Source: Arthrobacter sp. V1I7
Lineage (GTDB): Bacteria > Actinomycetota > Actinomycetes > Actinomycetales > Micrococcaceae
Assembly (NCBI RefSeq): GCF_030817015.1
Contig: NZ_JAUSYS010000001.1
Coordinates: 4,588,001-4,652,000 of the forward strand
Reading direction: 5' to 3'
Length of the DNA: 64,000 nucleotides
Under the pieces are notes generated by a model. The model was not told the origin of the DNA, made no database searches, and saw only the letters and a list, made by a program, of their open reading frames with translations. Position numbers and translations under genes: made by a program. This document shows, in pieces, positions 1-64,000 of the stretch; position 1 is the stretch's first letter; every line of letters begins with the position of its first letter.

Positions 1-914
1 ACATGGCGGCGCAGGTAGTCCTGGTTGCTTGCGGTGACGGACAAGCCGTCGCCGCCGTAGTGCTCGGTGCAGATGATGCCCTGAAAACCGGCTGCGATGG
101 CTGCCTTGAATGCCTCACGGTAGTTGATGAGGCCGCTTTCCATCGGTGCGGGCATGGCAACGTAAGTATCGCGGGCCACGTCCTCGTCACGGATGTAGTT
201 CTTCACGTGCCAGTAGTTGGAGTACGGCATGGTCTTGGAAACCATTTCGCGCCAGTCCTCGATGGGTCGGTGCAGGCGGACGAGGTTTCCGATGTCGGGG
301 TTGAGGCCGACGTTTGCGAGGCCGATGTCCTCGACTAGCTGCACAGACGAGTCTGCCGTGCCAAGGTAGGTGTCTTCGTACATTTCCAGCGAGAGCAGGA
401 CCCCCACCTCGGCCGCGTGACGGCCGAGTTCGCGGAGGCGTGTGACGGCGTTGTCCCAGACGCCCTTGTCATCCACCGGGTCCCTGTGGCCTTCAACCGT
501 CCAGAACCAGAGGTGCTTCTGCTGCTCCGGCGTGATCGCCTGGTGCAGGCCGAACGAGACAACTTCACAGCCGAGTTCAGCGGCGGCGTCGATGGTGCGG
601 TGGCTGTACTCCAGGTTCTCTGCCCAGTTGCCTTGCTCGATCACGCTACGCCGGATGGCGGAGATGACGGGGATGCCGATGCCCACGTTCTCGGCGGTCT
701 GTTTGAACTCGGCCAGGCGCTCTTTGCTGAGATCGCCCGGGCGGACCCAGCTGTCCGTGAGGTCGGCATTGGTGAAACCGGCGTCCCGGACCTCGGTGAG
801 GACCCCGGCCCAGGCGGATGCGTCCGCGTCGTTGATCGGTGTGCCTTGGGCGTCCGTGCCCGGAAACTGCAACAGGGCCGCGGTGATCGGCCAATTCTCC
901 GCTGTGTACGCCAT
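1..914 (-). CDS. Sugar phosphate isomerase/epimerase family protein (partial)
   Basis: This is a TIM-barrel isomerase/epimerase of the xylose-isomerase-like superfamily; about 304 residues are visible and the C-terminus lies beyond the left edge. The ATG at 914 follows a GAAGGAG ribosome-binding site by about nine bases. The complement translates to a soluble protein beginning MAYTAENWPITAALLQFPG. Typical metal and substrate segments are visible: LSLEMYED, NVGLNPDIGN, HVKNY and ICTEHYGG, which supply Glu, Asp and His ligands in the family. No signal peptide is seen. The family includes inosose dehydratases, tagatose epimerases and xylose isomerases, and the substrate cannot be told from sequence. 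It is transcribed alone out of the window, away from tRNA-Leu. Confidence 0.8.
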   Translation of the reverse strand, partial: MAYTAENWPITAALLQFPGTDAQGTPINDADASAWAGVLTEVRDAGFTNADLTDSWVRPGDLSKERLAEFKQTAENVGIGIPVISAIRRSVIEQGNWAENLEYSHRTIDAAAELGCEVVSFGLHQAITPEQQKHLWFWTVEGHRDPVDDKGVWDNAVTRLRELGRHAAEVGVLLSLEMYEDTYLGTADSSVQLVEDIGLANVGLNPDIGNLVRLHRPIEDWREMVSKTMPYSNYWHVKNYIRDEDVARDTYVAMPAPMESGLINYREAFKAAIAAGFQGIICTEHYGGDGLSVTASNQDYLRRH

Positions 915-940
915 TGGTTCTTCACTCCTTCGTGAATCCT

Positions 941-954
941 GTTCCGATAGGAAC
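941..954. promoter_or_regulatory. Inverted repeat upstream of the isomerase gene
   Basis: A perfect inverted repeat with arms GTTCC and GGAAC around a GATA spacer lies 27 bp upstream of the isomerase ATG. The position suits an operator, but the arms are short and no regulator is identifiable. Confidence 0.25.
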
Positions 955-1264
955 TTCCCCCGCAGAAGGCCGTCAGGGCCACAAGGACTATCCTGCAACA
1001 CTCAAAAACCTATCCGGCCTGTTCCCGCTTTGGAAGAGGTCACTGACTGGGTGCGACCCAGCCGCTCCGTCTCGGGACTGCGGAAAGAACAACGACGGCG
1101 CCCGGCTTCAGCTCCGAGGCAACGCCATTCTCGCCAAAAAGAGCGTCATCCTGCTGGTCAGACGCTCGACGACCTCAAGACCTACGTCCTTGGGCACCCA
1201 CCGGGGGCGCTGAGCGAACGGGCTCACAGGTGTTACGAGCTATCGCCTGGGCCGAGACAAAAAA
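955..1264. other. Intergenic stretch, no gene seen
   Basis: This is the spacer between the isomerase promoter side and the tRNA-Leu terminator. The reading frames that cross it lack a ribosome-binding site and recognisable protein sequence. I see nothing supportable in it. Confidence 0.5.
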
Positions 1265-1297
1265 GAACCCCGGGAAATCAACGATTTCCCGGGGTTC
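1265..1297 (-). terminator. Rho-independent terminator of tRNA-Leu
   Basis: A perfect 15-bp stem (1265-1279 with 1283-1297) has a 3-nt loop. On the minus strand it is followed by six U residues (1259-1264). It lies 11 bp downstream of the tRNA 3' end. Confidence 0.9.
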
Positions 1298-1308
1298 CTT
1301 CGATTGCG

Positions 1309-1391
1309 TGCGCGAGGGGGGATTTGAACCCCCACGCCCTTTCGGACACTGGCACCTGAAGCCAGCGCGTCTGCCGTTCCGCCACTCGCGC
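1309..1391 (-). tRNA. tRNA-Leu (anticodon CAG)
   Basis: The complement folds into a class II tRNA. The acceptor GCGCGAG pairs with CTCGCGC, with discriminator A. The anticodon stem CTGGC/GCCAG encloses the loop TTCAGGT (CAG, reads CUG). There is a long variable arm, and a five-pair T stem around TTCAAAT. The 3' CCA is not encoded. Confidence 0.95.
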
Positions 1392-1679
1392 GCAACTTCT
1401 CTTACCCGGAATGCGACCCGTGTTTGCGGACCGCCAACCTCGTAAAAGCAGCGAGATCAAGCATAACGGACAACCGCGGAAAAACACCAATCGAGCTGCC
1501 GAGGCGCCGCACCGCCGTGGTTCCACGGCATGGAGCTGCTGCGTCCATTAAGGCCATTCCCAGACTCGCCCAGTAGTATCTGATGTAGGAGTGCCCACCT
1601 ACCGGGGGCTTCCGCAAATGTTGGAAACCGAGTTCCAGAACGAACACTGCCCCGCAGTCGTCAGGAAAGGAGAAGGACC

Positions 1680-2429
1680 ATGGGATTGCTGGACAAAGTC
1701 GAGCGCGGCATCGAAAAGGCCGTCCGCGGAGTCTTCTCCACCGGTTCTCGCGCCCAGGTTGAACCTGTCGAGATCGCCAGCCGCCTCCGCCGCGAGGTCG
1801 ACAACAAGGCCCTTACCGTCGCAGCGGGACGCACCCTCGCCCCCAACGTCTTCGACGTCCTTCTGAGCGACGACGATTTCCAACGGGCACAGGAATGGGG
1901 CACCCCGCTCGCAGAAGAGCTGTGTGACGTCGTCATCAATCACGTCCGCAGCCAGGGTTACACCTTGCAGGGGCCAGTCCGGATCAGCTTCCGCCGCGAC
2001 GAAGAACGCCGCGCCGGGGATTTTGAGATCAAGTCCCGGACCGAGAAGGCCGCCGCCCCCTCAGCTCCGGCGCAGCCCGGAAGCTACGGCGCCATGCCCG
2101 CCGCGCCGACGCGCCAGCCCTCGCGGCTCCAGCCGGTGCTGGACATCGACGGTCAGCGGTACTCACTCAATGCACCCTCCGTCGTGCTCGGGCGTTCATC
2201 CGAAGCGGACATCCTCATCAATGACACAGGCGTTTCCCGCCGGCATCTGGAGGTCCGGACCGGGCCGGGCGCGGCGCAGGCGATCGACCTCGGTTCGACA
2301 AACGGCAGCTACGTCAACGGCCACAAGATCGTGGGGAGCTCGGAGCTCGCGGACGGCTCCACGATCATGATGGGACGGACAAAAATCACCTTCCGCCTTC
2401 TGCCCGCCAATCCAGGCGGCCGCCCGTGA
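1680..2429 (+). CDS. fhaA: FHA-domain protein FhaA (DUF3662 plus FHA)
   Basis: This 249-residue cytoplasmic phosphothreonine-binding adaptor belongs to the kinase-linked wall synthesis cluster. Residues 1-115 match the DUF3662 N-terminal domain (MGLLDKVERGIEK start), 116-150 form an Ala/Pro-rich linker, and 155-240 form the FHA domain with GRS (171-173), SRRH (186-189) and GSTNG (205-209), the phosphothreonine-binding residues. A strong AGGAAAGGAG site precedes the ATG. In Mycobacterium tuberculosis, FhaA binds the phosphorylated pseudokinase domain of MviN and restrains peptidoglycan synthesis. The matching pseudokinase here would be the gene at 47042-48637. It is first in an operon and its stop overlaps the fhaB start by 4 nt. 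Confidence 0.95.
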   Translation: MGLLDKVERGIEKAVRGVFSTGSRAQVEPVEIASRLRREVDNKALTVAAGRTLAPNVFDVLLSDDDFQRAQEWGTPLAEELCDVVINHVRSQGYTLQGPVRISFRRDEERRAGDFEIKSRTEKAAAPSAPAQPGSYGAMPAAPTRQPSRLQPVLDIDGQRYSLNAPSVVLGRSSEADILINDTGVSRRHLEVRTGPGAAQAIDLGSTNGSYVNGHKIVGSSELADGSTIMMGRTKITFRLLPANPGGRP

Positions 2430-2902
2430 GCGAATTGACAATCACCGCCCTGCGCTTCGGGTTCCTCTTGCTTCTGTGGGTTCTGATCTTCAGCATCGTG
2501 GCCGCCATGCGCCGTGACCTGATGATCGGACACAAGGCGGCGGCGGGCGCGCCCACCGCCCGGCAGGTCCGCAAGAACCCCGCCCTGGCGGAGCCGGCCC
2601 CCGTGAAGCGGCAGGCCCGCCAGCTGGTGGTGACCGAGGGTCCGCTCAAGGGAACCACTATCCCCCTGGCGGGGAGTCCCATCCTGCTCGGCCGCGCGCA
2701 GGAAGCCACGCTCGTCCTGGAGGACGACTACGCGTCGGGCCGGCATGCCCGTTTGTTCCCGCAGGGCAGCCGCTGGTTCATCGAGGACCTGGGTTCCACC
2801 AACGGCACGTATCTGGCAGACCAGCAGCTGACCCGGGCCCTTCCGGTGGAGCTCGGTGTCCCCGTGAGAATCGGCAAGACGGTCATCGAATTGAGGCCGT
2901 AG
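2426..2902 (+). CDS. fhaB: Membrane-anchored FHA protein FhaB (FipA-type)
   Basis: This 158-residue protein has one N-terminal membrane segment (about 8-28), a basic linker, and a C-terminal FHA domain with GR (89-90), SGRH (104-107) and GSTNG (123-127). It starts at a GTG overlapping the fhaA stop (GTGA), which indicates translational coupling. In mycobacteria and streptomycetes the orthologue is a PknA/PknB substrate that links phosphothreonine signalling to division. Two bases separate it from the phosphatase gene. Confidence 0.93.
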   Translation: MSELTITALRFGFLLLLWVLIFSIVAAMRRDLMIGHKAAAGAPTARQVRKNPALAEPAPVKRQARQLVVTEGPLKGTTIPLAGSPILLGRAQEATLVLEDDYASGRHARLFPQGSRWFIEDLGSTNGTYLADQQLTRALPVELGVPVRIGKTVIELRP

Positions 2903-2904
2903 CC

Positions 2905-4644
2905 ATGGCTGCCTCCGACCTTCCCGCCGACGCGGCCGAAGGCAAAACACCTGCCCCGAAGCGGCCGCTCTTCATGCGTTACGCCGCGCGTTCCGATGTC
3001 GGCCGCGTTCGGGCCAAGAATGACGACTCCGCCTATGTGGGGCGGCACCTCGCCGTCGTCGCCGACGGCATGGGCGGCCACGCCGGGGGTGACGTCGCGT
3101 CCGCAGCCACCGTGCTGGACATGATCCACCTCGATCACGACAATTACGCGGGCGACGCCGGAACGGTGCTCGCCGACGAGATCCAGACCGCCAACTCGCT
3201 GCTGTCCGAACTCGTCCACATCAATCCCAAGCTCGCGGGCATGGGCACCACGGTCACGGCCCTGCTCCTGGCCGAGGGCAAGCTTCATTTCGCCCACATT
3301 GGCGATTCCCGGGCCTACCGCTTGCGTAGCGGCGAATTCGAACAGGTCAGCGTGGACCACACTTTCGTCCAGCGCCTCATCGACGAAGGGCGCCTGCGTC
3401 CGGAAGAGGCGGAAACGCACCCGCACAAGAACGTCCTCATGCGTGTCCTGGGCGACGTCGACGCGAGCCCGGAGCTGGACCTCGCCACCCTCGACGTCGA
3501 ACCGGGTGAGCGCTGGCTGCTGTGTTCTGACGGCCTGAACTACGTTGCCGGGCACGTCGTGGAACGCACCGTCCGGGAAACCAAGGATCTGCGCGAATGC
3601 GTCGAAGAACTCGTTGATCTCACGCTCGAAGCCGGATCGCCGGACAATGTCACCGTTGTGATGGTGGATATCGCGGAACGGACGCCCGACGACGTCCGGA
3701 CCGCCGCCGTCGACATCGTATCGACGCCCGTGGCTGATGCGGTCGCTGCGAGCGTTGCCGCCGCACCGCAGGCCGCCAGCATCCATGGTGCAGCCGGTGT
3801 GCCCGGATTCCAGAAGGAGGACGGCGCGGGAGGGCCTGCTGAGTCCGCTGTCCCCCAGCATGAAGCGGACGCCAGCCCTGACGGAAAGACGTCAGGATCC
3901 CGCGACGCCGGCGGCGGCAAGACCGCGGACATGGCCGGTATCCAGGCAGCGGACGGCCAAGGGCCCGAGCCCGCCACCGACCCCCACCTCGGCGAGCACC
4001 TCTCTGCCGAAGTGCTGCGGGAGGAGCTCTCCACCCGTCCGCACCAGCTCGTAGGGGCAGCAGCCGCCGCCGCGGAATCAGGGTCCATTCCCACCATTGC
4101 CGGACGCACCGTGGCGCGCCGGGCGGCGACAGTCCTCACCCACAAGTCCGAACAGGCCCGCGAGGACGCCGAGGAGTACCGGACGGCCCCCCGTCCGCGG
4201 CGCTGGCTGACCATCTCCATCGCCGCCGCCATCGTGGCCGTCCTGACCGTGGGACTCTGGCTCGGCTACGCCTGGACCCAGACGCGGTACTACATCGGCG
4301 AACAAGACCAGCATGTCGCCATCTTCAACGGGGTCTCCCAACGCCTGGGACCCATCCAGCTTTCCACCCTCGAAGCGGTGACCGATATCCGGATGTCAGA
4401 TCTGCCCGAATTCTCCCAGCAACGCGTGCGCCAGACCGTGCCCGCCCGCGACCTCTACGATGCGCAGCGGATCGTGAAGAACCTGGAGCTCACCGGCACC
4501 ACGTCCCCGGCGGGCGAGTGCCTCACGCCCTCCCCGTCGGATCCCGCCAGCGCAGCAGCCCCCGGCCCAGAAGCCAGCACCGCCCCCGAGCCCGGCGCTG
4601 CACCCACGCCGACGACAGCACCGACCTGCGAGGCGGGCAAATGA
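2905..4644 (+). CDS. pstP: PP2C-family serine/threonine phosphatase PstP
   Basis: This is a 579-residue membrane phosphatase opposing PknA and PknB. The PP2C domain covers roughly residues 20-255 and shows the metal-binding motifs RAKNDD, VADGMGG (52-58), GDSR (about 133-136), CSDGLN and SPDN (about 245). A long Ala/Gly-rich linker follows, then a membrane segment near 432-455 and an extracytoplasmic tail ending in a Pro/Ala/Thr-rich stretch. The layout matches actinobacterial PstP, with a longer juxtamembrane linker than I expect for the family. The stop overlaps the rodA ATG (ATGA). Confidence 0.93.
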   Translation: MAASDLPADAAEGKTPAPKRPLFMRYAARSDVGRVRAKNDDSAYVGRHLAVVADGMGGHAGGDVASAATVLDMIHLDHDNYAGDAGTVLADEIQTANSLLSELVHINPKLAGMGTTVTALLLAEGKLHFAHIGDSRAYRLRSGEFEQVSVDHTFVQRLIDEGRLRPEEAETHPHKNVLMRVLGDVDASPELDLATLDVEPGERWLLCSDGLNYVAGHVVERTVRETKDLRECVEELVDLTLEAGSPDNVTVVMVDIAERTPDDVRTAAVDIVSTPVADAVAASVAAAPQAASIHGAAGVPGFQKEDGAGGPAESAVPQHEADASPDGKTSGSRDAGGGKTADMAGIQAADGQGPEPATDPHLGEHLSAEVLREELSTRPHQLVGAAAAAAESGSIPTIAGRTVARRAATVLTHKSEQAREDAEEYRTAPRPRRWLTISIAAAIVAVLTVGLWLGYAWTQTRYYIGEQDQHVAIFNGVSQRLGPIQLSTLEAVTDIRMSDLPEFSQQRVRQTVPARDLYDAQRIVKNLELTGTTSPAGECLTPSPSDPASAAAPGPEASTAPEPGAAPTPTTAPTCEAGK

Positions 4645-6092
4645 CTCAGATCGAATCGACGCCCCGGCCCCGGCGCAATGTGGAACTTGTCCTGCTTATC
4701 CTGGCTCTCGCGGTGGGGATCGGAGCCAACGCCCTCGTCGGCGTGGACCGGGCAAAGGCCTTCGACACGGACTTCTGGTTCCAGTCCGGGCTGCTGACGG
4801 CGGCCGCGCTGGCGTTCCACCTGGTGCTGCGGATCCGCGCAAAGTATGCCGATCCGGTAATACTTCCCCTGGTGGTGGCCCTCAACGGTCTGGGCCTGGC
4901 CATGATTCGCCGTCTGGACCGGGTCGGGGAAGACACCGGCAACAACCAGCTGCGCTGGACCCTTGTGGCCATGGCCGTGGCAATCGCCGTCATCTGGTTC
5001 CTCAAGGACCACCGGATCCTCCGCCGCTTCACGTTCATTTCCCTGGCTGTGAGCGCCGGACTGCTGATCCTGCCCCTGGTGCCCGGCATCAGCGCCGGTG
5101 AAATTCTGGGTGCACGCGTGTGGATCAGGATCGGTTCCATGACGTTCCAGCCCGGCGAGATCGCCAAGATCACGCTGGCAATATTCTTCGCGGGGTATCT
5201 TTCCTCGAACCGTGACCTCATCCTGCTGGCCGGCCGCAAGATCGGACCCCTGCAGTTCCCGCGCTTCAAGGACATGGGTCCCATGGTTGCCGCCTGGCTC
5301 GTTAGCATCGGCGTGCTGATCTTCCAGCGGGACCTCGGTTCCTCGATCCTGTTCTTCGGCCTGTTCCTCGTCATGATCTACGTGGCAACGAGCCGGATCA
5401 GCTGGGTGATCATCGGCGTGGTCCTCATCTCCGCCGGCGGCTTCGTGGCCTCGCGCGTTTTTTCCCACGTGGCCCTCCGGATTGACGGCTGGCTCAACGC
5501 CTTCACCGAGGAGGTCTACGGCCGGGAATTCGGTGGCAGCCTGCAGATCGTCGAGGGGCTGTTCGGCATGGCCAACGGCGGGCTTGTCGGCACCGGGCTC
5601 GGCCAGGGCCGGCCGAACCTCGTTCCCTTCGCGAACAGTGACATGATCATCGCCTCTTTCGGCGAGGAACTGGGACTGATCGGGCTCTTCGCCATCGTTA
5701 TGATGTACCTGCTGCTGTTCACCCGAGGCTTCCGCGCCGCGCTCGGCACCCGGGACGCATTCGGGAAGCTGCTGGCCTGCGGCCTCTCCTTCGCGATCGC
5801 GCTGCAGTGCTTCGTGGTAATCGGCGGCGTCACCCGGCTGATCCCGCTCACCGGACTCACCACTCCGTTCCTCGCCGCCGGCGGCTCCTCGCTGCTGGCC
5901 AACTGGATCATCGTGGGCCTGCTGCTGATGATTTCACACACCGCGCGGGGCCCGGTGGACACCACACCGCTGCCGCCCGGCCAGGAACCGGGAGCCCGGA
6001 AGGACGCCCCCGCGATGCCCTTGAAGCCCACCGGGGTCCCCGGCTCCCGCACGAGTCCCGACGCACCTACCGAGGCGGTGAAACAGCTGTGA
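4641..6092 (+). CDS. rodA: SEDS peptidoglycan glycosyltransferase RodA/FtsW family
   Basis: This 483-residue polytopic membrane protein polymerises lipid II into glycan strands for elongation. I chose the ATG at 4641 because it overlaps the pstP stop by 4 nt and gives a normal RodA N-terminus; upstream in-frame codons run inside pstP. About ten membrane segments are seen. SEDS landmarks are FQRDLGSSILFF (containing the conserved Asp), GQGRPNLVPFANSDMI, SFGEELGLIG and LTGLTTPFLAAGGSSLLANW. The C-terminal 45 residues are Pro-rich and cytoplasmic. It is coupled to pbpA, its expected transpeptidase partner, by a GTGA overlap. Confidence 0.94.
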   Translation: MTQIESTPRPRRNVELVLLILALAVGIGANALVGVDRAKAFDTDFWFQSGLLTAAALAFHLVLRIRAKYADPVILPLVVALNGLGLAMIRRLDRVGEDTGNNQLRWTLVAMAVAIAVIWFLKDHRILRRFTFISLAVSAGLLILPLVPGISAGEILGARVWIRIGSMTFQPGEIAKITLAIFFAGYLSSNRDLILLAGRKIGPLQFPRFKDMGPMVAAWLVSIGVLIFQRDLGSSILFFGLFLVMIYVATSRISWVIIGVVLISAGGFVASRVFSHVALRIDGWLNAFTEEVYGREFGGSLQIVEGLFGMANGGLVGTGLGQGRPNLVPFANSDMIIASFGEELGLIGLFAIVMMYLLLFTRGFRAALGTRDAFGKLLACGLSFAIALQCFVVIGGVTRLIPLTGLTTPFLAAGGSSLLANWIIVGLLLMISHTARGPVDTTPLPPGQEPGARKDAPAMPLKPTGVPGSRTSPDAPTEAVKQL

Positions 6093-7543
6093 ACCAGGCC
6101 ATTCGCAATGCATGGATAGCCGCCATCGCGATGTTCGCCCTGATCTTCGGGGCGCTCAGCTTCGTGCAGGTGGTCGGTGCCGACGAGCTCAAAGCCAACG
6201 CCTGGAACAAGCGCACCCTCCTGCAGAACTACTGCAACGACCGGGGCGCCATCATCGTCGGCGGCACACCGATGGCCGAGTCCGTGCCCGCCACGGAGAG
6301 CTGCAAGTTCCAGCGCACCTACACCCAGCCGGAGCTGTACGCCGGAATCACCGGGTACTTCTCAAGGAGCTATGGCGTGACCGGCCTGGAGAAGACCCTG
6401 AATGAGGTGTTGGCCGGCAGCTCGGACCAGCAGTTCCTGGACCGGATCGGCCAGCTGTTCCTCGGCAACCAGCCCAAGGGCGCCTCGGTGGAGCTCACCC
6501 TTGATCCGGAGATCCAGAAGCTCGCCTACGACCTCATTCCCGATGGCCAGCGCGGCTCGATCGTGGTGACCAACCCGAAGACCGGCGCCATCCTCGCCAT
6601 GGTTTCCAAGCCGTCCTACGACCCCAACCTGATCGCTACGCAGGATCCGGTCGCCGAACAGGCCAACTTCAACGAGCTCAACAAGATCCCCGGGATCAAC
6701 CTCAACCAGAGCGTCAGTGGGCCCACCGGGGCTTTGCTGGCCCCGGGATCGGTCTTCAAGCTCGTGGACACTGCCGCCGCCCTGAGCTCAGGAAAGTACA
6801 ACAACGACAGCGAGCTGCCCAACCCGGCGGAGATGCCCTTCCCCGGCATCCAGTACAAGCTCCCCAATTACGCCGGCGGCAACTGCTACACCCGCAATAC
6901 GGCGAGTTTTGCCTTTGCCCTGCAGCAGTCCTGCAACACACCGTTCGCGAGCATTGCCCTGGACCTGGGCGAGAAGGCCATTGCCGACCAGGCGGAGAAG
7001 TTCGGCTTCGACCAGGATCTCGGCGACCAGCTGAAACTGGATTACGCCCCGAGCATCTTCCCGCGGAACCTCGACCAGGCCGGGCTGGCGCAGTCGGCAA
7101 TCGGCCAGCGCGACGTTCGGGCTACGCCGTTGCAGATCAACCTGATGACGGCCGCGATCGCCAACGGTGGAGTGCAGATGCAGCCGAACCTGATCAGGGC
7201 GGTACGTTCCCCGGACCTGCGGGTGCTCGACGAGCCCAGGCCCGAGGCCCTGAGAACGTCCACCACGCCGGAGATCTCGCGGCAGATCACCGAGTGGATG
7301 ACCAGCGTTGTCAGCGACGGTATCGGCCGCGGAGCGGCCGTCCGGGGCGTCCAGGTGGCCGGCAAGACCGGTACCGCGGAACTGGGCACCGGGCTGAACA
7401 ACTCGTGGTTTACCGGGTTTGCCCCGGCCAATGACCCGCAAGTGGCTGTCACCATCGTCATGCAAGGCGTAGACATCACCACCGGCGCAAAGCTAACCAG
7501 TCCGAACGCGAAGAAGATCTTTGAGGCGGTGTTGAATAAGTGA
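6089..7543 (+). CDS. pbpA: Class B penicillin-binding protein PbpA
   Basis: This 484-residue transpeptidase crosslinks glycan strands made by the adjacent RodA. An N-terminal membrane anchor (about 8-30) is followed by a short non-penicillin-binding region. The transpeptidase domain has SVFK (catalytic Ser221, Lys224), SCN (281-283) and KTG (426-428). The start is the GTG at 6089 overlapping the rodA stop; in-frame upstream codons read through rodA and look non-native. The stop overlaps the pknA GTG start, so the whole cluster is translationally coupled. Confidence 0.95.
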
Positions 7544-9369
7544 GGCCTACATCGGGAATCACCCTCGGCGGCAGGTTCCAGCTGACCACGCGGATTGCGA
7601 TCGGCGGCATGGGAGAAGTCTGGAAAGCCAAAGACCTGATCCTTGGCCGCATCGTCGCCATCAAGGTGCTCAAGGAGGAGTACACCGGTGATCCGGGCTT
7701 CCTCCAACGGTTCCGCGCCGAAGCACGCCACACCGCACTCCTGAACCACGTCGGTATCGCCAACGTCTTTGATTACGGCGAAGAGGAGGGCTCCGCCTAC
7801 CTCGTGATGGAACTGGTGCCAGGCCAGCCGCTGAGCAGCATCATCGAACACGAGCAGGTGCTCTCCCCGGACCGGACGCTGTCAATGATCGCCCAGACCG
7901 CCCGAGCCCTCTCGGTCGCCCACGCGCAGGGACTCGTGCACCGCGACATCAAGCCGGGCAACCTGCTCATCATGCCGGATGGACGGGTCAAGGTCACCGA
8001 TTTCGGTATTGCCCGCCTGGCCGACCAGGTTCCGCTGACGCAGACCGGACAGGTGATGGGCACCGCCCAGTACCTGGCTCCCGAGCAGGCCACCGGCCAG
8101 ACGGCGACCGGCGCTTCGGACATCTACTCGCTCGGCGTGATCGGTTACGAATGCCTCACCGGGCACCGTCCGTTCTCCGGTGAATCGCAGATCGCCATCG
8201 CCCTCGCGCAGGTCAACGACGCACCTCCGCCGCTGCCGGAGACACTTTCCAAGCCGGTCCGGGCGCTGCTGATGTCGATGCTCGCCAAGGACCCGAAGAA
8301 CCGGCCGGCCGACGCCATCAAGCTGTCCGAGGCCGCCGAAGCCATCCGCAACGGCGACATCGCCGCGGCCCACGCGGCAGTCCCGGGCATGCTCCTGTTC
8401 GAGGCAGCCACGGGACCCATCACGGCGCCCGTGGGCATCCCGACGGCGGCGACGAACGTCATCGGCGCCAGCGCCGCTGAGGACCGGACGACGTCGGCGA
8501 CTTCAGCGCTGCCGGTGGTCGGCGCGGCAGGGGCGGGAGCCGCCGCCGGTCTGGCGGCCGGCGCCGCCGCCGCCAGCGCCTACGGTGCCCGCAACACCCT
8601 TTCCCGTGCCGACGCCCTCGCGGCCGAACGGCAGTGGGTCCAGGAGGACGACGACTATGACGAGCCCGGCGATGAGCCGGCCCGCCGCGGCCGGAGCCCG
8701 TGGACCTGGCCGCTGATTGCGCTGATCCTGCTGGTCCTCTTTGCCCTGGTAGGCGTGATCCTCACCCAGGCCGGCATCCTGTTCCCGACGCAGGCGCCCT
8801 CAAGCAGCAACGCCGTGGCAACGAGCTCAAGTCCCACCCGCTCGACCCCCACGACCTCGCCCACTTCGCAGAGCCCGAGCCCCACCACCAGCTCCGCGAC
8901 GCCCACCGAGTCCACGCCGGCGGCCATCAACCTGATCCCGGACGCCTACCGTGGCCGGCAATACAACGAGGTGCGCAACGAACTCAACGGCCGGGGACTG
9001 CAGGTCACCGGCGTCGAGGTCTTCAACGCCGCAGCCCCCGGAACGGTCATCGACATCGATCCCTCCGGTCCGGTCGAACGCGGCTCCACCATCACCGTGA
9101 GCTACTCCAAGGGCCCGCAAATGGTCTCGGTGCCCGCTATCCCCTCGGGCGCTTCGGAAGCAGAAGTACAGCAGGCCATCGAGGGAGCCGGACTCCGCTG
9201 GGTCAAGGGCGCGGACGTCAGACCGAGCAACAGGAATGAGGATCCGGGCACGTTTGTCAGCTCGGAGCCTGCCCAAGGCCAGAGGGTGGAAGCCGGCTCC
9301 GTCGTGACCTATCACCTCGCGGCGGAAGAGGCTCCCACCTCGTCGCCAACCCGTTCGACGCGACCGTAG
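7540..9369 (+). CDS. pknA: Serine/threonine kinase PknA-type with PASTA repeats
   Basis: This is a 609-residue transmembrane Hanks-type kinase. The kinase domain (about 10-270) has the glycine loop GGMGEVW, Lys42, HRDIKPGN (134-141), DFG (from 154) and APEQATG. It is followed by an Ala/Gly-rich linker, a membrane helix (about 388-410), a Ser/Thr/Pro-rich spacer and two PASTA-like repeats (about 463-598). Mycobacterial PknA lacks PASTA repeats, so this follows the layout in which both kinases carry them. It starts at a GTG overlapping the pbpA stop. PASTA repeats bind muropeptides or lipid II in related kinases. Confidence 0.92.
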
Positions 9370-9375
9370 GACACC

Positions 9376-11322
9376 GTGTCTACTTCACCCCGCACCCCGT
9401 CACACAGGGAGGACCGCGGCCCCGTGAACACGCAGCGCGTCCTTAGCGGGCGCTACGAGCTGGGTGAACTGATCGGGCGCGGAGGCATGGCCGACGTGTT
9501 CCGCGGCACGGACACCAGGCTGGGCCGCACCGTCGCCGTCAAGCTGCTGCGCCCGGACCTGGCCAGGGATCCCCAATTCCAGGCCAGGTTCAAGCGCGAG
9601 GCGCAGGCCGTGGCCGCACTGAACCACCCTTCGATCGTCGCCGTGTACGACACCGGGGACCATGCGGTGCCTGGTGATCATGACGACAGCGTGCGGGTGC
9701 CGTATATCGTCATGGAGCTCGTGTCGGGAAAGACCATCCGGGACCTGGTCAGGGCCAAGGAAGTCAGCATCGACCAGGCCATCGACTTCACCCTGGGCGT
9801 CCTTTCGGCCCTCGATTACAGTCACAAGGCCGGAATCGTGCACCGGGACATCAAGCCGGCGAATGTGATGTTCTGCCCCGATTCCAACGGCATCAAAGTC
9901 ATGGACTTCGGCATCGCCCGGGCCATGGCGGACTCGTCCGCAACCATGACGCAGACCCAGGCGGTGGTGGGCACGGCTCAGTACCTTTCGCCGGAGCAGG
10001 CCCGCGGCGAAACCGTCGATGCCCGCAGCGACCTGTACTCCGCCGGCTGCCTGCTGTACGAGATGCTGACCGGGCGGCCGCCCTTCGTGGGCGACAGCCC
10101 CGTTTCCGTTGCCTACCAGCACGTCCGCGAGATCCCGGAACTGGCCAGCAGCTTGAACCCGGAAATTTCCGATGCCCTGGACAGCGTGCTGATGAAGGCT
10201 CTTCAGAAGAACCGGGCGGACCGTTTCCAGGATGCCGCCGCGTTCCGCCGAGCCCTCCGGGCCGCGCGCAACGGGGTGGGAGTGGCCCCGCTCGCGGCCA
10301 GCGAAGCTCCGACCGATCCGAACGACACGGTACCTACTCCCGAGAGCACACCGACGGCGGTCTTCCCGATGACGGGCGCCAGATTCCTCGATGATGTGCC
10401 CGGCGGCAGGCTGCGCCCCGGCCAGGGCATCCCCGGTCAGCAGGACGCCCTGACAGGCCAGGCCGCCGACTCGTACGGCCCCTCCGACACGGACAGCCTT
10501 CCGCTGGTACTGCCGGTCGAACGCGCACGCGAACACAGCATCCGGCAGAAGTCCCGTCGTCGAACCTGGATCGCCACCCTGATGGTCCTCGCCGTACTGG
10601 TGCTGTCGGGCGGCGGGCTGTGGCTCTTCAACGTGATAAACCAGGCACCGCCCCCCGTGGTCAAGGTCGACGTGCCCTCCGTGGCGTCACTCACGGAGTC
10701 CGAGGCGCTGCAGAAGCTCTATGACGCGGGCCTCAAACCCCGGATCAGCCGGACCCAGCATGACACCGTTGCCAAGGGCACCGCCATCGGTACGGTACCG
10801 GCTGCGGGTACGTCCCTGGAACCCAATGCAGAGATCACCCTCAACATCTCCGATGGCCCGAGCGTCGTGGCCATCCCCGCGGACCTGCCCGGCCGTACCG
10901 AGGCGGCCGCCCGGGATGTCCTGCGGCAGAAGGGACTGGTCGGTGCGCCGACCACCATTATGAACAACAGTCCGACCGTACCCGGCGGCCTCGTCATCAC
11001 CACAAAGCCCGCTCCCGGCCAGCCGGTGGCGGTGGGTAGCACCGTCGAACTAGTTGTATCCACCGGCAAGGTCGCCGTTCCACAGCTCATCGGGCTGCCG
11101 CTGGCCGAAGCTGACGGCGCCGCGAAAGCCCTCGGGCTGACGCTCAGCGTGACGGAAGTTGAGAACTCGCAGGTCGAACCGGGAAAGATCACAGCACAGA
11201 GTGACGCGCCGGAGGCGTTGGTCGAACAGGGCAAAGTCATCGCTGTCACTGTAGCCAAGGCTCCACCGCCCCCGGCACCTTCACCGACCCCCACGCCGAC
11301 CGCCACGAAGGATTCCAAGTAG
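9376..11322 (+). CDS. pknB: Serine/threonine kinase PknB with three PASTA repeats
   Basis: This is the terminal gene of the wall-synthesis operon. From the GTG at 9376 it encodes 648 residues: kinase domain with Lys56, HRDIKPAN (156-163), DFG (from 177) and SPEQARG; membrane helix near 396-422; then three PASTA repeats (about 430-638) and a Pro/Thr tail. A second GTG at 9424 lies about ten bases after GGAGG and gives MNTQRVLSGRYELGELIGRG, which matches the usual PknB N-terminus; I regard 9424 as the more likely true start. PknB phosphorylates FHA proteins, MviN pseudokinases and division proteins in relatives. It converges on the trpG-like gene. Confidence 0.93.
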   Translation: MSTSPRTPSHREDRGPVNTQRVLSGRYELGELIGRGGMADVFRGTDTRLGRTVAVKLLRPDLARDPQFQARFKREAQAVAALNHPSIVAVYDTGDHAVPGDHDDSVRVPYIVMELVSGKTIRDLVRAKEVSIDQAIDFTLGVLSALDYSHKAGIVHRDIKPANVMFCPDSNGIKVMDFGIARAMADSSATMTQTQAVVGTAQYLSPEQARGETVDARSDLYSAGCLLYEMLTGRPPFVGDSPVSVAYQHVREIPELASSLNPEISDALDSVLMKALQKNRADRFQDAAAFRRALRAARNGVGVAPLAASEAPTDPNDTVPTPESTPTAVFPMTGARFLDDVPGGRLRPGQGIPGQQDALTGQAADSYGPSDTDSLPLVLPVERAREHSIRQKSRRRTWIATLMVLAVLVLSGGGLWLFNVINQAPPPVVKVDVPSVASLTESEALQKLYDAGLKPRISRTQHDTVAKGTAIGTVPAAGTSLEPNAEITLNISDGPSVVAIPADLPGRTEAAARDVLRQKGLVGAPTTIMNNSPTVPGGLVITTKPAPGQPVAVGSTVELVVSTGKVAVPQLIGLPLAEADGAAKALGLTLSVTEVENSQVEPGKITAQSDAPEALVEQGKVIAVTVAKAPPPPAPSPTPTPTATKDSK

Positions 11323-11404
11323 GGCGAACGGGCCGCTTTGGGAGCAGTCTCCCCGGAGCGCTGCACGGCCGGGCGGGTTCGGCCGTCCCGTGATCAGCGA
11401 TGCA

Positions 11405-12046
11405 TCAGTGCTTGATAAGCGGGCTCAGCGCCGCCGCGCGCTGGGCCGCGCCTGCCATGCCCAGTGACTCCAGCCAGTTGCCCAGCATCTGGTAGCCACC
11501 TTCGGTGAGCACCGACTCCGGATGGAACTGCACACCGCACAATGGGGCGTCACGATGTTGCAGCCCCATGACGACGCCGGTGCCGGTCTCCGCGGTGATC
11601 TCCAGAACCGCCGGGATGCTCTCACGAACGGCTGCCAGCGAGTGGTAGCGGGTCGCGGTGAACGGGGAAGGGACCCCGGCAAACACGCTGGACCCGTGAT
11701 GTTCTACGAGCGAGGTCTTGCCGTGCATCAGTTCGGGCGCGTGCGTTACCGTTCCGCCGTAGGCCTCGGCCAGCGCCTGGTGGCCCAGGCACACGCCCAG
11801 CATGGGCTTGCTGCGGCCGCCGCACCACTTGATCAGCTCAATGCACACCCCGGCATCCGCAGGGGCTCCCGGCCCGGGAGAGACGAGGACGCCGTCGCGC
11901 GTTTCCGCCATCTCAATGGCCTCTGCGAGGGTGACGTCGTCATTGCGGACGACTGTCGTCTCCGCGCCGAGCTCCTGGAGGTACCCCACCAGGGTGTAGA
12001 CAAAGCTGTCGTAGTTGTCGACGACGAGGATCTTCGTTGTGCTCAT
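11405..12046 (-). CDS. trpG: Anthranilate/aminodeoxychorismate synthase glutamine amidotransferase subunit
   Basis: This 213-residue class I glutamine amidotransferase supplies ammonia to a chorismate-using partner. The nucleophile is Cys86 in GVCLGHQ, with His175 and Glu177 in FHPES; SPGPG (56-60) is the oxyanion-region motif. The same gene sits beside pknB in Mycobacterium tuberculosis (trpG, Rv0013). No partner synthase is in the window, so folate (PabA) and tryptophan (TrpG) roles cannot be separated. Its ATG overlaps the stop of the small membrane gene upstream, so it is third in the sortase operon. Confidence 0.9.
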   Translation of the reverse strand: MSTTKILVVDNYDSFVYTLVGYLQELGAETTVVRNDDVTLAEAIEMAETRDGVLVSPGPGAPADAGVCIELIKWCGGRSKPMLGVCLGHQALAEAYGGTVTHAPELMHGKTSLVEHHGSSVFAGVPSPFTATRYHSLAAVRESIPAVLEITAETGTGVVMGLQHRDAPLCGVQFHPESVLTEGGYQMLGNWLESLGMAGAAQRAAALSPLIKH

Positions 12047-12213
12047 GGGTGACTTGCCGAACCAATCGTTGAATCAGTGAACTGGGTGAATTGTGCCATC
12101 CAGGGAAAAAGGAACTGAACCATCAATACCAGCCCGCCGGCGACCAGCACCAGCGCGGCGGCAATCCGGAGCCACAGGGGACCGGGAAGATGGCGGAAAA
12201 TCCAAGCGTACAT
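12043..12213 (-). CDS. Small membrane protein (56 aa) between sortase and trpG
   Basis: This short gene runs from the ATG at 12213 to the TGA at 12043. It starts MYAWIFRHLPGPLWLRI, has one strong membrane helix (about 15-38) and a polar tail. It is coupled on both sides: the sortase stop lies 4 bp upstream and its own stop overlaps the trpG start (ATGA). I recall similar short proteins (HLPGP followed by a helix) at this place in actinobacteria, but no function is known to me. Confidence 0.8.
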   Translation of the reverse strand: MYAWIFRHLPGPLWLRIAAALVLVAGGLVLMVQFLFPWMAQFTQFTDSTIGSASHP

Positions 12214-12217
12214 AAGC

Positions 12218-13024
12218 TCAGCCTTCCCGCATGGTGCGCTGGACCTGGGCTGCGATATCCGCCGGCGGCCCCGCCGAGCCCGGGTGCCACTGCTCCAGCC
12301 GGGCGTAGGCCACGAAGCGTTCCTGGGAGCCGAAGCGTGGATTGCAGCTGGTCATGGTGAGGTAGCCTTCCGTGGGCGTGGCCGCCGGCTGCGCCGGCAC
12401 GGGCAACAACACGTCCGTGCGGTCGGGCAGGACGATCTCGCTGTTGCGGAACACATAGGCGTAGAAACCGTCCCGGGTCTGGACATAGATCCTGTCGCCG
12501 GGAACCAGGGCATCGATGTTGTCCAGCACCGCGCCATGGGTCTGCCGGTGTCCCGCAACCGCGAAATTTCCGGCAGCGCCGGGCATGGAGGTCCCTGCAT
12601 AGTGCCCGATCCCCAGGGTGTCCAGCACTGCCGGATCCGTCCCCTGCACGATCGGCCGACTGTAGTCGGCGCCGAACCTCGGGACATACAGAATCCCGAT
12701 CGTCGCACCGACGGCCGGTTCGCTCGAGGTGATGGCGGGCCCGTAGCCCGCCGCGGCGTCGGACGGCACCGCGGGGCTACCCTGCACACCCGGACCGTCC
12801 CCCTGGACCGGGGAGGCGTTGACCTGCCGGGCAAAGTCCTCTACGACCTCTCGCTGCGTCGCCGCGGACTCAACGTTGGTCCACCACAGCTGCCACCCTA
12901 TGAAAAGAACGAGGACAACTCCCGCGGTGATGAGCAGCTCTCCCAGAAGCCTGATGCCGGTTGAGATACGCCCCCCGGCGCCGCGGGCGCGGCCGTCAGC
13001 GGCTCTGTCCTGCAGCTGCAGCAC
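12218..13024 (-). CDS. srtE: Class E sortase
   Basis: This 268-residue membrane-anchored transpeptidase joins sorting-signal proteins to the wall. I chose the GTG at 13024, which follows GGGAGGGG; further upstream in-frame codons give non-native sequence. A membrane segment spans about 29-48, then a Pro/Ser-rich stalk and the sortase barrel with His159 (AGHRQTHG), Cys227 (MTSCNP) and Arg236 (ERFVAY). The residue before Cys is Ser, within the TxTC-like class E pattern. In related genomes a sortase sits here near pknB and crgA. No sortase substrate with a sorting signal was seen in the window. Confidence 0.9.
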   Translation of the reverse strand: MLQLQDRAADGRARGAGGRISTGIRLLGELLITAGVVLVLFIGWQLWWTNVESAATQREVVEDFARQVNASPVQGDGPGVQGSPAVPSDAAAGYGPAITSSEPAVGATIGILYVPRFGADYSRPIVQGTDPAVLDTLGIGHYAGTSMPGAAGNFAVAGHRQTHGAVLDNIDALVPGDRIYVQTRDGFYAYVFRNSEIVLPDRTDVLLPVPAQPAATPTEGYLTMTSCNPRFGSQERFVAYARLEQWHPGSAGPPADIAAQVQRTMREG

Positions 13025-13202
13025 CGTGGCTTCCCCTCCCGAATGGTCGCGGCGGACGCGGACGCGGTGTGAAGTACAGCTAGAATTGGCTGCGACTAAG
13101 ATTTTCAAACCTGACCAAGAGCGCGTAGACCGGTGGCATTTTCCTTCTTGCAGGATATCAAGCCGAGGTGCCGCTCCTGGTCCAGCCCGCCAAGGAGGAC
13201 CC

Positions 13203-13454
13203 GTGCCCGAGTCGAAGCCGCGAAAAAGGATCGCCCGCGAGTCGCAGCAGTCTTCTGTCGATCGGAACAAGCCCAACGCTGTCTGGTTCAAGCCCGTCAT
13301 GTTCGGCCTGATGATCATCGGGCTGCTCTGGATCATCACCTTCTACATCAGCGAAGCCGCCTTCCCGGTCGGCGCGTGGGGTTCCTGGAACATCGTGGCG
13401 GGCTTCGGCATCGCCATTGTGGGGTTCCTGATGACCACCCGCTGGCGCTCCTGA
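13203..13454 (+). CDS. crgA: Cell division protein CrgA
   Basis: This 83-residue protein has a basic N-terminus (PESKPRKRIARE) and two membrane helices (about 31-51 and 61-79) ending TTRWRS, the standard CrgA layout. CrgA is a divisome membrane protein that interacts with FtsZ, FtsI and CwsA in mycobacteria and inhibits septation in streptomycetes. The GTG at 13203 follows AAGGAGG; longer in-frame upstream sequence overlaps the divergent sortase leader and is not needed. Confidence 0.93.
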   Translation: MPESKPRKRIARESQQSSVDRNKPNAVWFKPVMFGLMIIGLLWIITFYISEAAFPVGAWGSWNIVAGFGIAIVGFLMTTRWRS

Positions 13455-13483
13455 TCCGGAACGGCCACGCCACAACCGCCTGA

Positions 13484-13518
13484 GGGCCGGTACACCCTGG
13501 GGTGTGCCGGTCCTTTCT
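13484..13518 (+). terminator. Terminator after crgA
   Basis: A 13-bp stem (13484-13496 with 13501-13513, one wobble pair) with a CTGG loop is followed by TTTCT, 29 bp after the crgA stop. Confidence 0.7.
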
Positions 13519-13627
13519 GTTATCAGCCGCTCCAGCTGATGCACGGAGAGCGTCGGCTACTTAGCCGCCACCGGAGCGCGGGTGGCAGATAATGCTGGTA
13601 GCAGCCAGCCCCCAGAGAGGACCTCAG

Positions 13628-14233
13628 ATGACCCCCGGTGCCACGAGTACGATCATGGGCGACGACGGACTCGCCCGTCCGCCCTGGGCGTCAGTCGACC
13701 CGATGCTGCGCGAGTACTATGACACGGAGTGGGGCCTGCCGGTCCGCGATGAGCAGGGCCTCTACGAGCGGATCAGCCTGGAGGCCTTCCAGGCGGGGCT
13801 GTCCTGGGCCACTATCCTCCGGAAGCGTCCGGCCTTCCGCGCCGCTTTCCGGAACTTCGACCCCGATGCTGTCGCCGCGTTCGGACCGGCGGACGTGGAA
13901 CGCCTGATGTTGGACGCCGGCATCGTGCGGAACCGGCTGAAGATCCAAGCCGCGATCACCCACGCCCGGGCCACAATCGCCCTCCGGGACGACGGCGGCC
14001 TCGTCGATTTCGTCTGGCAGTTCCAGCCCGATTCGACGCCCTCGCCAACCTCGCACGAGCAGATCCCCACCACGTCCCTGGAGTCCATTGCACTATCCAA
14101 GGCGTTGCGGAAGAGGGGCTTCGCCTTCGTGGGACCCACCACCATGTATGCCCTGATGGAAGCCATTGGCATGGTGGACACCCATCTGGTCGACAGCCAT
14201 CGGCGCGGCAGCTCCGGCGTCTGGCCGTCCTGA
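13628..14233 (+). CDS. tag: DNA-3-methyladenine glycosylase I (Tag family)
   Basis: This 201-residue base-excision enzyme of the HhH-like Tag fold removes 3-methyladenine. The family core is clear: YYDTEWGLPV, EAFQAGLSWATILRKR, FDPDAVAAF, DAGIVRNRLKIQA, SKALRKRGFAFVGPTT, YALMEAIGMVDTH. I chose the ATG at 13628, 7 nt after AGAGAGG, over an in-frame ATG at 13592. Three of the four zinc-snap ligands known from E. coli Tag (Cys4, His17, His175, Cys179) are replaced: the first falls on Pro, the second on Tyr (YYDTEWG) and the last on Ser/His. Only the His in DTH remains. Confidence 0.9.
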   Translation: MTPGATSTIMGDDGLARPPWASVDPMLREYYDTEWGLPVRDEQGLYERISLEAFQAGLSWATILRKRPAFRAAFRNFDPDAVAAFGPADVERLMLDAGIVRNRLKIQAAITHARATIALRDDGGLVDFVWQFQPDSTPSPTSHEQIPTTSLESIALSKALRKRGFAFVGPTTMYALMEAIGMVDTHLVDSHRRGSSGVWPS

Positions 14234-14257
14234 GGATTGTGCACAACTGCCACCAGG

Positions 14258-14933
14258 TTATCCACATTGTTGATAACTCGGCGTTGAACCCGGCCGAAAT
14301 AGGTCATGATCCGCGGCCCGGCACCGTCCCACTACCCGCCAGCCCGGCCATTCGCAAGGAAACAGCAAACGAACAGGTTATTAACACTGTGGATTGCTTG
14401 TGGATAACTCCCCAGCGCGATGCCCTTTCGTCGGGACCCCGGCCGACATCCGTGAACCAAGGCTCGTTGTGGGCGAAAATCCGCGGAAGCTGCCTCTCCC
14501 GAGACGTTATCCACTTACCAACAATCGTGTACCCACAACTTATCCACAGTTGGGGATAAACCTGGGGGCTGCGAAGCCGAAGCTCGATCTGAAGGCCCGA
14601 CCGGGTATCTCGGGGCCGCGAGGAGTCCCGCCCGCGGTTATTAACAGTGTGCATAAAGCTGTTGAAATCCGGGGCTACCGAGCCGGGTGCCACAAAAACC
14701 CTTCAAGCCAATGCCCGCCCTATGCACGGATTAGAGCGGTTCTGGTCCGGCCCTCTCGGCTACAGCCGGAGTTGTCCACTTAACCACAGGCCTGTTCCCT
14801 AAAGTTATCCACAGCTGTGGAGACTGTCGTTGCTCCGGAGTCGGAAACGCCAGCTGGGGCTGTCAGACCGGGCATCGCAGTCTGAACTACAGCCATGTAA
14901 GTTACCAACAGTGTGGATAACCCCTGTGGACAA
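14258..14933. promoter_or_regulatory. DnaA-box cluster between tag and rhomboid gene
   Basis: Against the consensus TTATCCACA, perfect boxes lie at 14258-14266 (+), 14399-14407 (-), 14540-14548 (+), 14805-14813 (+) and 14912-14920 (-). One-mismatch boxes lie at 14268, 14507, 14551, 14648, 14780 and 14925, with weaker ones at 14378, 14388 and 14772. The gap has no recognisable gene and is more AT-rich than its flanks. Box density is higher than in the dnaA-dnaN gap. It could be a second origin module, a DnaA-titrating site or a relic. Confidence 0.75.
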
Positions 14934-15212
14934 CTTGGGAGACTGACACGGACGGCCGTTGAGGCTTGGTTCGAGCGCGTAGGGCAGCTTGGGGAAACAT
15001 CGCCAGAAACAGCGCAGGCGATCGGCGGACGGGGTGTCGGCCGGCGGGGTGTCGGCGGCCTGGCGCCCCGTCAGCGCGCCTGGAGTGGCTGCCGCCTGGG
15101 CGGCTTGGCGCCCCGTCCGCGGGACGCCAGGGCGGCGGGGCAGGCAAGTGGCGGGGCAGTCACACCACTGCAGTTGGGCCCGGGAAGGGGAGCCGGACAG
15201 TGCCGGTTCCGG
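14934..15212. other. G-rich intergenic stretch with short repeats
   Basis: The gap downstream of the rhomboid gene has two GGGGTGTCGGC copies (from 15031), two GGCGCCCCGTC copies and inverted arms at 15025-15034 and 15111-15120. No coding sequence is recognisable. The arms could form a weak terminator for the rhomboid gene. Confidence 0.4.
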
Positions 15213-16094
15213 TCAGGTGCTGGCGACCCGGAGGGCGCTGACTGCGATCAGCAGCGCGAGAACCAGCACCAGGCCGGCTGCCTGCAGGAGCCCTTGCCGC
15301 GGCCCGCGCGGGGTATAGGCGATAACGGCTGCGCACAGCGCGCCGGTGACCAGGCCGCCCAGGTGGGCCTGCCACGCGATCTGCGGAACCAGGAATCCGA
15401 TGACGCCATTGATGGCAATCAACACCCAGAGTTGCCTGGTATCGCCGCCGCGGTGGCGCTGGACCACGAGCATGGCGCCGAAGAGGCCGAATATCGCGCC
15501 GGAGGCACCGACCACGCCGCTCACGGGCTGGCCGGGGATGTAGTCGGGCGTCAGCAGGAGGTATCCGACGGATCCGCCGAAGGCGGAGAGCAGATACACC
15601 GCCAGGAAGCGGATCCGGCCCAGGAGAGGTTCCAGGGCCTGCCCGAACATCCACAGCATGTACATGTTGAGCGCGATGTGGAGGATGAAACTCTGGGAAT
15701 GGAGGAAGGCTGACGTCAGCATCCGCCAGGGTTCGAACACTCCGAACTCGGGGCCGGCATAGACGGTGGCGAACGCCAGATTCTGATAGATCCCGCCATT
15801 AGGGACCAGCCACTGGAGCACAAAGACCAGGGCGCACAGCCCGATGATGAGGAAGGTAACCATCGGACGGCCGGTGGCTACGGCGCCGCCATAGACAGTC
15901 TTGACGCTCGGCGTCGTACGTCTTGTTTCGTTGACACAGTCAACGCATTGGAACCCGACGGCGGCCGCCCGCTGGCAGTCGGGGCACGCAGGGCGCCCGC
16001 ATCGCTGGCAGCGCACATAGGCTGGCCGGTCCGGGTGCCGGGGGCACACCGGGATCTGCGCGGACGGCTCTGCCGCCGGAATTCCGTAGCTCAT
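15213..16094 (-). CDS. Rhomboid-family intramembrane serine protease
   Basis: This 293-residue protein has an N-terminal Cys-rich zinc-ribbon-like segment (Cys17, 29, 32, 37, 40, 50, 53) followed by about seven membrane helices. The catalytic serine is Ser198 in GASG and the catalytic histidine is His244 (QAHLGG); HIALN (His139, Asn143) forms the oxyanion site. It matches the common actinobacterial rhomboid with an N-terminal B-box-like zinc finger. Its start lies close downstream of the cyclophilin stop on the same strand, so the two are probably co-transcribed. Substrates are unknown. Confidence 0.92.
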   Translation of the reverse strand: MSYGIPAAEPSAQIPVCPRHPDRPAYVRCQRCGRPACPDCQRAAAVGFQCVDCVNETRRTTPSVKTVYGGAVATGRPMVTFLIIGLCALVFVLQWLVPNGGIYQNLAFATVYAGPEFGVFEPWRMLTSAFLHSQSFILHIALNMYMLWMFGQALEPLLGRIRFLAVYLLSAFGGSVGYLLLTPDYIPGQPVSGVVGASGAIFGLFGAMLVVQRHRGGDTRQLWVLIAINGVIGFLVPQIAWQAHLGGLVTGALCAAVIAYTPRGPRQGLLQAAGLVLVLALLIAVSALRVAST

Positions 16095-16103
16095 GGCCTG
16101 GGC

Positions 16104-16649
16104 TTAAAGCTTTTCAACGTCAATGCTGTTGATGGTGACGTCCTCGACGGGGCGGTCGCCCATGCCGGTACGGACACCCTCGATGGCGTCAACAACCTTT
16201 TTGGATTCCTCGTCGGCCACCTCGCCGAAGATGCTGTGCTTGCCCTGCAGCCAGCCGGTGGGGATGGTGGTGATGAAGAACTGCGAACCGTTGGTGCCCT
16301 TGCCCATCTGGATGCCGGCGTTGGCCATGGCCAGCTTGTACGGCGCGTTGAAGGTGAGTTCCGGGTGGATCTCATCGTCGAACTTGTACCCCGGTCCGCC
16401 GACCCCGCGGCCCAGGGGGTCGCCGGCCTGGATCATGAAGTCCTTGATGATGCGGTGGAAGATGGTGCCGTCGTACAGCGGTGTGCCCGTCTTGTCCTCG
16501 CCCGTCTCGGGGTGGGTCCAGGGCTTCTCACCGGTGGCCAGCCCGACGAAGTTTTCAACGGTCTTGGGGGCATGGTTACCGAAGAGGTTTACGACGATGT
16601 CGCCCAGGCTCGTGTGGATGGTTGCTTTTGCAGTTGCGATGGCAGTCAT
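16104..16649 (-). CDS. Peptidyl-prolyl cis-trans isomerase, cyclophilin type
   Basis: This 181-residue cytoplasmic cyclophilin has no signal peptide. Core motifs are FHRIIKDFMIQAGDP (active-site Arg and Phe), GTNGSQFFIT, WLQGKHSIFGEV and a C-terminal VTINSIDVEKL strand. The ATG at 16649 gives the typical MTAIATAKATIHTSLGDI start; the longer upstream extension is not supported. Actinobacteria carry this gene near the origin (ppiA in mycobacteria). It is followed on the same strand by the rhomboid gene. Confidence 0.94.
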   Translation of the reverse strand: MTAIATAKATIHTSLGDIVVNLFGNHAPKTVENFVGLATGEKPWTHPETGEDKTGTPLYDGTIFHRIIKDFMIQAGDPLGRGVGGPGYKFDDEIHPELTFNAPYKLAMANAGIQMGKGTNGSQFFITTIPTGWLQGKHSIFGEVADEESKKVVDAIEGVRTGMGDRPVEDVTINSIDVEKL

Positions 16650-16803
16650 GGGCCTATTCTTCCATGGCAGGCCAATACACACAGGGCCGGTCCGCCAGTT
16701 CCGCGCTGGGTGAAATCGGGCCGGAATCAGGCCGAAGAATAGCCGGTGAGGGCTGGGACACGTAGGCTAACTTGAGAACCGTCACATTAATCGGGAGGTA
16801 GTT

Positions 16804-17769
16804 GTGAAGAAAACGGAACGTATTGCCCGTGAGCTGGAGCAGTCGGTCAGCACCGGCGTAGAGAACGCCAAGGACTGGGCAGCCCCGCGGGTTGAAGCCG
16901 CAGTCAGCTGGGCCGTTCCGCGCCTGCAGCAGGGCCTGGACACCGCTTCTCCCAAGATCCAGGAGGGGCTCAAGTCGGCGGCCCTCAATCTAGCTGACGG
17001 CGTTGCCACGGTAACCCCGCGCCTCCAGGGCGGACTGGCGCAGCTCGCACCCAGGATCCACGACGCCGTTGAAGGCGCCACCCCGCGGCTCCACGAGGCG
17101 CTGGACAAGGCGACGCCGGTGATCGCGAACGCACGGGACCGGGTCGTCGTCGAATACCTGCCCAGGCTCTCGGACCAGATCGGCTACGCTTCCGAAGCGG
17201 TGCACCGGACGCTCGAGGGCGCCCCGGCCCATGTCGACGCCGTCGCCCAGAAACTCGGCGATGTGGGAATCATCCACGCCGTCCAGGAACAGGCAAAAAC
17301 GGCCGGCAGCCACCTCAAGGTGGCTACGAACGGGGCCGGCAAGGTCGTGGGCGGCGAACTTGCCAAGCCGCAGAAGCCCAGGCGCCGCGGACTGCTCATC
17401 TTCGGTGTGATCGCCGCTGCCGTCGCCGCAGGGGTCGCCGCTTGGAAGGCGTCTCAGCCGGTCGAGGATCCGTGGAAGACCCCGGCGCCCGTTACGCCTG
17501 CTCCGGTTCCTGCCACCACTGTTAATGAGGCCAAGGACACCGCCGACATGGCAGCAGCTGCCGCAGCGGAAAAGTCAGCGGATGCCTCGAGTGGTGGCGC
17601 GCCGGCGGTTGCCGTTGGCGATGCCACGGATACAGCCCAGCGGGCGGCGGTGGACGCGGCCGAGGACAACACGGACGCCGACGCCAAAGTTGCCACGGAT
17701 GCCAAGACCGCGGTCCGGAACATTGCCGCGAGCCGCAACAATGACGGAGACAAGAACACCGGTAAGTAA
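16804..17769 (+). CDS. Amphipathic-repeat membrane protein of unknown function
   Basis: This 321-residue protein starts at a GTG after GGGAGGT. Residues 1-130 are built from repeated amphipathic segments in the pattern P-R/K-L/I-x-x-G-L (for example APRVEAAVSWAVPRLQQGLD, SPKIQEGLKSA, TPRLQGGLAQL, TPRLHEALDKA), reminiscent of apolipoprotein-like coiled helices. A basic stretch KPRRRG precedes a membrane helix near 198-218. The C-terminus is an Ala/Asp-rich low-complexity tail. I do not recognise a characterised family. It is monocistronic with its own terminator. Confidence 0.75.
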   Translation: MKKTERIARELEQSVSTGVENAKDWAAPRVEAAVSWAVPRLQQGLDTASPKIQEGLKSAALNLADGVATVTPRLQGGLAQLAPRIHDAVEGATPRLHEALDKATPVIANARDRVVVEYLPRLSDQIGYASEAVHRTLEGAPAHVDAVAQKLGDVGIIHAVQEQAKTAGSHLKVATNGAGKVVGGELAKPQKPRRRGLLIFGVIAAAVAAGVAAWKASQPVEDPWKTPAPVTPAPVPATTVNEAKDTADMAAAAAAEKSADASSGGAPAVAVGDATDTAQRAAVDAAEDNTDADAKVATDAKTAVRNIAASRNNDGDKNTGK

Positions 17770-17794
17770 AGCGGGCCGCCTTTCGGCTGCACGG

Positions 17795-17834
17795 AAAGGG
17801 AGGGATACCGCCAGTGGCGGCGTCCCTCCCTTTT
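17795..17834 (+). terminator. Terminator after the amphipathic-repeat gene
   Basis: An 11-bp stem (17795-17805 with 17823-17833) ends in TTTT; the loop holds a second small stem CCGCC/GGCGG. Confidence 0.85.
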
Positions 17835-17950
17835 GTTTGTGTGCCATGTGCATTCCTGCGGACCTGGTTTACCCTCCGCCGTTTGATTACCTGCCCGGAG
17901 CACTCCCGCTCCCGGGAGGAAAAATCGGTATCGGTGCTAAATTTGAGGTG

Positions 17951-18826
17951 ATGTCAGCCGATAGATCCTCAGAGGATGCTTTACACGATGCCGTGCCGCC
18001 ACCGGCCATATCCATTGTTATTCCCGCCTACAACGAGGAAAGCGTCATCCGGCAGTGCCTGATCGCTGCGGTTTACCAGTCCGTGCCCGCCCACGAAATC
18101 ATCGTGGTGGATAACATGTCCAAGGACCGCACGGCCGGGATCGTCCGCCAGATGCAGCTGGAGTACCCGGAGAGCCCCATTATCCTGCTGAGCCAGGACC
18201 GGGACCAGGGCCTGATTCCCACCCGCAACTTCGGCCTGGACCATGCCACGGGTGACATCCTTGGCCGGATCGATGCCGATTCCGTTCTCGAGCCGGACTG
18301 GGTGGAGCAGGTCCAGCAGGCGTTCGCGGACCAGTCGGTGCACGCGGCCACGGGTCCGGTGGTCTACTACGACATGCCGATGCGGCGCTTTGGCCTCAAG
18401 GCGGACGACAAGATGCGCCAGCTGATGCTCAAGCTGGCCAAGCACCAGTACCACTTCCTGTTCGGATCGAACATGGCCCTTCGGCGCTCCGCTTGGGAAC
18501 TGATCCGCGACGAGACCTGTCGGGATGAAAAGGACGAGATGCATGAGGACATCGATCTCTCCTTGCATCTCGCCGACCATGAGCTCCGGATTCAGTACTG
18601 GCCCCAGATGGTCTCCGGGATGTCCGCGCGCCGGCTCGAGGATTCGCCCCGGGACTACCGCTACTACGTGACGCGCTTCGACCGTACGTACAAGGCTCAC
18701 AACGTCAAGAAGATGGCCCTCAAGGCGCCCATGGTGGTGTTCTTCTCGGTCTACTTCCCAGCGAAGCTGCTGCGTGCCATCCACACCGTTAACACCGCCC
18801 AGCCGGCACGCCGCGGCGGCCAGTAG
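17951..18826 (+). CDS. Glycosyltransferase family 2 protein
   Basis: This 291-residue GT-A glycosyltransferase shows SIVIPAYNEESVI at the N-terminus, IIVVDNMSKDRT, RNFGLDHATGDILGRIDADS (the metal-binding DAD) and HEDIDLSLHL. A weak hydrophobic segment near the C-terminus (VVFFSVYFPAKLL) suggests membrane association. The ATG at 17951 sits directly after a GAGGTG without spacing. A TAAATT element about ten bases upstream could make the message leaderless. The sugar donor and acceptor are unknown. It converges on the EamA transporter gene. Confidence 0.87.
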   Translation: MSADRSSEDALHDAVPPPAISIVIPAYNEESVIRQCLIAAVYQSVPAHEIIVVDNMSKDRTAGIVRQMQLEYPESPIILLSQDRDQGLIPTRNFGLDHATGDILGRIDADSVLEPDWVEQVQQAFADQSVHAATGPVVYYDMPMRRFGLKADDKMRQLMLKLAKHQYHFLFGSNMALRRSAWELIRDETCRDEKDEMHEDIDLSLHLADHELRIQYWPQMVSGMSARRLEDSPRDYRYYVTRFDRTYKAHNVKKMALKAPMVVFFSVYFPAKLLRAIHTVNTAQPARRGGQ

Positions 18827-18847
18827 CACCGCGCGAGGGGCTGCCGC

Positions 18848-19762
18848 TTAGTCGGCCCCGAGCTCCGCGAGCCGTTCGGTATCGCGGCGCTCCGCCCCCG
18901 ATCTGCGTTGCCCCAGAACGACGACGGCGAGTCCTACCAGGATCATGCCCAGTCCGGCGTATGTCCCGGTGGGCAGCGTCTCGGACAGGAATGCCGCAGC
19001 GAGCAGGGCGGCCCCCGGTATCTCCAGCAGGATGATCATGGACACGAGCAGGGGGCTCATCGTGGCCAGCAGGTGGTTGAACGCCGTGTGCCCGATCAGC
19101 TGGGCACAGACGGTGATGGCCAGGATGCCGAGCCAGCCGGCGGCATCGAATCCGGTCAGCGGCTGCCGGGACACGAGCGCCAGCACGGCCACGACGGCGG
19201 CGCACATGCCGTAGCAGAGCGTCGTGTAAACGCCGGTCCCCATCGTTTGGCGTGCCTTGCCGCCGGCCAGGGTGTAGATCCCGGCGAGGGCGCCGCCGGC
19301 GATGGCCAGGAGATCGCCCAGGAGCGCGTCCGGGGAGGTGCCCATGTCGAACCCGGTGATTGCCACGACGCCGCCAAAGGCGATGCCCAGGCCCGCGAGG
19401 ACCGGCCAGCGGTGCCGCACACCCCTGAACAGCTGGAACACGGCGATCCAGCCCGACTGTAGGCAGACCAAGGCGGTGGCCGCTGCCACCGAGGTCAGCT
19501 GCAGGGCGGTGATGAAGCAGGCAAAGTGAAGTGCAAGGGCGACGGCGGCGGCGAGGGACCAGCGGAACTCGCTGCCGGTGACACGGGAAAACTGCCGTGG
19601 CTGCCGGATCAGCACGGGTCCGGCCATCACGGCCGCTCCGATGGCATTGCGCCAGAAGGCGATGGCAAGAGCGCTCACGGTCGTGGCACCCAGGGTAGCG
19701 GCTATGAGGGGCCCGGAGGATGCCACGCCCAGCACTCCGAGGGTGGCAAGGAAGAAGTTCAC
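18848..19762 (-). CDS. EamA/DMT-family transporter
   Basis: This is a 304-residue ten-helix permease with two EamA repeats, for example VNFFLATLGVLGVASSGPLI at the start and AGLGMILVGLAVVVLGQRR near the end. The GTG at 19762 places the first helix at the N-terminus; the upstream in-frame extension lacks native sequence. No clear ribosome-binding site precedes the GTG, so translation may be leaderless. The family exports amino acids, metabolites or drugs, and the substrate cannot be assigned. Confidence 0.88.
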   Translation of the reverse strand: MNFFLATLGVLGVASSGPLIAATLGATTVSALAIAFWRNAIGAAVMAGPVLIRQPRQFSRVTGSEFRWSLAAAVALALHFACFITALQLTSVAAATALVCLQSGWIAVFQLFRGVRHRWPVLAGLGIAFGGVVAITGFDMGTSPDALLGDLLAIAGGALAGIYTLAGGKARQTMGTGVYTTLCYGMCAAVVAVLALVSRQPLTGFDAAGWLGILAITVCAQLIGHTAFNHLLATMSPLLVSMIILLEIPGAALLAAAFLSETLPTGTYAGLGMILVGLAVVVLGQRRSGAERRDTERLAELGAD

Positions 19763-19878
19763 GGTCCAACAGTAGTAGGGCGCGGGCGGGTGACAGCGGA
19801 CGCCGCGTGCATCCTTGACCGCCGCACGGCGCGGTGCCACTCTTGAATAGGTCTCACCCACCGACAAAGGAGACCATA

Positions 19879-20247
19879 ATGGCGTCAATCATCCGAAAAA
19901 GCTTCGATTCCCCGGAGGAGACCCGCCCCGTCAGGGACGGAATGGGCCAGGTTGAACTCGTCAATCTCGACGCGGGCGCCGTAGGGCGTGCGACGTTTCT
20001 GCCGGGATGGAAATGGTCCCAGCACGTCAAGCCAATCGCCCAGACGGACAGCTGCATGGCCTCCCACGTCGGTTACACCGTGTCCGGGCGGCTGAAGGTA
20101 GTCATGGACGACGGTGAGGAGATCGAGTTCGGCCCGGGCGACTTCGGCGTCATTCCGCCGGGGCACGACGCATGGGTCATCGGGGACGAACCGTACGTCT
20201 TCATCGACTGGCAGGGCATGGACGACTACGCCAAACCCAAGCAGTGA
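19879..20247 (+). CDS. Cupin-domain protein
   Basis: This 122-residue single-domain cupin begins at an ATG after AAAGGAG. It has the two cupin strands HVGYTVSGRLKVVMDDGEEIEFGPGDFGVIPPGHDAWVIGD in register, although the usual metal-binding HxH is only partly kept (one His before GYTVSG, one in PPGHD). Small stand-alone cupins bind metals or small ligands and occur as sugar or amine isomerases and sensors. I cannot assign a function. It is monocistronic and convergent with tRNA-Ala. Confidence 0.82.
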   Translation: MASIIRKSFDSPEETRPVRDGMGQVELVNLDAGAVGRATFLPGWKWSQHVKPIAQTDSCMASHVGYTVSGRLKVVMDDGEEIEFGPGDFGVIPPGHDAWVIGDEPYVFIDWQGMDDYAKPKQ

Positions 20248-20284
20248 GGCATAGGCCGCTCAGCTGAGGGCTTTCGGACATGCA

Positions 20285-20318
20285 AAAGCCCCGGACCGCT
20301 TCCGCGGTCCGGGGCTTT
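20285..20318. terminator. Bidirectional terminator between cupin gene and tRNA-Ala
   Basis: A perfect 15-bp stem (20285-20299 with 20304-20318) with a TTCC loop has an A tract on the left and a T tract on the right, so it can serve both convergent units. Confidence 0.9.
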
Positions 20319-20323
20319 CCTTA

Positions 20324-20399
20324 TGGTGGAGGCACGGGGACTCGAACCCCGAACCCCCTGCTTGCAAAGCAGGTGCGCTACCAATTGCGCCATGCCCCC
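20324..20399 (-). tRNA. tRNA-Ala (anticodon TGC)
   Basis: The complement gives GGGGGCA/TGCCTCC acceptor pairing with the G3-U70 wobble that identifies tRNA-Ala, anticodon loop TTTGCAA (TGC), T loop TTCGAGT, discriminator A and an encoded CCA (20324-20326). Confidence 0.96.
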
Positions 20400-20471
20400 A
20401 TAAGAAGCAACCCGTCAATCATACCCTAGTTCCGGAGAGCAGCTTTCCCTCTTCCGTACCGGGAATCCGGG

Positions 20472-20588
20472 CTAGTCAACCGTGTCGGTTGATTCACTCC
20501 AGACATTCTTCCGGGTTTCGGACTCCTGCACTTTCCTGTAGAGCAAGACGCCTGCGATCGTAGCTGCAACAACGAGCAACTTCTTCAC
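20472..20588 (-). CDS. DLW-39 family small protein
   Basis: This 38-residue protein is read from the GTG at 20588 to the TAG at 20472. It begins VKKLLVVAATIAGVLLYRK and ends with an acidic tail containing NVWSESTD. It matches the small actinobacterial DLW-39 family, one short hydrophobic helix with a charged tail, known to me from this position between tRNA-Ile and tRNA-Ala next to gyrA. Its function is unknown. Confidence 0.85.
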   Translation of the reverse strand: MKKLLVVAATIAGVLLYRKVQESETRKNVWSESTDTVD

Positions 20589-20659
20589 ACCCACCCCGTT
20601 CCGGCCCCGGCTGACCCGGACCATCACCTATGCTTCTACGGAAATCTGTACAGATTCCG

Positions 20660-20733
20660 TGGGCGTACCAGGACTTGAACCTGGGACCTCTTCGTTATCA
20701 GCGAAGCGCTCTAACCGCCTGAGCTATACGCCC
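20660..20733 (-). tRNA. tRNA-Ile (anticodon GAT)
   Basis: Acceptor GGGCGTA/TACGCCC, discriminator A, anticodon stem CTTCG/CGAAG around CTGATAA (GAT) and T loop TTCAAGT give a standard class I tRNA. CCA is not encoded. The gene lies just downstream of the gyrA-DUF3566 unit on the same strand. Confidence 0.96.
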
Positions 20734-20845
20734 CGATGCCTCATCGGGTTGCCCCGTCGGGCCGAGATATGACTTTACAGCACATCCCGGCCCGATCTCA
20801 AATCGAGGCATTTCCCGCGAAAATATCCGGGAAACGAGCGGGAAA

Positions 20846-21451
20846 TCAGTCGTCCGTCAGGGTGACGCCGATGCCGCCGACCAGCGTGGCGGAGATGTTG
20901 TACAGCACGGCTGAGAGCATGGAGAGTGCGGTCAGCAGCACAACGTTGATCACGGCGATGATGACCGCGAAGGATGCCACCTGACCCAGCGAGGCCACCT
21001 TCTTCAGTTCGAAGCCGCCGCCCTCTGACCCCGCCAGGGTGCCCAGGAGGCTGTCGACCTGGTTGAAGATGCCGGTCAGGTCCAGAACAGTCCACAGCAC
21101 GATAGCGGCCACGACGGTCACGATGCCCAGGGCCACCGAGAGCAGGAAGGCCATCTTCAGGACGGACCAGGGTTCGACCTTGCTGACCAGCAGCCTGGCA
21201 CGGCGCACCTTGGCCTTGGGGGCTGGCTTGATCAGGCCGGCCGGGTTCTGGCCGGGGCGCTGAGCGGGTGCCGCCGGGGCGCCCTGCCCGGGGCGCTGCC
21301 CGGGTGCCGGGGGATGCTGCGCCGTGTCGGCGGCGCCCGCGGAAACGCCCGGGCGCTGCTGGGGACGTGACGGCGCGCTCACGCGCGGCGCGGATACAGG
21401 TTGCCGCGTTCCGCCGCTGTTCGGCGTGGAATATGAGTCGGGATTACTCAC
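20846..21451 (-). CDS. DUF3566 membrane protein downstream of gyrA
   Basis: This 201-residue protein has a Pro/Gln/Ala-rich disordered N-terminus (about 1-80), then [20 protein letters not shown] and two membrane helices (about 98-125 and 158-190). It is the DUF3566 protein that accompanies gyrA in most actinobacteria. Its GTG start overlaps the gyrA stop by 4 nt (GTGA), so it depends on gyrA translation. The role is unknown. Confidence 0.9.
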
Positions 21452-24138
21452 TCGTTACCTCCGGTGTTGTCTTCGTCCAGCTCGGCATTGCCTGATGACT
21501 CATCTGACTCCGGGGCCGGTACTGATTCTGCCTCTACGGACCCGTCGTGCGGTCCGGTTTCTTCAGCCAACGTTACGTCATCCGGCTCAGATGCCGGACT
21601 TTCGTCTTCGCTGTCCAGGCCGCGTTCGCTGTTGCGCGCGACCTCAATGATGCGGTCATTCTTGTCCGGCTTGGCAAAAATCACACCCATCGTGTCGCGT
21701 CCCTTGGCAGGAACTCCGGCGACGGAGGACCGAACGACCTTTCCGCCTTCCATGACGACCAGGACCTCGTCCTCTTCGTGGACGATCAAGGCGCCGACGA
21801 GATGTCCGCGCTCCTCCTGGTACTTGCCCACCTTGATACCGAGGCCGCCGCGACCCTGGAGCCGGTATTCCTCAACAGCGGTGCGCTTGGCGTAGCCGCC
21901 CTCCGTGACGACGAACACGAACGAGCCGTCCTGGACGACGTCGGCGGCCAGCAGTTCGTCATCCTCCCGGAACTTCATGCCCGTTACGCCGGACGTTGCC
22001 CGGCCCATCGGGCGCAGGGCCTCGTCCGTCGCGGTGAAGCGGATCGACTGCCCCATCCGGGACACCAGCATGAGGTCATCGCTTTCGGATACCAGCTGGG
22101 CGGAAACCAGCTCGTCGCCGTCGCGCAGGTTAATTGCGATAACACCGGCGGAACGGTTCGTGTCGTAGTCCTCCAGCCTGGTTTTCTTGACCAAGCCGCG
22201 CTTGGTGGCGAGTACCAGGTACGGCGACTGCTCGTAATCGCGCAGGTCCAGCACCTGGGCGATGTGCTCGTCAGGCTGGAAGGCGAGGAGATTGGCCACG
22301 TGCTGGCCCTTCGCGTCGCGTCCCGCCTCCACGAGTTCATAGGCCTTCGCCCGGTAGACGCGGCCCAGGTTCGTGAAGAACAGCAGCCAGTGGTGCGTCG
22401 TGGTGACAAAGAAGTGCTCGACGACGTCGTCGCCGCGCAGCTGCGCGCCCTTAATACCTTTGCCGCCGCGCTGCTGCGAGCGGTAGTTGTCGCTGCGGGT
22501 GCGCTTTACGTAACCGCCTCGGGTGATGGTGACGACCATTTCCTCTTCCGGAATCAGGTCTTCCATCGACATGTCACCGTCGAAGCCCAGCAGGACCTTG
22601 GTGCGGCGGTCATCGCCGTGCTTGGCGACGATTTCGCCCAGCTCGGTACTGATGATCTCGCGTTGCCGTTCCTCAGAGGCCAGGATCGAGTTGTACTCGG
22701 CAATGAGGGCTTCCAGTTCGGAGTGGCGGTCCTGGATCTTCTGGCGTTCCAGGGCTGCGAGCCGGCGAAGCTGCATGTCCAGGATGGCGCGGGCCTGGAG
22801 TTCGTCGATATCGAGCAGCTGCATCAGTCCGTCGCGGGCCGCCTCGGTGGTGTTGGAGGCCCGGATCAAGGCGATGACCTCGTCCAGGGCGTCCAGCGCC
22901 TTGAGCAGGGCACGCAGGATGTGCGCCTCTTCTTCGGCCTTGCGGAGGCGGTAGCGCGTCCGGCGGGCAATGACGTCCATCTGGTGCGTGACCCAGTGGC
23001 GGATGAAGGCGTCAAGACTCAGGGTACGGGGCACCCCGTCAACGATCGCCAGCATGTTGGCGGCGAAGTTGTCCTGCAGCTGGGTGTGCTTGTAGAGGTT
23101 GTTCAGCACCACCTTGGCGACGGCGTCGCGCTTGAGCACGATCACGAGGCGCTGGCCGGTGCGGCCGGACGTTTCGTCCCGCAGGTCGGCGATGCCGGAG
23201 ATCTTGCCGTCCTTGACAAGCTCGGCGATCTTGATCGCCAGGTTGTCCGGATTGGCCTGGTAGGGCAGCTCGGTGACCACCAGGCAGGTGCGGCCCTGGA
23301 GCTCCTCGACGTTGACGACCGCCCGCATGGTGATCGAGCCGCGGCCGGTGCGGTAGGCGTCCTCGATGCCCTTGTGGCCAAGGATGGTGGCGCCGGTCGG
23401 GAAGTCCGGGCCCTTGATCCGGAGGATCAGCTCTTCGAGCAGCTCCTCGCGGCTGGCGGCCGGGTTGGCCAGGTACCACTGGACGCCGTCGGCAACCTCG
23501 CGGAGGTTGTGTGGCGGAATGTTGGTGGCCATGCCGACGGCGATGCCCGAGGAGCCGTTGACGAGCAAGTTCGGGAACCGCGCCGGCAGGATGGTGGGCT
23601 CCTGGTTCTTGCCGTCGTAGTTGTCCTGGAAGTCGACGGTTTCCTCGTCGATGTCGCGGACCATTTCCATGGCCAGGGGGGCCATCTTGGTTTCGGTGTA
23701 CCGCGGAGCGGCTGCGCCGTCGTTGCCCGGGGAGCCGAAGTTGCCCTGTCCGAGCGCCAGCGGGTAGCGCATGGTCCAGTCCTGGATGAGCCGCACCAGC
23801 GCATCATAGATGGCCGTGTCGCCGTGCGGGTGGTATTGGCCCATGACCTCGCCGACCACGCGGGCGCACTTGTTGAAGGAACGCTCCGGCCGATAGCCGC
23901 CGTCGAACATTGCATAGAGCACGCGGCGGTGAACCGGCTTGAGGCCGTCGCGGACATCGGGGAGGGCGCGGCCGACGATGACGGCCATCGCGTAGTCGAG
24001 GTAGGAGCGCTGCATCTCCGTCTGCAGGTCCACCTGTTCGACGCGGTCGGTCAGCACGTCGGTGTCCAGGACGGTGCCTTCGAGTACAGGCTCGCTGCCG
24101 GCGGAACCGGCCGGAACCTCGGGTGTTTCGTCACTCAT
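21448..24138 (-). CDS. gyrA: DNA gyrase subunit A
   Basis: The 896-residue GyrA breaks and reseals DNA during negative supercoiling. The catalytic Tyr147 lies in [12 protein letters not shown]. The quinolone-resistance region reads [14 protein letters not shown], with Thr at the E. coli Ser83 position, which is not one of the classic resistance replacements. The GyrA box needed for DNA wrapping (QQRGGKG) is present near residue 550. The C-terminal tail is acidic and low-complexity (Glu/Asp/Ser). The ATG lies 62 bp after the gyrB stop. Confidence 0.97.
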
Positions 24139-24199
24139 AGTCTATATTTTCCGTTTCAGGTATATATCAATCCGAGAATATCCAGGCCCGCACAGGCCG

Positions 24200-26693
<2,494 letters not shown>

Positions 26694-27257
26694 CTATCCG
26701 TAGGTGTCCCGCGGCCCGCGCCCGTTGACTGACCGGCCGCCTTTCCGCCAACTTGGCGCCGCCGGTCCGAGCACGTGGATCTTCGTCACGACGCCGTCGC
26801 CAAGTTCTGCCCGGAACTTCTCCAGCAGGCTGAAGCTCAACAAGCGAAGCTGCGTGGCCCAGGCGGTGGAATCGCAGCGGACGTGCAGCGTAGTGTCCTC
26901 GAAACTCTCAGGGGTGCAGTGCGCGGAAATTTCCGGGCCCACGAGGGTCGCCCATTCCGCCATCACCGACCCCACGGCCACCGGGGAGGACCAGCCGCGT
27001 TCGGCTACAAGGCGACCCACGACCTTTCCCAGTCCGAGGGGGTCCCGGCCGGTGCCGTGGAATTGCCCGAATCCCCGGGTTCCTCCGGCACTGCGGCCGG
27101 GCTTGGGCTGCGAGGCGCCGGCGCGCGGCGGAGCTTTCCGCCGGATTTCACCGCGCGCAGCGGCGGCCTCGCGCATTCTGTTGAGCGCGGACTGGGCAGC
27201 GTCAATGTCGTCGGGATCGCGGCCTGGTTGCAGCCCGCCGTCGGTATCCTTATTCAT
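26694..27257 (-). CDS. DUF721 (DciA-like) protein
   Basis: This 187-residue protein has a Pro/Arg/Gly-rich N-terminus followed by the DUF721 domain (about 75-170: LGKVVGRLVAERGW, VMAEWATLVGPEISAHCTPESF, STAWATQLRLLSF). DUF721 is the core domain of DciA, which loads or operates the replicative helicase in bacteria without DnaC or DnaI. Its ATG overlaps the recF stop (ATGA), so it is coupled to recF. A DciA role is inferred from the domain and location. Confidence 0.9.
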   Translation of the reverse strand: MNKDTDGGLQPGRDPDDIDAAQSALNRMREAAAARGEIRRKAPPRAGASQPKPGRSAGGTRGFGQFHGTGRDPLGLGKVVGRLVAERGWSSPVAVGSVMAEWATLVGPEISAHCTPESFEDTTLHVRCDSTAWATQLRLLSFSLLEKFRAELGDGVVTKIHVLGPAAPSWRKGGRSVNGRGPRDTYG

Positions 27258-28474
27258 CGATCTGCCGGCTCATCGATTCCTCCAGGGATAACCTTTACCC
27301 GCCGTCCGGCCAGCTCCACGGGAATGTCATCCTCGACGGCGGCCGTCACGAGCACCTGCTCGGCGCCGGATACTATTGCCGCCAGTTTACGCCGTCGCTG
27401 AACGTCCAGCTCGGCGAAAACGTCGTCCAGGATCAGAATGGGAGCCGAGCCGCCGGTGCGCGCATCATCCAGCATCACGTAATACGAGGCGAGGCGCAGG
27501 GAGAGACACATGGACCAGGTTTCGCCGTGCGAGGCATATCCCTTCGCCGGGGCCTGTCCCAGCACGAGTTCGAGCTCATCGCGATGCGGGCCGACGAGGG
27601 AAATGCCGCGTTCCAGCTCCTTGCGGCGTGACGCGGCGAAGGCCTGGACGTAGCGTTCGGTGAGTTCCGCGACGGACAAACTGCGCAGATCCTCCGCGGC
27701 CGCGGCGTCCGGTGCCGCGGTGGCGGGCGCGCTAACCGGTGCCGCTATCGCGGCGCCGTCGTCCTCCAATACACCCTGCAGCGTCGAACGGTAGACGGCG
27801 CCGGCTTCCTTGGAGCCGTCGGTGAGTTGTGCATAGGCGCTCTTGAGGTGCGGCCGGAGTCGTTCCACCAGTTCAAGCCTGGCGTGCAGCAGTTCGGCGC
27901 CGGCCCTCGCCATGTGCTGGTCCCACACATCCAATGTTGCTTCATGGCTGGCGGTGAACTTACCGGCCCGGGCGGACTTGAGCAGCGCGTTGCGCTGCTT
28001 GAGCACCCGGTCATAGTCACTGCGGGTCGCGGCATGGCGTGGAACAAGGCTGACCAGCAGCTCATCCAGGAAACGACGGCGGCTGGACGGATCACCCTTC
28101 ACCAGGGCCAGGTCTTCCGGTGCAAAGAGCACCGTCTGGCAGATACCCAGGATGTCGCGGGCGCGGACCGGGTTGCTGCGGTTTATCCGGGCACGGTTGG
28201 CCCGGCTCGCATTGATTTCCAGTTCCAGCACCGTCGCCTGCTCACCGCGGACCAGCCTGGCCCGGATCAGGGCCCGTTCCGTGTCGAAGCGCAGCAGTGG
28301 GGCGTCCGAACTGACCCGGTGCGAACTGAGCGTGGCAAGGTAGCCGATGGCTTCCATCAGGTTGGTTTTTCCGATGCCGTTGGATCCCACCAGAACGGTG
28401 ACGCCGGGCTCCAGGCTGAGGTCCACCTGGGCGTAACTGCGGAAATCAGTGAGCGAGAGTTGTTCTAGGTACAC
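27254..28474 (-). CDS. recF: DNA replication and repair protein RecF
   Basis: This 406-residue SMC-like ABC ATPase loads RecA at single-strand gaps. Walker A is GSNGIGKTNL (about 30-39), the signature is SHGETWSMCLSLRLA, and Walker B is ILILDDVFAELD. It starts at a GTG. An Ala/Asp-rich insertion near residue 245-265 is longer than in E. coli RecF. It is followed directly by the DUF721 gene and lies 26 bp after gnd. Confidence 0.96.
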   Translation of the reverse strand: MYLEQLSLTDFRSYAQVDLSLEPGVTVLVGSNGIGKTNLMEAIGYLATLSSHRVSSDAPLLRFDTERALIRARLVRGEQATVLELEINASRANRARINRSNPVRARDILGICQTVLFAPEDLALVKGDPSSRRRFLDELLVSLVPRHAATRSDYDRVLKQRNALLKSARAGKFTASHEATLDVWDQHMARAGAELLHARLELVERLRPHLKSAYAQLTDGSKEAGAVYRSTLQGVLEDDGAAIAAPVSAPATAAPDAAAAEDLRSLSVAELTERYVQAFAASRRKELERGISLVGPHRDELELVLGQAPAKGYASHGETWSMCLSLRLASYYVMLDDARTGGSAPILILDDVFAELDVQRRRKLAAIVSGAEQVLVTAAVEDDIPVELAGRRVKVIPGGIDEPADR

Positions 28475-28500
28475 GCCGGGTTCAGGGTTTCAGGGCAGGA

Positions 28501-29385
28501 CTATTTCGCCGGACGGGTGGCATGCCCGCCGAACTGGTGGCGTAAAGCTGAAACCATCTTCATGGCCGGCGAATTGTCCTCACGGGATGAGAACCGGGCA
28601 AACAGAGCTGCCGTAATGGCCGGGGCGGGAACCGCGTTGGCGATGGCTTCTTCCACGGTCCAGCGTCCTTCGCCGGAATCCTCGACGTAGTCGTCGATCG
28701 ACACCAGTCCGGGATCCTCCTCCAGCGCTTTGACCATTAGGTCCAGCAGCCAGGACCGTACCACCGTGCCCTTTTGCCAGGCCCGGAACGTTCCCGGAAG
28801 GTCGGTGACGATGTCCTTGGCCGCGAGGAGTTCGTAGCCTTCTGCGTAGGCCTGCATCAGGCCGTACTCGATCCCGTTGTGGACCATTTTGGCGTAGTGC
28901 CCGGCGCCGACGCCGCCGACGTGCACAAAGCTGTCGGCACGGTCGCCTCCGGGACGCAGCGCGTCGAAAACCGGGAGGGCCCGTTCGATGTCGGCCGGAT
29001 CGCCTCCGGCCATCAGGCCGTAACCGTTCTGGAGGCCCCAGACGCCGCCGGAAACTCCGCAATCCACAAAGCGGACGCCCTTTTCGGCCAAGGCTGAGCC
29101 GTGCTTCTGGTCCTCGGTGTAGCGGGAATTGCCGCCGTCGATCACGAGGTCGCCGGCGTCAAGTTTGGTGCCGAGCTCGGTGATCACGGCATCCGTGATC
29201 TCGCCGGACGGGACCATCACCCAGATCAGACGGGGCGCCGGAACGGTGGCGATGAGCTCGTCCACGCTGGCGACGTCCGTTACGTCCGGGTTCCGATCAA
29301 AGCCGGTCACGTCAATTCCACCCGCGCGCAGCCGTTCGCGCATGTTGAAACCCATTTTGCCAAGGCCGATAAGTCCGATGTGCAC
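28501..29385 (-). CDS. gnd: 6-phosphogluconate dehydrogenase, decarboxylating (short NAD-type)
   Basis: This 294-residue enzyme converts 6-phosphogluconate to ribulose 5-phosphate. The Rossmann motif GLGKMG is at 7-12; DGGNSRY, CGVSGGVWGLQNG and KMVHNGIEYG are the substrate-binding segments. The length fits the short GntZ/YqeC class rather than the 470-residue class. It starts at a GTG. Placement between dnaN and recF is familiar in Arthrobacter-type and other actinobacterial chromosomes and has no known link to replication. Confidence 0.93.
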   Translation of the reverse strand: MHIGLIGLGKMGFNMRERLRAGGIDVTGFDRNPDVTDVASVDELIATVPAPRLIWVMVPSGEITDAVITELGTKLDAGDLVIDGGNSRYTEDQKHGSALAEKGVRFVDCGVSGGVWGLQNGYGLMAGGDPADIERALPVFDALRPGGDRADSFVHVGGVGAGHYAKMVHNGIEYGLMQAYAEGYELLAAKDIVTDLPGTFRAWQKGTVVRSWLLDLMVKALEEDPGLVSIDDYVEDSGEGRWTVEEAIANAVPAPAITAALFARFSSREDNSPAMKMVSALRHQFGGHATRPAK

Positions 29386-29495
29386 GGTGTGAACTCTTTT
29401 CTGCGCTGGGGTGTGGAAGCTTGGACCCGGGCCGCCGGGCGGCTCAACTGGACCGTTCTGCCGCGGTTTCTACTACCGCGACCGGCGTCTGCCCG

Positions 29496-30620
29496 CTAGT
29501 TGGGCAGGCGGACCGGCATGACGAGGTAGCGGTAATCGCCCTGATCCTCGCCGTCGGCGTCGTGTTGGGCGGTGATCATGGCGGGCTTGGGTGCCGAGGT
29601 AAACGAGAACCGGACGTACTTGGTTTCGATCACGCTCAGGCCTTCCACCAGATAGTGCGGATTGAAGGCCACGGTGATGTCTTCCCCGTTGAGCTGGGCC
29701 TCAAGTTCCTCCGAGGCCTGGGCGTCCTCACCGGTGCCGGCGTCGAGGTGCAGCTGGCCGGGGGTGAAGGCAAGACGGACCGGAGTATTGCGTTCAGCCA
29801 CGAGTGAGACGCGCCGTACGGCGTCGACGAGCTCCTGCGTCTGCACGGTCGCGTGGATTGGCGTGGAATCGGGGAAGAGAGAGCGGATCTTGGGGTAGTC
29901 GCCGTCGACCAGAAGCGAAGTTGTCGTTCGGCCGCCGCTCTCGAAACCGATCAGTCTGCTGTCATCGTCGGCGAGGGCGAGGTTGATCTCTCCGCTGCCA
30001 CCGAGCGTCTTGGCCACTTCATTGAGCGTCTTGGCCTTCACCAGGGCACTCGTGGAAATCCCGGGGGTGACCGGCTTCCAGGGCACTTCGCGCATCGCGA
30101 GTCGATAGCGGTCCGTCGCGAGCAGGGTGATGAGATCGTCTTCGATTTCCATCCGCACACCGGTGAGGATCGGCAGGGTGTCGTCCTTGCTGGCGGCGAT
30201 AATCACCTGGGCGACTGCCTGCGCGAAGGAATCACCCGCGACCGTGCCGCTGATCCGGGGCAGTGCCGGCAACGGCGGGTATTCAGCTTCCGGCATCGTG
30301 GCGAGGTGGAAGCTGCTACGGCGGCAGGTCAACGTGACTTTGTTGCCATCAGTCTCGATATCCACGGGGGCGGAGGGCAGGCTGCGGCAAATGTCTGCAA
30401 GGAGCCGTCCCGACACGAGGATGGTGCCTTCGGTGGTGATATCAGCGCCGATTTCCAGCCTGGCCGATGTTTCGTAATCGAAGCTCGAGAGGCTCACGGT
30501 ACCGGCTTCGGCCTTCAGGAGCAGCCCGGAAAGTACCGGTACTGGCGGCCGCGGAGACAACGACCGGGCGGTCCAGGTCACGGCTTCTGCCAGGACGTCC
30601 CGTTCGACTCTGAACTTCAC
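29496..30620 (-). CDS. dnaN: DNA polymerase III beta clamp
   Basis: The 374-residue sliding clamp starts at a GTG (MKFRVERDVLAEAV) and ends with YLVMPVRLPN, the standard C-terminus. Three clamp folds are recognisable, for example the segments after KVTLTCRRSSF and before FTSAPKPAMIT. It is 586 bp downstream of dnaA, across a gap with DnaA boxes. Confidence 0.97.
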   Translation of the reverse strand: MKFRVERDVLAEAVTWTARSLSPRPPVPVLSGLLLKAEAGTVSLSSFDYETSARLEIGADITTEGTILVSGRLLADICRSLPSAPVDIETDGNKVTLTCRRSSFHLATMPEAEYPPLPALPRISGTVAGDSFAQAVAQVIIAASKDDTLPILTGVRMEIEDDLITLLATDRYRLAMREVPWKPVTPGISTSALVKAKTLNEVAKTLGGSGEINLALADDDSRLIGFESGGRTTTSLLVDGDYPKIRSLFPDSTPIHATVQTQELVDAVRRVSLVAERNTPVRLAFTPGQLHLDAGTGEDAQASEELEAQLNGEDITVAFNPHYLVEGLSVIETKYVRFSFTSAPKPAMITAQHDADGEDQGDYRYLVMPVRLPN

Positions 30621-30955
30621 GGAAGGGTGCCGCCTTTCATTACTGCTGTCATCGCTAAATCGCCGGGTTGCCGCGGCGTTCAGCGGGGTAGCCGAACTCC
30701 GTCAACAAGAGACGTGCCTGCTGCCCGGGTCCATGGCCCAGCTGGGAAACCACAAATGAAGTCCGGGACGGACGCACTGCAGACAGCTTAGCCCCACGGA
30801 ACGGGTTTCTCCCATCCCCGGGTTACAGCCGTGTGGTTCAGCCCGGTGGCCCGCAGCCCGGTTTCCGTTCCCGGTCCGGGACGGGCCTGGGCACATCGAG
30901 AGGGTCGGACAAGAAACTGTTGTTTGAGGGAATTTCATTTTCTTGGGATTAGTAG

Positions 30956-31182
30956 TGTTAATAACTGCTGTGGAAACTGTGGATAACCCCGTCTCGCGGT
31001 GCCGTTCCGCGGATCTGCCCTGTTCATGGACTGTGGGTGGAGCAGGTTTTAAACAGGCTGTGGATGGGGATAACATTTTTGGCCGGTCGGCTGATCCACA
31101 GCTACCTTAAGGGTTTTAAGCCCATTAACCGCGGTTGTCCCCTTAACTTTCCACAGGGTTGTCCACAGGCCCCTGTTAATAA
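30956..31182. promoter_or_regulatory. Candidate oriC segment, dnaA-dnaN gap
   Basis: One perfect DnaA box lies at 30978-30986 (minus orientation). One-mismatch boxes lie at 31065-31073, 31092-31100 and 31159-31167; weaker TGTTAATAA copies lie at 30956 and 31174. An AT-rich stretch just beside it (about 30925-30965) could be the unwinding element. The dnaA-dnaN gap is the usual actinobacterial origin, although boxes are sparser here than in the 14.2-14.9 kb cluster. The remainder of the 586-bp gap shows no gene. Confidence 0.7.
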
Positions 31183-31206
31183 GGTAGGAGTGCGTGGCAG
31201 GACGGC

Positions 31207-32628
31207 TCAGGAATTGCGCTGCTGCTGCTTGATCCTGTTGGTCAGCTCGGTCACCTGGTTGTAGATCACACGCCGTTCGGCCATCAGTTCCCGGATCTTG
31301 CGGTCGGCGTGGATCACCGTGGTGTGGTCCCGGCCTCCGAGCTCCTGTCCGATCTTGGGAAGTGACATGTCCGTGAGCTCGCGGCAGAGGTACATGGCGA
31401 TCTGGCGTGCGGTTACCAGTGTCCTGGTGCGCGATTTGCTGCACAGCTCCTCCATGCTCAGCTTGAAGTAGTCGGCGGTCTGCGTGAGGATCTGCGCCGA
31501 CGTGATCTCCTGGGCTCCGTCGTCGGTGATGAGGTCCTTGAGCACCATCTCGGCCAGTGCCACATCCACCGGCTGGCGGTTTAGGCTCGCGAACGCGGTC
31601 ACCCGGATCAGTGCACCTTCAAGTTCCCGGATGTTGCTGGAAATCTTGGACGCGATGTACTCCAGGGCATCGTCCGGGGCGGAGAGTCCCTCGCTGAGGG
31701 CCTTCTTCCGGAGGATGGCGATACGGGTTTCGAGCTCTGGCGGCTGGATATCGGTCAGCAGGCCCCACTCGAAGCGGGATTTCATCCGGTCCTCGAACCC
31801 CGCGAGCAGCTTGGGCGGCTGGTCCGAGGTGATGACCACCTGCTTGTTGTTGTTGTGCAGGGCGTTGAACGTGTGGAAGAACTCCTCCAGCGTCCGGTCC
31901 TTGCCGGCCAGGAACTGGATGTCATCGATGAGCAGCACGTCAACGTTGCGGTACGTGGTCTTGAAGCTCGTGCCCTCATCGTCGCGGATGGAGTTGATGA
32001 AGTCGTTGGTGAATTCCTCGGAGTTCACGTACCGGACCCGAATGCCGCTGTAGAGCCGGCGGGCATAGTGGCCGATCGCGTGCAGGAGGTGGGTCTTGCC
32101 CAGCCCGGAGTCGCCGTAGATGAACAGGGGGTTGTAAGCCTTGGCCGGCGCTTCGGCTACCGCGACGGCAGCGGCGTGGGCGAACCGGTTGGAAGAACCG
32201 ATGACGAAGGTGTCGAAGACATACTTCGGGTTGAGGCGGCCGAATTCGTGGGAAGTGCTCGGCAGCATCGGCTGCGGCTTCAGCTCCACGGTCGGATCGG
32301 CTGTCAGCGCCAGCTCGACGGCGGGTTCCGGCTCGGTGTGCAGCGGCACCAGATCCGTGTCGACGTCGATGGCACAACGGATCTCATCTGAGAAGACGCT
32401 GCGGAGGGCGTCGTCGAGGGCTTCCTTCACCTGCGTCTGCAGCACCTCGCGGGTGAGCTCGTTGGGCACCGCCACAAGGAGGGTGGAGCCGATGAGGCCC
32501 TGTGCCTGGGCGAGGATGACGAAGCCGCGCTGCCGGGGTGTTACACGGTGGTCGTTTTCGAGAAGGCTCACTACCCTCCGCCAGGAACTTCCGACAGTGT
32601 TGGCTTGGTTGGCTTCGTCTACTGTCAT
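31207..32628 (-). CDS. dnaA: Chromosomal replication initiator DnaA
   Basis: DnaA of 473 residues is read from the ATG at 32628, preferred over a TTG one codon upstream. Domain I covers about 1-90, domain II is short and acidic, and domain III has Walker A GDSGLGKTHL and Walker B LLIDDIQFLAGKD. The domain IV DNA-binding signature is GGRDHTTVIHADRKI. It binds DnaA boxes to open the origin and fires replication with DciA and helicase. It is transcribed away from rpmH, with DnaA boxes on both sides that also permit autoregulation. Confidence 0.98.
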   Translation of the reverse strand: MTVDEANQANTVGSSWRRVVSLLENDHRVTPRQRGFVILAQAQGLIGSTLLVAVPNELTREVLQTQVKEALDDALRSVFSDEIRCAIDVDTDLVPLHTEPEPAVELALTADPTVELKPQPMLPSTSHEFGRLNPKYVFDTFVIGSSNRFAHAAAVAVAEAPAKAYNPLFIYGDSGLGKTHLLHAIGHYARRLYSGIRVRYVNSEEFTNDFINSIRDDEGTSFKTTYRNVDVLLIDDIQFLAGKDRTLEEFFHTFNALHNNNKQVVITSDQPPKLLAGFEDRMKSRFEWGLLTDIQPPELETRIAILRKKALSEGLSAPDDALEYIASKISSNIRELEGALIRVTAFASLNRQPVDVALAEMVLKDLITDDGAQEITSAQILTQTADYFKLSMEELCSKSRTRTLVTARQIAMYLCRELTDMSLPKIGQELGGRDHTTVIHADRKIRELMAERRVIYNQVTELTNRIKQQQRNS

Positions 32629-32714
32629 CAATCAGTTCCTCAAACTTGCTGGCCTGCATTAGCTGCAGCCACAAGGCCCGAACCAGTGCGCTGGCGCCGG
32701 CTCAATCCACAGGG

Positions 32715-32873
32715 TTATGCACAGTCCGTGGATAATTGGCTACTGGGACACTCTAGGGGATCAAAAACCCAGAAGATAGCTAGGGTCTGTCCTGTGGATA
32801 ATCACACGGTTGTAGTTCGAAATCGCGGGCCGTGACGCACTTCATCCACAGGCCGCGGCAGGAGTTAGCCACA
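32715..32873. promoter_or_regulatory. DnaA boxes between dnaA and rpmH
   Basis: One perfect box is at 32793-32801 (minus orientation). One-mismatch boxes are at 32715, 32727, 32842 and 32865. They lie in the divergent dnaA/rpmH promoter region and suit dnaA autoregulation or an origin arm. Confidence 0.65.
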
Positions 32874-32904
32874 GCTGGGGAAAGACGGCGAAGGGTTCCT
32901 CGGT

Positions 32905-32934
32905 TTGACTCTGGAGGCGGTTTAGCCCTAACGT
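32905..32934 (+). promoter_or_regulatory. Probable rpmH promoter
   Basis: TTGACT at 32905-32910 and TAACGT at 32929-32934 are separated by 18 bp, a good primary-sigma-type pair, about 158 bp upstream of rpmH. Confidence 0.5.
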
Positions 32935-33091
32935 TGTGAAGTCCTTTGTGCACGCTTTTCGCCCTCTAAATTTATCTCCCCGACGCCCCGCGTCTTGCGA
33001 GTCGAGGGAAGCGGCACATACAAAACTTAGCGTCGGCCAGTTCTTCCCCTTGATCGGGTGGGCGCACCTTTGATCCACTGGAGTAACTAAC

Positions 33092-33229
33092 GTGAGCAAG
33101 CGGACTTTTCAGCCGAATAACCGCCGTCGAGCCAAGAAGCACGGCTTCCGCCTTCGTATGCGTACCCGTGCCGGCCGCGCCATCCTGGCCGCCCGTCGTG
33201 GCAAGGGTCGCACCGAGCTGTCGGCCTAA
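33092..33229 (+). CDS. rpmH: Ribosomal protein L34
   Basis: The 45-residue L34 starts at a GTG ([19 protein letters not shown]) and ends [14 protein letters not shown] lies about 10 nt upstream of the start. It opens the rpmH-rnpA-yidD-yidC-jag-rsmG run and lies opposite dnaA. Confidence 0.97.
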
Positions 33230-33270
33230 ATAACTGACTCGTCGGTCCACCTCCCTATGCGAGTTCAACG

Positions 33271-33681
33271 GTGCTAGCCACCCGAAACCGTCTAAGGACA
33301 TCAACCGATTTTTCAACAACTGTACGTTCCGGTGTCCGCAATGGACGCCGGAACGTAGTGTTATATGCGGCAGCCCTCGCTGCCGACGAACCAAGCCGGA
33401 TCGGATTCATCGTTTCCAAGAGTGTCGGGAACGCTGTCGTCAGGAACCTCGTTAAGAGGAGACTGAGAGAGGCCGGTGCCTTGTCGTTGCAGAAATACGG
33501 TAGCGGGTTCGCGATCGTGGTCAGGGCCTTGCCCGCTTCGGCCGGTGCCAGCTGGGACCAACTGCGGAACGACTATGACGCCGCTCTGGAGACGACAATG
33601 AAACGGCTGGGCAGCCGCCTTCCACAGGCTGCTTCTTCAGTTTCTGACGAGAAAACACAGGAAGGGACACCGCGTGCGTAA
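33271..33681 (+). CDS. rnpA: Ribonuclease P protein component
   Basis: This 136-residue basic protein assists RNase P RNA in tRNA 5' processing. Family hallmarks are RLRTSTDF, GFIVSKSVGNAVVRNLVKRRLRE (the RNR motif) and FAIVVRALPAS. It starts at a GTG. Its 3' end overlaps the yidD start by 8 nt. Confidence 0.95.
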   Translation: MLATRNRLRTSTDFSTTVRSGVRNGRRNVVLYAAALAADEPSRIGFIVSKSVGNAVVRNLVKRRLREAGALSLQKYGSGFAIVVRALPASAGASWDQLRNDYDAALETTMKRLGSRLPQAASSVSDEKTQEGTPRA

Positions 33682-34081
33682 GTCAACTGCCGCCGTCGTC
33701 CCCCTTCCTATCTCGGGGCTAAAGTCCGCCGTAGCCTGGCTTGGCCGGGCGGTATGGAACCTGCCCCGCAATATCCTCATTCTGCTCCTGATGGCGTACC
33801 GCAAGGTGATCTCACCGCTGTACGGCCAGGTCTGCCGCTTTTTTCCCAGCTGTTCGGCCTATGCCCTCGAGGCGATTACGGTCCACGGCGCGGTTAGGGG
33901 AAGCTGGCTGGCGGGGCGGCGCCTATTGCGCTGCCATCCTTGGAATGCCGGTGGTGTGGACCACGTCCCCGCCGGCGATCGTGTTTGGCCCGAAGGCCGC
34001 ACCCCCACAATTGTTGTACTGAACAATCCGGACAAGTACCTGGCTGCTCAGTCTGATGGAGCAGGCCGCCTTGCGGCCTAA
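33674..34081 (+). CDS. yidD: Membrane protein insertion efficiency factor YidD
   Basis: This 135-residue protein has the conserved core YRKVISPLYGQVCRFFPSCSAYALEAI and LLRCHPWNAGG. It starts at a GTG inside the end of rnpA. A 30-residue N-terminal extension and a C-terminal tail make it longer than the 70-85 residues usual for the family. YidD acts at the membrane with YidC, whose gene follows after 16 bp. Confidence 0.92.
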   Translation: MRKSTAAVVPLPISGLKSAVAWLGRAVWNLPRNILILLLMAYRKVISPLYGQVCRFFPSCSAYALEAITVHGAVRGSWLAGRRLLRCHPWNAGGVDHVPAGDRVWPEGRTPTIVVLNNPDKYLAAQSDGAGRLAA

Positions 34082-34097
34082 CGAATAGGGATATCGT

Positions 34098-35078
34098 ATG
34101 GACTTCTTTGAAACAATCATGTTTCCGTTCAAGTGGCTGGTCTCTTTCATCATGGTGGCTTTCCATGATGGGCTGAGCGCTATTGGCATGCCAGCGGCCA
34201 ACGGCTGGACATGGACCCTGTCCATCATTGGGCTGGTGCTGGTGATCCGCGCCGCCCTGATTCCCGTGTTCGTGAAGCAGATCAAGGCCCAGCGCGGGAT
34301 GCAGCTGCTGCAGCCAGATCTGAAGAAGCTGCAGGATAAGTACAAGGGCAAGACCGACCAGCTGTCCCGCCAGGCTATGGCGCAGGAACAGATGGCAATG
34401 TACAAGAAGCACGGCACCAACCCGTTCTCGGCCTGCCTGCCCATGCTCATCCAGATGCCGTTCTTCTTTGCCCTCTTCACCGTGCTGTCGGGCATTACGT
34501 CGGCCGTCCAAAAGGGCCAAGGCATCGGGGCGATGAGCCATCAGCAGGTGGTGCAGTTCGACCAGTCGAGCATATTCGGCGCCCCGCTGTCCGCCACCCT
34601 GCTCCATGGCACTCCTCCGGGCGGCAATGTGATGGCGGTGTGGATCCTCTCGATCGTGATGATCCTCGCCATGACGGCCTCGCAGTTCATCACGCAGAAG
34701 CAGATCATGGCCAAGAACATGTCCGAAGAGGCCATGGCCAGCCCGTTCATGCGCCAGCAGAAGATGATGCTCTACATCCTGCCGATTGTCTTTGGCGTGG
34801 GCGGCATCAACTTCCCCATCGGCGTCCTGATTTACTGGACCACCACCAACCTGTGGACCATGGCACAGCAGTTCTTTGTGATCCGCCGCATGCCGACGCC
34901 GGGTTCCCCCGCCGCCAAGGCCCTCGCTGAGCGCCGCGCCGCCAGGGGCCTTCCGGCACTGCCGTTGACCGGTGCCAGGAAGGCCGACGCCGAAGCCGCT
35001 GAAGCCGCTGCGGTCGCCGCGATGCAGGCCAAGGCCCAGCGCGTCCAGCCACAACGTAAGAACAGGAAGAGGAAGTAA
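34098..35078 (+). CDS. yidC: Membrane protein insertase YidC
   Basis: This 326-residue Oxa1/YidC-type insertase has five membrane segments, for example FPFKWLVSFIMVAFHDG and WTLSIIGLVLVIRAALIPVF, then QMPFFFALFTVLSG and YILPIVFGVGGINFPIGVLIYWTTTNLW. The conserved Arg of the hydrophilic groove (VIRAALIPVF) is present. The C-terminal basic tail can contact ribosomes. The stop overlaps the jag start by one base (TAATG). Confidence 0.95.
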   Translation: MDFFETIMFPFKWLVSFIMVAFHDGLSAIGMPAANGWTWTLSIIGLVLVIRAALIPVFVKQIKAQRGMQLLQPDLKKLQDKYKGKTDQLSRQAMAQEQMAMYKKHGTNPFSACLPMLIQMPFFFALFTVLSGITSAVQKGQGIGAMSHQQVVQFDQSSIFGAPLSATLLHGTPPGGNVMAVWILSIVMILAMTASQFITQKQIMAKNMSEEAMASPFMRQQKMMLYILPIVFGVGGINFPIGVLIYWTTTNLWTMAQQFFVIRRMPTPGSPAAKALAERRAARGLPALPLTGARKADAEAAEAAAVAAMQAKAQRVQPQRKNRKRK

Positions 35079-35656
35079 TGTCCGCCGAGAGCACCGAACA
35101 CGCTATTTCCGCCGAGGTCAGCGAAGACCAGGATGAGTCCCAGCAGGATGCCCTGGACTCCGAGGGCAACCCGGACAAGGGTGCATCCGCCAGCCGCCTG
35201 GAAGAAGAAGGCGACGTCGCTGCGGACTACCTCGAGGAACTGCTGGACATTGCCGACATCGACGGCGACATCGACATTGAGGTCCGCAGCGGCCGCACCT
35301 ACATTTCGATCGTTACCGAGGAAGAATCGGCCGGCCTGGAGAACCTGGTGGGGCATGACGGTGAGGTCCTCGAGGCACTTCAGGAACTGACCCGGTTGGC
35401 CGTCCTTTCGGCGACGGAGAACCGGTCCCGTCTGGTGCTGGATATCAACGGTTACCGTTCGCAGCGTTCCGGCGAGCTGCAGAAGATCGCCGAGGACGCC
35501 GTCGCGTCCGTCAAGGAGTCCGGCGAAACCGTGGCCCTGGCCCCGATGAGTGCCTATGAACGCAAGATTGTGCATGACGCCGTTGCTGACCTGGGCCTCG
35601 TGAGCGAGTCCGAAGGCGAAGGTGCCGACCGGCACATTGTCGTCTCCGCAGACTGA
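35078..35656 (+). CDS. Jag/KhpB-like R3H-domain RNA-binding protein
   Basis: This 192-residue protein has an acidic N-terminus, a KH-like domain (about 45-115: DYLEELLDIADIDGDI, GHDGEVLEALQELTRLAVLS) and a C-terminal R3H domain with MSAYERKIVHDAV. KhpB-type proteins bind RNA and, in Gram-positive bacteria, affect cell elongation. It is coupled to yidC. Confidence 0.92.
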   Translation: MSAESTEHAISAEVSEDQDESQQDALDSEGNPDKGASASRLEEEGDVAADYLEELLDIADIDGDIDIEVRSGRTYISIVTEEESAGLENLVGHDGEVLEALQELTRLAVLSATENRSRLVLDINGYRSQRSGELQKIAEDAVASVKESGETVALAPMSAYERKIVHDAVADLGLVSESEGEGADRHIVVSAD

Positions 35657-35673
35657 GTGCGCCGGATAGCTTG

Positions 35674-36324
35674 ATGGTTGAGATTACCCCGGCCGAGCTG
35701 AAGGCCGCCGAGTCCATCTTTGGTGGCCGTCTGGACCTGGCGAAGCGTTACGTTGAGCACCTGGCTACTTCCGGTACCGAACGGGGACTGATCGGGCCAC
35801 GCGAGGTGCCGCGGCTATGGAGCCGGCATGTGCTGAACTGCGCCGTCATCGAAAGCCAGATTGCCCATGGCAGCCATGTGGCGGACGTCGGCAGCGGAGC
35901 CGGACTGCCGGGCCTCTGCCTTGCGATCGCCCGCCCGGACCTTGAACTGACCCTGATCGAGCCGCTCGAGCGGCGCGTCATTTGGCTCCAGGAAGTGGTC
36001 GATGACCTGGGCCTCGAAAATGTCACGATCATGCGTACCCGAGCGGAGCTCGCCGTCGGAATGGTGGACGCCGATGTGGTCACCGCGCGGGCCGTTTCGG
36101 CGCTGACCAATCTCGCGGGACTCACCATTCCGCTGCTGGCCGGCAGGGGCGAGGTCGTTGCCATCAAGGGACGCAGCGCCGGCGAGGAAATAGAGAAAGC
36201 CGCCAAGGTGATCCGTAAACTTGGTGGCACCGAGACGTCAGTGGTGCTGGTGGGCGGGGACGTCCTCGAGGAACCCACAACCGTAGTCCGGATCGTTGTG
36301 AATAAGCCTCAAAAGATTGCCTAG
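35674..36324 (+). CDS. rsmG: 16S rRNA (guanine-N7) methyltransferase RsmG
   Basis: This 216-residue SAM-dependent enzyme methylates G527 of 16S rRNA. It shows RLWSRHVLNC, ADVGSGAGLPGLCLA (SAM site) and TARAVSALTNLAGL. I chose the ATG at 35674 over a TTG one codon upstream. Loss of the family enzyme gives low-level streptomycin resistance. It lies 17 bp after jag and 86 bp before parA. Confidence 0.94.
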   Translation: MVEITPAELKAAESIFGGRLDLAKRYVEHLATSGTERGLIGPREVPRLWSRHVLNCAVIESQIAHGSHVADVGSGAGLPGLCLAIARPDLELTLIEPLERRVIWLQEVVDDLGLENVTIMRTRAELAVGMVDADVVTARAVSALTNLAGLTIPLLAGRGEVVAIKGRSAGEEIEKAAKVIRKLGGTETSVVLVGGDVLEEPTTVVRIVVNKPQKIA

Positions 36325-36410
36325 CATCCGCCCCGTCTCCAAGGAGTTCAAGGCGAAGAGGTTAGGCTAGTACCCGGCAGCAGACGCCGAATGAGAGTGA
36401 GTGTGTCACA

Positions 36411-37478
36411 GTGACAAGCAGCGAAACCTCCACACAGCGGATCCCCCCGTTTGTGTCCCTGGGGTCAGCACGGTCCTTTGTTGCGCCCGCCATCACCCAC
36501 AACTTATCCGGGAATCACACGGCATCGGTTGCTAGGAATGCCGAGAAGGCCAGTGTTTCACGTGAAACGGCCGTCTCTGCCAGCGACAACGTGCTGGACT
36601 CCATCGATGATTCCAGCCCCATCGCCCGGGAACTGGCGCACGAAAACAAACGGCGCGAACGCCTTCTGGGCCGTGAACTGCCGAAGCCGGAGAAGACCAG
36701 AATCTTCACCGTGTCTAACCAGAAGGGCGGCGTGGGCAAGACGACCACTACGGTCAACATTGCTGCCGCACTGGCTGCCGCTGGGCTCAATGTGCTTGTG
36801 ATTGATATCGATCCGCAGGGAAACGCCTCCACTGCCCTCGGGATCGAACACCATGCCGACGTCGACAGCATCTACGACGTGCTGATCAACGACCTCCCAC
36901 TGCAGAAGGTAGTGGCGCCTTGCCCGGACATCGAAAAGCTGATCTGCGCTCCGGCCACCATTCACCTGGCCGGCGCGGAAATCGAACTAGTCAGCCTCGT
37001 GGCCCGCGAGCAGCGGCTTCGCCGCGCCATTGATGTTTACGCCAAGGAGCGGGCCAAGAACGGTGAGGAACGCCTTGACTACATCTTCATCGACTGCCCG
37101 CCGAGCCTGGGGCTGCTGACTGTCAATGCGTTCTGCGCGGCCAACGAGGTTCTGATCCCAATCCAGTGCGAGTACTACGCACTGGAGGGGCTGAGCCAGC
37201 TCCTGAAGAACATCGAAATGATCCAAAAGCACTTGAATGCGGACCTGGTCGTTTCCACCATTTTGCTGACCATGTACGACGGCCGCACGAACCTGGCCGC
37301 CCAGGTGGCCGCTGAAGTGCGTGAGCATTTCCCGGACCAGGTCCTCGGAGCCGTGGTTCCTCGCTCCGTCCGCATCTCCGAAGCACCCAGCTACCAGCAG
37401 ACCGTCATGACGTACGATCCGTCGTCGAGCGGCGCGCTGTCCTACCTGGAAGCCGCAGCGGAAATCGCTGAACGTTAG
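36411..37478 (+). CDS. parA: Chromosome partitioning ATPase ParA (Soj)
   Basis: This 355-residue deviant Walker A ATPase moves ParB-bound origins. The P-loop KGGVGKTTTTVN starts near residue 107; Walker B is DYIFIDCPPSLG. About 95 residues precede the ATPase core, and a perfect parS lies within the codons for SVSRET at 36554-36569. It starts at a GTG. In relatives ParA also interacts with polar proteins and, in Bacillus, regulates DnaA. Confidence 0.95.
   Translation: MTSSETSTQRIPPFVSLGSARSFVAPAITHNLSGNHTASVARNAEKASVSRETAVSASDNVLDSIDDSSPIARELAHENKRRERLLGRELPKPEKTRIFTVSNQKGGVGKTTTTVNIAAALAAAGLNVLVIDIDPQGNASTALGIEHHADVDSIYDVLINDLPLQKVVAPCPDIEKLICAPATIHLAGAEIELVSLVAREQRLRRAIDVYAKERAKNGEERLDYIFIDCPPSLGLLTVNAFCAANEVLIPIQCEYYALEGLSQLLKNIEMIQKHLNADLVVSTILLTMYDGRTNLAAQVAAEVREHFPDQVLGAVVPRSVRISEAPSYQQTVMTYDPSSSGALSYLEAAAEIAER
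36554..36569. promoter_or_regulatory. parS site 1 (inside parA)
   Basis: TGTTTCACGTGAAACG, perfect 14-bp core, in the codons of the ParA N-terminal extension. Confidence 0.9.
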
Positions 37479-37547
37479 AATCACTTTCAAGAATTGCAAT
37501 AACGAGAGCCCGGCGACGCCCGGCTCTTCCAATGGAGGGATGTAGCC

Positions 37548-38813
37548 ATGAGCGATAAGCGACGCGGCCTTGGCCGTGGACTTGGGGCACTCATTCCAAG
37601 TTCCGCCTCGATGAGCGGTTCCGGAAACGGTTCGGCGCCGTCCCGTCCCGTGGATCTGTTCTTCCCCGAACCCCGGAAGCGGAACGCTGCGCCCGAGGTT
37701 CCTTCGGCAGACGAGCTCGACGCCGACCTGGCGGAGGACGCCGCAGAGCCGCGGACGCAACCCACCAGCACTCAGACCGCGGCCGAGAATGAGTCGGCTA
37801 CCCCTGCCGGCGCGCCGGCCCGTAAAGCACCCGAACACCAGTTCGCCGCAGGCAAGGGTGAGTCCCCCGCCGCCGAGGACGTGACTGATGCTCAGGAAGC
37901 CGAGCCGAAAGCCAGTCCCAGGGAACGAAAAGCAGTGCCAGACGTTGGCCGGGAAGTTGAGGCTGACAGGGACTCGGGCGTCGACTTGGTCGAGGTACCC
38001 GGGGTTCGTTTCGCGGAAATACCCGTCACCGACATCCATCCCAACCGCAAGCAGCCGCGATCCGTCTTCGACGAGGACGACATGGCGGAGCTCGTGCACT
38101 CCGTGCGGGAAATCGGCGTCCTCCAGCCAATTGTCGTACGCACATCCACCGAAGAGGGTGGCGAACCATACGAGCTCGTCATGGGTGAGCGCCGCTGGCG
38201 GGCAGTGCAGGCGGCGGGACTGGAAACCATTCCGGCAATCGTCCGTGACACCACGGATGATGATCTGCTTCGCGACGCCTTGCTGGAGAACCTGCACCGC
38301 AGCCAACTGAACCCCCTCGAAGAGGCTGCCGCGTACCAGCAGCTCCTGGAGGACTTCGGCACCACCCATGAGCAGCTGGCAGACCGCATCGGCCGTTCGC
38401 GCCCCCAGGTCTCCAACACGCTGCGTCTGCTCAAGTTGCCTCCGCTGGTCCAGCGCCGCGTAGCAGCCAGTGTCATCTCGGCCGGCCACGCCCGTGCCCT
38501 CCTGGCGCTTCCGGACGCGGCGGCGATGGAACGCATGGCGCAGAAAATCGTTTCCGAGGGCATGTCCGTCCGTGCCACCGAAGAAGCCGTCACTCTATAC
38601 CAGAACCCCGCCTCGAATTCGAAGAACAACATCCCTCGTCCCGGTGCCCGGCACGAGCGTCTGGACTACCTTGCATCCTCCTTGTCCGATCGACTGGACA
38701 CCAACGTCAAGATCTCCCTGGGTGCACGAAAAGGACGCGTCAGCATTGAGTTTGCGAGCGTTGAAGATCTGAACCGCATTATGGATGTCCTCGCGCCCGG
38801 GCCTTCCAGCTAG
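37548..38813 (+). CDS. parB: Chromosome partitioning protein ParB
   Basis: This 421-residue CTP-dependent DNA clamp binds parS. The N-terminus ([14 protein letters not shown]) is the ParA-contact peptide and is followed by a long acidic, Ala/Pro-rich linker (about 30-140), longer than in most ParB. The CTPase/ParB-N region has [10 protein letters not shown] and [12 protein letters not shown]. The HTH has [24 protein letters not shown], and the C-terminal dimer domain starts after LDYLASSL. The ATG follows GGAGGG. It lies 69 bp after parA and beside the parS array. Confidence 0.95.
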
Positions 38814-38839
38814 ACCGCATTCCGCTGTCGCATTCGAGG

Positions 38840-38867
38840 GATCCTGTTTCACGTGAAACAGGGTCCT
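38840..38867. terminator. Hairpin overlapping parS, after parB
   Basis: Arms 38840-38853 and 38854-38867 form a 28-bp palindrome with one wobble pair, followed by TTTGCT. The parS site sits at its centre. It may stop parB transcription, but the absent loop and short T tract weaken that reading. Confidence 0.35.
38846..38861. promoter_or_regulatory. parS site 2
   Basis: TGTTTCACGTGAAACA, the perfect 16-bp palindrome, 32 bp after the parB stop. Confidence 0.95.
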
Positions 38868-39242
38868 TTGCTGTAGTCGCCCTGTCGTGAGGTTGGCCTC
38901 TCCTGGAGTTTCGGTGGACCCTGGTTGTAGTGCACGCATGGGACAGTTCTGGTTTTTACTCCTTCCGGCAACGGTCCGCGTGGCAACTGTCTTTACGAGC
39001 ACGCTCTCACACCTGGCAGGCCGGATTCTGTCTGGCTTTCCTCGGCCCAGAGATGCAGGATTGCCCCCTTGTGGGCTGCTGCGTTCGCTGCCCTTCTGAT
39101 GAGTGGTTTGGGATTCTTCGTTAGCGTGGCGGTCTCGGCCATGGCTGGACTTCTGGCATAAGTACCAGCTGTGGATCATGGAGCAGCTGCATGTTTGTTC
39201 ACTAGTGTCTGATGCTTCGGGTTCAGCGGTAGCGTGTTGTTG

Positions 39243-39258
39243 TGTTTCACGTGAACCC
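39243..39258. promoter_or_regulatory. parS-like site 3 (degenerate)
   Basis: TGTTTCACGTGAACCC, right arm altered, in repeat unit 1. Confidence 0.6.
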
Positions 39259-39506
39259 GCAGGATGATTTATGGGTAACCGGCAGACCGGTATCTGTCTG
39301 GCTTACCTTGGCCCAGAGATGCGGGATTTACCCTTATGGGCTGCTGCCTTCGAGGCCCTTCTGATGAGTGGTTTGGGATTCTTCTTTGGCGTGGCGATCT
39401 CGGCCATGACTGGACTTCTGGCATTAGTACCAGCTGTGGATCATGGAGCAGCTGCATGTTTGTTCACTAGTGTCTGATGCTTCGGGTTCGGGGGTAGCGT
39501 GCCGCG

Positions 39507-39522
39507 TGATTCACGTGAAACG
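39507..39522. promoter_or_regulatory. parS-like site 4 (one mismatch)
   Basis: TGATTCACGTGAAACG, one mismatch in the core, in repeat unit 2. Confidence 0.65.
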
Positions 39523-39780
39523 TTCGGACCGCAGCATGATTCATGAGCGTCCGGGCCGACCGGCATCTGTCTGGCTTTCCTTGGCCCAGAGATGCGGGAT
39601 TTACTTTGTGGGCTGCTGCCTTCGAAGCCCTTCTGATGAGTGGTTTGGGATTCTTCTTTGGTGCGGCGATCTCGGCCGTTGCTGGACTTCTGGCATGACT
39701 ACCGGCTGTGGATTATGGAGCAGCTGTATGTGTTCGTGCACTAGTGTCTGATGCTTCGGGTTCGGGGGTAGCGTGCCGCG

Positions 39781-39796
39781 TGTTTCACGTGAAACC
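39781..39796. promoter_or_regulatory. parS site 5
   Basis: TGTTTCACGTGAAACC, perfect core, in repeat unit 3. Confidence 0.9.
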
Positions 39797-40054
39797 TTCG
39801 GACCGCAGCATGATTCATGAGCGTCCGGGCCGACCGGCATCTGTCTGGCTTTCCTTGGCCCAGAGATGTGAGATTGACCCTGGGGGCTGCTGCGTTCGAG
39901 GCCCCTCTGATGAGTGGTTTGGGATTCTTCTTTGGTGCGGCGATCTCGGCCGTTGCTGGACTTCTGGCATGACTACCGGCTGTGGATTATGGAGCAGCTG
40001 TATGTGTTCGTGCACTAGTGTCTGATGCTTCGGGTTCGGGGGTAGCGTGCCGCG

Positions 40055-40070
40055 TGTTTCACGTGAAACG
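40055..40070. promoter_or_regulatory. parS site 6
   Basis: TGTTTCACGTGAAACG, perfect core, in repeat unit 4. Confidence 0.9.
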
Positions 40071-40223
40071 TTCGGACCGCAGCATGATTCATGAGCGTCC
40101 TTTTGTTGCAGAAACCACCGAAGACCGAACACAGAGTCAGACGGTGGATATCCGCCGTTCCGGACCGGCAGCCTTCTTCGCCATTGGCCTGCGGACCTCG
40201 CCGGATTCGTAGGCCCGCCCAGC

Positions 40224-40239
40224 CGTTTCACGTGAAACG
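40224..40239. promoter_or_regulatory. parS site 7
   Basis: CGTTTCACGTGAAACG, perfect core and fully palindromic, just beyond the tandem repeats. Confidence 0.9.
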
Positions 40240-41580
40240 CGATGCCCCGCTGAGCACGCCGGTTTTCGCTGCCGGTGCTTCTACTCGTGGAGGGGCCGAC
40301 GAGGCCGTCAAGGGGTGTGGCCACCAAAAATCCCTGACGAATGCGCCCGGTCCTCCTGTCGACTTTATCGGAACGCCAAAACATCACTTGGGGGTTGATT
40401 TGTTCGTTTTGTTGATGCCGCCCTAACTGACTGCACACGTCTAGACCGGGGCCATCTAAGAGGACCTGGACGTACACGTTGAGTGGATTTCGGAACCCAT
40501 GATGTCGGTTTCCACCGATTTGCCGGCTCGAGTAACGCCGCCGGCAGTCGGTACTATGGCTGCATCTCACGGCGTCGCTGAAAGCCCGCCTAGACACCGC
40601 GCTCCCGATCCGTAGCTGCGTACGGAGAGTGTCCTCCCTCCAAGAGGCAGCATGTCGCGATCTTGAGCGCCCACCAGAGACCCGGGCTGGCCGGGTGGGC
40701 GTGATAACCCAGCTTCGCCTGGAATCGCGAGTTTTGGCCGGGGCGGGGGGGCCACATGCTCGGCACCACTCCCCTGCGATGCAACGGTTAGTTGACACGC
40801 GGGGGTACTGCGCTGGTGTCGGCCGCGGTCCCGTCCTCTGCGGCCTGGTGCTCGTAGAGGGTTGGCTGTCGTGTGGGATCATGATTTCCGCTTGGACGGT
40901 TGCGACGATGTAGACAGGCTTCGCGACGCCCTGAACAGAGATCTGTTCTTGCCGCAGCTTCAGGTCGGAACTGCGGCGGCGAAGGCTTGGACTGGCAGGG
41001 GCAGACCGCGTTGCCACGCAGCGAATTTGGCGAACTACACGCGGCCATGCGTGGCGACAAATGAAGCATCGCCGTAAAGTGCCCGGCCGGCGCCACGCGT
41101 GATTCACAGCTCGTTGCGACTAACCGGCCGTCATGTTGGGACTCTGCGTGTCAGCTGCGGGGCGGCAGAAGCGAGATGTTTCAAGACAACAGCCCCGCGG
41201 CCACTCCGCCGGATGTTGCCGCTACGTCTTCTGAACAAGAGGTCGTAGATTCTGGGCGGCGTGCTGGGATTGCTACAGTCCTGGCGGGTTGGACGTGGGC
41301 AGGGGCGAGTATGGCCTGGCTGGGCAGGGCCCCTGCCCACGTTGCATCGTCGTCCGTCCTTGAAATAGGCGCCCACTACTGGACGGGACCGGGAGCGGTC
41401 CGGGGCTACATAGGGAGGCGAGCAAGGCGGGGCCGTGGAACAGCCCAGGCATGATCGGGTCCAATGGCGCAGGCGAATGTGGTTATGGTGGCGCTGCCTG
41501 ACGCGTGCTGGGTGATCCCGTGCCTTCACCGATCCGGACTGCAGCATCCCTATCCACACCAGCCGCCCTGTGCATGAGGC
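40240..41580. other. Gene desert, left-centre part
   Basis: No recognisable gene lies here. Frames up to 430 codons exist on the minus strand (for example within 39815-41107), but their translations are Arg/Pro/Ser-rich with no family resemblance, and that frame runs through the tandem repeats. No RNA gene or mobile element could be identified. Confidence 0.5.
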
Positions 41581-41613
41581 GGTGGATAACTTTGTGGATA
41601 ACTCTGTGGACTA
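41581..41613 (-). promoter_or_regulatory. Phased DnaA-box triplet 1
   Basis: Boxes start at 41581 (GGTGGATAA, one mismatch), 41593 (TGTGGATAA, perfect) and 41605 (TGTGGACTA, two mismatches). All have the same orientation and are exactly 12 bp apart. Confidence 0.65.
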
Positions 41614-41707
41614 CTGGTCCGAAGGTCTCCGGGGGCGCGTGCTGGGCAGGACCTGCAGAAGGCATGGTAGCCCAGTCGCCTAGCCGAACGATCCCCGATG
41701 GCGATCT

Positions 41708-41723
41708 CGTTTCACGTGAAACA
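41708..41723. promoter_or_regulatory. parS site 8
   Basis: CGTTTCACGTGAAACA, perfect core, about 95 bp after DnaA-box triplet 1. Confidence 0.9.
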
Positions 41724-41969
41724 TGGGCGGCCCGATTCCGTCCACGCACAACACGACGTGAGTACTAGAAATATCGCAAGATTCCGGTTAATTTCGGCCT
41801 AATACGGGGCTCGTTCCGGTTGCCCTGGGCTGTATCCAGCTCCCGACGCCAGCGTCGGTCAAGTAACTCCAGGGCTCCCGACTTCACCGGCGCTGTACTC
41901 CGAGCCAGGTACCAGGGGCGTAGCCTCCCCTTCTGCTCCGACGGTGGCTGTGAGAAATCACTCACCCCC

Positions 41970-42003
41970 TGTGGATAACTGTGTGTATAACTTCTGTGGA
42001 CAA
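41970..42003 (-). promoter_or_regulatory. Phased DnaA-box triplet 2
   Basis: Boxes start at 41970 (perfect TGTGGATAA), 41982 (TGTGTATAA) and 41995 (TGTGGACAA), one mismatch each for the last two. All share orientation at 12- and 13-bp spacing and end 16 bp before the ATG at 42020. Confidence 0.75.
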
Positions 42004-42019
42004 CTTCAAGGCTCGTGAG

Positions 42020-42171
42020 ATGCCAGCGCCGGGAAATGGAGAACAGGATCTCGGCCAGCGTCGTTTGTTCAACGTTTGATTCCTCACCCACCTGATTTAG
42101 GGCCTCATTCCTGACCCCAGGAAGTGGAGTCGCACGACATTCCTGAGCACCAGGGAGTGGAGTCGCACGAC
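42020..42171 (+). pseudogene. Decayed small repeat-protein gene, copy A
   Basis: From the ATG at 42020 the frame reads MPAPGNGEQDLGQRRLFNV and stops at TGA 42077-42079. An extra T in GTTTGATT relative to copy B causes the shift. Downstream, 11-codon units at 42107-42138 (one base short) and 42139-42171 read EHQGVESHD in another frame. No known family is recognised. Confidence 0.4.
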
Positions 42172-42369
42172 TTCAAGCAGCTAGGTCACAACGACCAGGA
42201 CCAGGATCACTCACCCTCCCCCAGATCCGCGAACGTGTACGCGATCCAGATTGCCAGAACGTTGCAGCGCATATCTTTAGTCCCCTGAGGTGCTATGCCG
42301 GTCACGAGATACCAGGAGCTTGGTGTCCCCTTCTGCTCTGACGGAGGTTGTGAGAAATCACTCGTACCC

Positions 42370-42403
42370 TGTGGATAACCGTGTGAATAACTTCTGTGGA
42401 CAA
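42370..42403 (-). promoter_or_regulatory. Phased DnaA-box triplet 3
   Basis: Boxes start at 42370 (perfect), 42382 (TGTGAATAA) and 42395 (TGTGGACAA), with the same 12- and 13-bp spacing as triplet 2, and end 16 bp before the ATG at 42420. Confidence 0.75.
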
Positions 42404-42419
42404 CTCAGAAGCGCGTGAG

Positions 42420-42647
42420 ATGCTAACGCCGGGAGATGAAGAATAGGCTCTCGGCCAGCCTCGTCTGTTCAACGTTGATTCCCCGCCCATTCTGATCCAA
42501 GGCATTATTCCTGAGTACCAGGGAGTGGAGTTGCAAGACATTCATGAGCACCAGGGAGTGGAGCCGCAGGACATTCCTGAGCATCAGGGAGTGGAGCCGC
42601 AAGACCTCGAGCAGCTAGCTCTCAACGACCCGGACCAGGATGACTGA
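42420..42647 (+). pseudogene. Decayed small repeat-protein gene, copy B
   Basis: From the ATG at 42420 the frame reads MLTPGDEE, meets TAG at 42444-42446, then stays open in the same frame to a TGA at 42645-42647: ALGQPRLFNVDSPPIL, three 11-residue units (42507-42605, consensus IPEHQGVEPQD), then LEQLALNDPDQDD. Apart from the TAG it would encode about 75 residues with acidic repeats. Copy A is broken elsewhere, so the ancestor was probably intact. Function unknown. Confidence 0.45.
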
Positions 42648-43426
42648 CCCTCCTCCAGATCCGCGAACCTGTACGCGACCGAGAGTGCCAGAACGTTGCA
42701 CCGCCCATCATTAGTTCCTGAGGTGCTATGCCGTTCACGATGGCACCAGGACCAAAGTCAGCCGCCGACTCTGGTCCTGCCCTCCGCAATGCTCCGGTCC
42801 ACGATCTCCGTTCACGGTCCGCTCAGGCACAGGGACGGATCCGAGACAAATGGACGGACTCAGGCCGGGGCCGCACCGGGGGTCCCCTAGATCCCCTAAC
42901 CTGGAAAGACTCACCCTGCGGCCTGTGTCCGACTCAGTCTGAGCACCAAGCACTCAGCGGCCCGACCACCGGATTCCCTATAGCTCGGGCATGCGCCGGC
43001 GCAGGGTGCTTGGGCACGCCATGACGGACCGTCTTGGTCTACGGTCGGCGCAGCCAAGTCTTCTGGTGCACCGCCCTTGTGCAGCATGCTGCCTGTGCGC
43101 CGGGGCACGAGGCGCAGCTCCTGCAGGAGTCGGAGCCAGGGTCATGTCAGTCCCTAACCGGAGCCGGCTGGAGTCAAGGACGGCTGGGTGGGACTCCGGT
43201 GGGTGCCTTGCGGCCCGCGTGTATGGCAGCAATAGCAGACCTCAGCGCCACATGTCCGCTACAGGTCCTCAACGCCAAAGGACCGCCGCTGTGTGTGAAT
43301 CATGAGACAACAATCGCAGTTTGCAACGACCCTCCGAAGAGCTTCCAGCAATGAATGGCTTCGGGTCCAGGCTTAGCAACGACGTCTCCCGTGAGTTCGC
43401 ACCAATCCCCCAGAAGCGTGGCACCA

Positions 43427-43442
43427 TGTTTCACGTGAAACT
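43427..43442. promoter_or_regulatory. parS site 9
   Basis: TGTTTCACGTGAAACT, perfect core. Confidence 0.9.
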
Positions 43443-43882
43443 GCCCGGAACGTGTTACTCCGAAACCTATTACCTTTTACCTCGTTGGCACAGACCAGCA
43501 GCGATGAGGCTGAACTCGGCGAGCACGCGGCGGGCTGTCTTCGCTTGCGAGGACAGGAACGGACACAGATGCCGTTTTACAGAACCCGTACCCCGAGCAT
43601 GCAAAGTTGCAGGGCCTTGCTGGTGGCTGCAGATCGGTGGGGGTCCGATTGCGCCGGCGACCCGGGGACCCGCTCGCGCTGTTCGGCCGGCACTCGTGGC
43701 ACGCCCGAAGCCTTTTGCCGTCCACGACTTAAGTGATAGGCAAATATTAATTCCTTGAATCGCTGATGATCGTAGCGGCGCTTTAGGCAGCGACTCTTGA
43801 CCTAAGGATTGACCTTGACCTCCAAACGATTCCCCACAATCTCAGAGTGGGCCCAGATGACGCAAGCGACGGAATTCGGTCT

Positions 43883-43898
43883 TGTTTCACGTGAAACA
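43883..43898. promoter_or_regulatory. parS site 10
   Basis: TGTTTCACGTGAAACA, perfect 16-bp palindrome. Confidence 0.95.
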
Positions 43899-43978
43899 AT
43901 CCAGTGCGGACGATCTGCGAATATCCAGATTGAGAGATTGAGAGATGGACCGGGTTCTCTGGCCCAAAGGTCGTGAAA

Positions 43979-44880
43979 TGGCGCAAGCGGCACCTCCTCG
44001 ATGGTGTCCAGGGGCTGCGTGACGCGCCGTTTCCAGGGCCGCGAACCGGAGATCGATCCGCTGACGCTCATTGCCGAAATCCTGGTCAACGATAGGAACC
44101 GCCTGCAGAGCCGGGGATACTGCATTGGTCCGCGCGGAGCACGGCCGAGCGGTTCGGGATCTCCTATTCGTCCGTGGCCCGGACCCGGCGCAGATGGAAA
44201 ATCCAGCCGCACCGCGTTGAGACCTTCAAGTTCTCCACCCATCCGCAGTTGGAGGCCTAACTGCACGACGGGGTCGGGCCTGTATATGTCACCTCCCAAG
44301 AACGCCGTGGTGGGCAGCGTCGATGAGACGAGCCCAGATCCAGATCCTGGCCCTGGACCGCACGCGTGCGAACCAGTTGCTGTCCACTGGTCATGCGTTC
44401 CAGCAGACGCACGATTACAAGCGCAACGGGACCGAGACGCTCTTCGCGGCCCCGGACGTGCTCACTGGCAGCTCAGTCAGTGCCCACACCTTCTGCCAAC
44501 GGCACACCAATACCGGGTCCGTGGACTTCCCGGGCCAGGTTGCGGCCGCTCCGCCAGTCGTTGAACTGCACGTCATCTGCAACAACTACGCCACCCACAA
44601 GCATCAAAACGCCAGGTACTGGCTGGCAGCCAACCCGCAGACGACGCTGCACTTCACCCCGACGAGCTGCTTCTGGCTGAACATGGTCGAGATCCTCTTC
44701 GGGCTGTCGTCTGCCAACCGATCAGCCGCGGATCATTCCACTGGGTCCACGACCTCGAACAGACCATCGGGACCTACATCGCCGACTACAACGAAGGCGC
44801 CCAACCAGTCCGCTGGATCAAAACCGCAGAATACCTACTGGACAAGATTAAGCGGAAGCAAACAACCAACACGCGCCACC
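43979..44880 (+). pseudogene. IS630-family transposase relic
   Basis: Pieces of an IS630/Tc1-type transposase appear in order but in several frames: WRKRHLLDGVQGLRDAP (from 43979), HWSARSTAERFGISYSSVAR, HRVETFKFSTHPQLEA then stop (about 44211), PPKNAVVGSVDET (first catalytic Asp), AQIQILALDRT, THDYKRNGTETLFAA, LHVICNNYATHKH (second Asp replaced by Asn), HFTPTSCFWLNMVE (Glu), and KTAEYLLDKIKRK near the end. There are at least four frameshifts. No terminal inverted repeats were identified. It is an inactive remnant. Confidence 0.8.
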
Positions 44881-44959
44881 AGCTGCTTGCTGCTATTGCC
44901 GGTGGAGAACCCATATTGCTTCTTCCCACCCTCGCACGATCTCGCGGGTCCGGCGCCGC

Positions 44960-44975
44960 TGTTTCACGTGAAACG
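44960..44975. promoter_or_regulatory. parS site 11
   Basis: TGTTTCACGTGAAACG, perfect core, 80 bp after the transposase relic. Confidence 0.9.
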
Positions 44976-45154
44976 GGAGCGAGCCCGAACTGGACGCAGC
45001 GGGTTAGAAACCACGTAGCGAATCGCCAGCAGGGTTTCCCGTTACACAAATTCGGGCTGTTCCGCGGCTTCCGGAATTCACTGACCCTGGTGATGCAAAG
45101 CCCGGGGTATCGCTCGTGCCACAGCACTGGGTCCCCGATCGGCCCCTGCCGCGG

Positions 45155-45170
45155 TGTTTCACGTGAAACA
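45155..45170. promoter_or_regulatory. parS site 12 (extended palindrome)
   Basis: TGTTTCACGTGAAACA at the centre of a perfect 26-bp palindrome (45150-45175, outer arms CGCGG/CCGCG). Confidence 0.95.
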
Positions 45171-45241
45171 CCGCGCGAAAGACAGCAAGCAGCTCCCGCA
45201 GCGGACACTGTTGCCTCTCGTAAAATGCGGGGTCCTCCCCA

Positions 45242-45257
45242 CGTTTCACGTGAAACA
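45242..45257. promoter_or_regulatory. parS site 13
   Basis: CGTTTCACGTGAAACA, perfect core, 87 bp from site 12 and the last in the window. Confidence 0.9.
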
Positions 45258-45470
45258 TACTTGATTGGAAGCTGTCCGCGCAAAGGGGTGACCCTCCTTC
45301 GAGTGGGTCCGGAGGAGTCTGTTACAGAGCCGAGCCTTGTCTGCAAAAACCCGCGTGAACTCAACCCCCAACCGGTGAAGGACAGGACCGGCGCATCTAC
45401 TTCCAAGTTCACTTTACCGGTGGCGTCGGCCCCATTCAGGCGCAAGCTTAACCGAGAGGAACTGGACCAT

Positions 45471-45504
45471 AAAAAGAGGTCCCACTTCCAGGAAGTGGGA
45501 CCTC
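45471..45504 (-). terminator. Terminator of the trxB-trxA operon
   Basis: Arms 45476-45489 and 45491-45504 form a strong hairpin; five U residues follow on the minus strand (45471-45475). It lies 39 bp after the trxA stop. Confidence 0.88.
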
Positions 45505-45542
45505 AATGGCCTGCCGCAACTGATCACGGCGAAACCATCGAA

Positions 45543-45869
45543 CTAGGACAGTACGTCCGCGAACTCCTTCTCGAAGAACTGCTTGGGCCTGGCACCGATT
45601 ACCGTGCTCTTGACCTCGCCGTTCTGGAAGAGGTAGACGGCCGGGATGGACGTGATGCCGTACTCGGCGGCGATGGCCGGGTTGTCGTCAACGTTGACCT
45701 TCACGACGTTCACCTTTTCGCTGTACTCCACGGAGATCTCGTCAAGGATCGGCCCCAGTTTGCGGCACGGTCCGCACCATTCGGCCCAGAAATCCACGAT
45801 GACGGGCTTGTCCGCTGCCAGCACATCTGCACTGAAACTGGCGTCGGTTACATCTTTAGCGTTGCTCAT
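45543..45869 (-). CDS. trxA: Thioredoxin
   Basis: This 108-residue thioredoxin has the active site WCGPC (Cys32, Cys35), VDFWAEW before it and the cis-Pro segment GITSIPAVYLF. I chose the ATG at 45869 (MSNAKDVTDAS); the longer upstream frame overlaps trxB and is not native. The gene is 37 bp after trxB and shares its terminator, so TrxB reduces TrxA made from the same message. The trxB-trxA pair near parAB is a classic actinobacterial origin neighbour. Confidence 0.96.
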   Translation of the reverse strand: MSNAKDVTDASFSADVLAADKPVIVDFWAEWCGPCRKLGPILDEISVEYSEKVNVVKVNVDDNPAIAAEYGITSIPAVYLFQNGEVKSTVIGARPKQFFEKEFADVLS

Positions 45870-45906
45870 AACCTTGTCTCTCTCTTCGGTTGGTCGTGGT
45901 GCGCCG

Positions 45907-46863
45907 TTAGGCGTCGAAGTCGGCGAGGTAGTGTTCGACGTCGAGGGCGGCCACACACCCGGACCCCGAAGCCGTGATGGCCTGGCGGTAGGTGGGGTCG
46001 ATGACGTCGCCGGCGGCGAAAACACCCTTGAGGCTTGTCTTGGAAGTACGCCCCTCCACCGCAATGGTTCCCTCGGGGGTGAGATCCAGCTTTCCCTTGA
46101 CGAGGTCGGTGCGCGGATCGTTGCCGATGGCCACGAAAACGCCAGTGACCGCCAGTTCAGTTTCGGTACCGTTCAGAACGTTCTTCAACCGCAATCCGGT
46201 GACTTTGTCCTGGCCAATGACGTCGTCCACGCCGGTGTTCCAGATGAAGTTGATCTTGTCGTGGGCCAGGGCGCGGTCGGCCATAATCTTGGAGGCCCGC
46301 AGGGTGCCGCGGCGGTGCACCACGGTGACGGACTTTGCGAACTTGGTGAGGAACAGTGCCTCTTCCATGGCGGAGTCGCCGCCGCCAATGACCGCGATAT
46401 CCTGATCCTTGAAAAAGAAACCGTCGCAGGTTGCGCACCAGCTGACACCGTGGCCTGAGAGGCGCTTTTCATTCGGCAAGCCGAGCTCCCGGTAGGCCGA
46501 ACCAGTCGAAAGAATGATGGAGCGTGCCCGGAAGGTCTCCCCCGTGCCGATGGTTACAGTCTTAATGTCGCCGTCGAGGTCCAGTTCGGTTACGTCCTCG
46601 AACTGAATTTCAGTGCCGAAGCGGGCGGCCTGCTTCTCGAAGTTTTCCATCAGGTCCGGGCCCATGATGCCATCAGGGAATCCGGGGTAATTCTCGACGT
46701 CAGTAGTGTTCATCAGTTCGCCGCCGGCGGTCACTGATCCGGCCAGGAGCAGCGGATTCAGGTTGGCGCGTGCCGTGTACACCGCGGCGGTGTAGCCCGC
46801 GGGGCCGGAGCCGACGATGATGACATCACGTACTACGGACGCGGTGTTTTCTGCGTTGCTCAC
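45907..46863 (-). CDS. trxB: Thioredoxin reductase
   Basis: This 318-residue FAD/NADPH enzyme has [10 protein letters not shown] (FAD, about 18-27), the redox site WCATC (Cys143, Cys146), [10 protein letters not shown] (NADPH) and [11 protein letters not shown] near the C-terminus. The GTG at 46863 gives a normal-length protein; the upstream extension to 46980 is not supported. GGAAGAGG lies about 13 nt upstream. Confidence 0.96.
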
Positions 46864-47041
46864 TGAACGGTGAACCTCTTCCTTTGTCGATGCGCCCGCC
46901 TGGGGTGGCCGGCCACATGGCACAACTACTACGTCGTGCCGAATATTCCGATGGAACCGGGCATCACAAAAGGACGCCACGGTTCAGGGTACCGCCCCGA
47001 CGAGGAAGTCGCGGTGCCGCGGGAACGGTGTGACGGGCGGG

Positions 47042-48637
47042 CTACTGGACTTTGATCTCGGCGAGGCGCAGGCCAAATCCGTAGCGTGTCTTGGGGGCTG
47101 CGAGCTTGGGAAGCGTCTTGATGGACACGATGACGTACTGCGCGGTGACTGGCTCCTGCAAGGAGATGGTGAGATCCGGAGACGTGAAACTGTTGCTTCC
47201 GACCTGCTTTGCTCCCTCCAGGGACGGGCGGTCGTTGGTGAGGACGCTGATATTTCCACCGGAGGCGCCCAGCTGGCTCAACGTCACCGAAGAGACCTGG
47301 GAGGGGCCCTCGAGTTTGACCACCAGCGGCACCTCAGTGGCGAGGCCGCCCCAGTTGTCGGTGGCGAATTCCATGTCGGACCAGTAGCTGGCGCCGTTTC
47401 CGTCAAAGGTTTTGGCCAGATCGGCATCATACGTCCCAGCGAAGTCGAAGTCGCCGCTACGGGTGACTCCCTCGATAGCTGGAGGTCCGGCGACAGGCGC
47501 GGACCCGGCGGTCGACGACGGATTCCCGGAGCCGGCGGCCGGGGTGCTGGCCGAGGAAGTGCCGGCGGCAGGCTGCGGGCCGCTCTTGAAGAGGCTGCCG
47601 AGGTTGGTCACGGCAAAAATCAGGCCCACGACCAGGACGGCTGCCAGCAATCCGCCGACGAGCCAGCGCATGGAGCGGGGTTCGCGGCCGGGCCCTTCGT
47701 CCTCTTCGTAGTCATCCTCATCCGTCTCGGCCTTCCGCGCAGCAGCGGGAAAATTGCGCGGCGTGCGGTCCTGTTCCGCGGGAAGCAGGACTTCACCGGC
47801 GGCGTTCCCAGCTGCGGGCTGAGCCTGTTGGGTCCGGCGATCCTCTTCAGCGGACCCGTCATAGTGGTAGTCGTCATCGGACCACAAGGAAACCTTCGGT
47901 TCGTCCGCGGATGCTTCCGGACCGGGTTGCGCCGGGGCGGAAGGCACACCCGGCTGCATTGTGGTCGGCTGAGAAGCGCCCGCTTTCTGAACCGGCTGGG
48001 GAGCCGTCGTGTGCGGCGACGCCGTCCGGGGTGCGGTCATCGGGGGCCTCTTAGGCCCACTCGCAGCAGCCATCCCGGCTGCGGCGGCTGCCGCAGCTCC
48101 GGCGGGCGGTGACAGGGGCGACGTCGGGCGAGAGGGTTCGCGGGACGGCTGGACCGGCGGAGACTGTGGCTCGGCGGCCGCCCGAGGCTGCTGTCCGTAG
48201 TCGATGTAACCGGCGTCGACTTCCTCATCGTCATAGAGGCCGTCGTAGGTTTCGGGTTCTTTGGAGCGGGCCTGTCCGAAGATCTCGCTGCCCAGCGTGT
48301 CCGTGAAGAACGGTTCGACGTACGGAGGGTTGGAGGAGACCACAAGATCCAGCAAGTCGGCCGCGGGGGTGTGGTTGGTGATGAGGTACGTGGTGAGGTC
48401 GCTGACGCCCAGATCGAGGATCTGCACGTGTCCCGGCCGTTCTCCCGTCGCCACCTCGCGGGCACTCCTGGCCACCTGGTCGGCGTTGTCCGGGCCGGCC
48501 ACCAGGATGCTCACGGAACGGTTGAGCACCTGGTCGACGCCGTCCAGCACCAGATCCTGGTCATGCGAAGTCAGTACGGTGGCAGTGACCTTATAACGGC
48601 CACCTAGTACTGATCCGACATCGATCGGGTGGGACAC
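47042..48637 (-). CDS. MviN-associated pseudokinase with membrane anchor and discoidin-like ectodomain
   Basis: This 531-residue protein starts at a GTG after AGGAGG. Residues 1-115 resemble a kinase N-lobe (VGSVLGGRYKVTATVLTSHDQD) and a small C-lobe remnant, but lack the HRD and DFG motifs and a clear catalytic Lys. A long Pro/Ala-rich linker follows, a membrane helix lies near 331-351 (LVGGLLAAVLVVGLIFAV), and the C-terminal 150 residues look like a beta-sandwich of the F5/8 type. In Mycobacterium tuberculosis these parts form the C-terminus of MviN (Rv3910), where the phosphorylated pseudokinase binds FhaA. Here it is a separate gene 170 bp downstream of murJ. Confidence 0.8.
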   Translation of the reverse strand: MSHPIDVGSVLGGRYKVTATVLTSHDQDLVLDGVDQVLNRSVSILVAGPDNADQVARSAREVATGERPGHVQILDLGVSDLTTYLITNHTPAADLLDLVVSSNPPYVEPFFTDTLGSEIFGQARSKEPETYDGLYDDEEVDAGYIDYGQQPRAAAEPQSPPVQPSREPSRPTSPLSPPAGAAAAAAAGMAAASGPKRPPMTAPRTASPHTTAPQPVQKAGASQPTTMQPGVPSAPAQPGPEASADEPKVSLWSDDDYHYDGSAEEDRRTQQAQPAAGNAAGEVLLPAEQDRTPRNFPAAARKAETDEDDYEEDEGPGREPRSMRWLVGGLLAAVLVVGLIFAVTNLGSLFKSGPQPAAGTSSASTPAAGSGNPSSTAGSAPVAGPPAIEGVTRSGDFDFAGTYDADLAKTFDGNGASYWSDMEFATDNWGGLATEVPLVVKLEGPSQVSSVTLSQLGASGGNISVLTNDRPSLEGAKQVGSNSFTSPDLTISLQEPVTAQYVIVSIKTLPKLAAPKTRYGFGLRLAEIKVQ

Positions 48638-48807
48638 GGGCTCCTCCTAGACTGTCCGGGAACTGCCGGCCTGACCACTTCATCAGTGACCGCAAGCCCC
48701 CGGTAAAGCCGGTTGACCCCTGGTCTGCAACTCCCCTTGTTAGTCTTCGATCCTAGCGGATCCAGTGTCCCCGCCGCGGAAGCACGGCGCCGGTACAGGT
48801 CCAGGCC

Positions 48808-50916
48808 TTATTTTTTCTTCTTACGGCCGAATGGGAAATACGGATTGTGACCTGCCGGGCCCTGGTACGTCCGACGGCCCGGCAGTGGGACGTTGCCCCG
48901 GCCGAGACCGCCCTCGGCCGAACTGGGCAGGTCTTCGGCCGGCAGGTACCCGCCCTCGGGCCCGCCTGGCCAGCCGGCGCGTTCCTCGTGCCCCCGGATG
49001 TCCGGGCCGGCCCGGAAGGACGCGGCGTCGAACTCACCGGAAATTCTGGGGATCAGCCCCGTGTCCACCGAGACGGTGGCCCGTTCCGGCCGGGCCGGGA
49101 CCGTTCCGGCGCCCTCAGAGGCCGGGCCACCGGCGCTGCCGCCGGCGACGCCTCCCTCGGCACCTCCCTCGGCGGCCGGGCCGGATTCGGTCTTTGAATC
49201 GCGCCGGAACCGGCCCAGCAGGGGCTGCAGCAGGTCCCGCAGTTCGGTGACGCGGAAGAGTTTCAATAGGACAAGGTAGGCGGCAAGCATGAGGGGGCCG
49301 ACGACGACGATCGCCACCAGTGCCGCAAGAGGGCTGCTCCAGGCGAACCCGTCCGGGCTGTAACTGCCCAGCAGCCACAAGGCCAGGGCGCCGACGAGGG
49401 CGGAGCCAAGGGCAGCGTAGCCCATCCTGATGTAGGAATTGATGATCCGAGGGCCGTCCAGGTGGCCCAGGAGCCGGCGCAGGAAGATGGCGCTCACGAT
49501 CACGGACAGGATGTTCCCGCCGGTATAGAGGATGGCGATGGCGAAGATGATCTGATCAAACGGCAGGAACTGGATCAGGAAGGCCGCCACCACGTTGACG
49601 AGCGCCAGCACCAGCTGGATGAAGAACGGCGTCCGTGCATCCTCGTTGGCGTAGAACACCCGGGACATCATGAAATTTGCGCTCATGAACGGGGTGCTGA
49701 GGGCAAGGATCGTCAGCGTCTGGGCCAGCATGACACCGTCCTGACGTTCCCCTCCGGAGAAGAACATGCCCAGCGGTCCGGCGAGGGCGAACAGCGCCAG
49801 TGCCCCGAAGACCGTCGCTACGGCCATGGTCCTCAATCCGTGCGACAGCGCATTGCGCAGTTCGTTGTGGTTCCCGTCCTGGGACGCCCGGGTCATGCGG
49901 TTGAAGAGCACCGTGGCAAGGGACAGCGCGATGATCGAGTGCGGCAGCAGGTAAAGCTGGCTGGCCACTTCCAGCACGGCGTTTCCCGGCAGGGTGTCCG
50001 CCGCGGGGTCACCGGTTTGTTCCAGGCGGAGGCGTTCGGCACCCGGGATAGTGGCGATGCGCATGACATAGAGGAAGGCCAACTGCCCGACGGCGGCCGT
50101 CGCCAGGGTCCAGACACTCAATCTGGCGGCCTGCCCCAGTCCCACCCCGCGCCAGCCAAAGCGCGGCCGCAGCCCGAGCCGGAGCCGGAACACCGGGACC
50201 AGCAGAATGGCGGTCTGGGCCACCACTCCGATAGTGGAGAACCCGGCCACCAGGAAGGTCTGGAACGAGTCCCAGGTGTCAATCGTGTGGGGGTTGGCGG
50301 CGTTGGCACCCATGATGCCAATGAACATGCCCAGTCCTGCAATCGCCACGATATTGTTCAGGATCGGAGCCCACATCGCGGGCCCGAAGGCGCCGTTGGC
50401 ATTGAGGATCTGGGTGAGCAGGGCGTACAGGCCGTAGAAGAAGATCTGCGGGAGGCACCAGAACGCGAAGGTGACAGCAAGGGCCTTTTGCTGCGGCGAA
50501 TAGTCCTGGGTGGTCAGTTCGATGACCCAGGGCGCCAGCAGAGTGACGAGCAGCGTGAGGGAGAGCAGGACCAGCACGGCCAGGGTCAGGAGCCGGCTGA
50601 CGTAATCCGCACCCCGGTCCGGAGCCCTGCTGGCCTTGATGATCTGGGGCACCAGGACGGCATTGAAGACGCCGCCTGCCACCAGCAGGAAAATCAGGTT
50701 CGGCAGGTTGTTCGCGTTGATGAACGTGTCGTTGACCGTGGAGCCAAGACCCAGGGCGGCTGCCAGCAGCCAGGTCTTGCCGAACCCCAGGAAGCGCGAG
50801 ACGAGGGTGCCCGCGGCCATGATCGCGCTGGAACGGGCTTCTCCGGTGTGGACAGCTTTGGGATCGGCGGGACCGGAGGGCGAGGGAGTGGGTTCGGCTG
50901 ATGACATCGTCTTCAT
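48808..50916 (-). CDS. murJ: Lipid II flippase MurJ (MviN)
   Basis: This 702-residue MOP-superfamily flippase moves lipid II across the membrane for wall synthesis. About fourteen membrane segments are seen, with GFGKTWLLAAALGLG, NLIFLLVAGGVFNAVLVP and RVFYANEDARTPFFIQL as family landmarks. The C-terminal 140 residues are Gly/Glu/Pro-rich and end with FGRKKKK. The start is the ATG at 50916 with a weak ribosome-binding site; a second ATG lies three codons in. It lacks the C-terminal pseudokinase of mycobacterial MviN, which is encoded by the next gene. Confidence 0.93.
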   Translation of the reverse strand: MKTMSSAEPTPSPSGPADPKAVHTGEARSSAIMAAGTLVSRFLGFGKTWLLAAALGLGSTVNDTFINANNLPNLIFLLVAGGVFNAVLVPQIIKASRAPDRGADYVSRLLTLAVLVLLSLTLLVTLLAPWVIELTTQDYSPQQKALAVTFAFWCLPQIFFYGLYALLTQILNANGAFGPAMWAPILNNIVAIAGLGMFIGIMGANAANPHTIDTWDSFQTFLVAGFSTIGVVAQTAILLVPVFRLRLGLRPRFGWRGVGLGQAARLSVWTLATAAVGQLAFLYVMRIATIPGAERLRLEQTGDPAADTLPGNAVLEVASQLYLLPHSIIALSLATVLFNRMTRASQDGNHNELRNALSHGLRTMAVATVFGALALFALAGPLGMFFSGGERQDGVMLAQTLTILALSTPFMSANFMMSRVFYANEDARTPFFIQLVLALVNVVAAFLIQFLPFDQIIFAIAILYTGGNILSVIVSAIFLRRLLGHLDGPRIINSYIRMGYAALGSALVGALALWLLGSYSPDGFAWSSPLAALVAIVVVGPLMLAAYLVLLKLFRVTELRDLLQPLLGRFRRDSKTESGPAAEGGAEGGVAGGSAGGPASEGAGTVPARPERATVSVDTGLIPRISGEFDAASFRAGPDIRGHEERAGWPGGPEGGYLPAEDLPSSAEGGLGRGNVPLPGRRTYQGPAGHNPYFPFGRKKKK

Positions 50917-50976
50917 CGTCTCACCCGGTCATGGCTTTGTGGCTATCCGTGGCCTGTCCCAGCCGCTTCGGCGCCT

Positions 50977-51534
50977 CTAGCGTTGTTCCGGAAGGACTTC
51001 CTTGGCGAGATCCGCGATGCGGCGCTCGTTCGAAAAGGAGAGTTTTCGTGCCAGTTCCTGGATGGGAACCCAGGCGACGTCCACGGCTTCCTTGTCCGGA
51101 TCGTTTTCGATCGTGAGTTCCCCGCCGGTGGCCTGCAGCAGGTAATGGTGGACGGTCTTGTGGACGCGGTGCCCGCTGACGGTAAACCAGTAATCGATAC
51201 TGCCCAGCGGCGCGAGAATCTTGCCCTCTATCCCGGTTTCCTCGGCGATCTCACGCACCGCGGCTTCCTCGTTGCTTTCCTGGCCTTCCGGATGGCCTTT
51301 CGGCAGGCACCATTCCAGCCGGCCGCCCCGGTTGAGGCGGGCGATGATGGCAACGCGCAAAGCGGCGTCGGATGTGTCCACAACGACGCCGCCGGCGGAG
51401 ATCTCCTCCACGGTCGGCAGGGATGCCTGTCCCGAGTGCTGGACAGGCGCGACGTTGGCACCGATTGCCGATGGCAACGGTGCGGTTGTCCTCCTGCCGG
51501 GAGCGCTGGGTACGGGATGAGCCATGAAGTCCAC
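50977..51534 (-). CDS. Nudix hydrolase
   Basis: This 185-residue protein has a flexible N-terminus (about 45 residues) and a Nudix domain with the box GHPEGQESNEEAAVREIAEETGI (GX5EX7REUXEEXGU satisfied). EISAGGVVVD opens the domain. The family hydrolyses nucleoside diphosphate-X compounds; the substrate is unknown. The gene is adjacent to murJ on the same strand (60 bp) and divergent from the CCA-adding enzyme, the same arrangement as in mycobacteria (Rv3907c-Rv3910 region). Confidence 0.9.
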   Translation of the reverse strand: MDFMAHPVPSAPGRRTTAPLPSAIGANVAPVQHSGQASLPTVEEISAGGVVVDTSDAALRVAIIARLNRGGRLEWCLPKGHPEGQESNEEAAVREIAEETGIEGKILAPLGSIDYWFTVSGHRVHKTVHHYLLQATGGELTIENDPDKEAVDVAWVPIQELARKLSFSNERRIADLAKEVLPEQR

Positions 51535-51707
51535 TCTAACGACTCTTGTCCGCTGTTGATGACCTCAACATGACAGGAAAGTGGACGGCCGGAAAAGTGG
51601 TCGCCGGCAGCGCTCTGTGAGCATGGGGCCGTTGCTAAGCTGCGTACGGTGCCGGGTAATGCCGGTTCGGTTTTCTGCAGGGTCCGAGAAACTATGCTTA
51701 AGAAACT

Positions 51708-53207
51708 ATGGCGCACGCACATCACAAGACTGACTCGCACACTGTTGACTTCCAGGTGGACCCGGTGGTTCTGGAGCTCGGGCAGCGGTTCGTGGACGCC
51801 GGCCATGAACTCTCCCTCGTCGGCGGGCCCGTGCGTGACCTGTTCCTGGGCCGCGTCTCCCCCGACCTGGATTTCACCACGGATGCCACCCCGGACCAGA
51901 CGGTGGCCCTGATCAAGAAGTGGGCGGATAACTACTGGGAGATCGGCCGGGCCTTCGGCACGATCGGGATGCGCAAGTCCGGTTTCCAGATCGAAATCAC
52001 CACGTACCGCGCCGAAGCCTACGATCCCGACTCGCGCAAACCGGTGGTGGCCTTCGGACATTCCCTGACCGATGACCTGCTCCGCCGGGACTTCACGATC
52101 AATGCGATGGCCCTGCGCCTGCCGGACCTGGAGCTGGTGGACCCCTTCGGCGGCGTCCGCGACCTGCACGGCTCCATCCTTGCCACGCCGGGAACCCCGG
52201 AGACCTCCTTCTCCGACGACCCGCTGCGCATGATGCGCGCGGCCCGGTTTGCCGCCCAGCTGGGCGTGGCGGTCCATGAAGACGTCCGCGCAGCCATGAC
52301 CCGGATGGCGGAACGGATCACTATGATCTCCGCCGAACGCGTGCGGGAGGAGCTGGTCAAGCTCATCTGCGCTGCCCATCCCCGGGCCGGCGTGGACCTG
52401 CTGGTCGACACCGGACTGGCCGAGTTCGTGCTGCCTGAGGTCGCCGCACTCCGCCTGGAGGCCGATGAGCACCACCGCCACAAGGATGTGTACCAGCATT
52501 CCCTCCAGGTCCTGGAGCAGGCCGCCACCCTGGAGACCGATGCCGACGGCGCCGTTCCCGGCCCCGACTTCGCGCTGCGGTTCGCTGCCCTGATGCACGA
52601 CGTCGGAAAGCCGGCCACGCGCCGCTTCGAACCGGGCGGCGCGGTGAGCTTCCGGCACCACGACATGGTGGGCTCCAAACTGACGGCAAAACGTATGAAG
52701 GCGCTCCGCTTCGACAACGACACGATCAAGGCGGTGGCCCGTCTTGTCGAGTTGCACATGCGGTTCTACGGGTACGGCGACGCCGGCTGGAGCGACTCCG
52801 CCGTCCGCCGCTACGTCACCGACGCGGGACCCCTCCTGGAGCGGTTGCACCGGCTCACCCGCTCGGACGTGACCACGCGCAACCAGCGCAAGGCGGAGCG
52901 GCTGTCCTTCGCCTATGACGACCTGGAATCCAGGATTGCGAGCCTGCGCGAGCAGGAATCCCTCGAGGCCGTCCGTCCCGACCTGGACGGCGGACAGATC
53001 ATGGCGCTGCTGGGCCTCAAGCCCGGTCCCGTCGTCGGCCGGGCCTACAAGTTCCTGCTGGAAGAGCGGATGGAACACGGCCCGCTGGACCCGGACGTAG
53101 CCGTGGCCAAACTGCGCGAGTGGTGGGCTGCCCAACCGGAGTCTGCTCCCGATGAAAAAACCGGAGCCAACCCCGCCGTCGAACCGTCCACAACTGAGGA
53201 GTCCTAA
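51708..53207 (+). CDS. CCA tRNA nucleotidyltransferase
   Basis: This 499-residue class II nucleotidyltransferase adds CCA to tRNA 3' ends. The head domain has GGPVRDLFLGR and the catalytic DLDF; DDLLRRDFTINAMAL and RMMRAARFAAQLG are the base-selection and neck motifs. An HD domain (FAALMHDVGKP) follows, as in many bacterial enzymes. It is needed here because tRNA-Leu and tRNA-Ile in this window do not encode CCA. The next gene starts right after its stop codon. Confidence 0.95.
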   Translation: MAHAHHKTDSHTVDFQVDPVVLELGQRFVDAGHELSLVGGPVRDLFLGRVSPDLDFTTDATPDQTVALIKKWADNYWEIGRAFGTIGMRKSGFQIEITTYRAEAYDPDSRKPVVAFGHSLTDDLLRRDFTINAMALRLPDLELVDPFGGVRDLHGSILATPGTPETSFSDDPLRMMRAARFAAQLGVAVHEDVRAAMTRMAERITMISAERVREELVKLICAAHPRAGVDLLVDTGLAEFVLPEVAALRLEADEHHRHKDVYQHSLQVLEQAATLETDADGAVPGPDFALRFAALMHDVGKPATRRFEPGGAVSFRHHDMVGSKLTAKRMKALRFDNDTIKAVARLVELHMRFYGYGDAGWSDSAVRRYVTDAGPLLERLHRLTRSDVTTRNQRKAERLSFAYDDLESRIASLREQESLEAVRPDLDGGQIMALLGLKPGPVVGRAYKFLLEERMEHGPLDPDVAVAKLREWWAAQPESAPDEKTGANPAVEPSTTEES

Positions 53208-53792
53208 GTGATTGCACCGACGTACGCCCCACGCCCGCAGTTGTGGATCCTGCGGCACGGCGAAACCGAGTGGTCAAAGAGCGGGCAGTACACCGGTCTG
53301 ACCGACCTTCCCCTGACCGTGGAAGGGGAGCAGCAGGCTGTCGAGGCGCGCAAGGTGCTCGACGCCGTCGACTTTGACCTCGTGCTGACCTCGCCCCTCC
53401 GGCGGGCGCGCCGGACGGCGGAACTGGCCGGCTACCCGGGCGCCCAGCTGGAGCCGCTGGCCGTCGAGTGGGATTACGGCGACTACGAGGGCATCAGCTC
53501 GGACCTCATCCGCAAGGACAACCCGGACTATCTGATCTGGACGCACGGTGTGCCGAACGGTGAATCGCTCGACGACGTCGCCGCGCGGGCCGACAAGATC
53601 GTGGCACGTGTGCTCGAGTCCGGCCTGGACAATGTCCTGATGGTGGCGCACGGCCACTTTTCCCGGATCCTCACCGCCCGTTGGCTGGGCCTGGATCCGA
53701 GCGAGGGCCGGCACTTCATCCTGGGAACCGCAAAAGTCTGCACCTTGGGCTGGGATAAGAAGACGCCGGCCGTGGTCCGCTGGGGCCTGTAA
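53208..53792 (+). CDS. Histidine phosphatase family protein
   Basis: This 194-residue phosphoglycerate-mutase-like phosphatase has LRHGETEWSKSGQYTG (catalytic His), SPLRRARRTAEL, EWDYGDYEG and VAHGHFSRIL (second His). It starts at a GTG immediately after the stop of the CCA enzyme gene, so it is co-translated. The substrate is unknown; in this superfamily they include sugar phosphates and cobalamin precursors. Confidence 0.92.
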   Translation: MIAPTYAPRPQLWILRHGETEWSKSGQYTGLTDLPLTVEGEQQAVEARKVLDAVDFDLVLTSPLRRARRTAELAGYPGAQLEPLAVEWDYGDYEGISSDLIRKDNPDYLIWTHGVPNGESLDDVAARADKIVARVLESGLDNVLMVAHGHFSRILTARWLGLDPSEGRHFILGTAKVCTLGWDKKTPAVVRWGL

Positions 53793-53894
53793 CTGCGGTT
53801 CAAGCTGATGCCCGGGGTTCCCTCGAGGACGCCGGGCCGGCGGGCGGCCGGGGGGCCGGTCTGAACCAGCAGCTCCCCCGGTAGGCTCTAGGGC

Positions 53895-55366
53895 ATGCAG
53901 GAGACAAAGCCGCCGGAGCACCGCAAGCGCGTCCGACTGGTCATCCCGAGCCGCAGCGACCGGTTCCTGCGGAACTTCACGGAACTGATCGGGGGGCCCA
54001 TGGGCCACCACGCGGCGCCCGGCGTCGTCTCCCCCGGATTCTTTACCGTGGAACGCGTCCTGATCATGCTTACCGTGCTGGCCGCCCTGCTCGGGATCCT
54101 CCTCAAGTCCTACTGCCGGACCAAGGGCTGGGAATCGCCGGGGCAGTTCTATTCGACGTGTTACTCGGACTTCCCCGCACTGTTCCGGAACCGTGGGCTC
54201 GGTGACGGTGCTTTCCCGTTCGTGTCCAGGGAAACGTTCTTCGAGGATCCCGTGCTGATGGGCCTCGTCGCTGGCGCGACGGCGCTCCTGGTGCCGGGCG
54301 AAGGGGCCACCAGCGGCCGCCTCCTGACGTACTTCGATGTCAACGCCGCCCTGATCGCCGCCGTCTGGATCGTCACGGTGCTGGCCACGGCGCGCATGGC
54401 CCATCGGCGGACGTGGGATGCGGCCATGGTGGCAGTCGCGCCCGGCATTGTGCTAGCAGGAACCATCAACTGGGACATGTGGGCAGTCGGACTGCTGGCG
54501 CCCTGGGCATGTACTTCCTCTCGCGGAACAAAGTCGTGTTGGCGGGGATCTTCATCGGCCTCGGCACGGCCACCAAGCCCTACCCGATGCTGATCCTGGG
54601 TGCTGTTCTCCTGCTGGCCCTCCGGACGGGCCGCTTTCGCCCGCTGCTGGTCACGGTGGCGTCCGCCGCCGCCGCCTGGCTCGCCGTCAACCTGCCGGTG
54701 GCCGCCCTCAATGCGGAGGGCTGGAAGTATTTCTACGAATTCACCCGGGACCGGCCCGCCGGATACAGCTCGCCATGGTTTGCCTACAACCTCGTCGCCG
54801 GACGCCTTGGCTGGCCGCCCCTGCAGGCCGAAGCCATCAACACCCTGGCCCTGAACCTCTTTGTCCTGGCCTGCGTCCTGATCGCCGTACTGGCGCTGAC
54901 AGCACCGCGGCGGCCCCGGCTCGCCCAGTTGGTCTTCCTGATCGTGGCGGCGTTCATCCTGACCAATAAGGTCTACTCACCCCAGTTCGTGCTCTGGCTC
55001 ATTCCGCTGCTCGCCCTCGCCCGGCCCCGCTGGCGCGACTTCCTGATCTGGCAAACGATTGAGGGCCTGCACTGGGCCGCCATCTGGATGTATCTTGGGC
55101 AGGTGACGAGCGGTGGGGTGTCCCAGCACAATATCGACATGCCGTACTACGTCCTGGCCGTGGTGTTCCATATGCTGGCCACGGGGTACCTGATGGCGCG
55201 CGTGGCCTGGGATGTCTGGGACCCCGGCTACGACATTATCCGGCGCCACGACATGGATGACCCCCAGGGCGGACCCTTCGACCGGGCCCCGGACTGGCTC
55301 CGGATTGACCCCGCCCGGCCGTCGGCATCAGTGCTCCCGTGGCGGAAAGCCACAGCCGATGCCTGA
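53895..55366 (+). pseudogene. Mannosyltransferase-like GT87/DUF2029 membrane protein, frameshifted
   Basis: Two frames make one polytopic membrane protein. The first (53895-54593) is native up to GTINWDMWAVGLLA near 54500; the second carries on with LGMYFLSRNKVVLAGIFIGLGTATKPYPM to the TGA at 55364-55366. The switch at CTGGCGCCCTGGGC fits loss of one base in a G/C run. Intact, it would have about 490 residues and about ten membrane helices, resembling DUF2029/GT87 polyprenol-phosphate-mannose-dependent mannosyltransferases. A sequencing error is as likely as a true mutation, since codon quality is good on both sides. Its end overlaps the next gene by 8 nt. Confidence 0.75.
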
Positions 55367-56798
55367 CGTCGCCGTCGTCGGCTCCGGCCCCAATGGACTC
55401 GCCGCAGCGGTGACGCTCGCCCGTGCCGGGCTCAGGGTGCATGTCTATGAGGCGGCCGCGGCGCCAGGCGGCGGGGTGCGTACCTCGGAGCTGATGGAAC
55501 CCGGCCACCTCCATGACGTCTGCTCGGCGGTGCACCCGATGGTCCTGGCTTCCCCGTTCTTCCGGGAGTTCGGGCTGGCGCGGCGGATCCGGCTGGAGGT
55601 GCCCGAGGTTTCGTACGGTTCACCGCTCGACGGCGGCCGTGCAGCCCTGGCATACCGCTCCCTGGAACGGACCGCCGCCGGGCTGGGCCGGGACGGCGCC
55701 GCGTTCCGCAAGCTCATGGCCCCGCTCGTGGACCGGGTGGACGGCATAGCGGACCTGACCCTCAACCAGCTGCTCCGGGTGCCACGGGACCCCGTGGCGG
55801 CCGGACTGTTCGGTCTGCGCACCCTGGAACTGGGATCCCGGCTCTGGGGGCTCAGATTTCGTGAAGACCTGGCGCCGGCCCTCCTGGCCGGGGTCGCGGC
55901 ACATGCCGTGTCACCGCTGCCGGCGCTGGCCGCCGCGGGCACAGGACTCATGCTGGGAGCACTGGCGCATGCCGACGGCTGGCCGGTGCCGCGCGGCGGC
56001 TCAGCAGCCATCGCCGAGGCCATGATCGCGGACCTCGAGGCCCACGGCGGCGTGGTGGAAACGGAGGCGCGGATCGACTCCCTGGCAGAGCTTCCCCCGG
56101 TCCGGGCCACCCTGCTGGACGTCGCACCGCCCGGACTGCTCCGGCTGGCGGCCGGAAGACTCCCCGACCGGTACCGGCGGGCCCTCGAGTCGTTCCGCTT
56201 CGGAAATGGCGCCTGCAAGGTCGACTTCATCCTCTCCGGCCCGGTGCCCTGGGCTGCCCCGGGGCTTGCCGACGCCGGCACCATTCACGTGGGCGGCACC
56301 CGCGACGAAATGGCCGAGGCGGAGAACCTGGTCGCCGCAGGCCGGCATCCGGAGCGGCCCTACGTGCTGGTTTCCCAGCCGTCACGCTTCGACGCCTCTC
56401 GCGCGCCCGCGGGACGGCACATCCTCTGGAGCTACTGCCACGTTCCCGCCGGTTCCACCGTAGACATGGGCGAGGCCGTGATTGCCCAACTGGAGCGCTT
56501 CGCGCCGGGGTTCCGTGACGTCGTCGTGCGGTACCAGGTAACGACGGCGGCCGCGCTGGCGGACTACAACGAGAACTATGTCGGCGGTGATTTCATTGCG
56601 GGCCTGATGGACCTCCGCGGCCTGGTCCAACGCCCGGTTCTCGGCCCGGTCCCGTGGCGGACCCCGCTCACGGGCGTGTACCTCTGCTCCTCGTCGACGC
56701 CCCCGGGTCCCGGGGTGACCGGAATGCCGGGATTCCACGCCGCAAGATATGCCTTGAAGGACATATTTGGGCTTGGGGTGCCGACCCTCGGGATTTAG
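55359..56798 (+). CDS. Phytoene dehydrogenase-like FAD oxidoreductase
   Basis: This 479-residue flavoprotein starts at the ATG at 55359 (MPDVAVVGSGPNGLAAAVTLARAG), which overlaps the preceding gene; the FAD-binding dinucleotide fold is at the very N-terminus. EAAAAPGGGVRT is the second FAD motif, and GVYLCSSSTPPGPGVTGMPGFHAA is the C-terminal FAD contact. The family includes carotenoid desaturases and related oxidoreductases. No carotenoid genes are nearby, so the substrate is unknown. Confidence 0.88.
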   Translation: MPDVAVVGSGPNGLAAAVTLARAGLRVHVYEAAAAPGGGVRTSELMEPGHLHDVCSAVHPMVLASPFFREFGLARRIRLEVPEVSYGSPLDGGRAALAYRSLERTAAGLGRDGAAFRKLMAPLVDRVDGIADLTLNQLLRVPRDPVAAGLFGLRTLELGSRLWGLRFREDLAPALLAGVAAHAVSPLPALAAAGTGLMLGALAHADGWPVPRGGSAAIAEAMIADLEAHGGVVETEARIDSLAELPPVRATLLDVAPPGLLRLAAGRLPDRYRRALESFRFGNGACKVDFILSGPVPWAAPGLADAGTIHVGGTRDEMAEAENLVAAGRHPERPYVLVSQPSRFDASRAPAGRHILWSYCHVPAGSTVDMGEAVIAQLERFAPGFRDVVVRYQVTTAAALADYNENYVGGDFIAGLMDLRGLVQRPVLGPVPWRTPLTGVYLCSSSTPPGPGVTGMPGFHAARYALKDIFGLGVPTLGI

Positions 56799-56849
56799 GG
56801 CTTCGAGGCCGGCTTGCCGTCGAGCATGCTGGCGCCCGTATCCCGCAGC

Positions 56850-57327
56850 GGGACCAAGCCGGTGTGTGGGTGACCGTCACCACCCCGGACTCGTCAGACC
56901 CGGCGCAGCAGCCTCACGATTGCCTCGCTGCGCTCCCGGCCAAGGGCGGACGTGGGTCGGCGAGCCGGTCGACGTCGTACTCATGGATCTGCAGATGGGC
57001 ACCGGCATGGACGGCGTCACCGCGACCGGCAGGATCAAGGCCGGCGGGGCCGGACAGCCCGCCCCGCCGGTGCTCATCCTCACGACCTATGACTCCGACG
57101 CCGATATCCTCGCCGCGGTCGAAGCCGGTGCCAGCGGCTACATGCTTAAGGACCCCCGCCGGAACAGATCTGCAAGGCGGTGGAACGGGGCCATCGCCAA
57201 GCAGCTGTTCATCTCCGAGGCAACGGTCAAGACCCACCTCGTGCACATTTACGGCAAGCTCGACGTGGACAACCGCACGGCCGCCATCTCCGTGGCCGCG
57301 CAGCACAGGATCATCCGGCGCTTCTGA
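56850..57327 (+). pseudogene. LuxR/NarL-type response regulator relic
   Basis: One frame holds a receiver-domain core (PVDVVLMDLQMGTGMDGVTA with the phospho-acceptor Asp, VLILTTYDSDADILAAVEAGASGYMLKD) fused directly to the second half of a LuxR-type HTH (IAKQLFISEATVKTHLVHIYGKLDVDNRTAA). The receiver N-terminus, the linker and the first HTH helix are missing or shifted. No histidine kinase is present. It is a deletion remnant of a two-component gene. Confidence 0.75.
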
Positions 57328-57435
57328 GTCCGCCGGTCACCGCTGCACTCCCTCCCGGTCCCCCGGAGCCTGCCGTGTCGCCGGCGAGCCCCGTGTGACT
57401 CGGGAAATGTCGGTGGCTCGGGGCATAATGGCGCG

Positions 57436-59421
57436 GTGGGGAACTCATCGAAACTGTCACTTGTCCTTGTTGGTCTGATGCTCAGCGCCGCCCTGGTGGG
57501 CTGCGACGACGGCCGCGCCGGCGCGCAGGACGCCGCGAAACAACTCGCCTCCGCCGTTGCGGCGCTCGACGTCGGCTCCGTCGCCTTCGACGGCAAGGAC
57601 TCCGGCGCCGCTAACGAGCAGCTCCAGGAGGTGTTCAAGGCCCTGGCACCGGACAAGCCTTCGGTGGAGGCCGGCGAGCTGAAGCTGGACTCGGGTACGG
57701 CCACCGCGCCACTGAACTACCGCTGGAACGTCGGCCCCGAGGAATGGACGTACACGGTCGACGCCCAGTTCAAGAAGTCGGGCGACAAGTGGCTGACCGT
57801 CTGGAACCCTGCGATGCTGGTGCCTGAGCTGGCCGAGGGGGAAGTGCTGAGCATGTCGGCCGAATCGCCACAGCGTGCCGCCATCCTCGGCGCCGGTGAC
57901 GTCCCGCTGGTGGCCTACCGGCCGGTGGTGAACGTCGGTATCGACAAGCCCCTGCTCGGCGGGGCCGACGCCGCGGATGCGGCCACCAGGCTGGCCCAGC
58001 TCGTGGGGGTCGACCCGGCTGCCTATGCGCAGCAGGTGGCGGCATCCGGACCCCAGGCGTTCGTTGCCGCCATCACCCTGCGCGCGGACGGACGCACCAT
58101 CACCGATGAGCAGATTGCGGCGATTCCCGGCGGCCGGGCCATTCCGGACTCGCTCCCGCTGGCACCCACCCGCACCTTTGCGCGTGCCCTGCTGGGCACG
58201 GCCGCCGCTGCCAGCGCGGAGCAGATCGAAGCATCCAATGGGGCGCTGAAGCCCGGAGACACCACCGGCGCTGGCGGTCTCCAGCAGCAGTACGATGCCC
58301 AGTTGCGGGGCACGGATTCGACCGTGATCCGGGCCCAGAAAGCAGGGCTCACAGCCGAAGAACTCAAGGCATCCCCCGATCCGCGACGGATCCTGTTCCA
58401 GGTCCAGGGGAAACCGGGAACCCCGTTGCAGACCACCCTGGATGTGAACCTCCAGCAGCTTGCCGAGGACGTCCTGGCCAAGGTGGGTCCGGCATCGGCG
58501 ATTGTGGCACTCCGCCCGTCCACCGGCGCCGTCCTCGCCGCCGCGTCCGGTCCGGGCAGCAACGGCTACGACACGGCCATGCTGGGCCAGTACGCCCCCG
58601 GCTCGATCTTCAAAATGGTGGACGCGCTGGCCATGATCCGCAACGGCATGACCCCCGATTCCCAGATCGAATGCCCCGAGACCCTCACCGTGGACGGCCG
58701 GACCTTCAAAAACGCCGAAGGCTACCCGGCGTCCTCGCTGGGTTCGGTAAGCCTCCGGGACGCCTTCGCGCACTCCTGCAACACGGCCTTCATCAATGCC
58801 CGGGACGGCGTGAGCCAGGCGCAGCTCGAAAGTGCCGCCACGTCGCTGGGCGTCGCCGTCGAAGCCCCCGCCCTGGGCACCGCAGCGTTCCTCGGCTCCG
58901 TCCCCGGCGAGGCCACAGGCACCGAACATGCCGCCTCGATGATCGGCCAGGGCAAGGTGCTGTTGTCCCCGCTGTCGGCCGCGGTCATGGCCGGCTCGGT
59001 CGCCAAGGGCGCCCCCGTCTCACCACAGCTCGTGGTGAACCCGAACGCCGGCGGCGCCGACCCGGCAGCCACGCCCGCACCGTCCCCGCCGACGGCAGGG
59101 AGCACGCCGACGGTGTCCGCCGAGCCCCCCGCGAAGACCACCGGCACACCGGTGACCGCAGCGGAGGCGGCCTCGCTCGCGGACATGATGCGCGCCGTCG
59201 TGACCTCCGGCCATGCCGGCTTCCTTGCCGAAGTGCCCGGCGCCCCGGTCGGCGCGAAGACCGGGACTGCCGAATTCGGCAGGGACGACCCGCCCAAGAC
59301 CCATGCCTGGATCGTGGCCGTGCAGGGCGACCTTGCTGTTGCTGTGTTTGTCGAGGACGGCGGGCTCGGCGCCACCACATCCGGACCGCTGCTGAAGGAG
59401 TTCCTCACCGCCGCGGGCTGA
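57436..59421 (+). CDS. Penicillin-binding transpeptidase lipoprotein with NTF2-like domain
   Basis: This 661-residue protein starts at a GTG; a lipoprotein signal peptide ends in LVGC (Cys near 23). Residues 30-150 resemble the MecA-type NTF2-like domain, followed by a dimerisation region and a transpeptidase domain with SIFK (Ser390, Lys393), SCN (447-449) and KTG (608-610). A Pro/Thr/Ala-rich insertion of about 45 residues lies between SCN and KTG. The architecture matches actinobacterial PBP-lipoproteins related to PBP2a-like enzymes; low beta-lactam affinity cannot be judged from sequence. Confidence 0.9.
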   Translation: MGNSSKLSLVLVGLMLSAALVGCDDGRAGAQDAAKQLASAVAALDVGSVAFDGKDSGAANEQLQEVFKALAPDKPSVEAGELKLDSGTATAPLNYRWNVGPEEWTYTVDAQFKKSGDKWLTVWNPAMLVPELAEGEVLSMSAESPQRAAILGAGDVPLVAYRPVVNVGIDKPLLGGADAADAATRLAQLVGVDPAAYAQQVAASGPQAFVAAITLRADGRTITDEQIAAIPGGRAIPDSLPLAPTRTFARALLGTAAAASAEQIEASNGALKPGDTTGAGGLQQQYDAQLRGTDSTVIRAQKAGLTAEELKASPDPRRILFQVQGKPGTPLQTTLDVNLQQLAEDVLAKVGPASAIVALRPSTGAVLAAASGPGSNGYDTAMLGQYAPGSIFKMVDALAMIRNGMTPDSQIECPETLTVDGRTFKNAEGYPASSLGSVSLRDAFAHSCNTAFINARDGVSQAQLESAATSLGVAVEAPALGTAAFLGSVPGEATGTEHAASMIGQGKVLLSPLSAAVMAGSVAKGAPVSPQLVVNPNAGGADPAATPAPSPPTAGSTPTVSAEPPAKTTGTPVTAAEAASLADMMRAVVTSGHAGFLAEVPGAPVGAKTGTAEFGRDDPPKTHAWIVAVQGDLAVAVFVEDGGLGATTSGPLLKEFLTAAG

Positions 59422-59456
59422 TCCCTGATCCTCCCTCACGTTCGGGGCAGAAACGG

Positions 59457-59491
59457 CGGATCCTCCCTCACGTGATGTGAGGGAGGATCCG
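59457..59491. terminator. Bidirectional terminator between PBP and aminotransferase genes
   Basis: A perfect 15-bp stem (59457-59471 with 59477-59491) has a 5-nt loop and is followed by TTTGATT. Its CCTCCCTCAC arm recurs at 59430, and GTGAGGGAGG recurs at 59510. Confidence 0.75.
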
Positions 59492-59521
59492 TTTGATTGG
59501 CGCGATAGGTGAGGGAGGGTC

Positions 59522-60895
59522 TCAGGCCGCGAAGCCGTCCGCGATGGTGAGTACTTCGTCCAGGATGGCAAGCCCGGTCCGGGCATCCTCCACCCGGGTG
59601 TTGCAGGGCGGGACCACGTGGATGCGGTTGAAGTTGGCGAACGGCAGCAGGCCGCGCGACTTGCAGGCCGCCACCAGCTGGTTCATTTCCGGACTGGAGC
59701 TTCCATAGGGAGCCAGCGGTTCGCGCGTTGTGCGGTCCTTGACGAGTTCGATGGCCCAAAAGACGCCCGTGCCGCGCACTTCACCCACCGAGACGTGGTT
59801 TTCGGCGAAGCCGGCCAGGGCCGGGCCGATCACGTGCTCGCCGAGGAACGCAGCGTGTTCCACGATCTGCTCATCCGCCATGGCGTTGATGGTGGCCACG
59901 GCCGCCGCCGTCGCGAGCGGATGGCCGGAGTAGGTCAGTCCACCCGGGTAGACCCGTTGTCCGAATGTAGCCGCGATCTCGGGGTTGATGGCCACGCCGC
60001 CCAGCGGGACGTACCCGGAGTTCACTCCTTTGGCGAAGGTCAGCAGGTCCGGGACGACATCGAAGTGCTCGACGGCGAACCACTTGCCGGTCCTGCCGAA
60101 GCCCGCCATCACCTCGTCGGCGATCAGCACGATGCCGTGGCGCGTGCACAGTTCACGCACGCCCTGCAGATAACCCGGCGGTGGCATGTAGATGCCGGCG
60201 GTCCCGGGGATCGATTCCAGGATCAGTGCCGCGATCGTGGACGGACCCTCGAAACTGATCAGCTGCTCCAGGTGCTCGAGCGCCCGCTGGCTTTCCTCTT
60301 CCTGCGTCGTGGAGTGGAAAGCCGTGCGGTACAGGTACGGCGGGAAAAAATGGACCGTGCCGGTGCTGCCGTTGTCGCTGGCCCAGCGGCGTGGGTCGCC
60401 CGTGAGGTTGACGGCGAGCTGCGTTCCGCCATGGTAGGAGCGGTAGGCCGAGAGGACCTTAGGCCGGCCGGTGTGCAGCCGCGCCATCCGCACCGCGTGC
60501 TCATTGGCGTCGGCGCCCCCGTTGGTGAAGAAGATCTTGTCCAGTTCGCCGGGTGTCCGTTCGGCAATCAGACGCGCTGCCTCCGAGCGGGCGTCGTTGA
60601 CGTAGCTCGGCGCGATGGTGCACAACTTGGTGGCCTGGGCTGCGATGGCGGAGACGACGGCGGGGTGCTGGTGGCCGATGTTGGTGTTGACCAACTGGGA
60701 GGAGAAGTCCAGATACTTGTTTCCTTCTCCGTCCCAGACGTGCGATCCCTCGGCGGCGGTGATCACCATGGGGTCCAGGAGGTCCTGGGCGGACCAGGAG
60801 TGGAAGACGTGCTTGCGGTCCAGTTCGTAGGCGCGCCGGGCGCCGTCGGCGGCCTCCTGCTGCGGGAGGGTTCCGTTTTCAAGGGTGGAGGTCAT
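59522..60895 (-). CDS. Class III (omega) aminotransferase
   Basis: This 457-residue PLP enzyme has the class III signature LIADEVMAGFGRTGKWFA (Asp260) and Lys289 in LTFAKGVNSGYVPLGG. The SQLVNTNIGHQHP start and FFTNGGADANEHAVRMAR (PLP phosphate cup) fit omega-amino acid:pyruvate or taurine:pyruvate-type enzymes. It lies directly downstream of the semialdehyde dehydrogenase gene (26 bp gap), which suggests that its aldehyde product, such as malonate semialdehyde from beta-alanine or a related amine, is oxidised by that partner. The substrate is inferred. Confidence 0.88.
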   Translation of the reverse strand: MTSTLENGTLPQQEAADGARRAYELDRKHVFHSWSAQDLLDPMVITAAEGSHVWDGEGNKYLDFSSQLVNTNIGHQHPAVVSAIAAQATKLCTIAPSYVNDARSEAARLIAERTPGELDKIFFTNGGADANEHAVRMARLHTGRPKVLSAYRSYHGGTQLAVNLTGDPRRWASDNGSTGTVHFFPPYLYRTAFHSTTQEEESQRALEHLEQLISFEGPSTIAALILESIPGTAGIYMPPPGYLQGVRELCTRHGIVLIADEVMAGFGRTGKWFAVEHFDVVPDLLTFAKGVNSGYVPLGGVAINPEIAATFGQRVYPGGLTYSGHPLATAAAVATINAMADEQIVEHAAFLGEHVIGPALAGFAENHVSVGEVRGTGVFWAIELVKDRTTREPLAPYGSSSPEMNQLVAACKSRGLLPFANFNRIHVVPPCNTRVEDARTGLAILDEVLTIADGFAA

Positions 60896-60921
60896 GTCAG
60901 CTGCCTTTCGGATACGGTGGC

Positions 60922-62409
60922 TCAGGCGTTCTGCGGGAAGCCGAGGTTGATGCCGCCGTGGCTTGGATCCAGCCAGCGGGAGGTGACCGCCTTGCCGCGG
61001 GTGAAGAAGCCGACGCCCTCGGTGCCGTGGGCGTGGGTATCCCCGAACAGCGAGTTCTTCCAGCCGCCGAAGGAGTAGTAGGCCATGGGGACCGGAACGG
61101 GGACGTTGATGCCCACCATGCCCACCTCCACTTCGTTCTCGAAGCGCCGCGCCGCGCCGCCGTCGTTGGTGAAAATGGCGGTGCCGTTGCCGTAGGGGTT
61201 GCCGTTGATCATCTCGAGCGCTTCGTCGTAGCTGTCAACGCGGAGTACGGACAGGACGGGGCCGAAGATCTCATCCTGGTAGATGGACATGTCCGGAGTG
61301 ACCTGGTCGAACAGCGTGGGTCCGACGAAGAAGCCGTCACCTTCGGCGTCGGCGGCGATCCCGCGCCCGTCCACGACGAGGGTGGCACCTGAGGCTTCGC
61401 CCGCATCAATGTAGCCGGCGACTTTGTCCCGGTGCTGGGCCGTGACCAGCGGGCCCATGTCGCAGCCGCGCAGGCCGTCGCCTGTGCGCAGGGAAGCCGC
61501 ACGCTGGGCAATCTTGGCCACCAATTCATCAGCGATCTCGCCCACCGCGAGCAGGGCCGAGATGGCCATGCAGCGTTCGCCCGCCGATCCGAATCCGGCA
61601 TTGATGGCGGCGTCGGCGGCGAGGTCCAGATCGGCGTCGGGCAGGACGATCATGTGGTTCTTGGCTCCGCCGAGGGCCTGGACGCGCTTCCCGTTGGCCG
61701 TCGCGGTCTGATAGACGTACTTGGCGATCGGGGTGGAGCCGACGAAGGAGACGGCCTTGATGTCCGGGTGGTTGAGCAGGGCGTCGACGGCCACCTTGTC
61801 GCCATGCAGGACGTTGAAGACGCCGTCCGGCAGGCCGGCTTCCTTCCAGAGTTCGGCCATCCAGTTCGCGGCCGTGGGGTCCTTTTCGCTGGGCTTGACG
61901 ACGACCGTGTTGCCGGCGGCGATGGCCAGCGGGAAGAACCACATCGGGACCATGGCCGGGAAGTTGAACGGGCTGATGACGGCGACCGGGCCAAGGGCCT
62001 GGCGGACGGAGTGGACGTCCACGTTGGTGGACGCGTTCTCGGTGTAGCTGCCCTTGAGCAGATGGGGGATGCCGCAGGCGAACTCGACGACTTCCTGGCC
62101 CCGGGTGACTTCTCCGAGGGCATCGTCCAGGACCTTTCCGTGCTCCGAGGTGATGATGGCGGCGAGTTCGCCCTTGCGGGAGTTGAGCAGTTCGCGGAAG
62201 GCGAAGAGGATCTGGGTGCGGCGGGCAATGGAGGTGTCGCGCCAGGCGGGGAACGCGGCCTTGGCGGCCGCAATGGCGGCATGGCTCTCGTCCTCGCTTG
62301 CCAGCGAAACCTGGCCGGTGACCTTGCCCGTGGCCGGGTTCGTCACCGGGGCCGTGCGCGTGCCGGCAGGGACGTAGCTGCCGTTGATCCAGTGCTCGAT
62401 GATGTTCAA
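60922..62409 (-). CDS. mmsA: CoA-acylating methylmalonate-semialdehyde dehydrogenase
   Basis: This 495-residue aldehyde dehydrogenase belongs to the MmsA/IolA branch, which makes propionyl-CoA or acetyl-CoA. The branch marker is GGAKNHMIVLPDAD, where the general-base Glu of other ALDHs is replaced. The catalytic Cys280 is in GSAGERCMAIS, and PFNFPAMVPMWFFP is the NAD site. It is the first gene of the operon with the aminotransferase and is divergent from the PucR-type regulator. Confidence 0.92.
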   Translation of the reverse strand: MNIIEHWINGSYVPAGTRTAPVTNPATGKVTGQVSLASEDESHAAIAAAKAAFPAWRDTSIARRTQILFAFRELLNSRKGELAAIITSEHGKVLDDALGEVTRGQEVVEFACGIPHLLKGSYTENASTNVDVHSVRQALGPVAVISPFNFPAMVPMWFFPLAIAAGNTVVVKPSEKDPTAANWMAELWKEAGLPDGVFNVLHGDKVAVDALLNHPDIKAVSFVGSTPIAKYVYQTATANGKRVQALGGAKNHMIVLPDADLDLAADAAINAGFGSAGERCMAISALLAVGEIADELVAKIAQRAASLRTGDGLRGCDMGPLVTAQHRDKVAGYIDAGEASGATLVVDGRGIAADAEGDGFFVGPTLFDQVTPDMSIYQDEIFGPVLSVLRVDSYDEALEMINGNPYGNGTAIFTNDGGAARRFENEVEVGMVGINVPVPVPMAYYSFGGWKNSLFGDTHAHGTEGVGFFTRGKAVTSRWLDPSHGGINLGFPQNA

Positions 62410-62482
62410 GGTTTCTCCTCATGCGGTATTCGGGGGCGTTGCGTCCAGTGTCCCTGCCGGGAGACGGCGCCATAAGTGCCGA

Positions 62483-62520
62483 TATGTAAGGCGAATCACA
62501 TAATGGCTTACACTGTGTAA
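62483..62520. promoter_or_regulatory. Operator-like palindromes in the mmsA/pucR divergent region
   Basis: TATGT and ACATA arms (62483-62487, 62498-62502) are spaced by 10 bp, and a perfect TTACACTGTGTAA lies at 62508-62520, directly before the regulator ATG. The position fits autoregulation and control of mmsA. Confidence 0.4.
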
Positions 62521-64000
62521 ATGTTGCCGACCGTCGGCTCGATCCTTGACCTTCCCGTTCTCCGCGATGCCGGTCCGCTCCTGCTCGGCGGCGCCGGGGC
62601 CCTCGGCAACCCGGTGCGCTGGGTCCACGTGAGCGAATTGCTCGACCTTTCCGGGCTCCTGTCGGGCGGAGAGCTGGTGCTTACCACCGGACTGGAGCTG
62701 GAAAAGGAACCCGGGCTCACGGCGTCGTTCATCAGGTCCCTGGAACAGGCGACGGCGTCGGGCCTGATTGTTGAACTCGTGGGCGACCGGAAGCGCAGCC
62801 TGGATGCACTGCGGGCGGCCGCGCTGGGCACGGCCATGCCCGTGATCGTGGTGGAACGCCGGGTGCGGTTCGTGCAGGTCACCGAAATTGTGCACCGGAT
62901 CATCGTCGCCGAACAGCTGGAGCGGGTCGAACGCGCCCGCGACGTCCACGAAGCCTTCACCGTGTTGAGCCTGGAAAGCGCGGGGACCGGGCAGGTGGTG
63001 GAGCAGGCGGCCGCCATGATCGGCGCCCCGGTGGTCCTGGAGGACCTCTCGCACCTCGTCCTCGCGTACTCGGCCCGCCAGCTCCGGACCACCGAACTGC
63101 TGGAGGACTGGGAGCGGCGGTCGCGGACCACGCCGGCGCCGCCCGAGACGAGCCGCACGGGGCCCGAGGCTTGGCTGCAGACGCCGGTCGGGGTGCGCCG
63201 GAACGTCTGGGGGCGGCTGGTGGTGCCGGTCCCCCTCGACGACGACGACGCGGCGGCCATGGTGCTCGAACGCGCGGCACAGACACTGGCGATCAACCGG
63301 CTCGCCGAACGGGACCGGCGGGAGCTGAGCCACCAGGCCCAGGCGGGGCTTCTCAACGCCCTGCGTCAGCCCCGCGGCCTGGGCGAGGACGAGGCGCAGG
63401 CCCGCGCCGCGGCGCTGGGACTCAGACGGTCGCCGTACTACCTGCCGATTGTGTTCAGGAGCGGCGGAGCAGCTTCTGGTGCCTCGCCGGAAGACGCGGA
63501 TCCGGGCGGTGACCCGCTCGCCGGGCAACAGGAGGAGCGTGCACTGCTGGAGCAGCTCGCCCGGGTCCTCAAATCCGTGTCAGGCAGTGCCCTGACCGCG
63601 AGCATCCGGTCCGGATCGGTCGGCATGATCCTGGCCATTCCCGCGAAGCAATTGGAGGATCCGACCCTGCAGCGTCTCGCCGATGCCCTCGCCGGCAGCG
63701 ACATGCCAGCCGGCCTTCCCTCCGGCGGAGGCCTGCCCGGCGGAGGCCCGCCCGGCGGAGGCGAGCCCCGCCGAGGCCTGCCCGGCGTTCCGACGGAGCC
63801 GTCATGGAGCGTCGGCGTCGGACATCTGAGGGGTTCCTTGCTCGAAGCGGCGGCGGGCATTGACGAGGCCTCCCACGTCGCCGAAACCGCGGCGACGCTG
63901 CGGGGTGACCGGAAGCCGTTCTACCGGGCGACGGACGTCCGGCTTCGGGGGCTGCTGGCCCTGCTCCGCAAGGATCCGCGCGTGCAGCAGTTCGCGGAGT
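62521..64000 (+). CDS. PucR-family transcriptional regulator (partial)
   Basis: About 493 residues are visible before the right edge. The N-terminal PucR domain is clear (MLPTVGSILDLPVLRDAGPLLLGG, VRWVHVSELLDLSGLLSGGELVLTTG), followed by a GGDEF-like middle region. The C-terminal HTH_30 domain lies outside. A Gly/Pro repeat (SGGGLPGGGPPGGGEP) interrupts the middle region near residue 400. The ATG at 62521 has no ribosome-binding site and abuts a palindrome, so it may be leaderless. It probably controls the divergent mmsA-aminotransferase operon; PucR relatives respond to purine-catabolic or amine-related signals. Confidence 0.88.
   Translation, partial: MLPTVGSILDLPVLRDAGPLLLGGAGALGNPVRWVHVSELLDLSGLLSGGELVLTTGLELEKEPGLTASFIRSLEQATASGLIVELVGDRKRSLDALRAAALGTAMPVIVVERRVRFVQVTEIVHRIIVAEQLERVERARDVHEAFTVLSLESAGTGQVVEQAAAMIGAPVVLEDLSHLVLAYSARQLRTTELLEDWERRSRTTPAPPETSRTGPEAWLQTPVGVRRNVWGRLVVPVPLDDDDAAAMVLERAAQTLAINRLAERDRRELSHQAQAGLLNALRQPRGLGEDEAQARAAALGLRRSPYYLPIVFRSGGAASGASPEDADPGGDPLAGQQEERALLEQLARVLKSVSGSALTASIRSGSVGMILAIPAKQLEDPTLQRLADALAGSDMPAGLPSGGGLPGGGPPGGGEPRRGLPGVPTEPSWSVGVGHLRGSLLEAAAGIDEASHVAETAATLRGDRKPFYRATDVRLRGLLALLRKDPRVQQFAE

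Follow-up and report, generated by a model that had tools for sequence, protein, structure and literature searches.

It has long been asked how bacteria coordinate the initiation of chromosome replication with segregation; the reviews, in the parts available, name two clear cases of direct contact between an initiator and a centromere (Caulobacter and Vibrio). The stretch of Arthrobacter sp. V1I7 DNA analysed here, 64,000 nucleotides in all (the window), holds adjacent parA and parB genes accompanied by a crowd of parS sites, and it raises the question of whether this crowding sets the centromere apart or whether something else within it does.

The parS cluster beside parAB

A search of the 64-kb window for GTTTCACGTGAAAC with up to two mismatches returned 13 matches, all at 36555-45256, where 0.21 were expected by chance and at most 2 appeared in any of 100 shuffles (Table 1). 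Eleven are exact and two carry one mismatch (GTTTCACGTGAACC at 39244 and GATTCACGTGAAAC at 39508), which reproduces the count of 11 perfect and two variant sites in an earlier, sequence-only reading of this DNA; the sites also lie where that reading placed them, within end points that were one base too wide on each side. The whole-chromosome motif count, a check named beforehand, was run on all 5,031,275 bases (2 contigs) with up to one mismatch, and it gave the identical 13 sites, with zero outside the cluster and 0 matches to the reversed pattern as a control. All 13 parS of the genome are therefore confined to 8.7 kb of the origin region, a few kb from a dnaA ORF whose product carries GGRDHTTVIHADRKI, which we take to be the DnaA DNA-binding signature.

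The first parS sits in an N-terminal extension of the parA ORF, where the translation reads VSRET, and the second starts 33 bases past the last base of parB. The remaining 11 lie at 39244-45256, ahead of the 3' end (45543) of the minus-strand thioredoxin gene (trxA). Four parS, both variants among them, fall one per copy in a ~270-bp repeat that is tandemly arranged at 39.0-40.1 kb; local duplication thus accounts for some of the high count. With family matches for ParA and ParB and consensus parS, the earlier identification of a ParABS centromere was right, and the stretch that it had called gene-poor contains a decayed DDE_3 remnant (presumably an IS630-type transposase) and no widely conserved ORF. 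The chromosome is of the Arthrobacter type, and the locus is its origin-proximal ParABS centromere, set in a gene-poor parB-trxA spacer.

Table 1. Coordinates of the centromere features in the window
Feature	Position	Strand	Evidence
dnaA ORF, product carries GGRDHTTVIHADRKI	31207..32631	-	sequence read by eye, no family search
parA ORF, Walker-type ATPase, start codon provisional	36411..37478	+	Pfam AAA_31 3.9e-56, CbiA 3.8e-28
parS, exact, within parA	36555..36568	.	motif search
parB	37548..38813	+	Pfam ParB_N 2.2e-35, HTH_ParB 5.3e-35, ParB_C 1.3e-7
Gene-poor spacer, parB to thioredoxin gene; 12/13 parS and all three DnaA arrays	38814..45542	.	
parS, exact, right behind parB	38846..38859	.	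motif search
Tandem ~265-274-bp repeat, four copies, last partial	39012..40100	+	repeat families D1, D2, D3, D7
parS, one mismatch GTTTCACGTGAACC	39244..39257	.	motif search
parS, one mismatch GATTCACGTGAAAC	39508..39521	.	motif search
parS, exact	39782..39795	.	motif search
parS, exact	40056..40069	.	motif search
parS, exact	40225..40238	.	motif search
DnaA module A (predicted), boxes 41581, 41593 (exact), 41605, 12 bp apart	41581..41613	-	
parS, exact; 116 bp past central box of module A	41709..41722	.	motif search
DnaA module B (predicted), boxes 41970 (exact), 41982, 41995 (exact)	41970..42003	-	
DnaA module B, second copy (predicted), boxes 42370 (exact), 42382, 42395 (exact)	42370..42403	-	
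parS, exact	43428..43441	.	motif search
parS, exact	43884..43897	.	motif search
ORF across decayed DDE_3 transposase remnant	44323..45018	+	DDE_3 1.8e-6, 28.3 bits vs cut-off 28.6
parS, exact	44961..44974	.	motif search
parS, exact	45156..45169	.	motif search
parS, exact	45243..45256	.	motif search

The packing of these sites had been called unusual, with equally dense arrays elsewhere named in advance as an observation that would speak against this, and the motif count in related genomes found such arrays to be largely routine. All 61 genomes drawn by the tool for the genus (Arthrobacter in the broad sense) carry 7-14 parS (up to one mismatch); in parS per kb the window comes 4th among the 60 whose parB-trxA gap is complete, the top rank belonging to genome G048, whose array is cut. 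Counts for G048 (no parA) and G014 (no parB) come from arrays cut at contig ends, and for G047 two stretches were put together. Unrelated Actinomycetota have tight arrays as well: Georgenia and Kineosporia fit 9 and 7 parS, respectively, into 2.7 kb (those of Kineosporia all one-mismatch forms), and Cellulomonas humilata has 9 within 4.5 kb. These three go against the expectation of a wider spread elsewhere, which does hold for Corynebacterium glutamicum and for one large genome of the same class with at least 16 exact parS, the first 16 listed being spread across about 225 kb. Density was therefore dropped as the finding: the dense cluster is real, yet soil bacteria of this group normally have one, and parS density alone marks nothing special in this family. 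It is plausible that the cluster acts as one very strong ParB-loading centre. Not every parS need matter, since a single parS is enough in C. glutamicum, which has 10 consensus parS in 35 kb, 73 kb from oriC (PMC7083940, in the part available).

DnaA-box arrays within the parS region

The unexpected part of the locus, overlooked by the sequence-only reading, is a set of conserved DnaA-box arrays inside the parS cluster. Three of them, built from matches to TTRTCCACA (presumably the DnaA box), lie in the spacer of the window, the second copy of module B falling in a duplication (repeat families D5 and D6). The 12-bp box architecture is also found beside dnaA in many loci, and the window holds a separate cluster of 14 DnaA boxes at 14.2-14.9 kb.

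Across the 61 genus genomes, every parB-trxA gap contains at least one 12-bp-phased array, whereas 2 of 1220 simulated gaps have one and none of the 61 reversed gaps does, so that predicted DnaA boxes in the parS region, one mark of an initiator-linked centromere of the Caulobacter type, are present throughout. Two or more arrays occur in 57 genomes, and in all 57 the first two are 324-403 bp apart. Array orientation follows that of parAB in 61/61, and none of these gaps has an array on its opposite strand; beyond the gap, 32/61 genomes have reverse-strand runs that resemble modules, and these are taken to be dnaN-dnaA boxes. In 59/61 genomes the first array has a parS no more than 160 bp away (52 downstream, at +104 to +153, and 7 upstream; two have none near), where a rough estimate for random points (~8 parS in a ~5.4-kb gap) gives about 0.4 per genome. 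Module-parS distances cluster at 104-106, 111-118, 122-129 and 138-139 (48/59 genomes), and the best period tried was 12, the period of the array itself, in genomes that are related; helical phasing of this distance is therefore not claimed.

All of these conservation counts come from related genomes. The 24 named genus loci were chosen post hoc (six of them were removed as duplicates from the GC-skew set, which left 59 genomes) and the relaxed module score was fixed after inspection of the box data; therefore, the count was redone on all 61 drawn genomes. A strict module pattern, counted per genome rather than placed site by site within the parS arrays, matched 1-3 times in each of 49/61 genus genomes and 0 times in the reversed control; in a family-wide draw it was found in 13/18 genus genomes versus 1/227 of other genera. 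Under a stricter triplet rule, 22 of 25 genus loci passed (L043, L045 and L052 failed) but no shuffled gap strand out of 2000 did; among loci from elsewhere, 1 passed out of the 42 that were left of an original 56 once 14 with gaps under 400 bp had been excluded. Several loci that carry the name Arthrobacter or Paenarthrobacter but fall outside the genus in GTDB (L053, L055-L058 and L075) lack triplets; the element is not present in everything that bears these names. Nor is closeness to parS universal where arrays occur, since in a sister-genus genome (G163) and a Sinomonas locus (L049) the parS region contains arrays that have no parS within 160 bp.

What the arrays could be

The surroundings of the arrays are poorly conserved. 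The parB-trxA gap varies from 3.9 to 16.4 kb and is hardly alignable between species; of 80 named loci, 8 gave blastn matches to the gap, five of these lying on DnaA triplets and the other three on parS. Of 2560 gap ORFs, 240 match some other gap, three ORFs of the window's own gap among those with matches, and no ORF matches more than 4 other gaps (of 55). This lack of a widely shared ORF, with part of the shared ORFs examined, together with the lack of an Rfam match in the window's gap, led us to reject hidden genes or RNAs there. It also weighs against reading the arrays as a promoter region that is under DnaA control and serves an unannotated RNA or small gene, a reading that would agree with a role of DnaA as a transcription factor (PMC8203912, in the part available). 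With little conserved sequence around the modules, among the matches listed, beyond parS and a loosely AT-rich stretch behind it, we consider a promoter improbable.

A working bidirectional origin, or second origin, within the centromere is more improbable still. The oriented, 12-bp-phased boxes do resemble those beside dnaA, and GC content falls to 0.53-0.55, from about 0.61, 100-250 bp past the start of module A. However, non-coding GC skew has the same sign left of module A (+0.034, SEM 0.004; positive in 48/59 genomes) and right of the last module (+0.031, SEM 0.005; positive in 45/59), so the sign change of an oriC is not seen in these 59 genomes and a bidirectional origin at the modules is not supported; the modules also have far fewer boxes than the cluster at 14.2-14.9 kb. 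When cumulated over 440 kb, GC skew gave a noisy curve that located no origin, and we claim none at 13-15 kb of the window because the skew minimum there is not the minimum at the 440-kb scale.

A more serious rival, although one we hold to be somewhat doubtful, is that the arrays are a mere DnaA sink in the sole large gene-poor spacer near the origin, their nearness to parS having no function. The models for such a sink are datA of Escherichia coli and the Streptomyces DnaA-box cluster, and the predicted boxes likewise form clusters, presumably outside oriC. A sink would fit the phased consensus boxes that all 61 genus genomes have close to the origin, the arrays of G163 and L049 without an adjoining parS, and the 14-box cluster, which indicates that extra-origin clusters exist in the window. 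A plain sink would, however, need neither the restriction to one strand nor a parS within 160 bp in 59/61 genomes, a point that the relatedness of the genomes weakens.

A candidate composite centromere

With moderate confidence, we read the locus as a composite centromere linking ParB loading with DnaA binding. What is observed is its sites and how they are conserved, oriented and spaced; that DnaA binds and acts there is what we infer. The element comprises 7-13 parS and usually two DnaA-box arrays, the first of them some 100-150 bp away from a parS. Once loaded at parS, ParB slides along DNA, and by this established biology it would load here and slide through the spacer. Less certainly, DnaA would bind the arrays, probably as DnaA-ATP because phased arrays favour oligomers. 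A DnaA complex in the ParB loading zone would tie segregation of the origin region, or ParB/SMC loading, to DnaA activity, which could take two forms: (i) licensing of centromere movement, as with DnaA at the Caulobacter parS or (ii) mutual exclusion of ParB and DnaA that tunes the DnaA supply to the origin, as with ParB2 and RctB at rctA/parS2 of Vibrio. More tentatively, the element may be a dedicated, genus-wide DnaA-ParB switch, in which DnaA-ATP oligomers beside a positioned parS would control ParB/SMC loading or centromere movement and ParB would feed back on DnaA. No such element is reported for Actinomycetota among the literature matches listed.

Streptomyces reportedly has a DnaA-box cluster outside oriC that regulates replication (Smulczyk-Krawczyszyn, 2006), and the arrays would resemble it in being DnaA boxes outside oriC of an actinobacterium. 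In the available parts of PMC6399470 and PMC4468827, DnaA of Caulobacter crescentus is described as binding the parS region (Mera et al. 2014), and its binding within parS as needed for DnaA-dependent partitioning. The likeness is a DnaA site, here predicted, at an origin-proximal centromere; unlike Caulobacter with its one main parS, the Arthrobacter genus has many parS and multi-box phased arrays, usually two. At rctA/parS2 of Vibrio cholerae chromosome II, ParB counteracts initiator titration (same sources), so an initiator site (here predicted) and parS again share a single element, but that initiator, RctB, is unrelated to DnaA and serves a secondary chromosome. Contacts of ParB or ParA with DnaA are described, in the source text available, for Deinococcus, Vibrio and Bacillus. 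C. glutamicum, compared by description rather than sequence, is an actinobacterium that likewise has one origin-proximal cluster of consensus parS, there the ParB and SMC loading region; nearly all its parS are intergenic among genes, unlike the gene-poor spacer here, and the available part of PMC7083940 does not mention DnaA arrays.

The arrays suggest a centromere that may, in addition, sense when replication starts or influence it and, if the switch is true, initiation and segregation would use one common DNA element. The element is genus-wide, its boxes are defined, its spacing is narrow and no gene is known to overlap it; because it could be cleanly deleted or shifted, their coordination would be directly testable in a soil bacterium.

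parS density beside parAB

Thirteen parS matches were found between 36555 and 45256, 11 of them exact and 2 with one mismatch, where 0.21 would be expected by chance in a 64-kb window. This motif search bears out the sequence-only reading of 11 perfect and 2 variant sites packed beside parAB, and a count over the whole 5.03-Mb genome (up to one mismatch) returned the identical 13 sites and no others. Both parA and parB are clear members of their protein families. Given the position of dnaA (table), the array starts about 4 kb beyond that gene, and the 6.7 kb separating parB from the thioredoxin gene trxA (the gap) contain 12 of the 13 sites. The parS at 36555-36568, in the N-terminal region of parA, keeps a near-constant place in most loci of Arthrobacter in the broad sense (the genus; ~9010 in oriented loci), unlike most other parS, whose positions vary between genus loci.

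Such packing had also been thought unusual, an expectation that did not hold. A motif search of this kind gave 7-14 parS per genome in each of 61 genus genomes (the window's own and 60 further). The parS region was extracted from every one; where it includes both parB and trxA (60 genomes), the sites extend over 4.9-18.3 kb, with a median of 7.3 kb. Ranked by sites per kb, the window comes 4th among these 60, the first being G048, whose array is cut by a contig end. A set of 80 named ParB loci also contains tight arrays outside the genus, as in Georgenia (9 in 2.7 kb). Wide arrays are represented by C. glutamicum, with 10 parS in 35 kb according to an excerpt of PMC7083940, and by G321, a genome of the same class with 22 exact parS, the first 16 among the matches listed covering ~225 kb. 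Some parS lie outside the main stretch in three genomes (G023, G047, and G060). The gaps of G032 and G047 (loci L169, L165, and L207) measure 13.2 and 16.4 kb, 2-3 times the usual, with parS more widely spaced. Separately, in the 3.4-Mb genome G440, from the same phylum, 114 exact parS 14-mers are dispersed along the chromosome (loci L179-L185), often paired 34-36 bp apart within small palindromic units; they may represent a mobile repeat that bears parS, or else the site of another regulator. G352, from the same family as G440, has 14.

Phased DnaA boxes in the gap

Taking TTRTCCACA as the DnaA-box consensus, we counted 14 exact matches in the window against 0.42 expected, 5 of them in the gap. 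With up to one mismatch, the gap holds three predicted triplets on a single strand in 12-13-bp phase (modules; table). By blastn, the window's gap matched 8 of the 80 named loci, at DnaA-box triplets in 5 and centred on parS in 3. A similar 12-bp box architecture adjoins dnaA in many loci.

Positions of dnaA and of the predicted DnaA-box triplets
Feature	Position	Strand	Motif
dnaA	31207-32631	minus	
Triplet, module A	41581/41593/41605	same as other two triplets	TTRTCCACA, ≤1 mismatch
Triplet, module B	41970/41982/41995	same as other two triplets	TTRTCCACA, ≤1 mismatch
Triplet, second module B copy	42370/42382/42395	same as other two triplets	TTRTCCACA, ≤1 mismatch

Local duplication raised the window's parS count: at 39.0-40.1 kb a ~270-bp unit is repeated in tandem, and four sites, both variants among them, each occupy one copy of it; at 41.9-42.7 kb a ~400-bp block is duplicated. 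Of 55 complete gaps, 7 contain direct repeats of at least 100 bp, the longest being the window's. Short direct repeats of ~33 bp (CCAGGGAGTGGAGTCGCACGAC type) adjoin module B within the duplicated block (42117-42605).

Under a relaxed definition, at least one module was present in the gap of 61/61 genus genomes and at least two in 57, where the first and second are 324-403 bp apart; the opposite strand of the gap had none across the 61 genomes. Modules appeared in 2 of 1220 first-order Markov copies of the gaps and in 0 of 61 reversed gaps. The strict pattern (one mismatch allowed) matched 49 of the 61 genomes, 1-3 times each (reversed control, 0), and all 12 others carry a relaxed module. In 59 of 61 genomes the first module has a parS within 160 bp (52 after, 7 before; exceptions, G039 and G047). 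Measured from a central exact box, the distance to the next parS is 104-154 bp in 48 of 59 genomes, most commonly 115-116. In a family draw, the strict pattern matched 13 of 18 genus genomes versus 1 of 227 from 31 other genera. That one is G163 of a sister genus, whose parS array includes a phased triplet together with a looser group of boxes, in the orientation of parB and with no parS within 160 bp; in Sinomonas (L049), triplets of slightly different phase are followed by the next parS 0.7-1.2 kb further. Because neither has a near parS, the arrays may be older than the close contact with parS.

Elsewhere in the window, 14 DnaA-box matches with at most one mismatch, 6 of them exact, cluster in an intergenic region at 14237-14933, ~16 kb from dnaA, flanked by ORFs that we take, by reading, to be DNA-3-methyladenine-glycosylase-like on one side and rhomboid-like on the other. 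Judged by position only, a cluster of at least seven boxes occurs close to the projected place in 8/8 relatives; it is possibly part of an origin or a titration site.

Proposed ParB-DnaA coupling and its alternatives

The sites, their conservation, strand, and spacing, and the absence of widely conserved ORFs from the gap were established directly. ParB in other systems loads at parS and then slides in a CTP-dependent manner, as described in literature excerpts; in a gene-poor spacer it would slide while rarely meeting RNA polymerase. It would also encounter any DnaA bound to the phased arrays beside the loading site. Of the readings considered, coupling of ParB and DnaA at the array is the likeliest, with DnaA titration alone ranked second. 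Another reading, that the modules are a replication origin, is opposed by non-coding GC skew, which is positive on either side of them (+0.034 and +0.031; 59 genomes); GC is 0.53-0.55 at 100-250 bp after module A versus ~0.61 (25 loci), which is compatible with easy melting but is no proof of it.

Several points weigh against coupling: (i) DnaA binding at the arrays is predicted; (ii) in so dense an array, a chance parS within 160 bp of any point is not rare; (iii) the compared genomes are kin; and (iv) a single parS is enough for C. glutamicum to do well (excerpt of PMC7083940). Precedents for an initiator-centromere link, in excerpts of PMC6399470 and PMC4468827, are Caulobacter, where DnaA-dependent partitioning reportedly needs DnaA binding within parS, and Vibrio chromosome II, where initiator titration at rctA/parS2 is counteracted by ParB2. 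Related links include control of DnaA by Bacillus Soj and, in Deinococcus and Vibrio, contacts between ParB and DnaA (excerpt of PMC7022226); for actinobacteria, a review of 2013 noted that a ParA-DnaA interaction had yet to be published (excerpt of PMC4255298). Among the matches listed from the open-licence literature (titles and abstract openings), there was no report of DnaA arrays inside an actinobacterial parS array. The element would belong to the initiator-linked centromeres, a known kind, of which the Arthrobacter form appears to be new.
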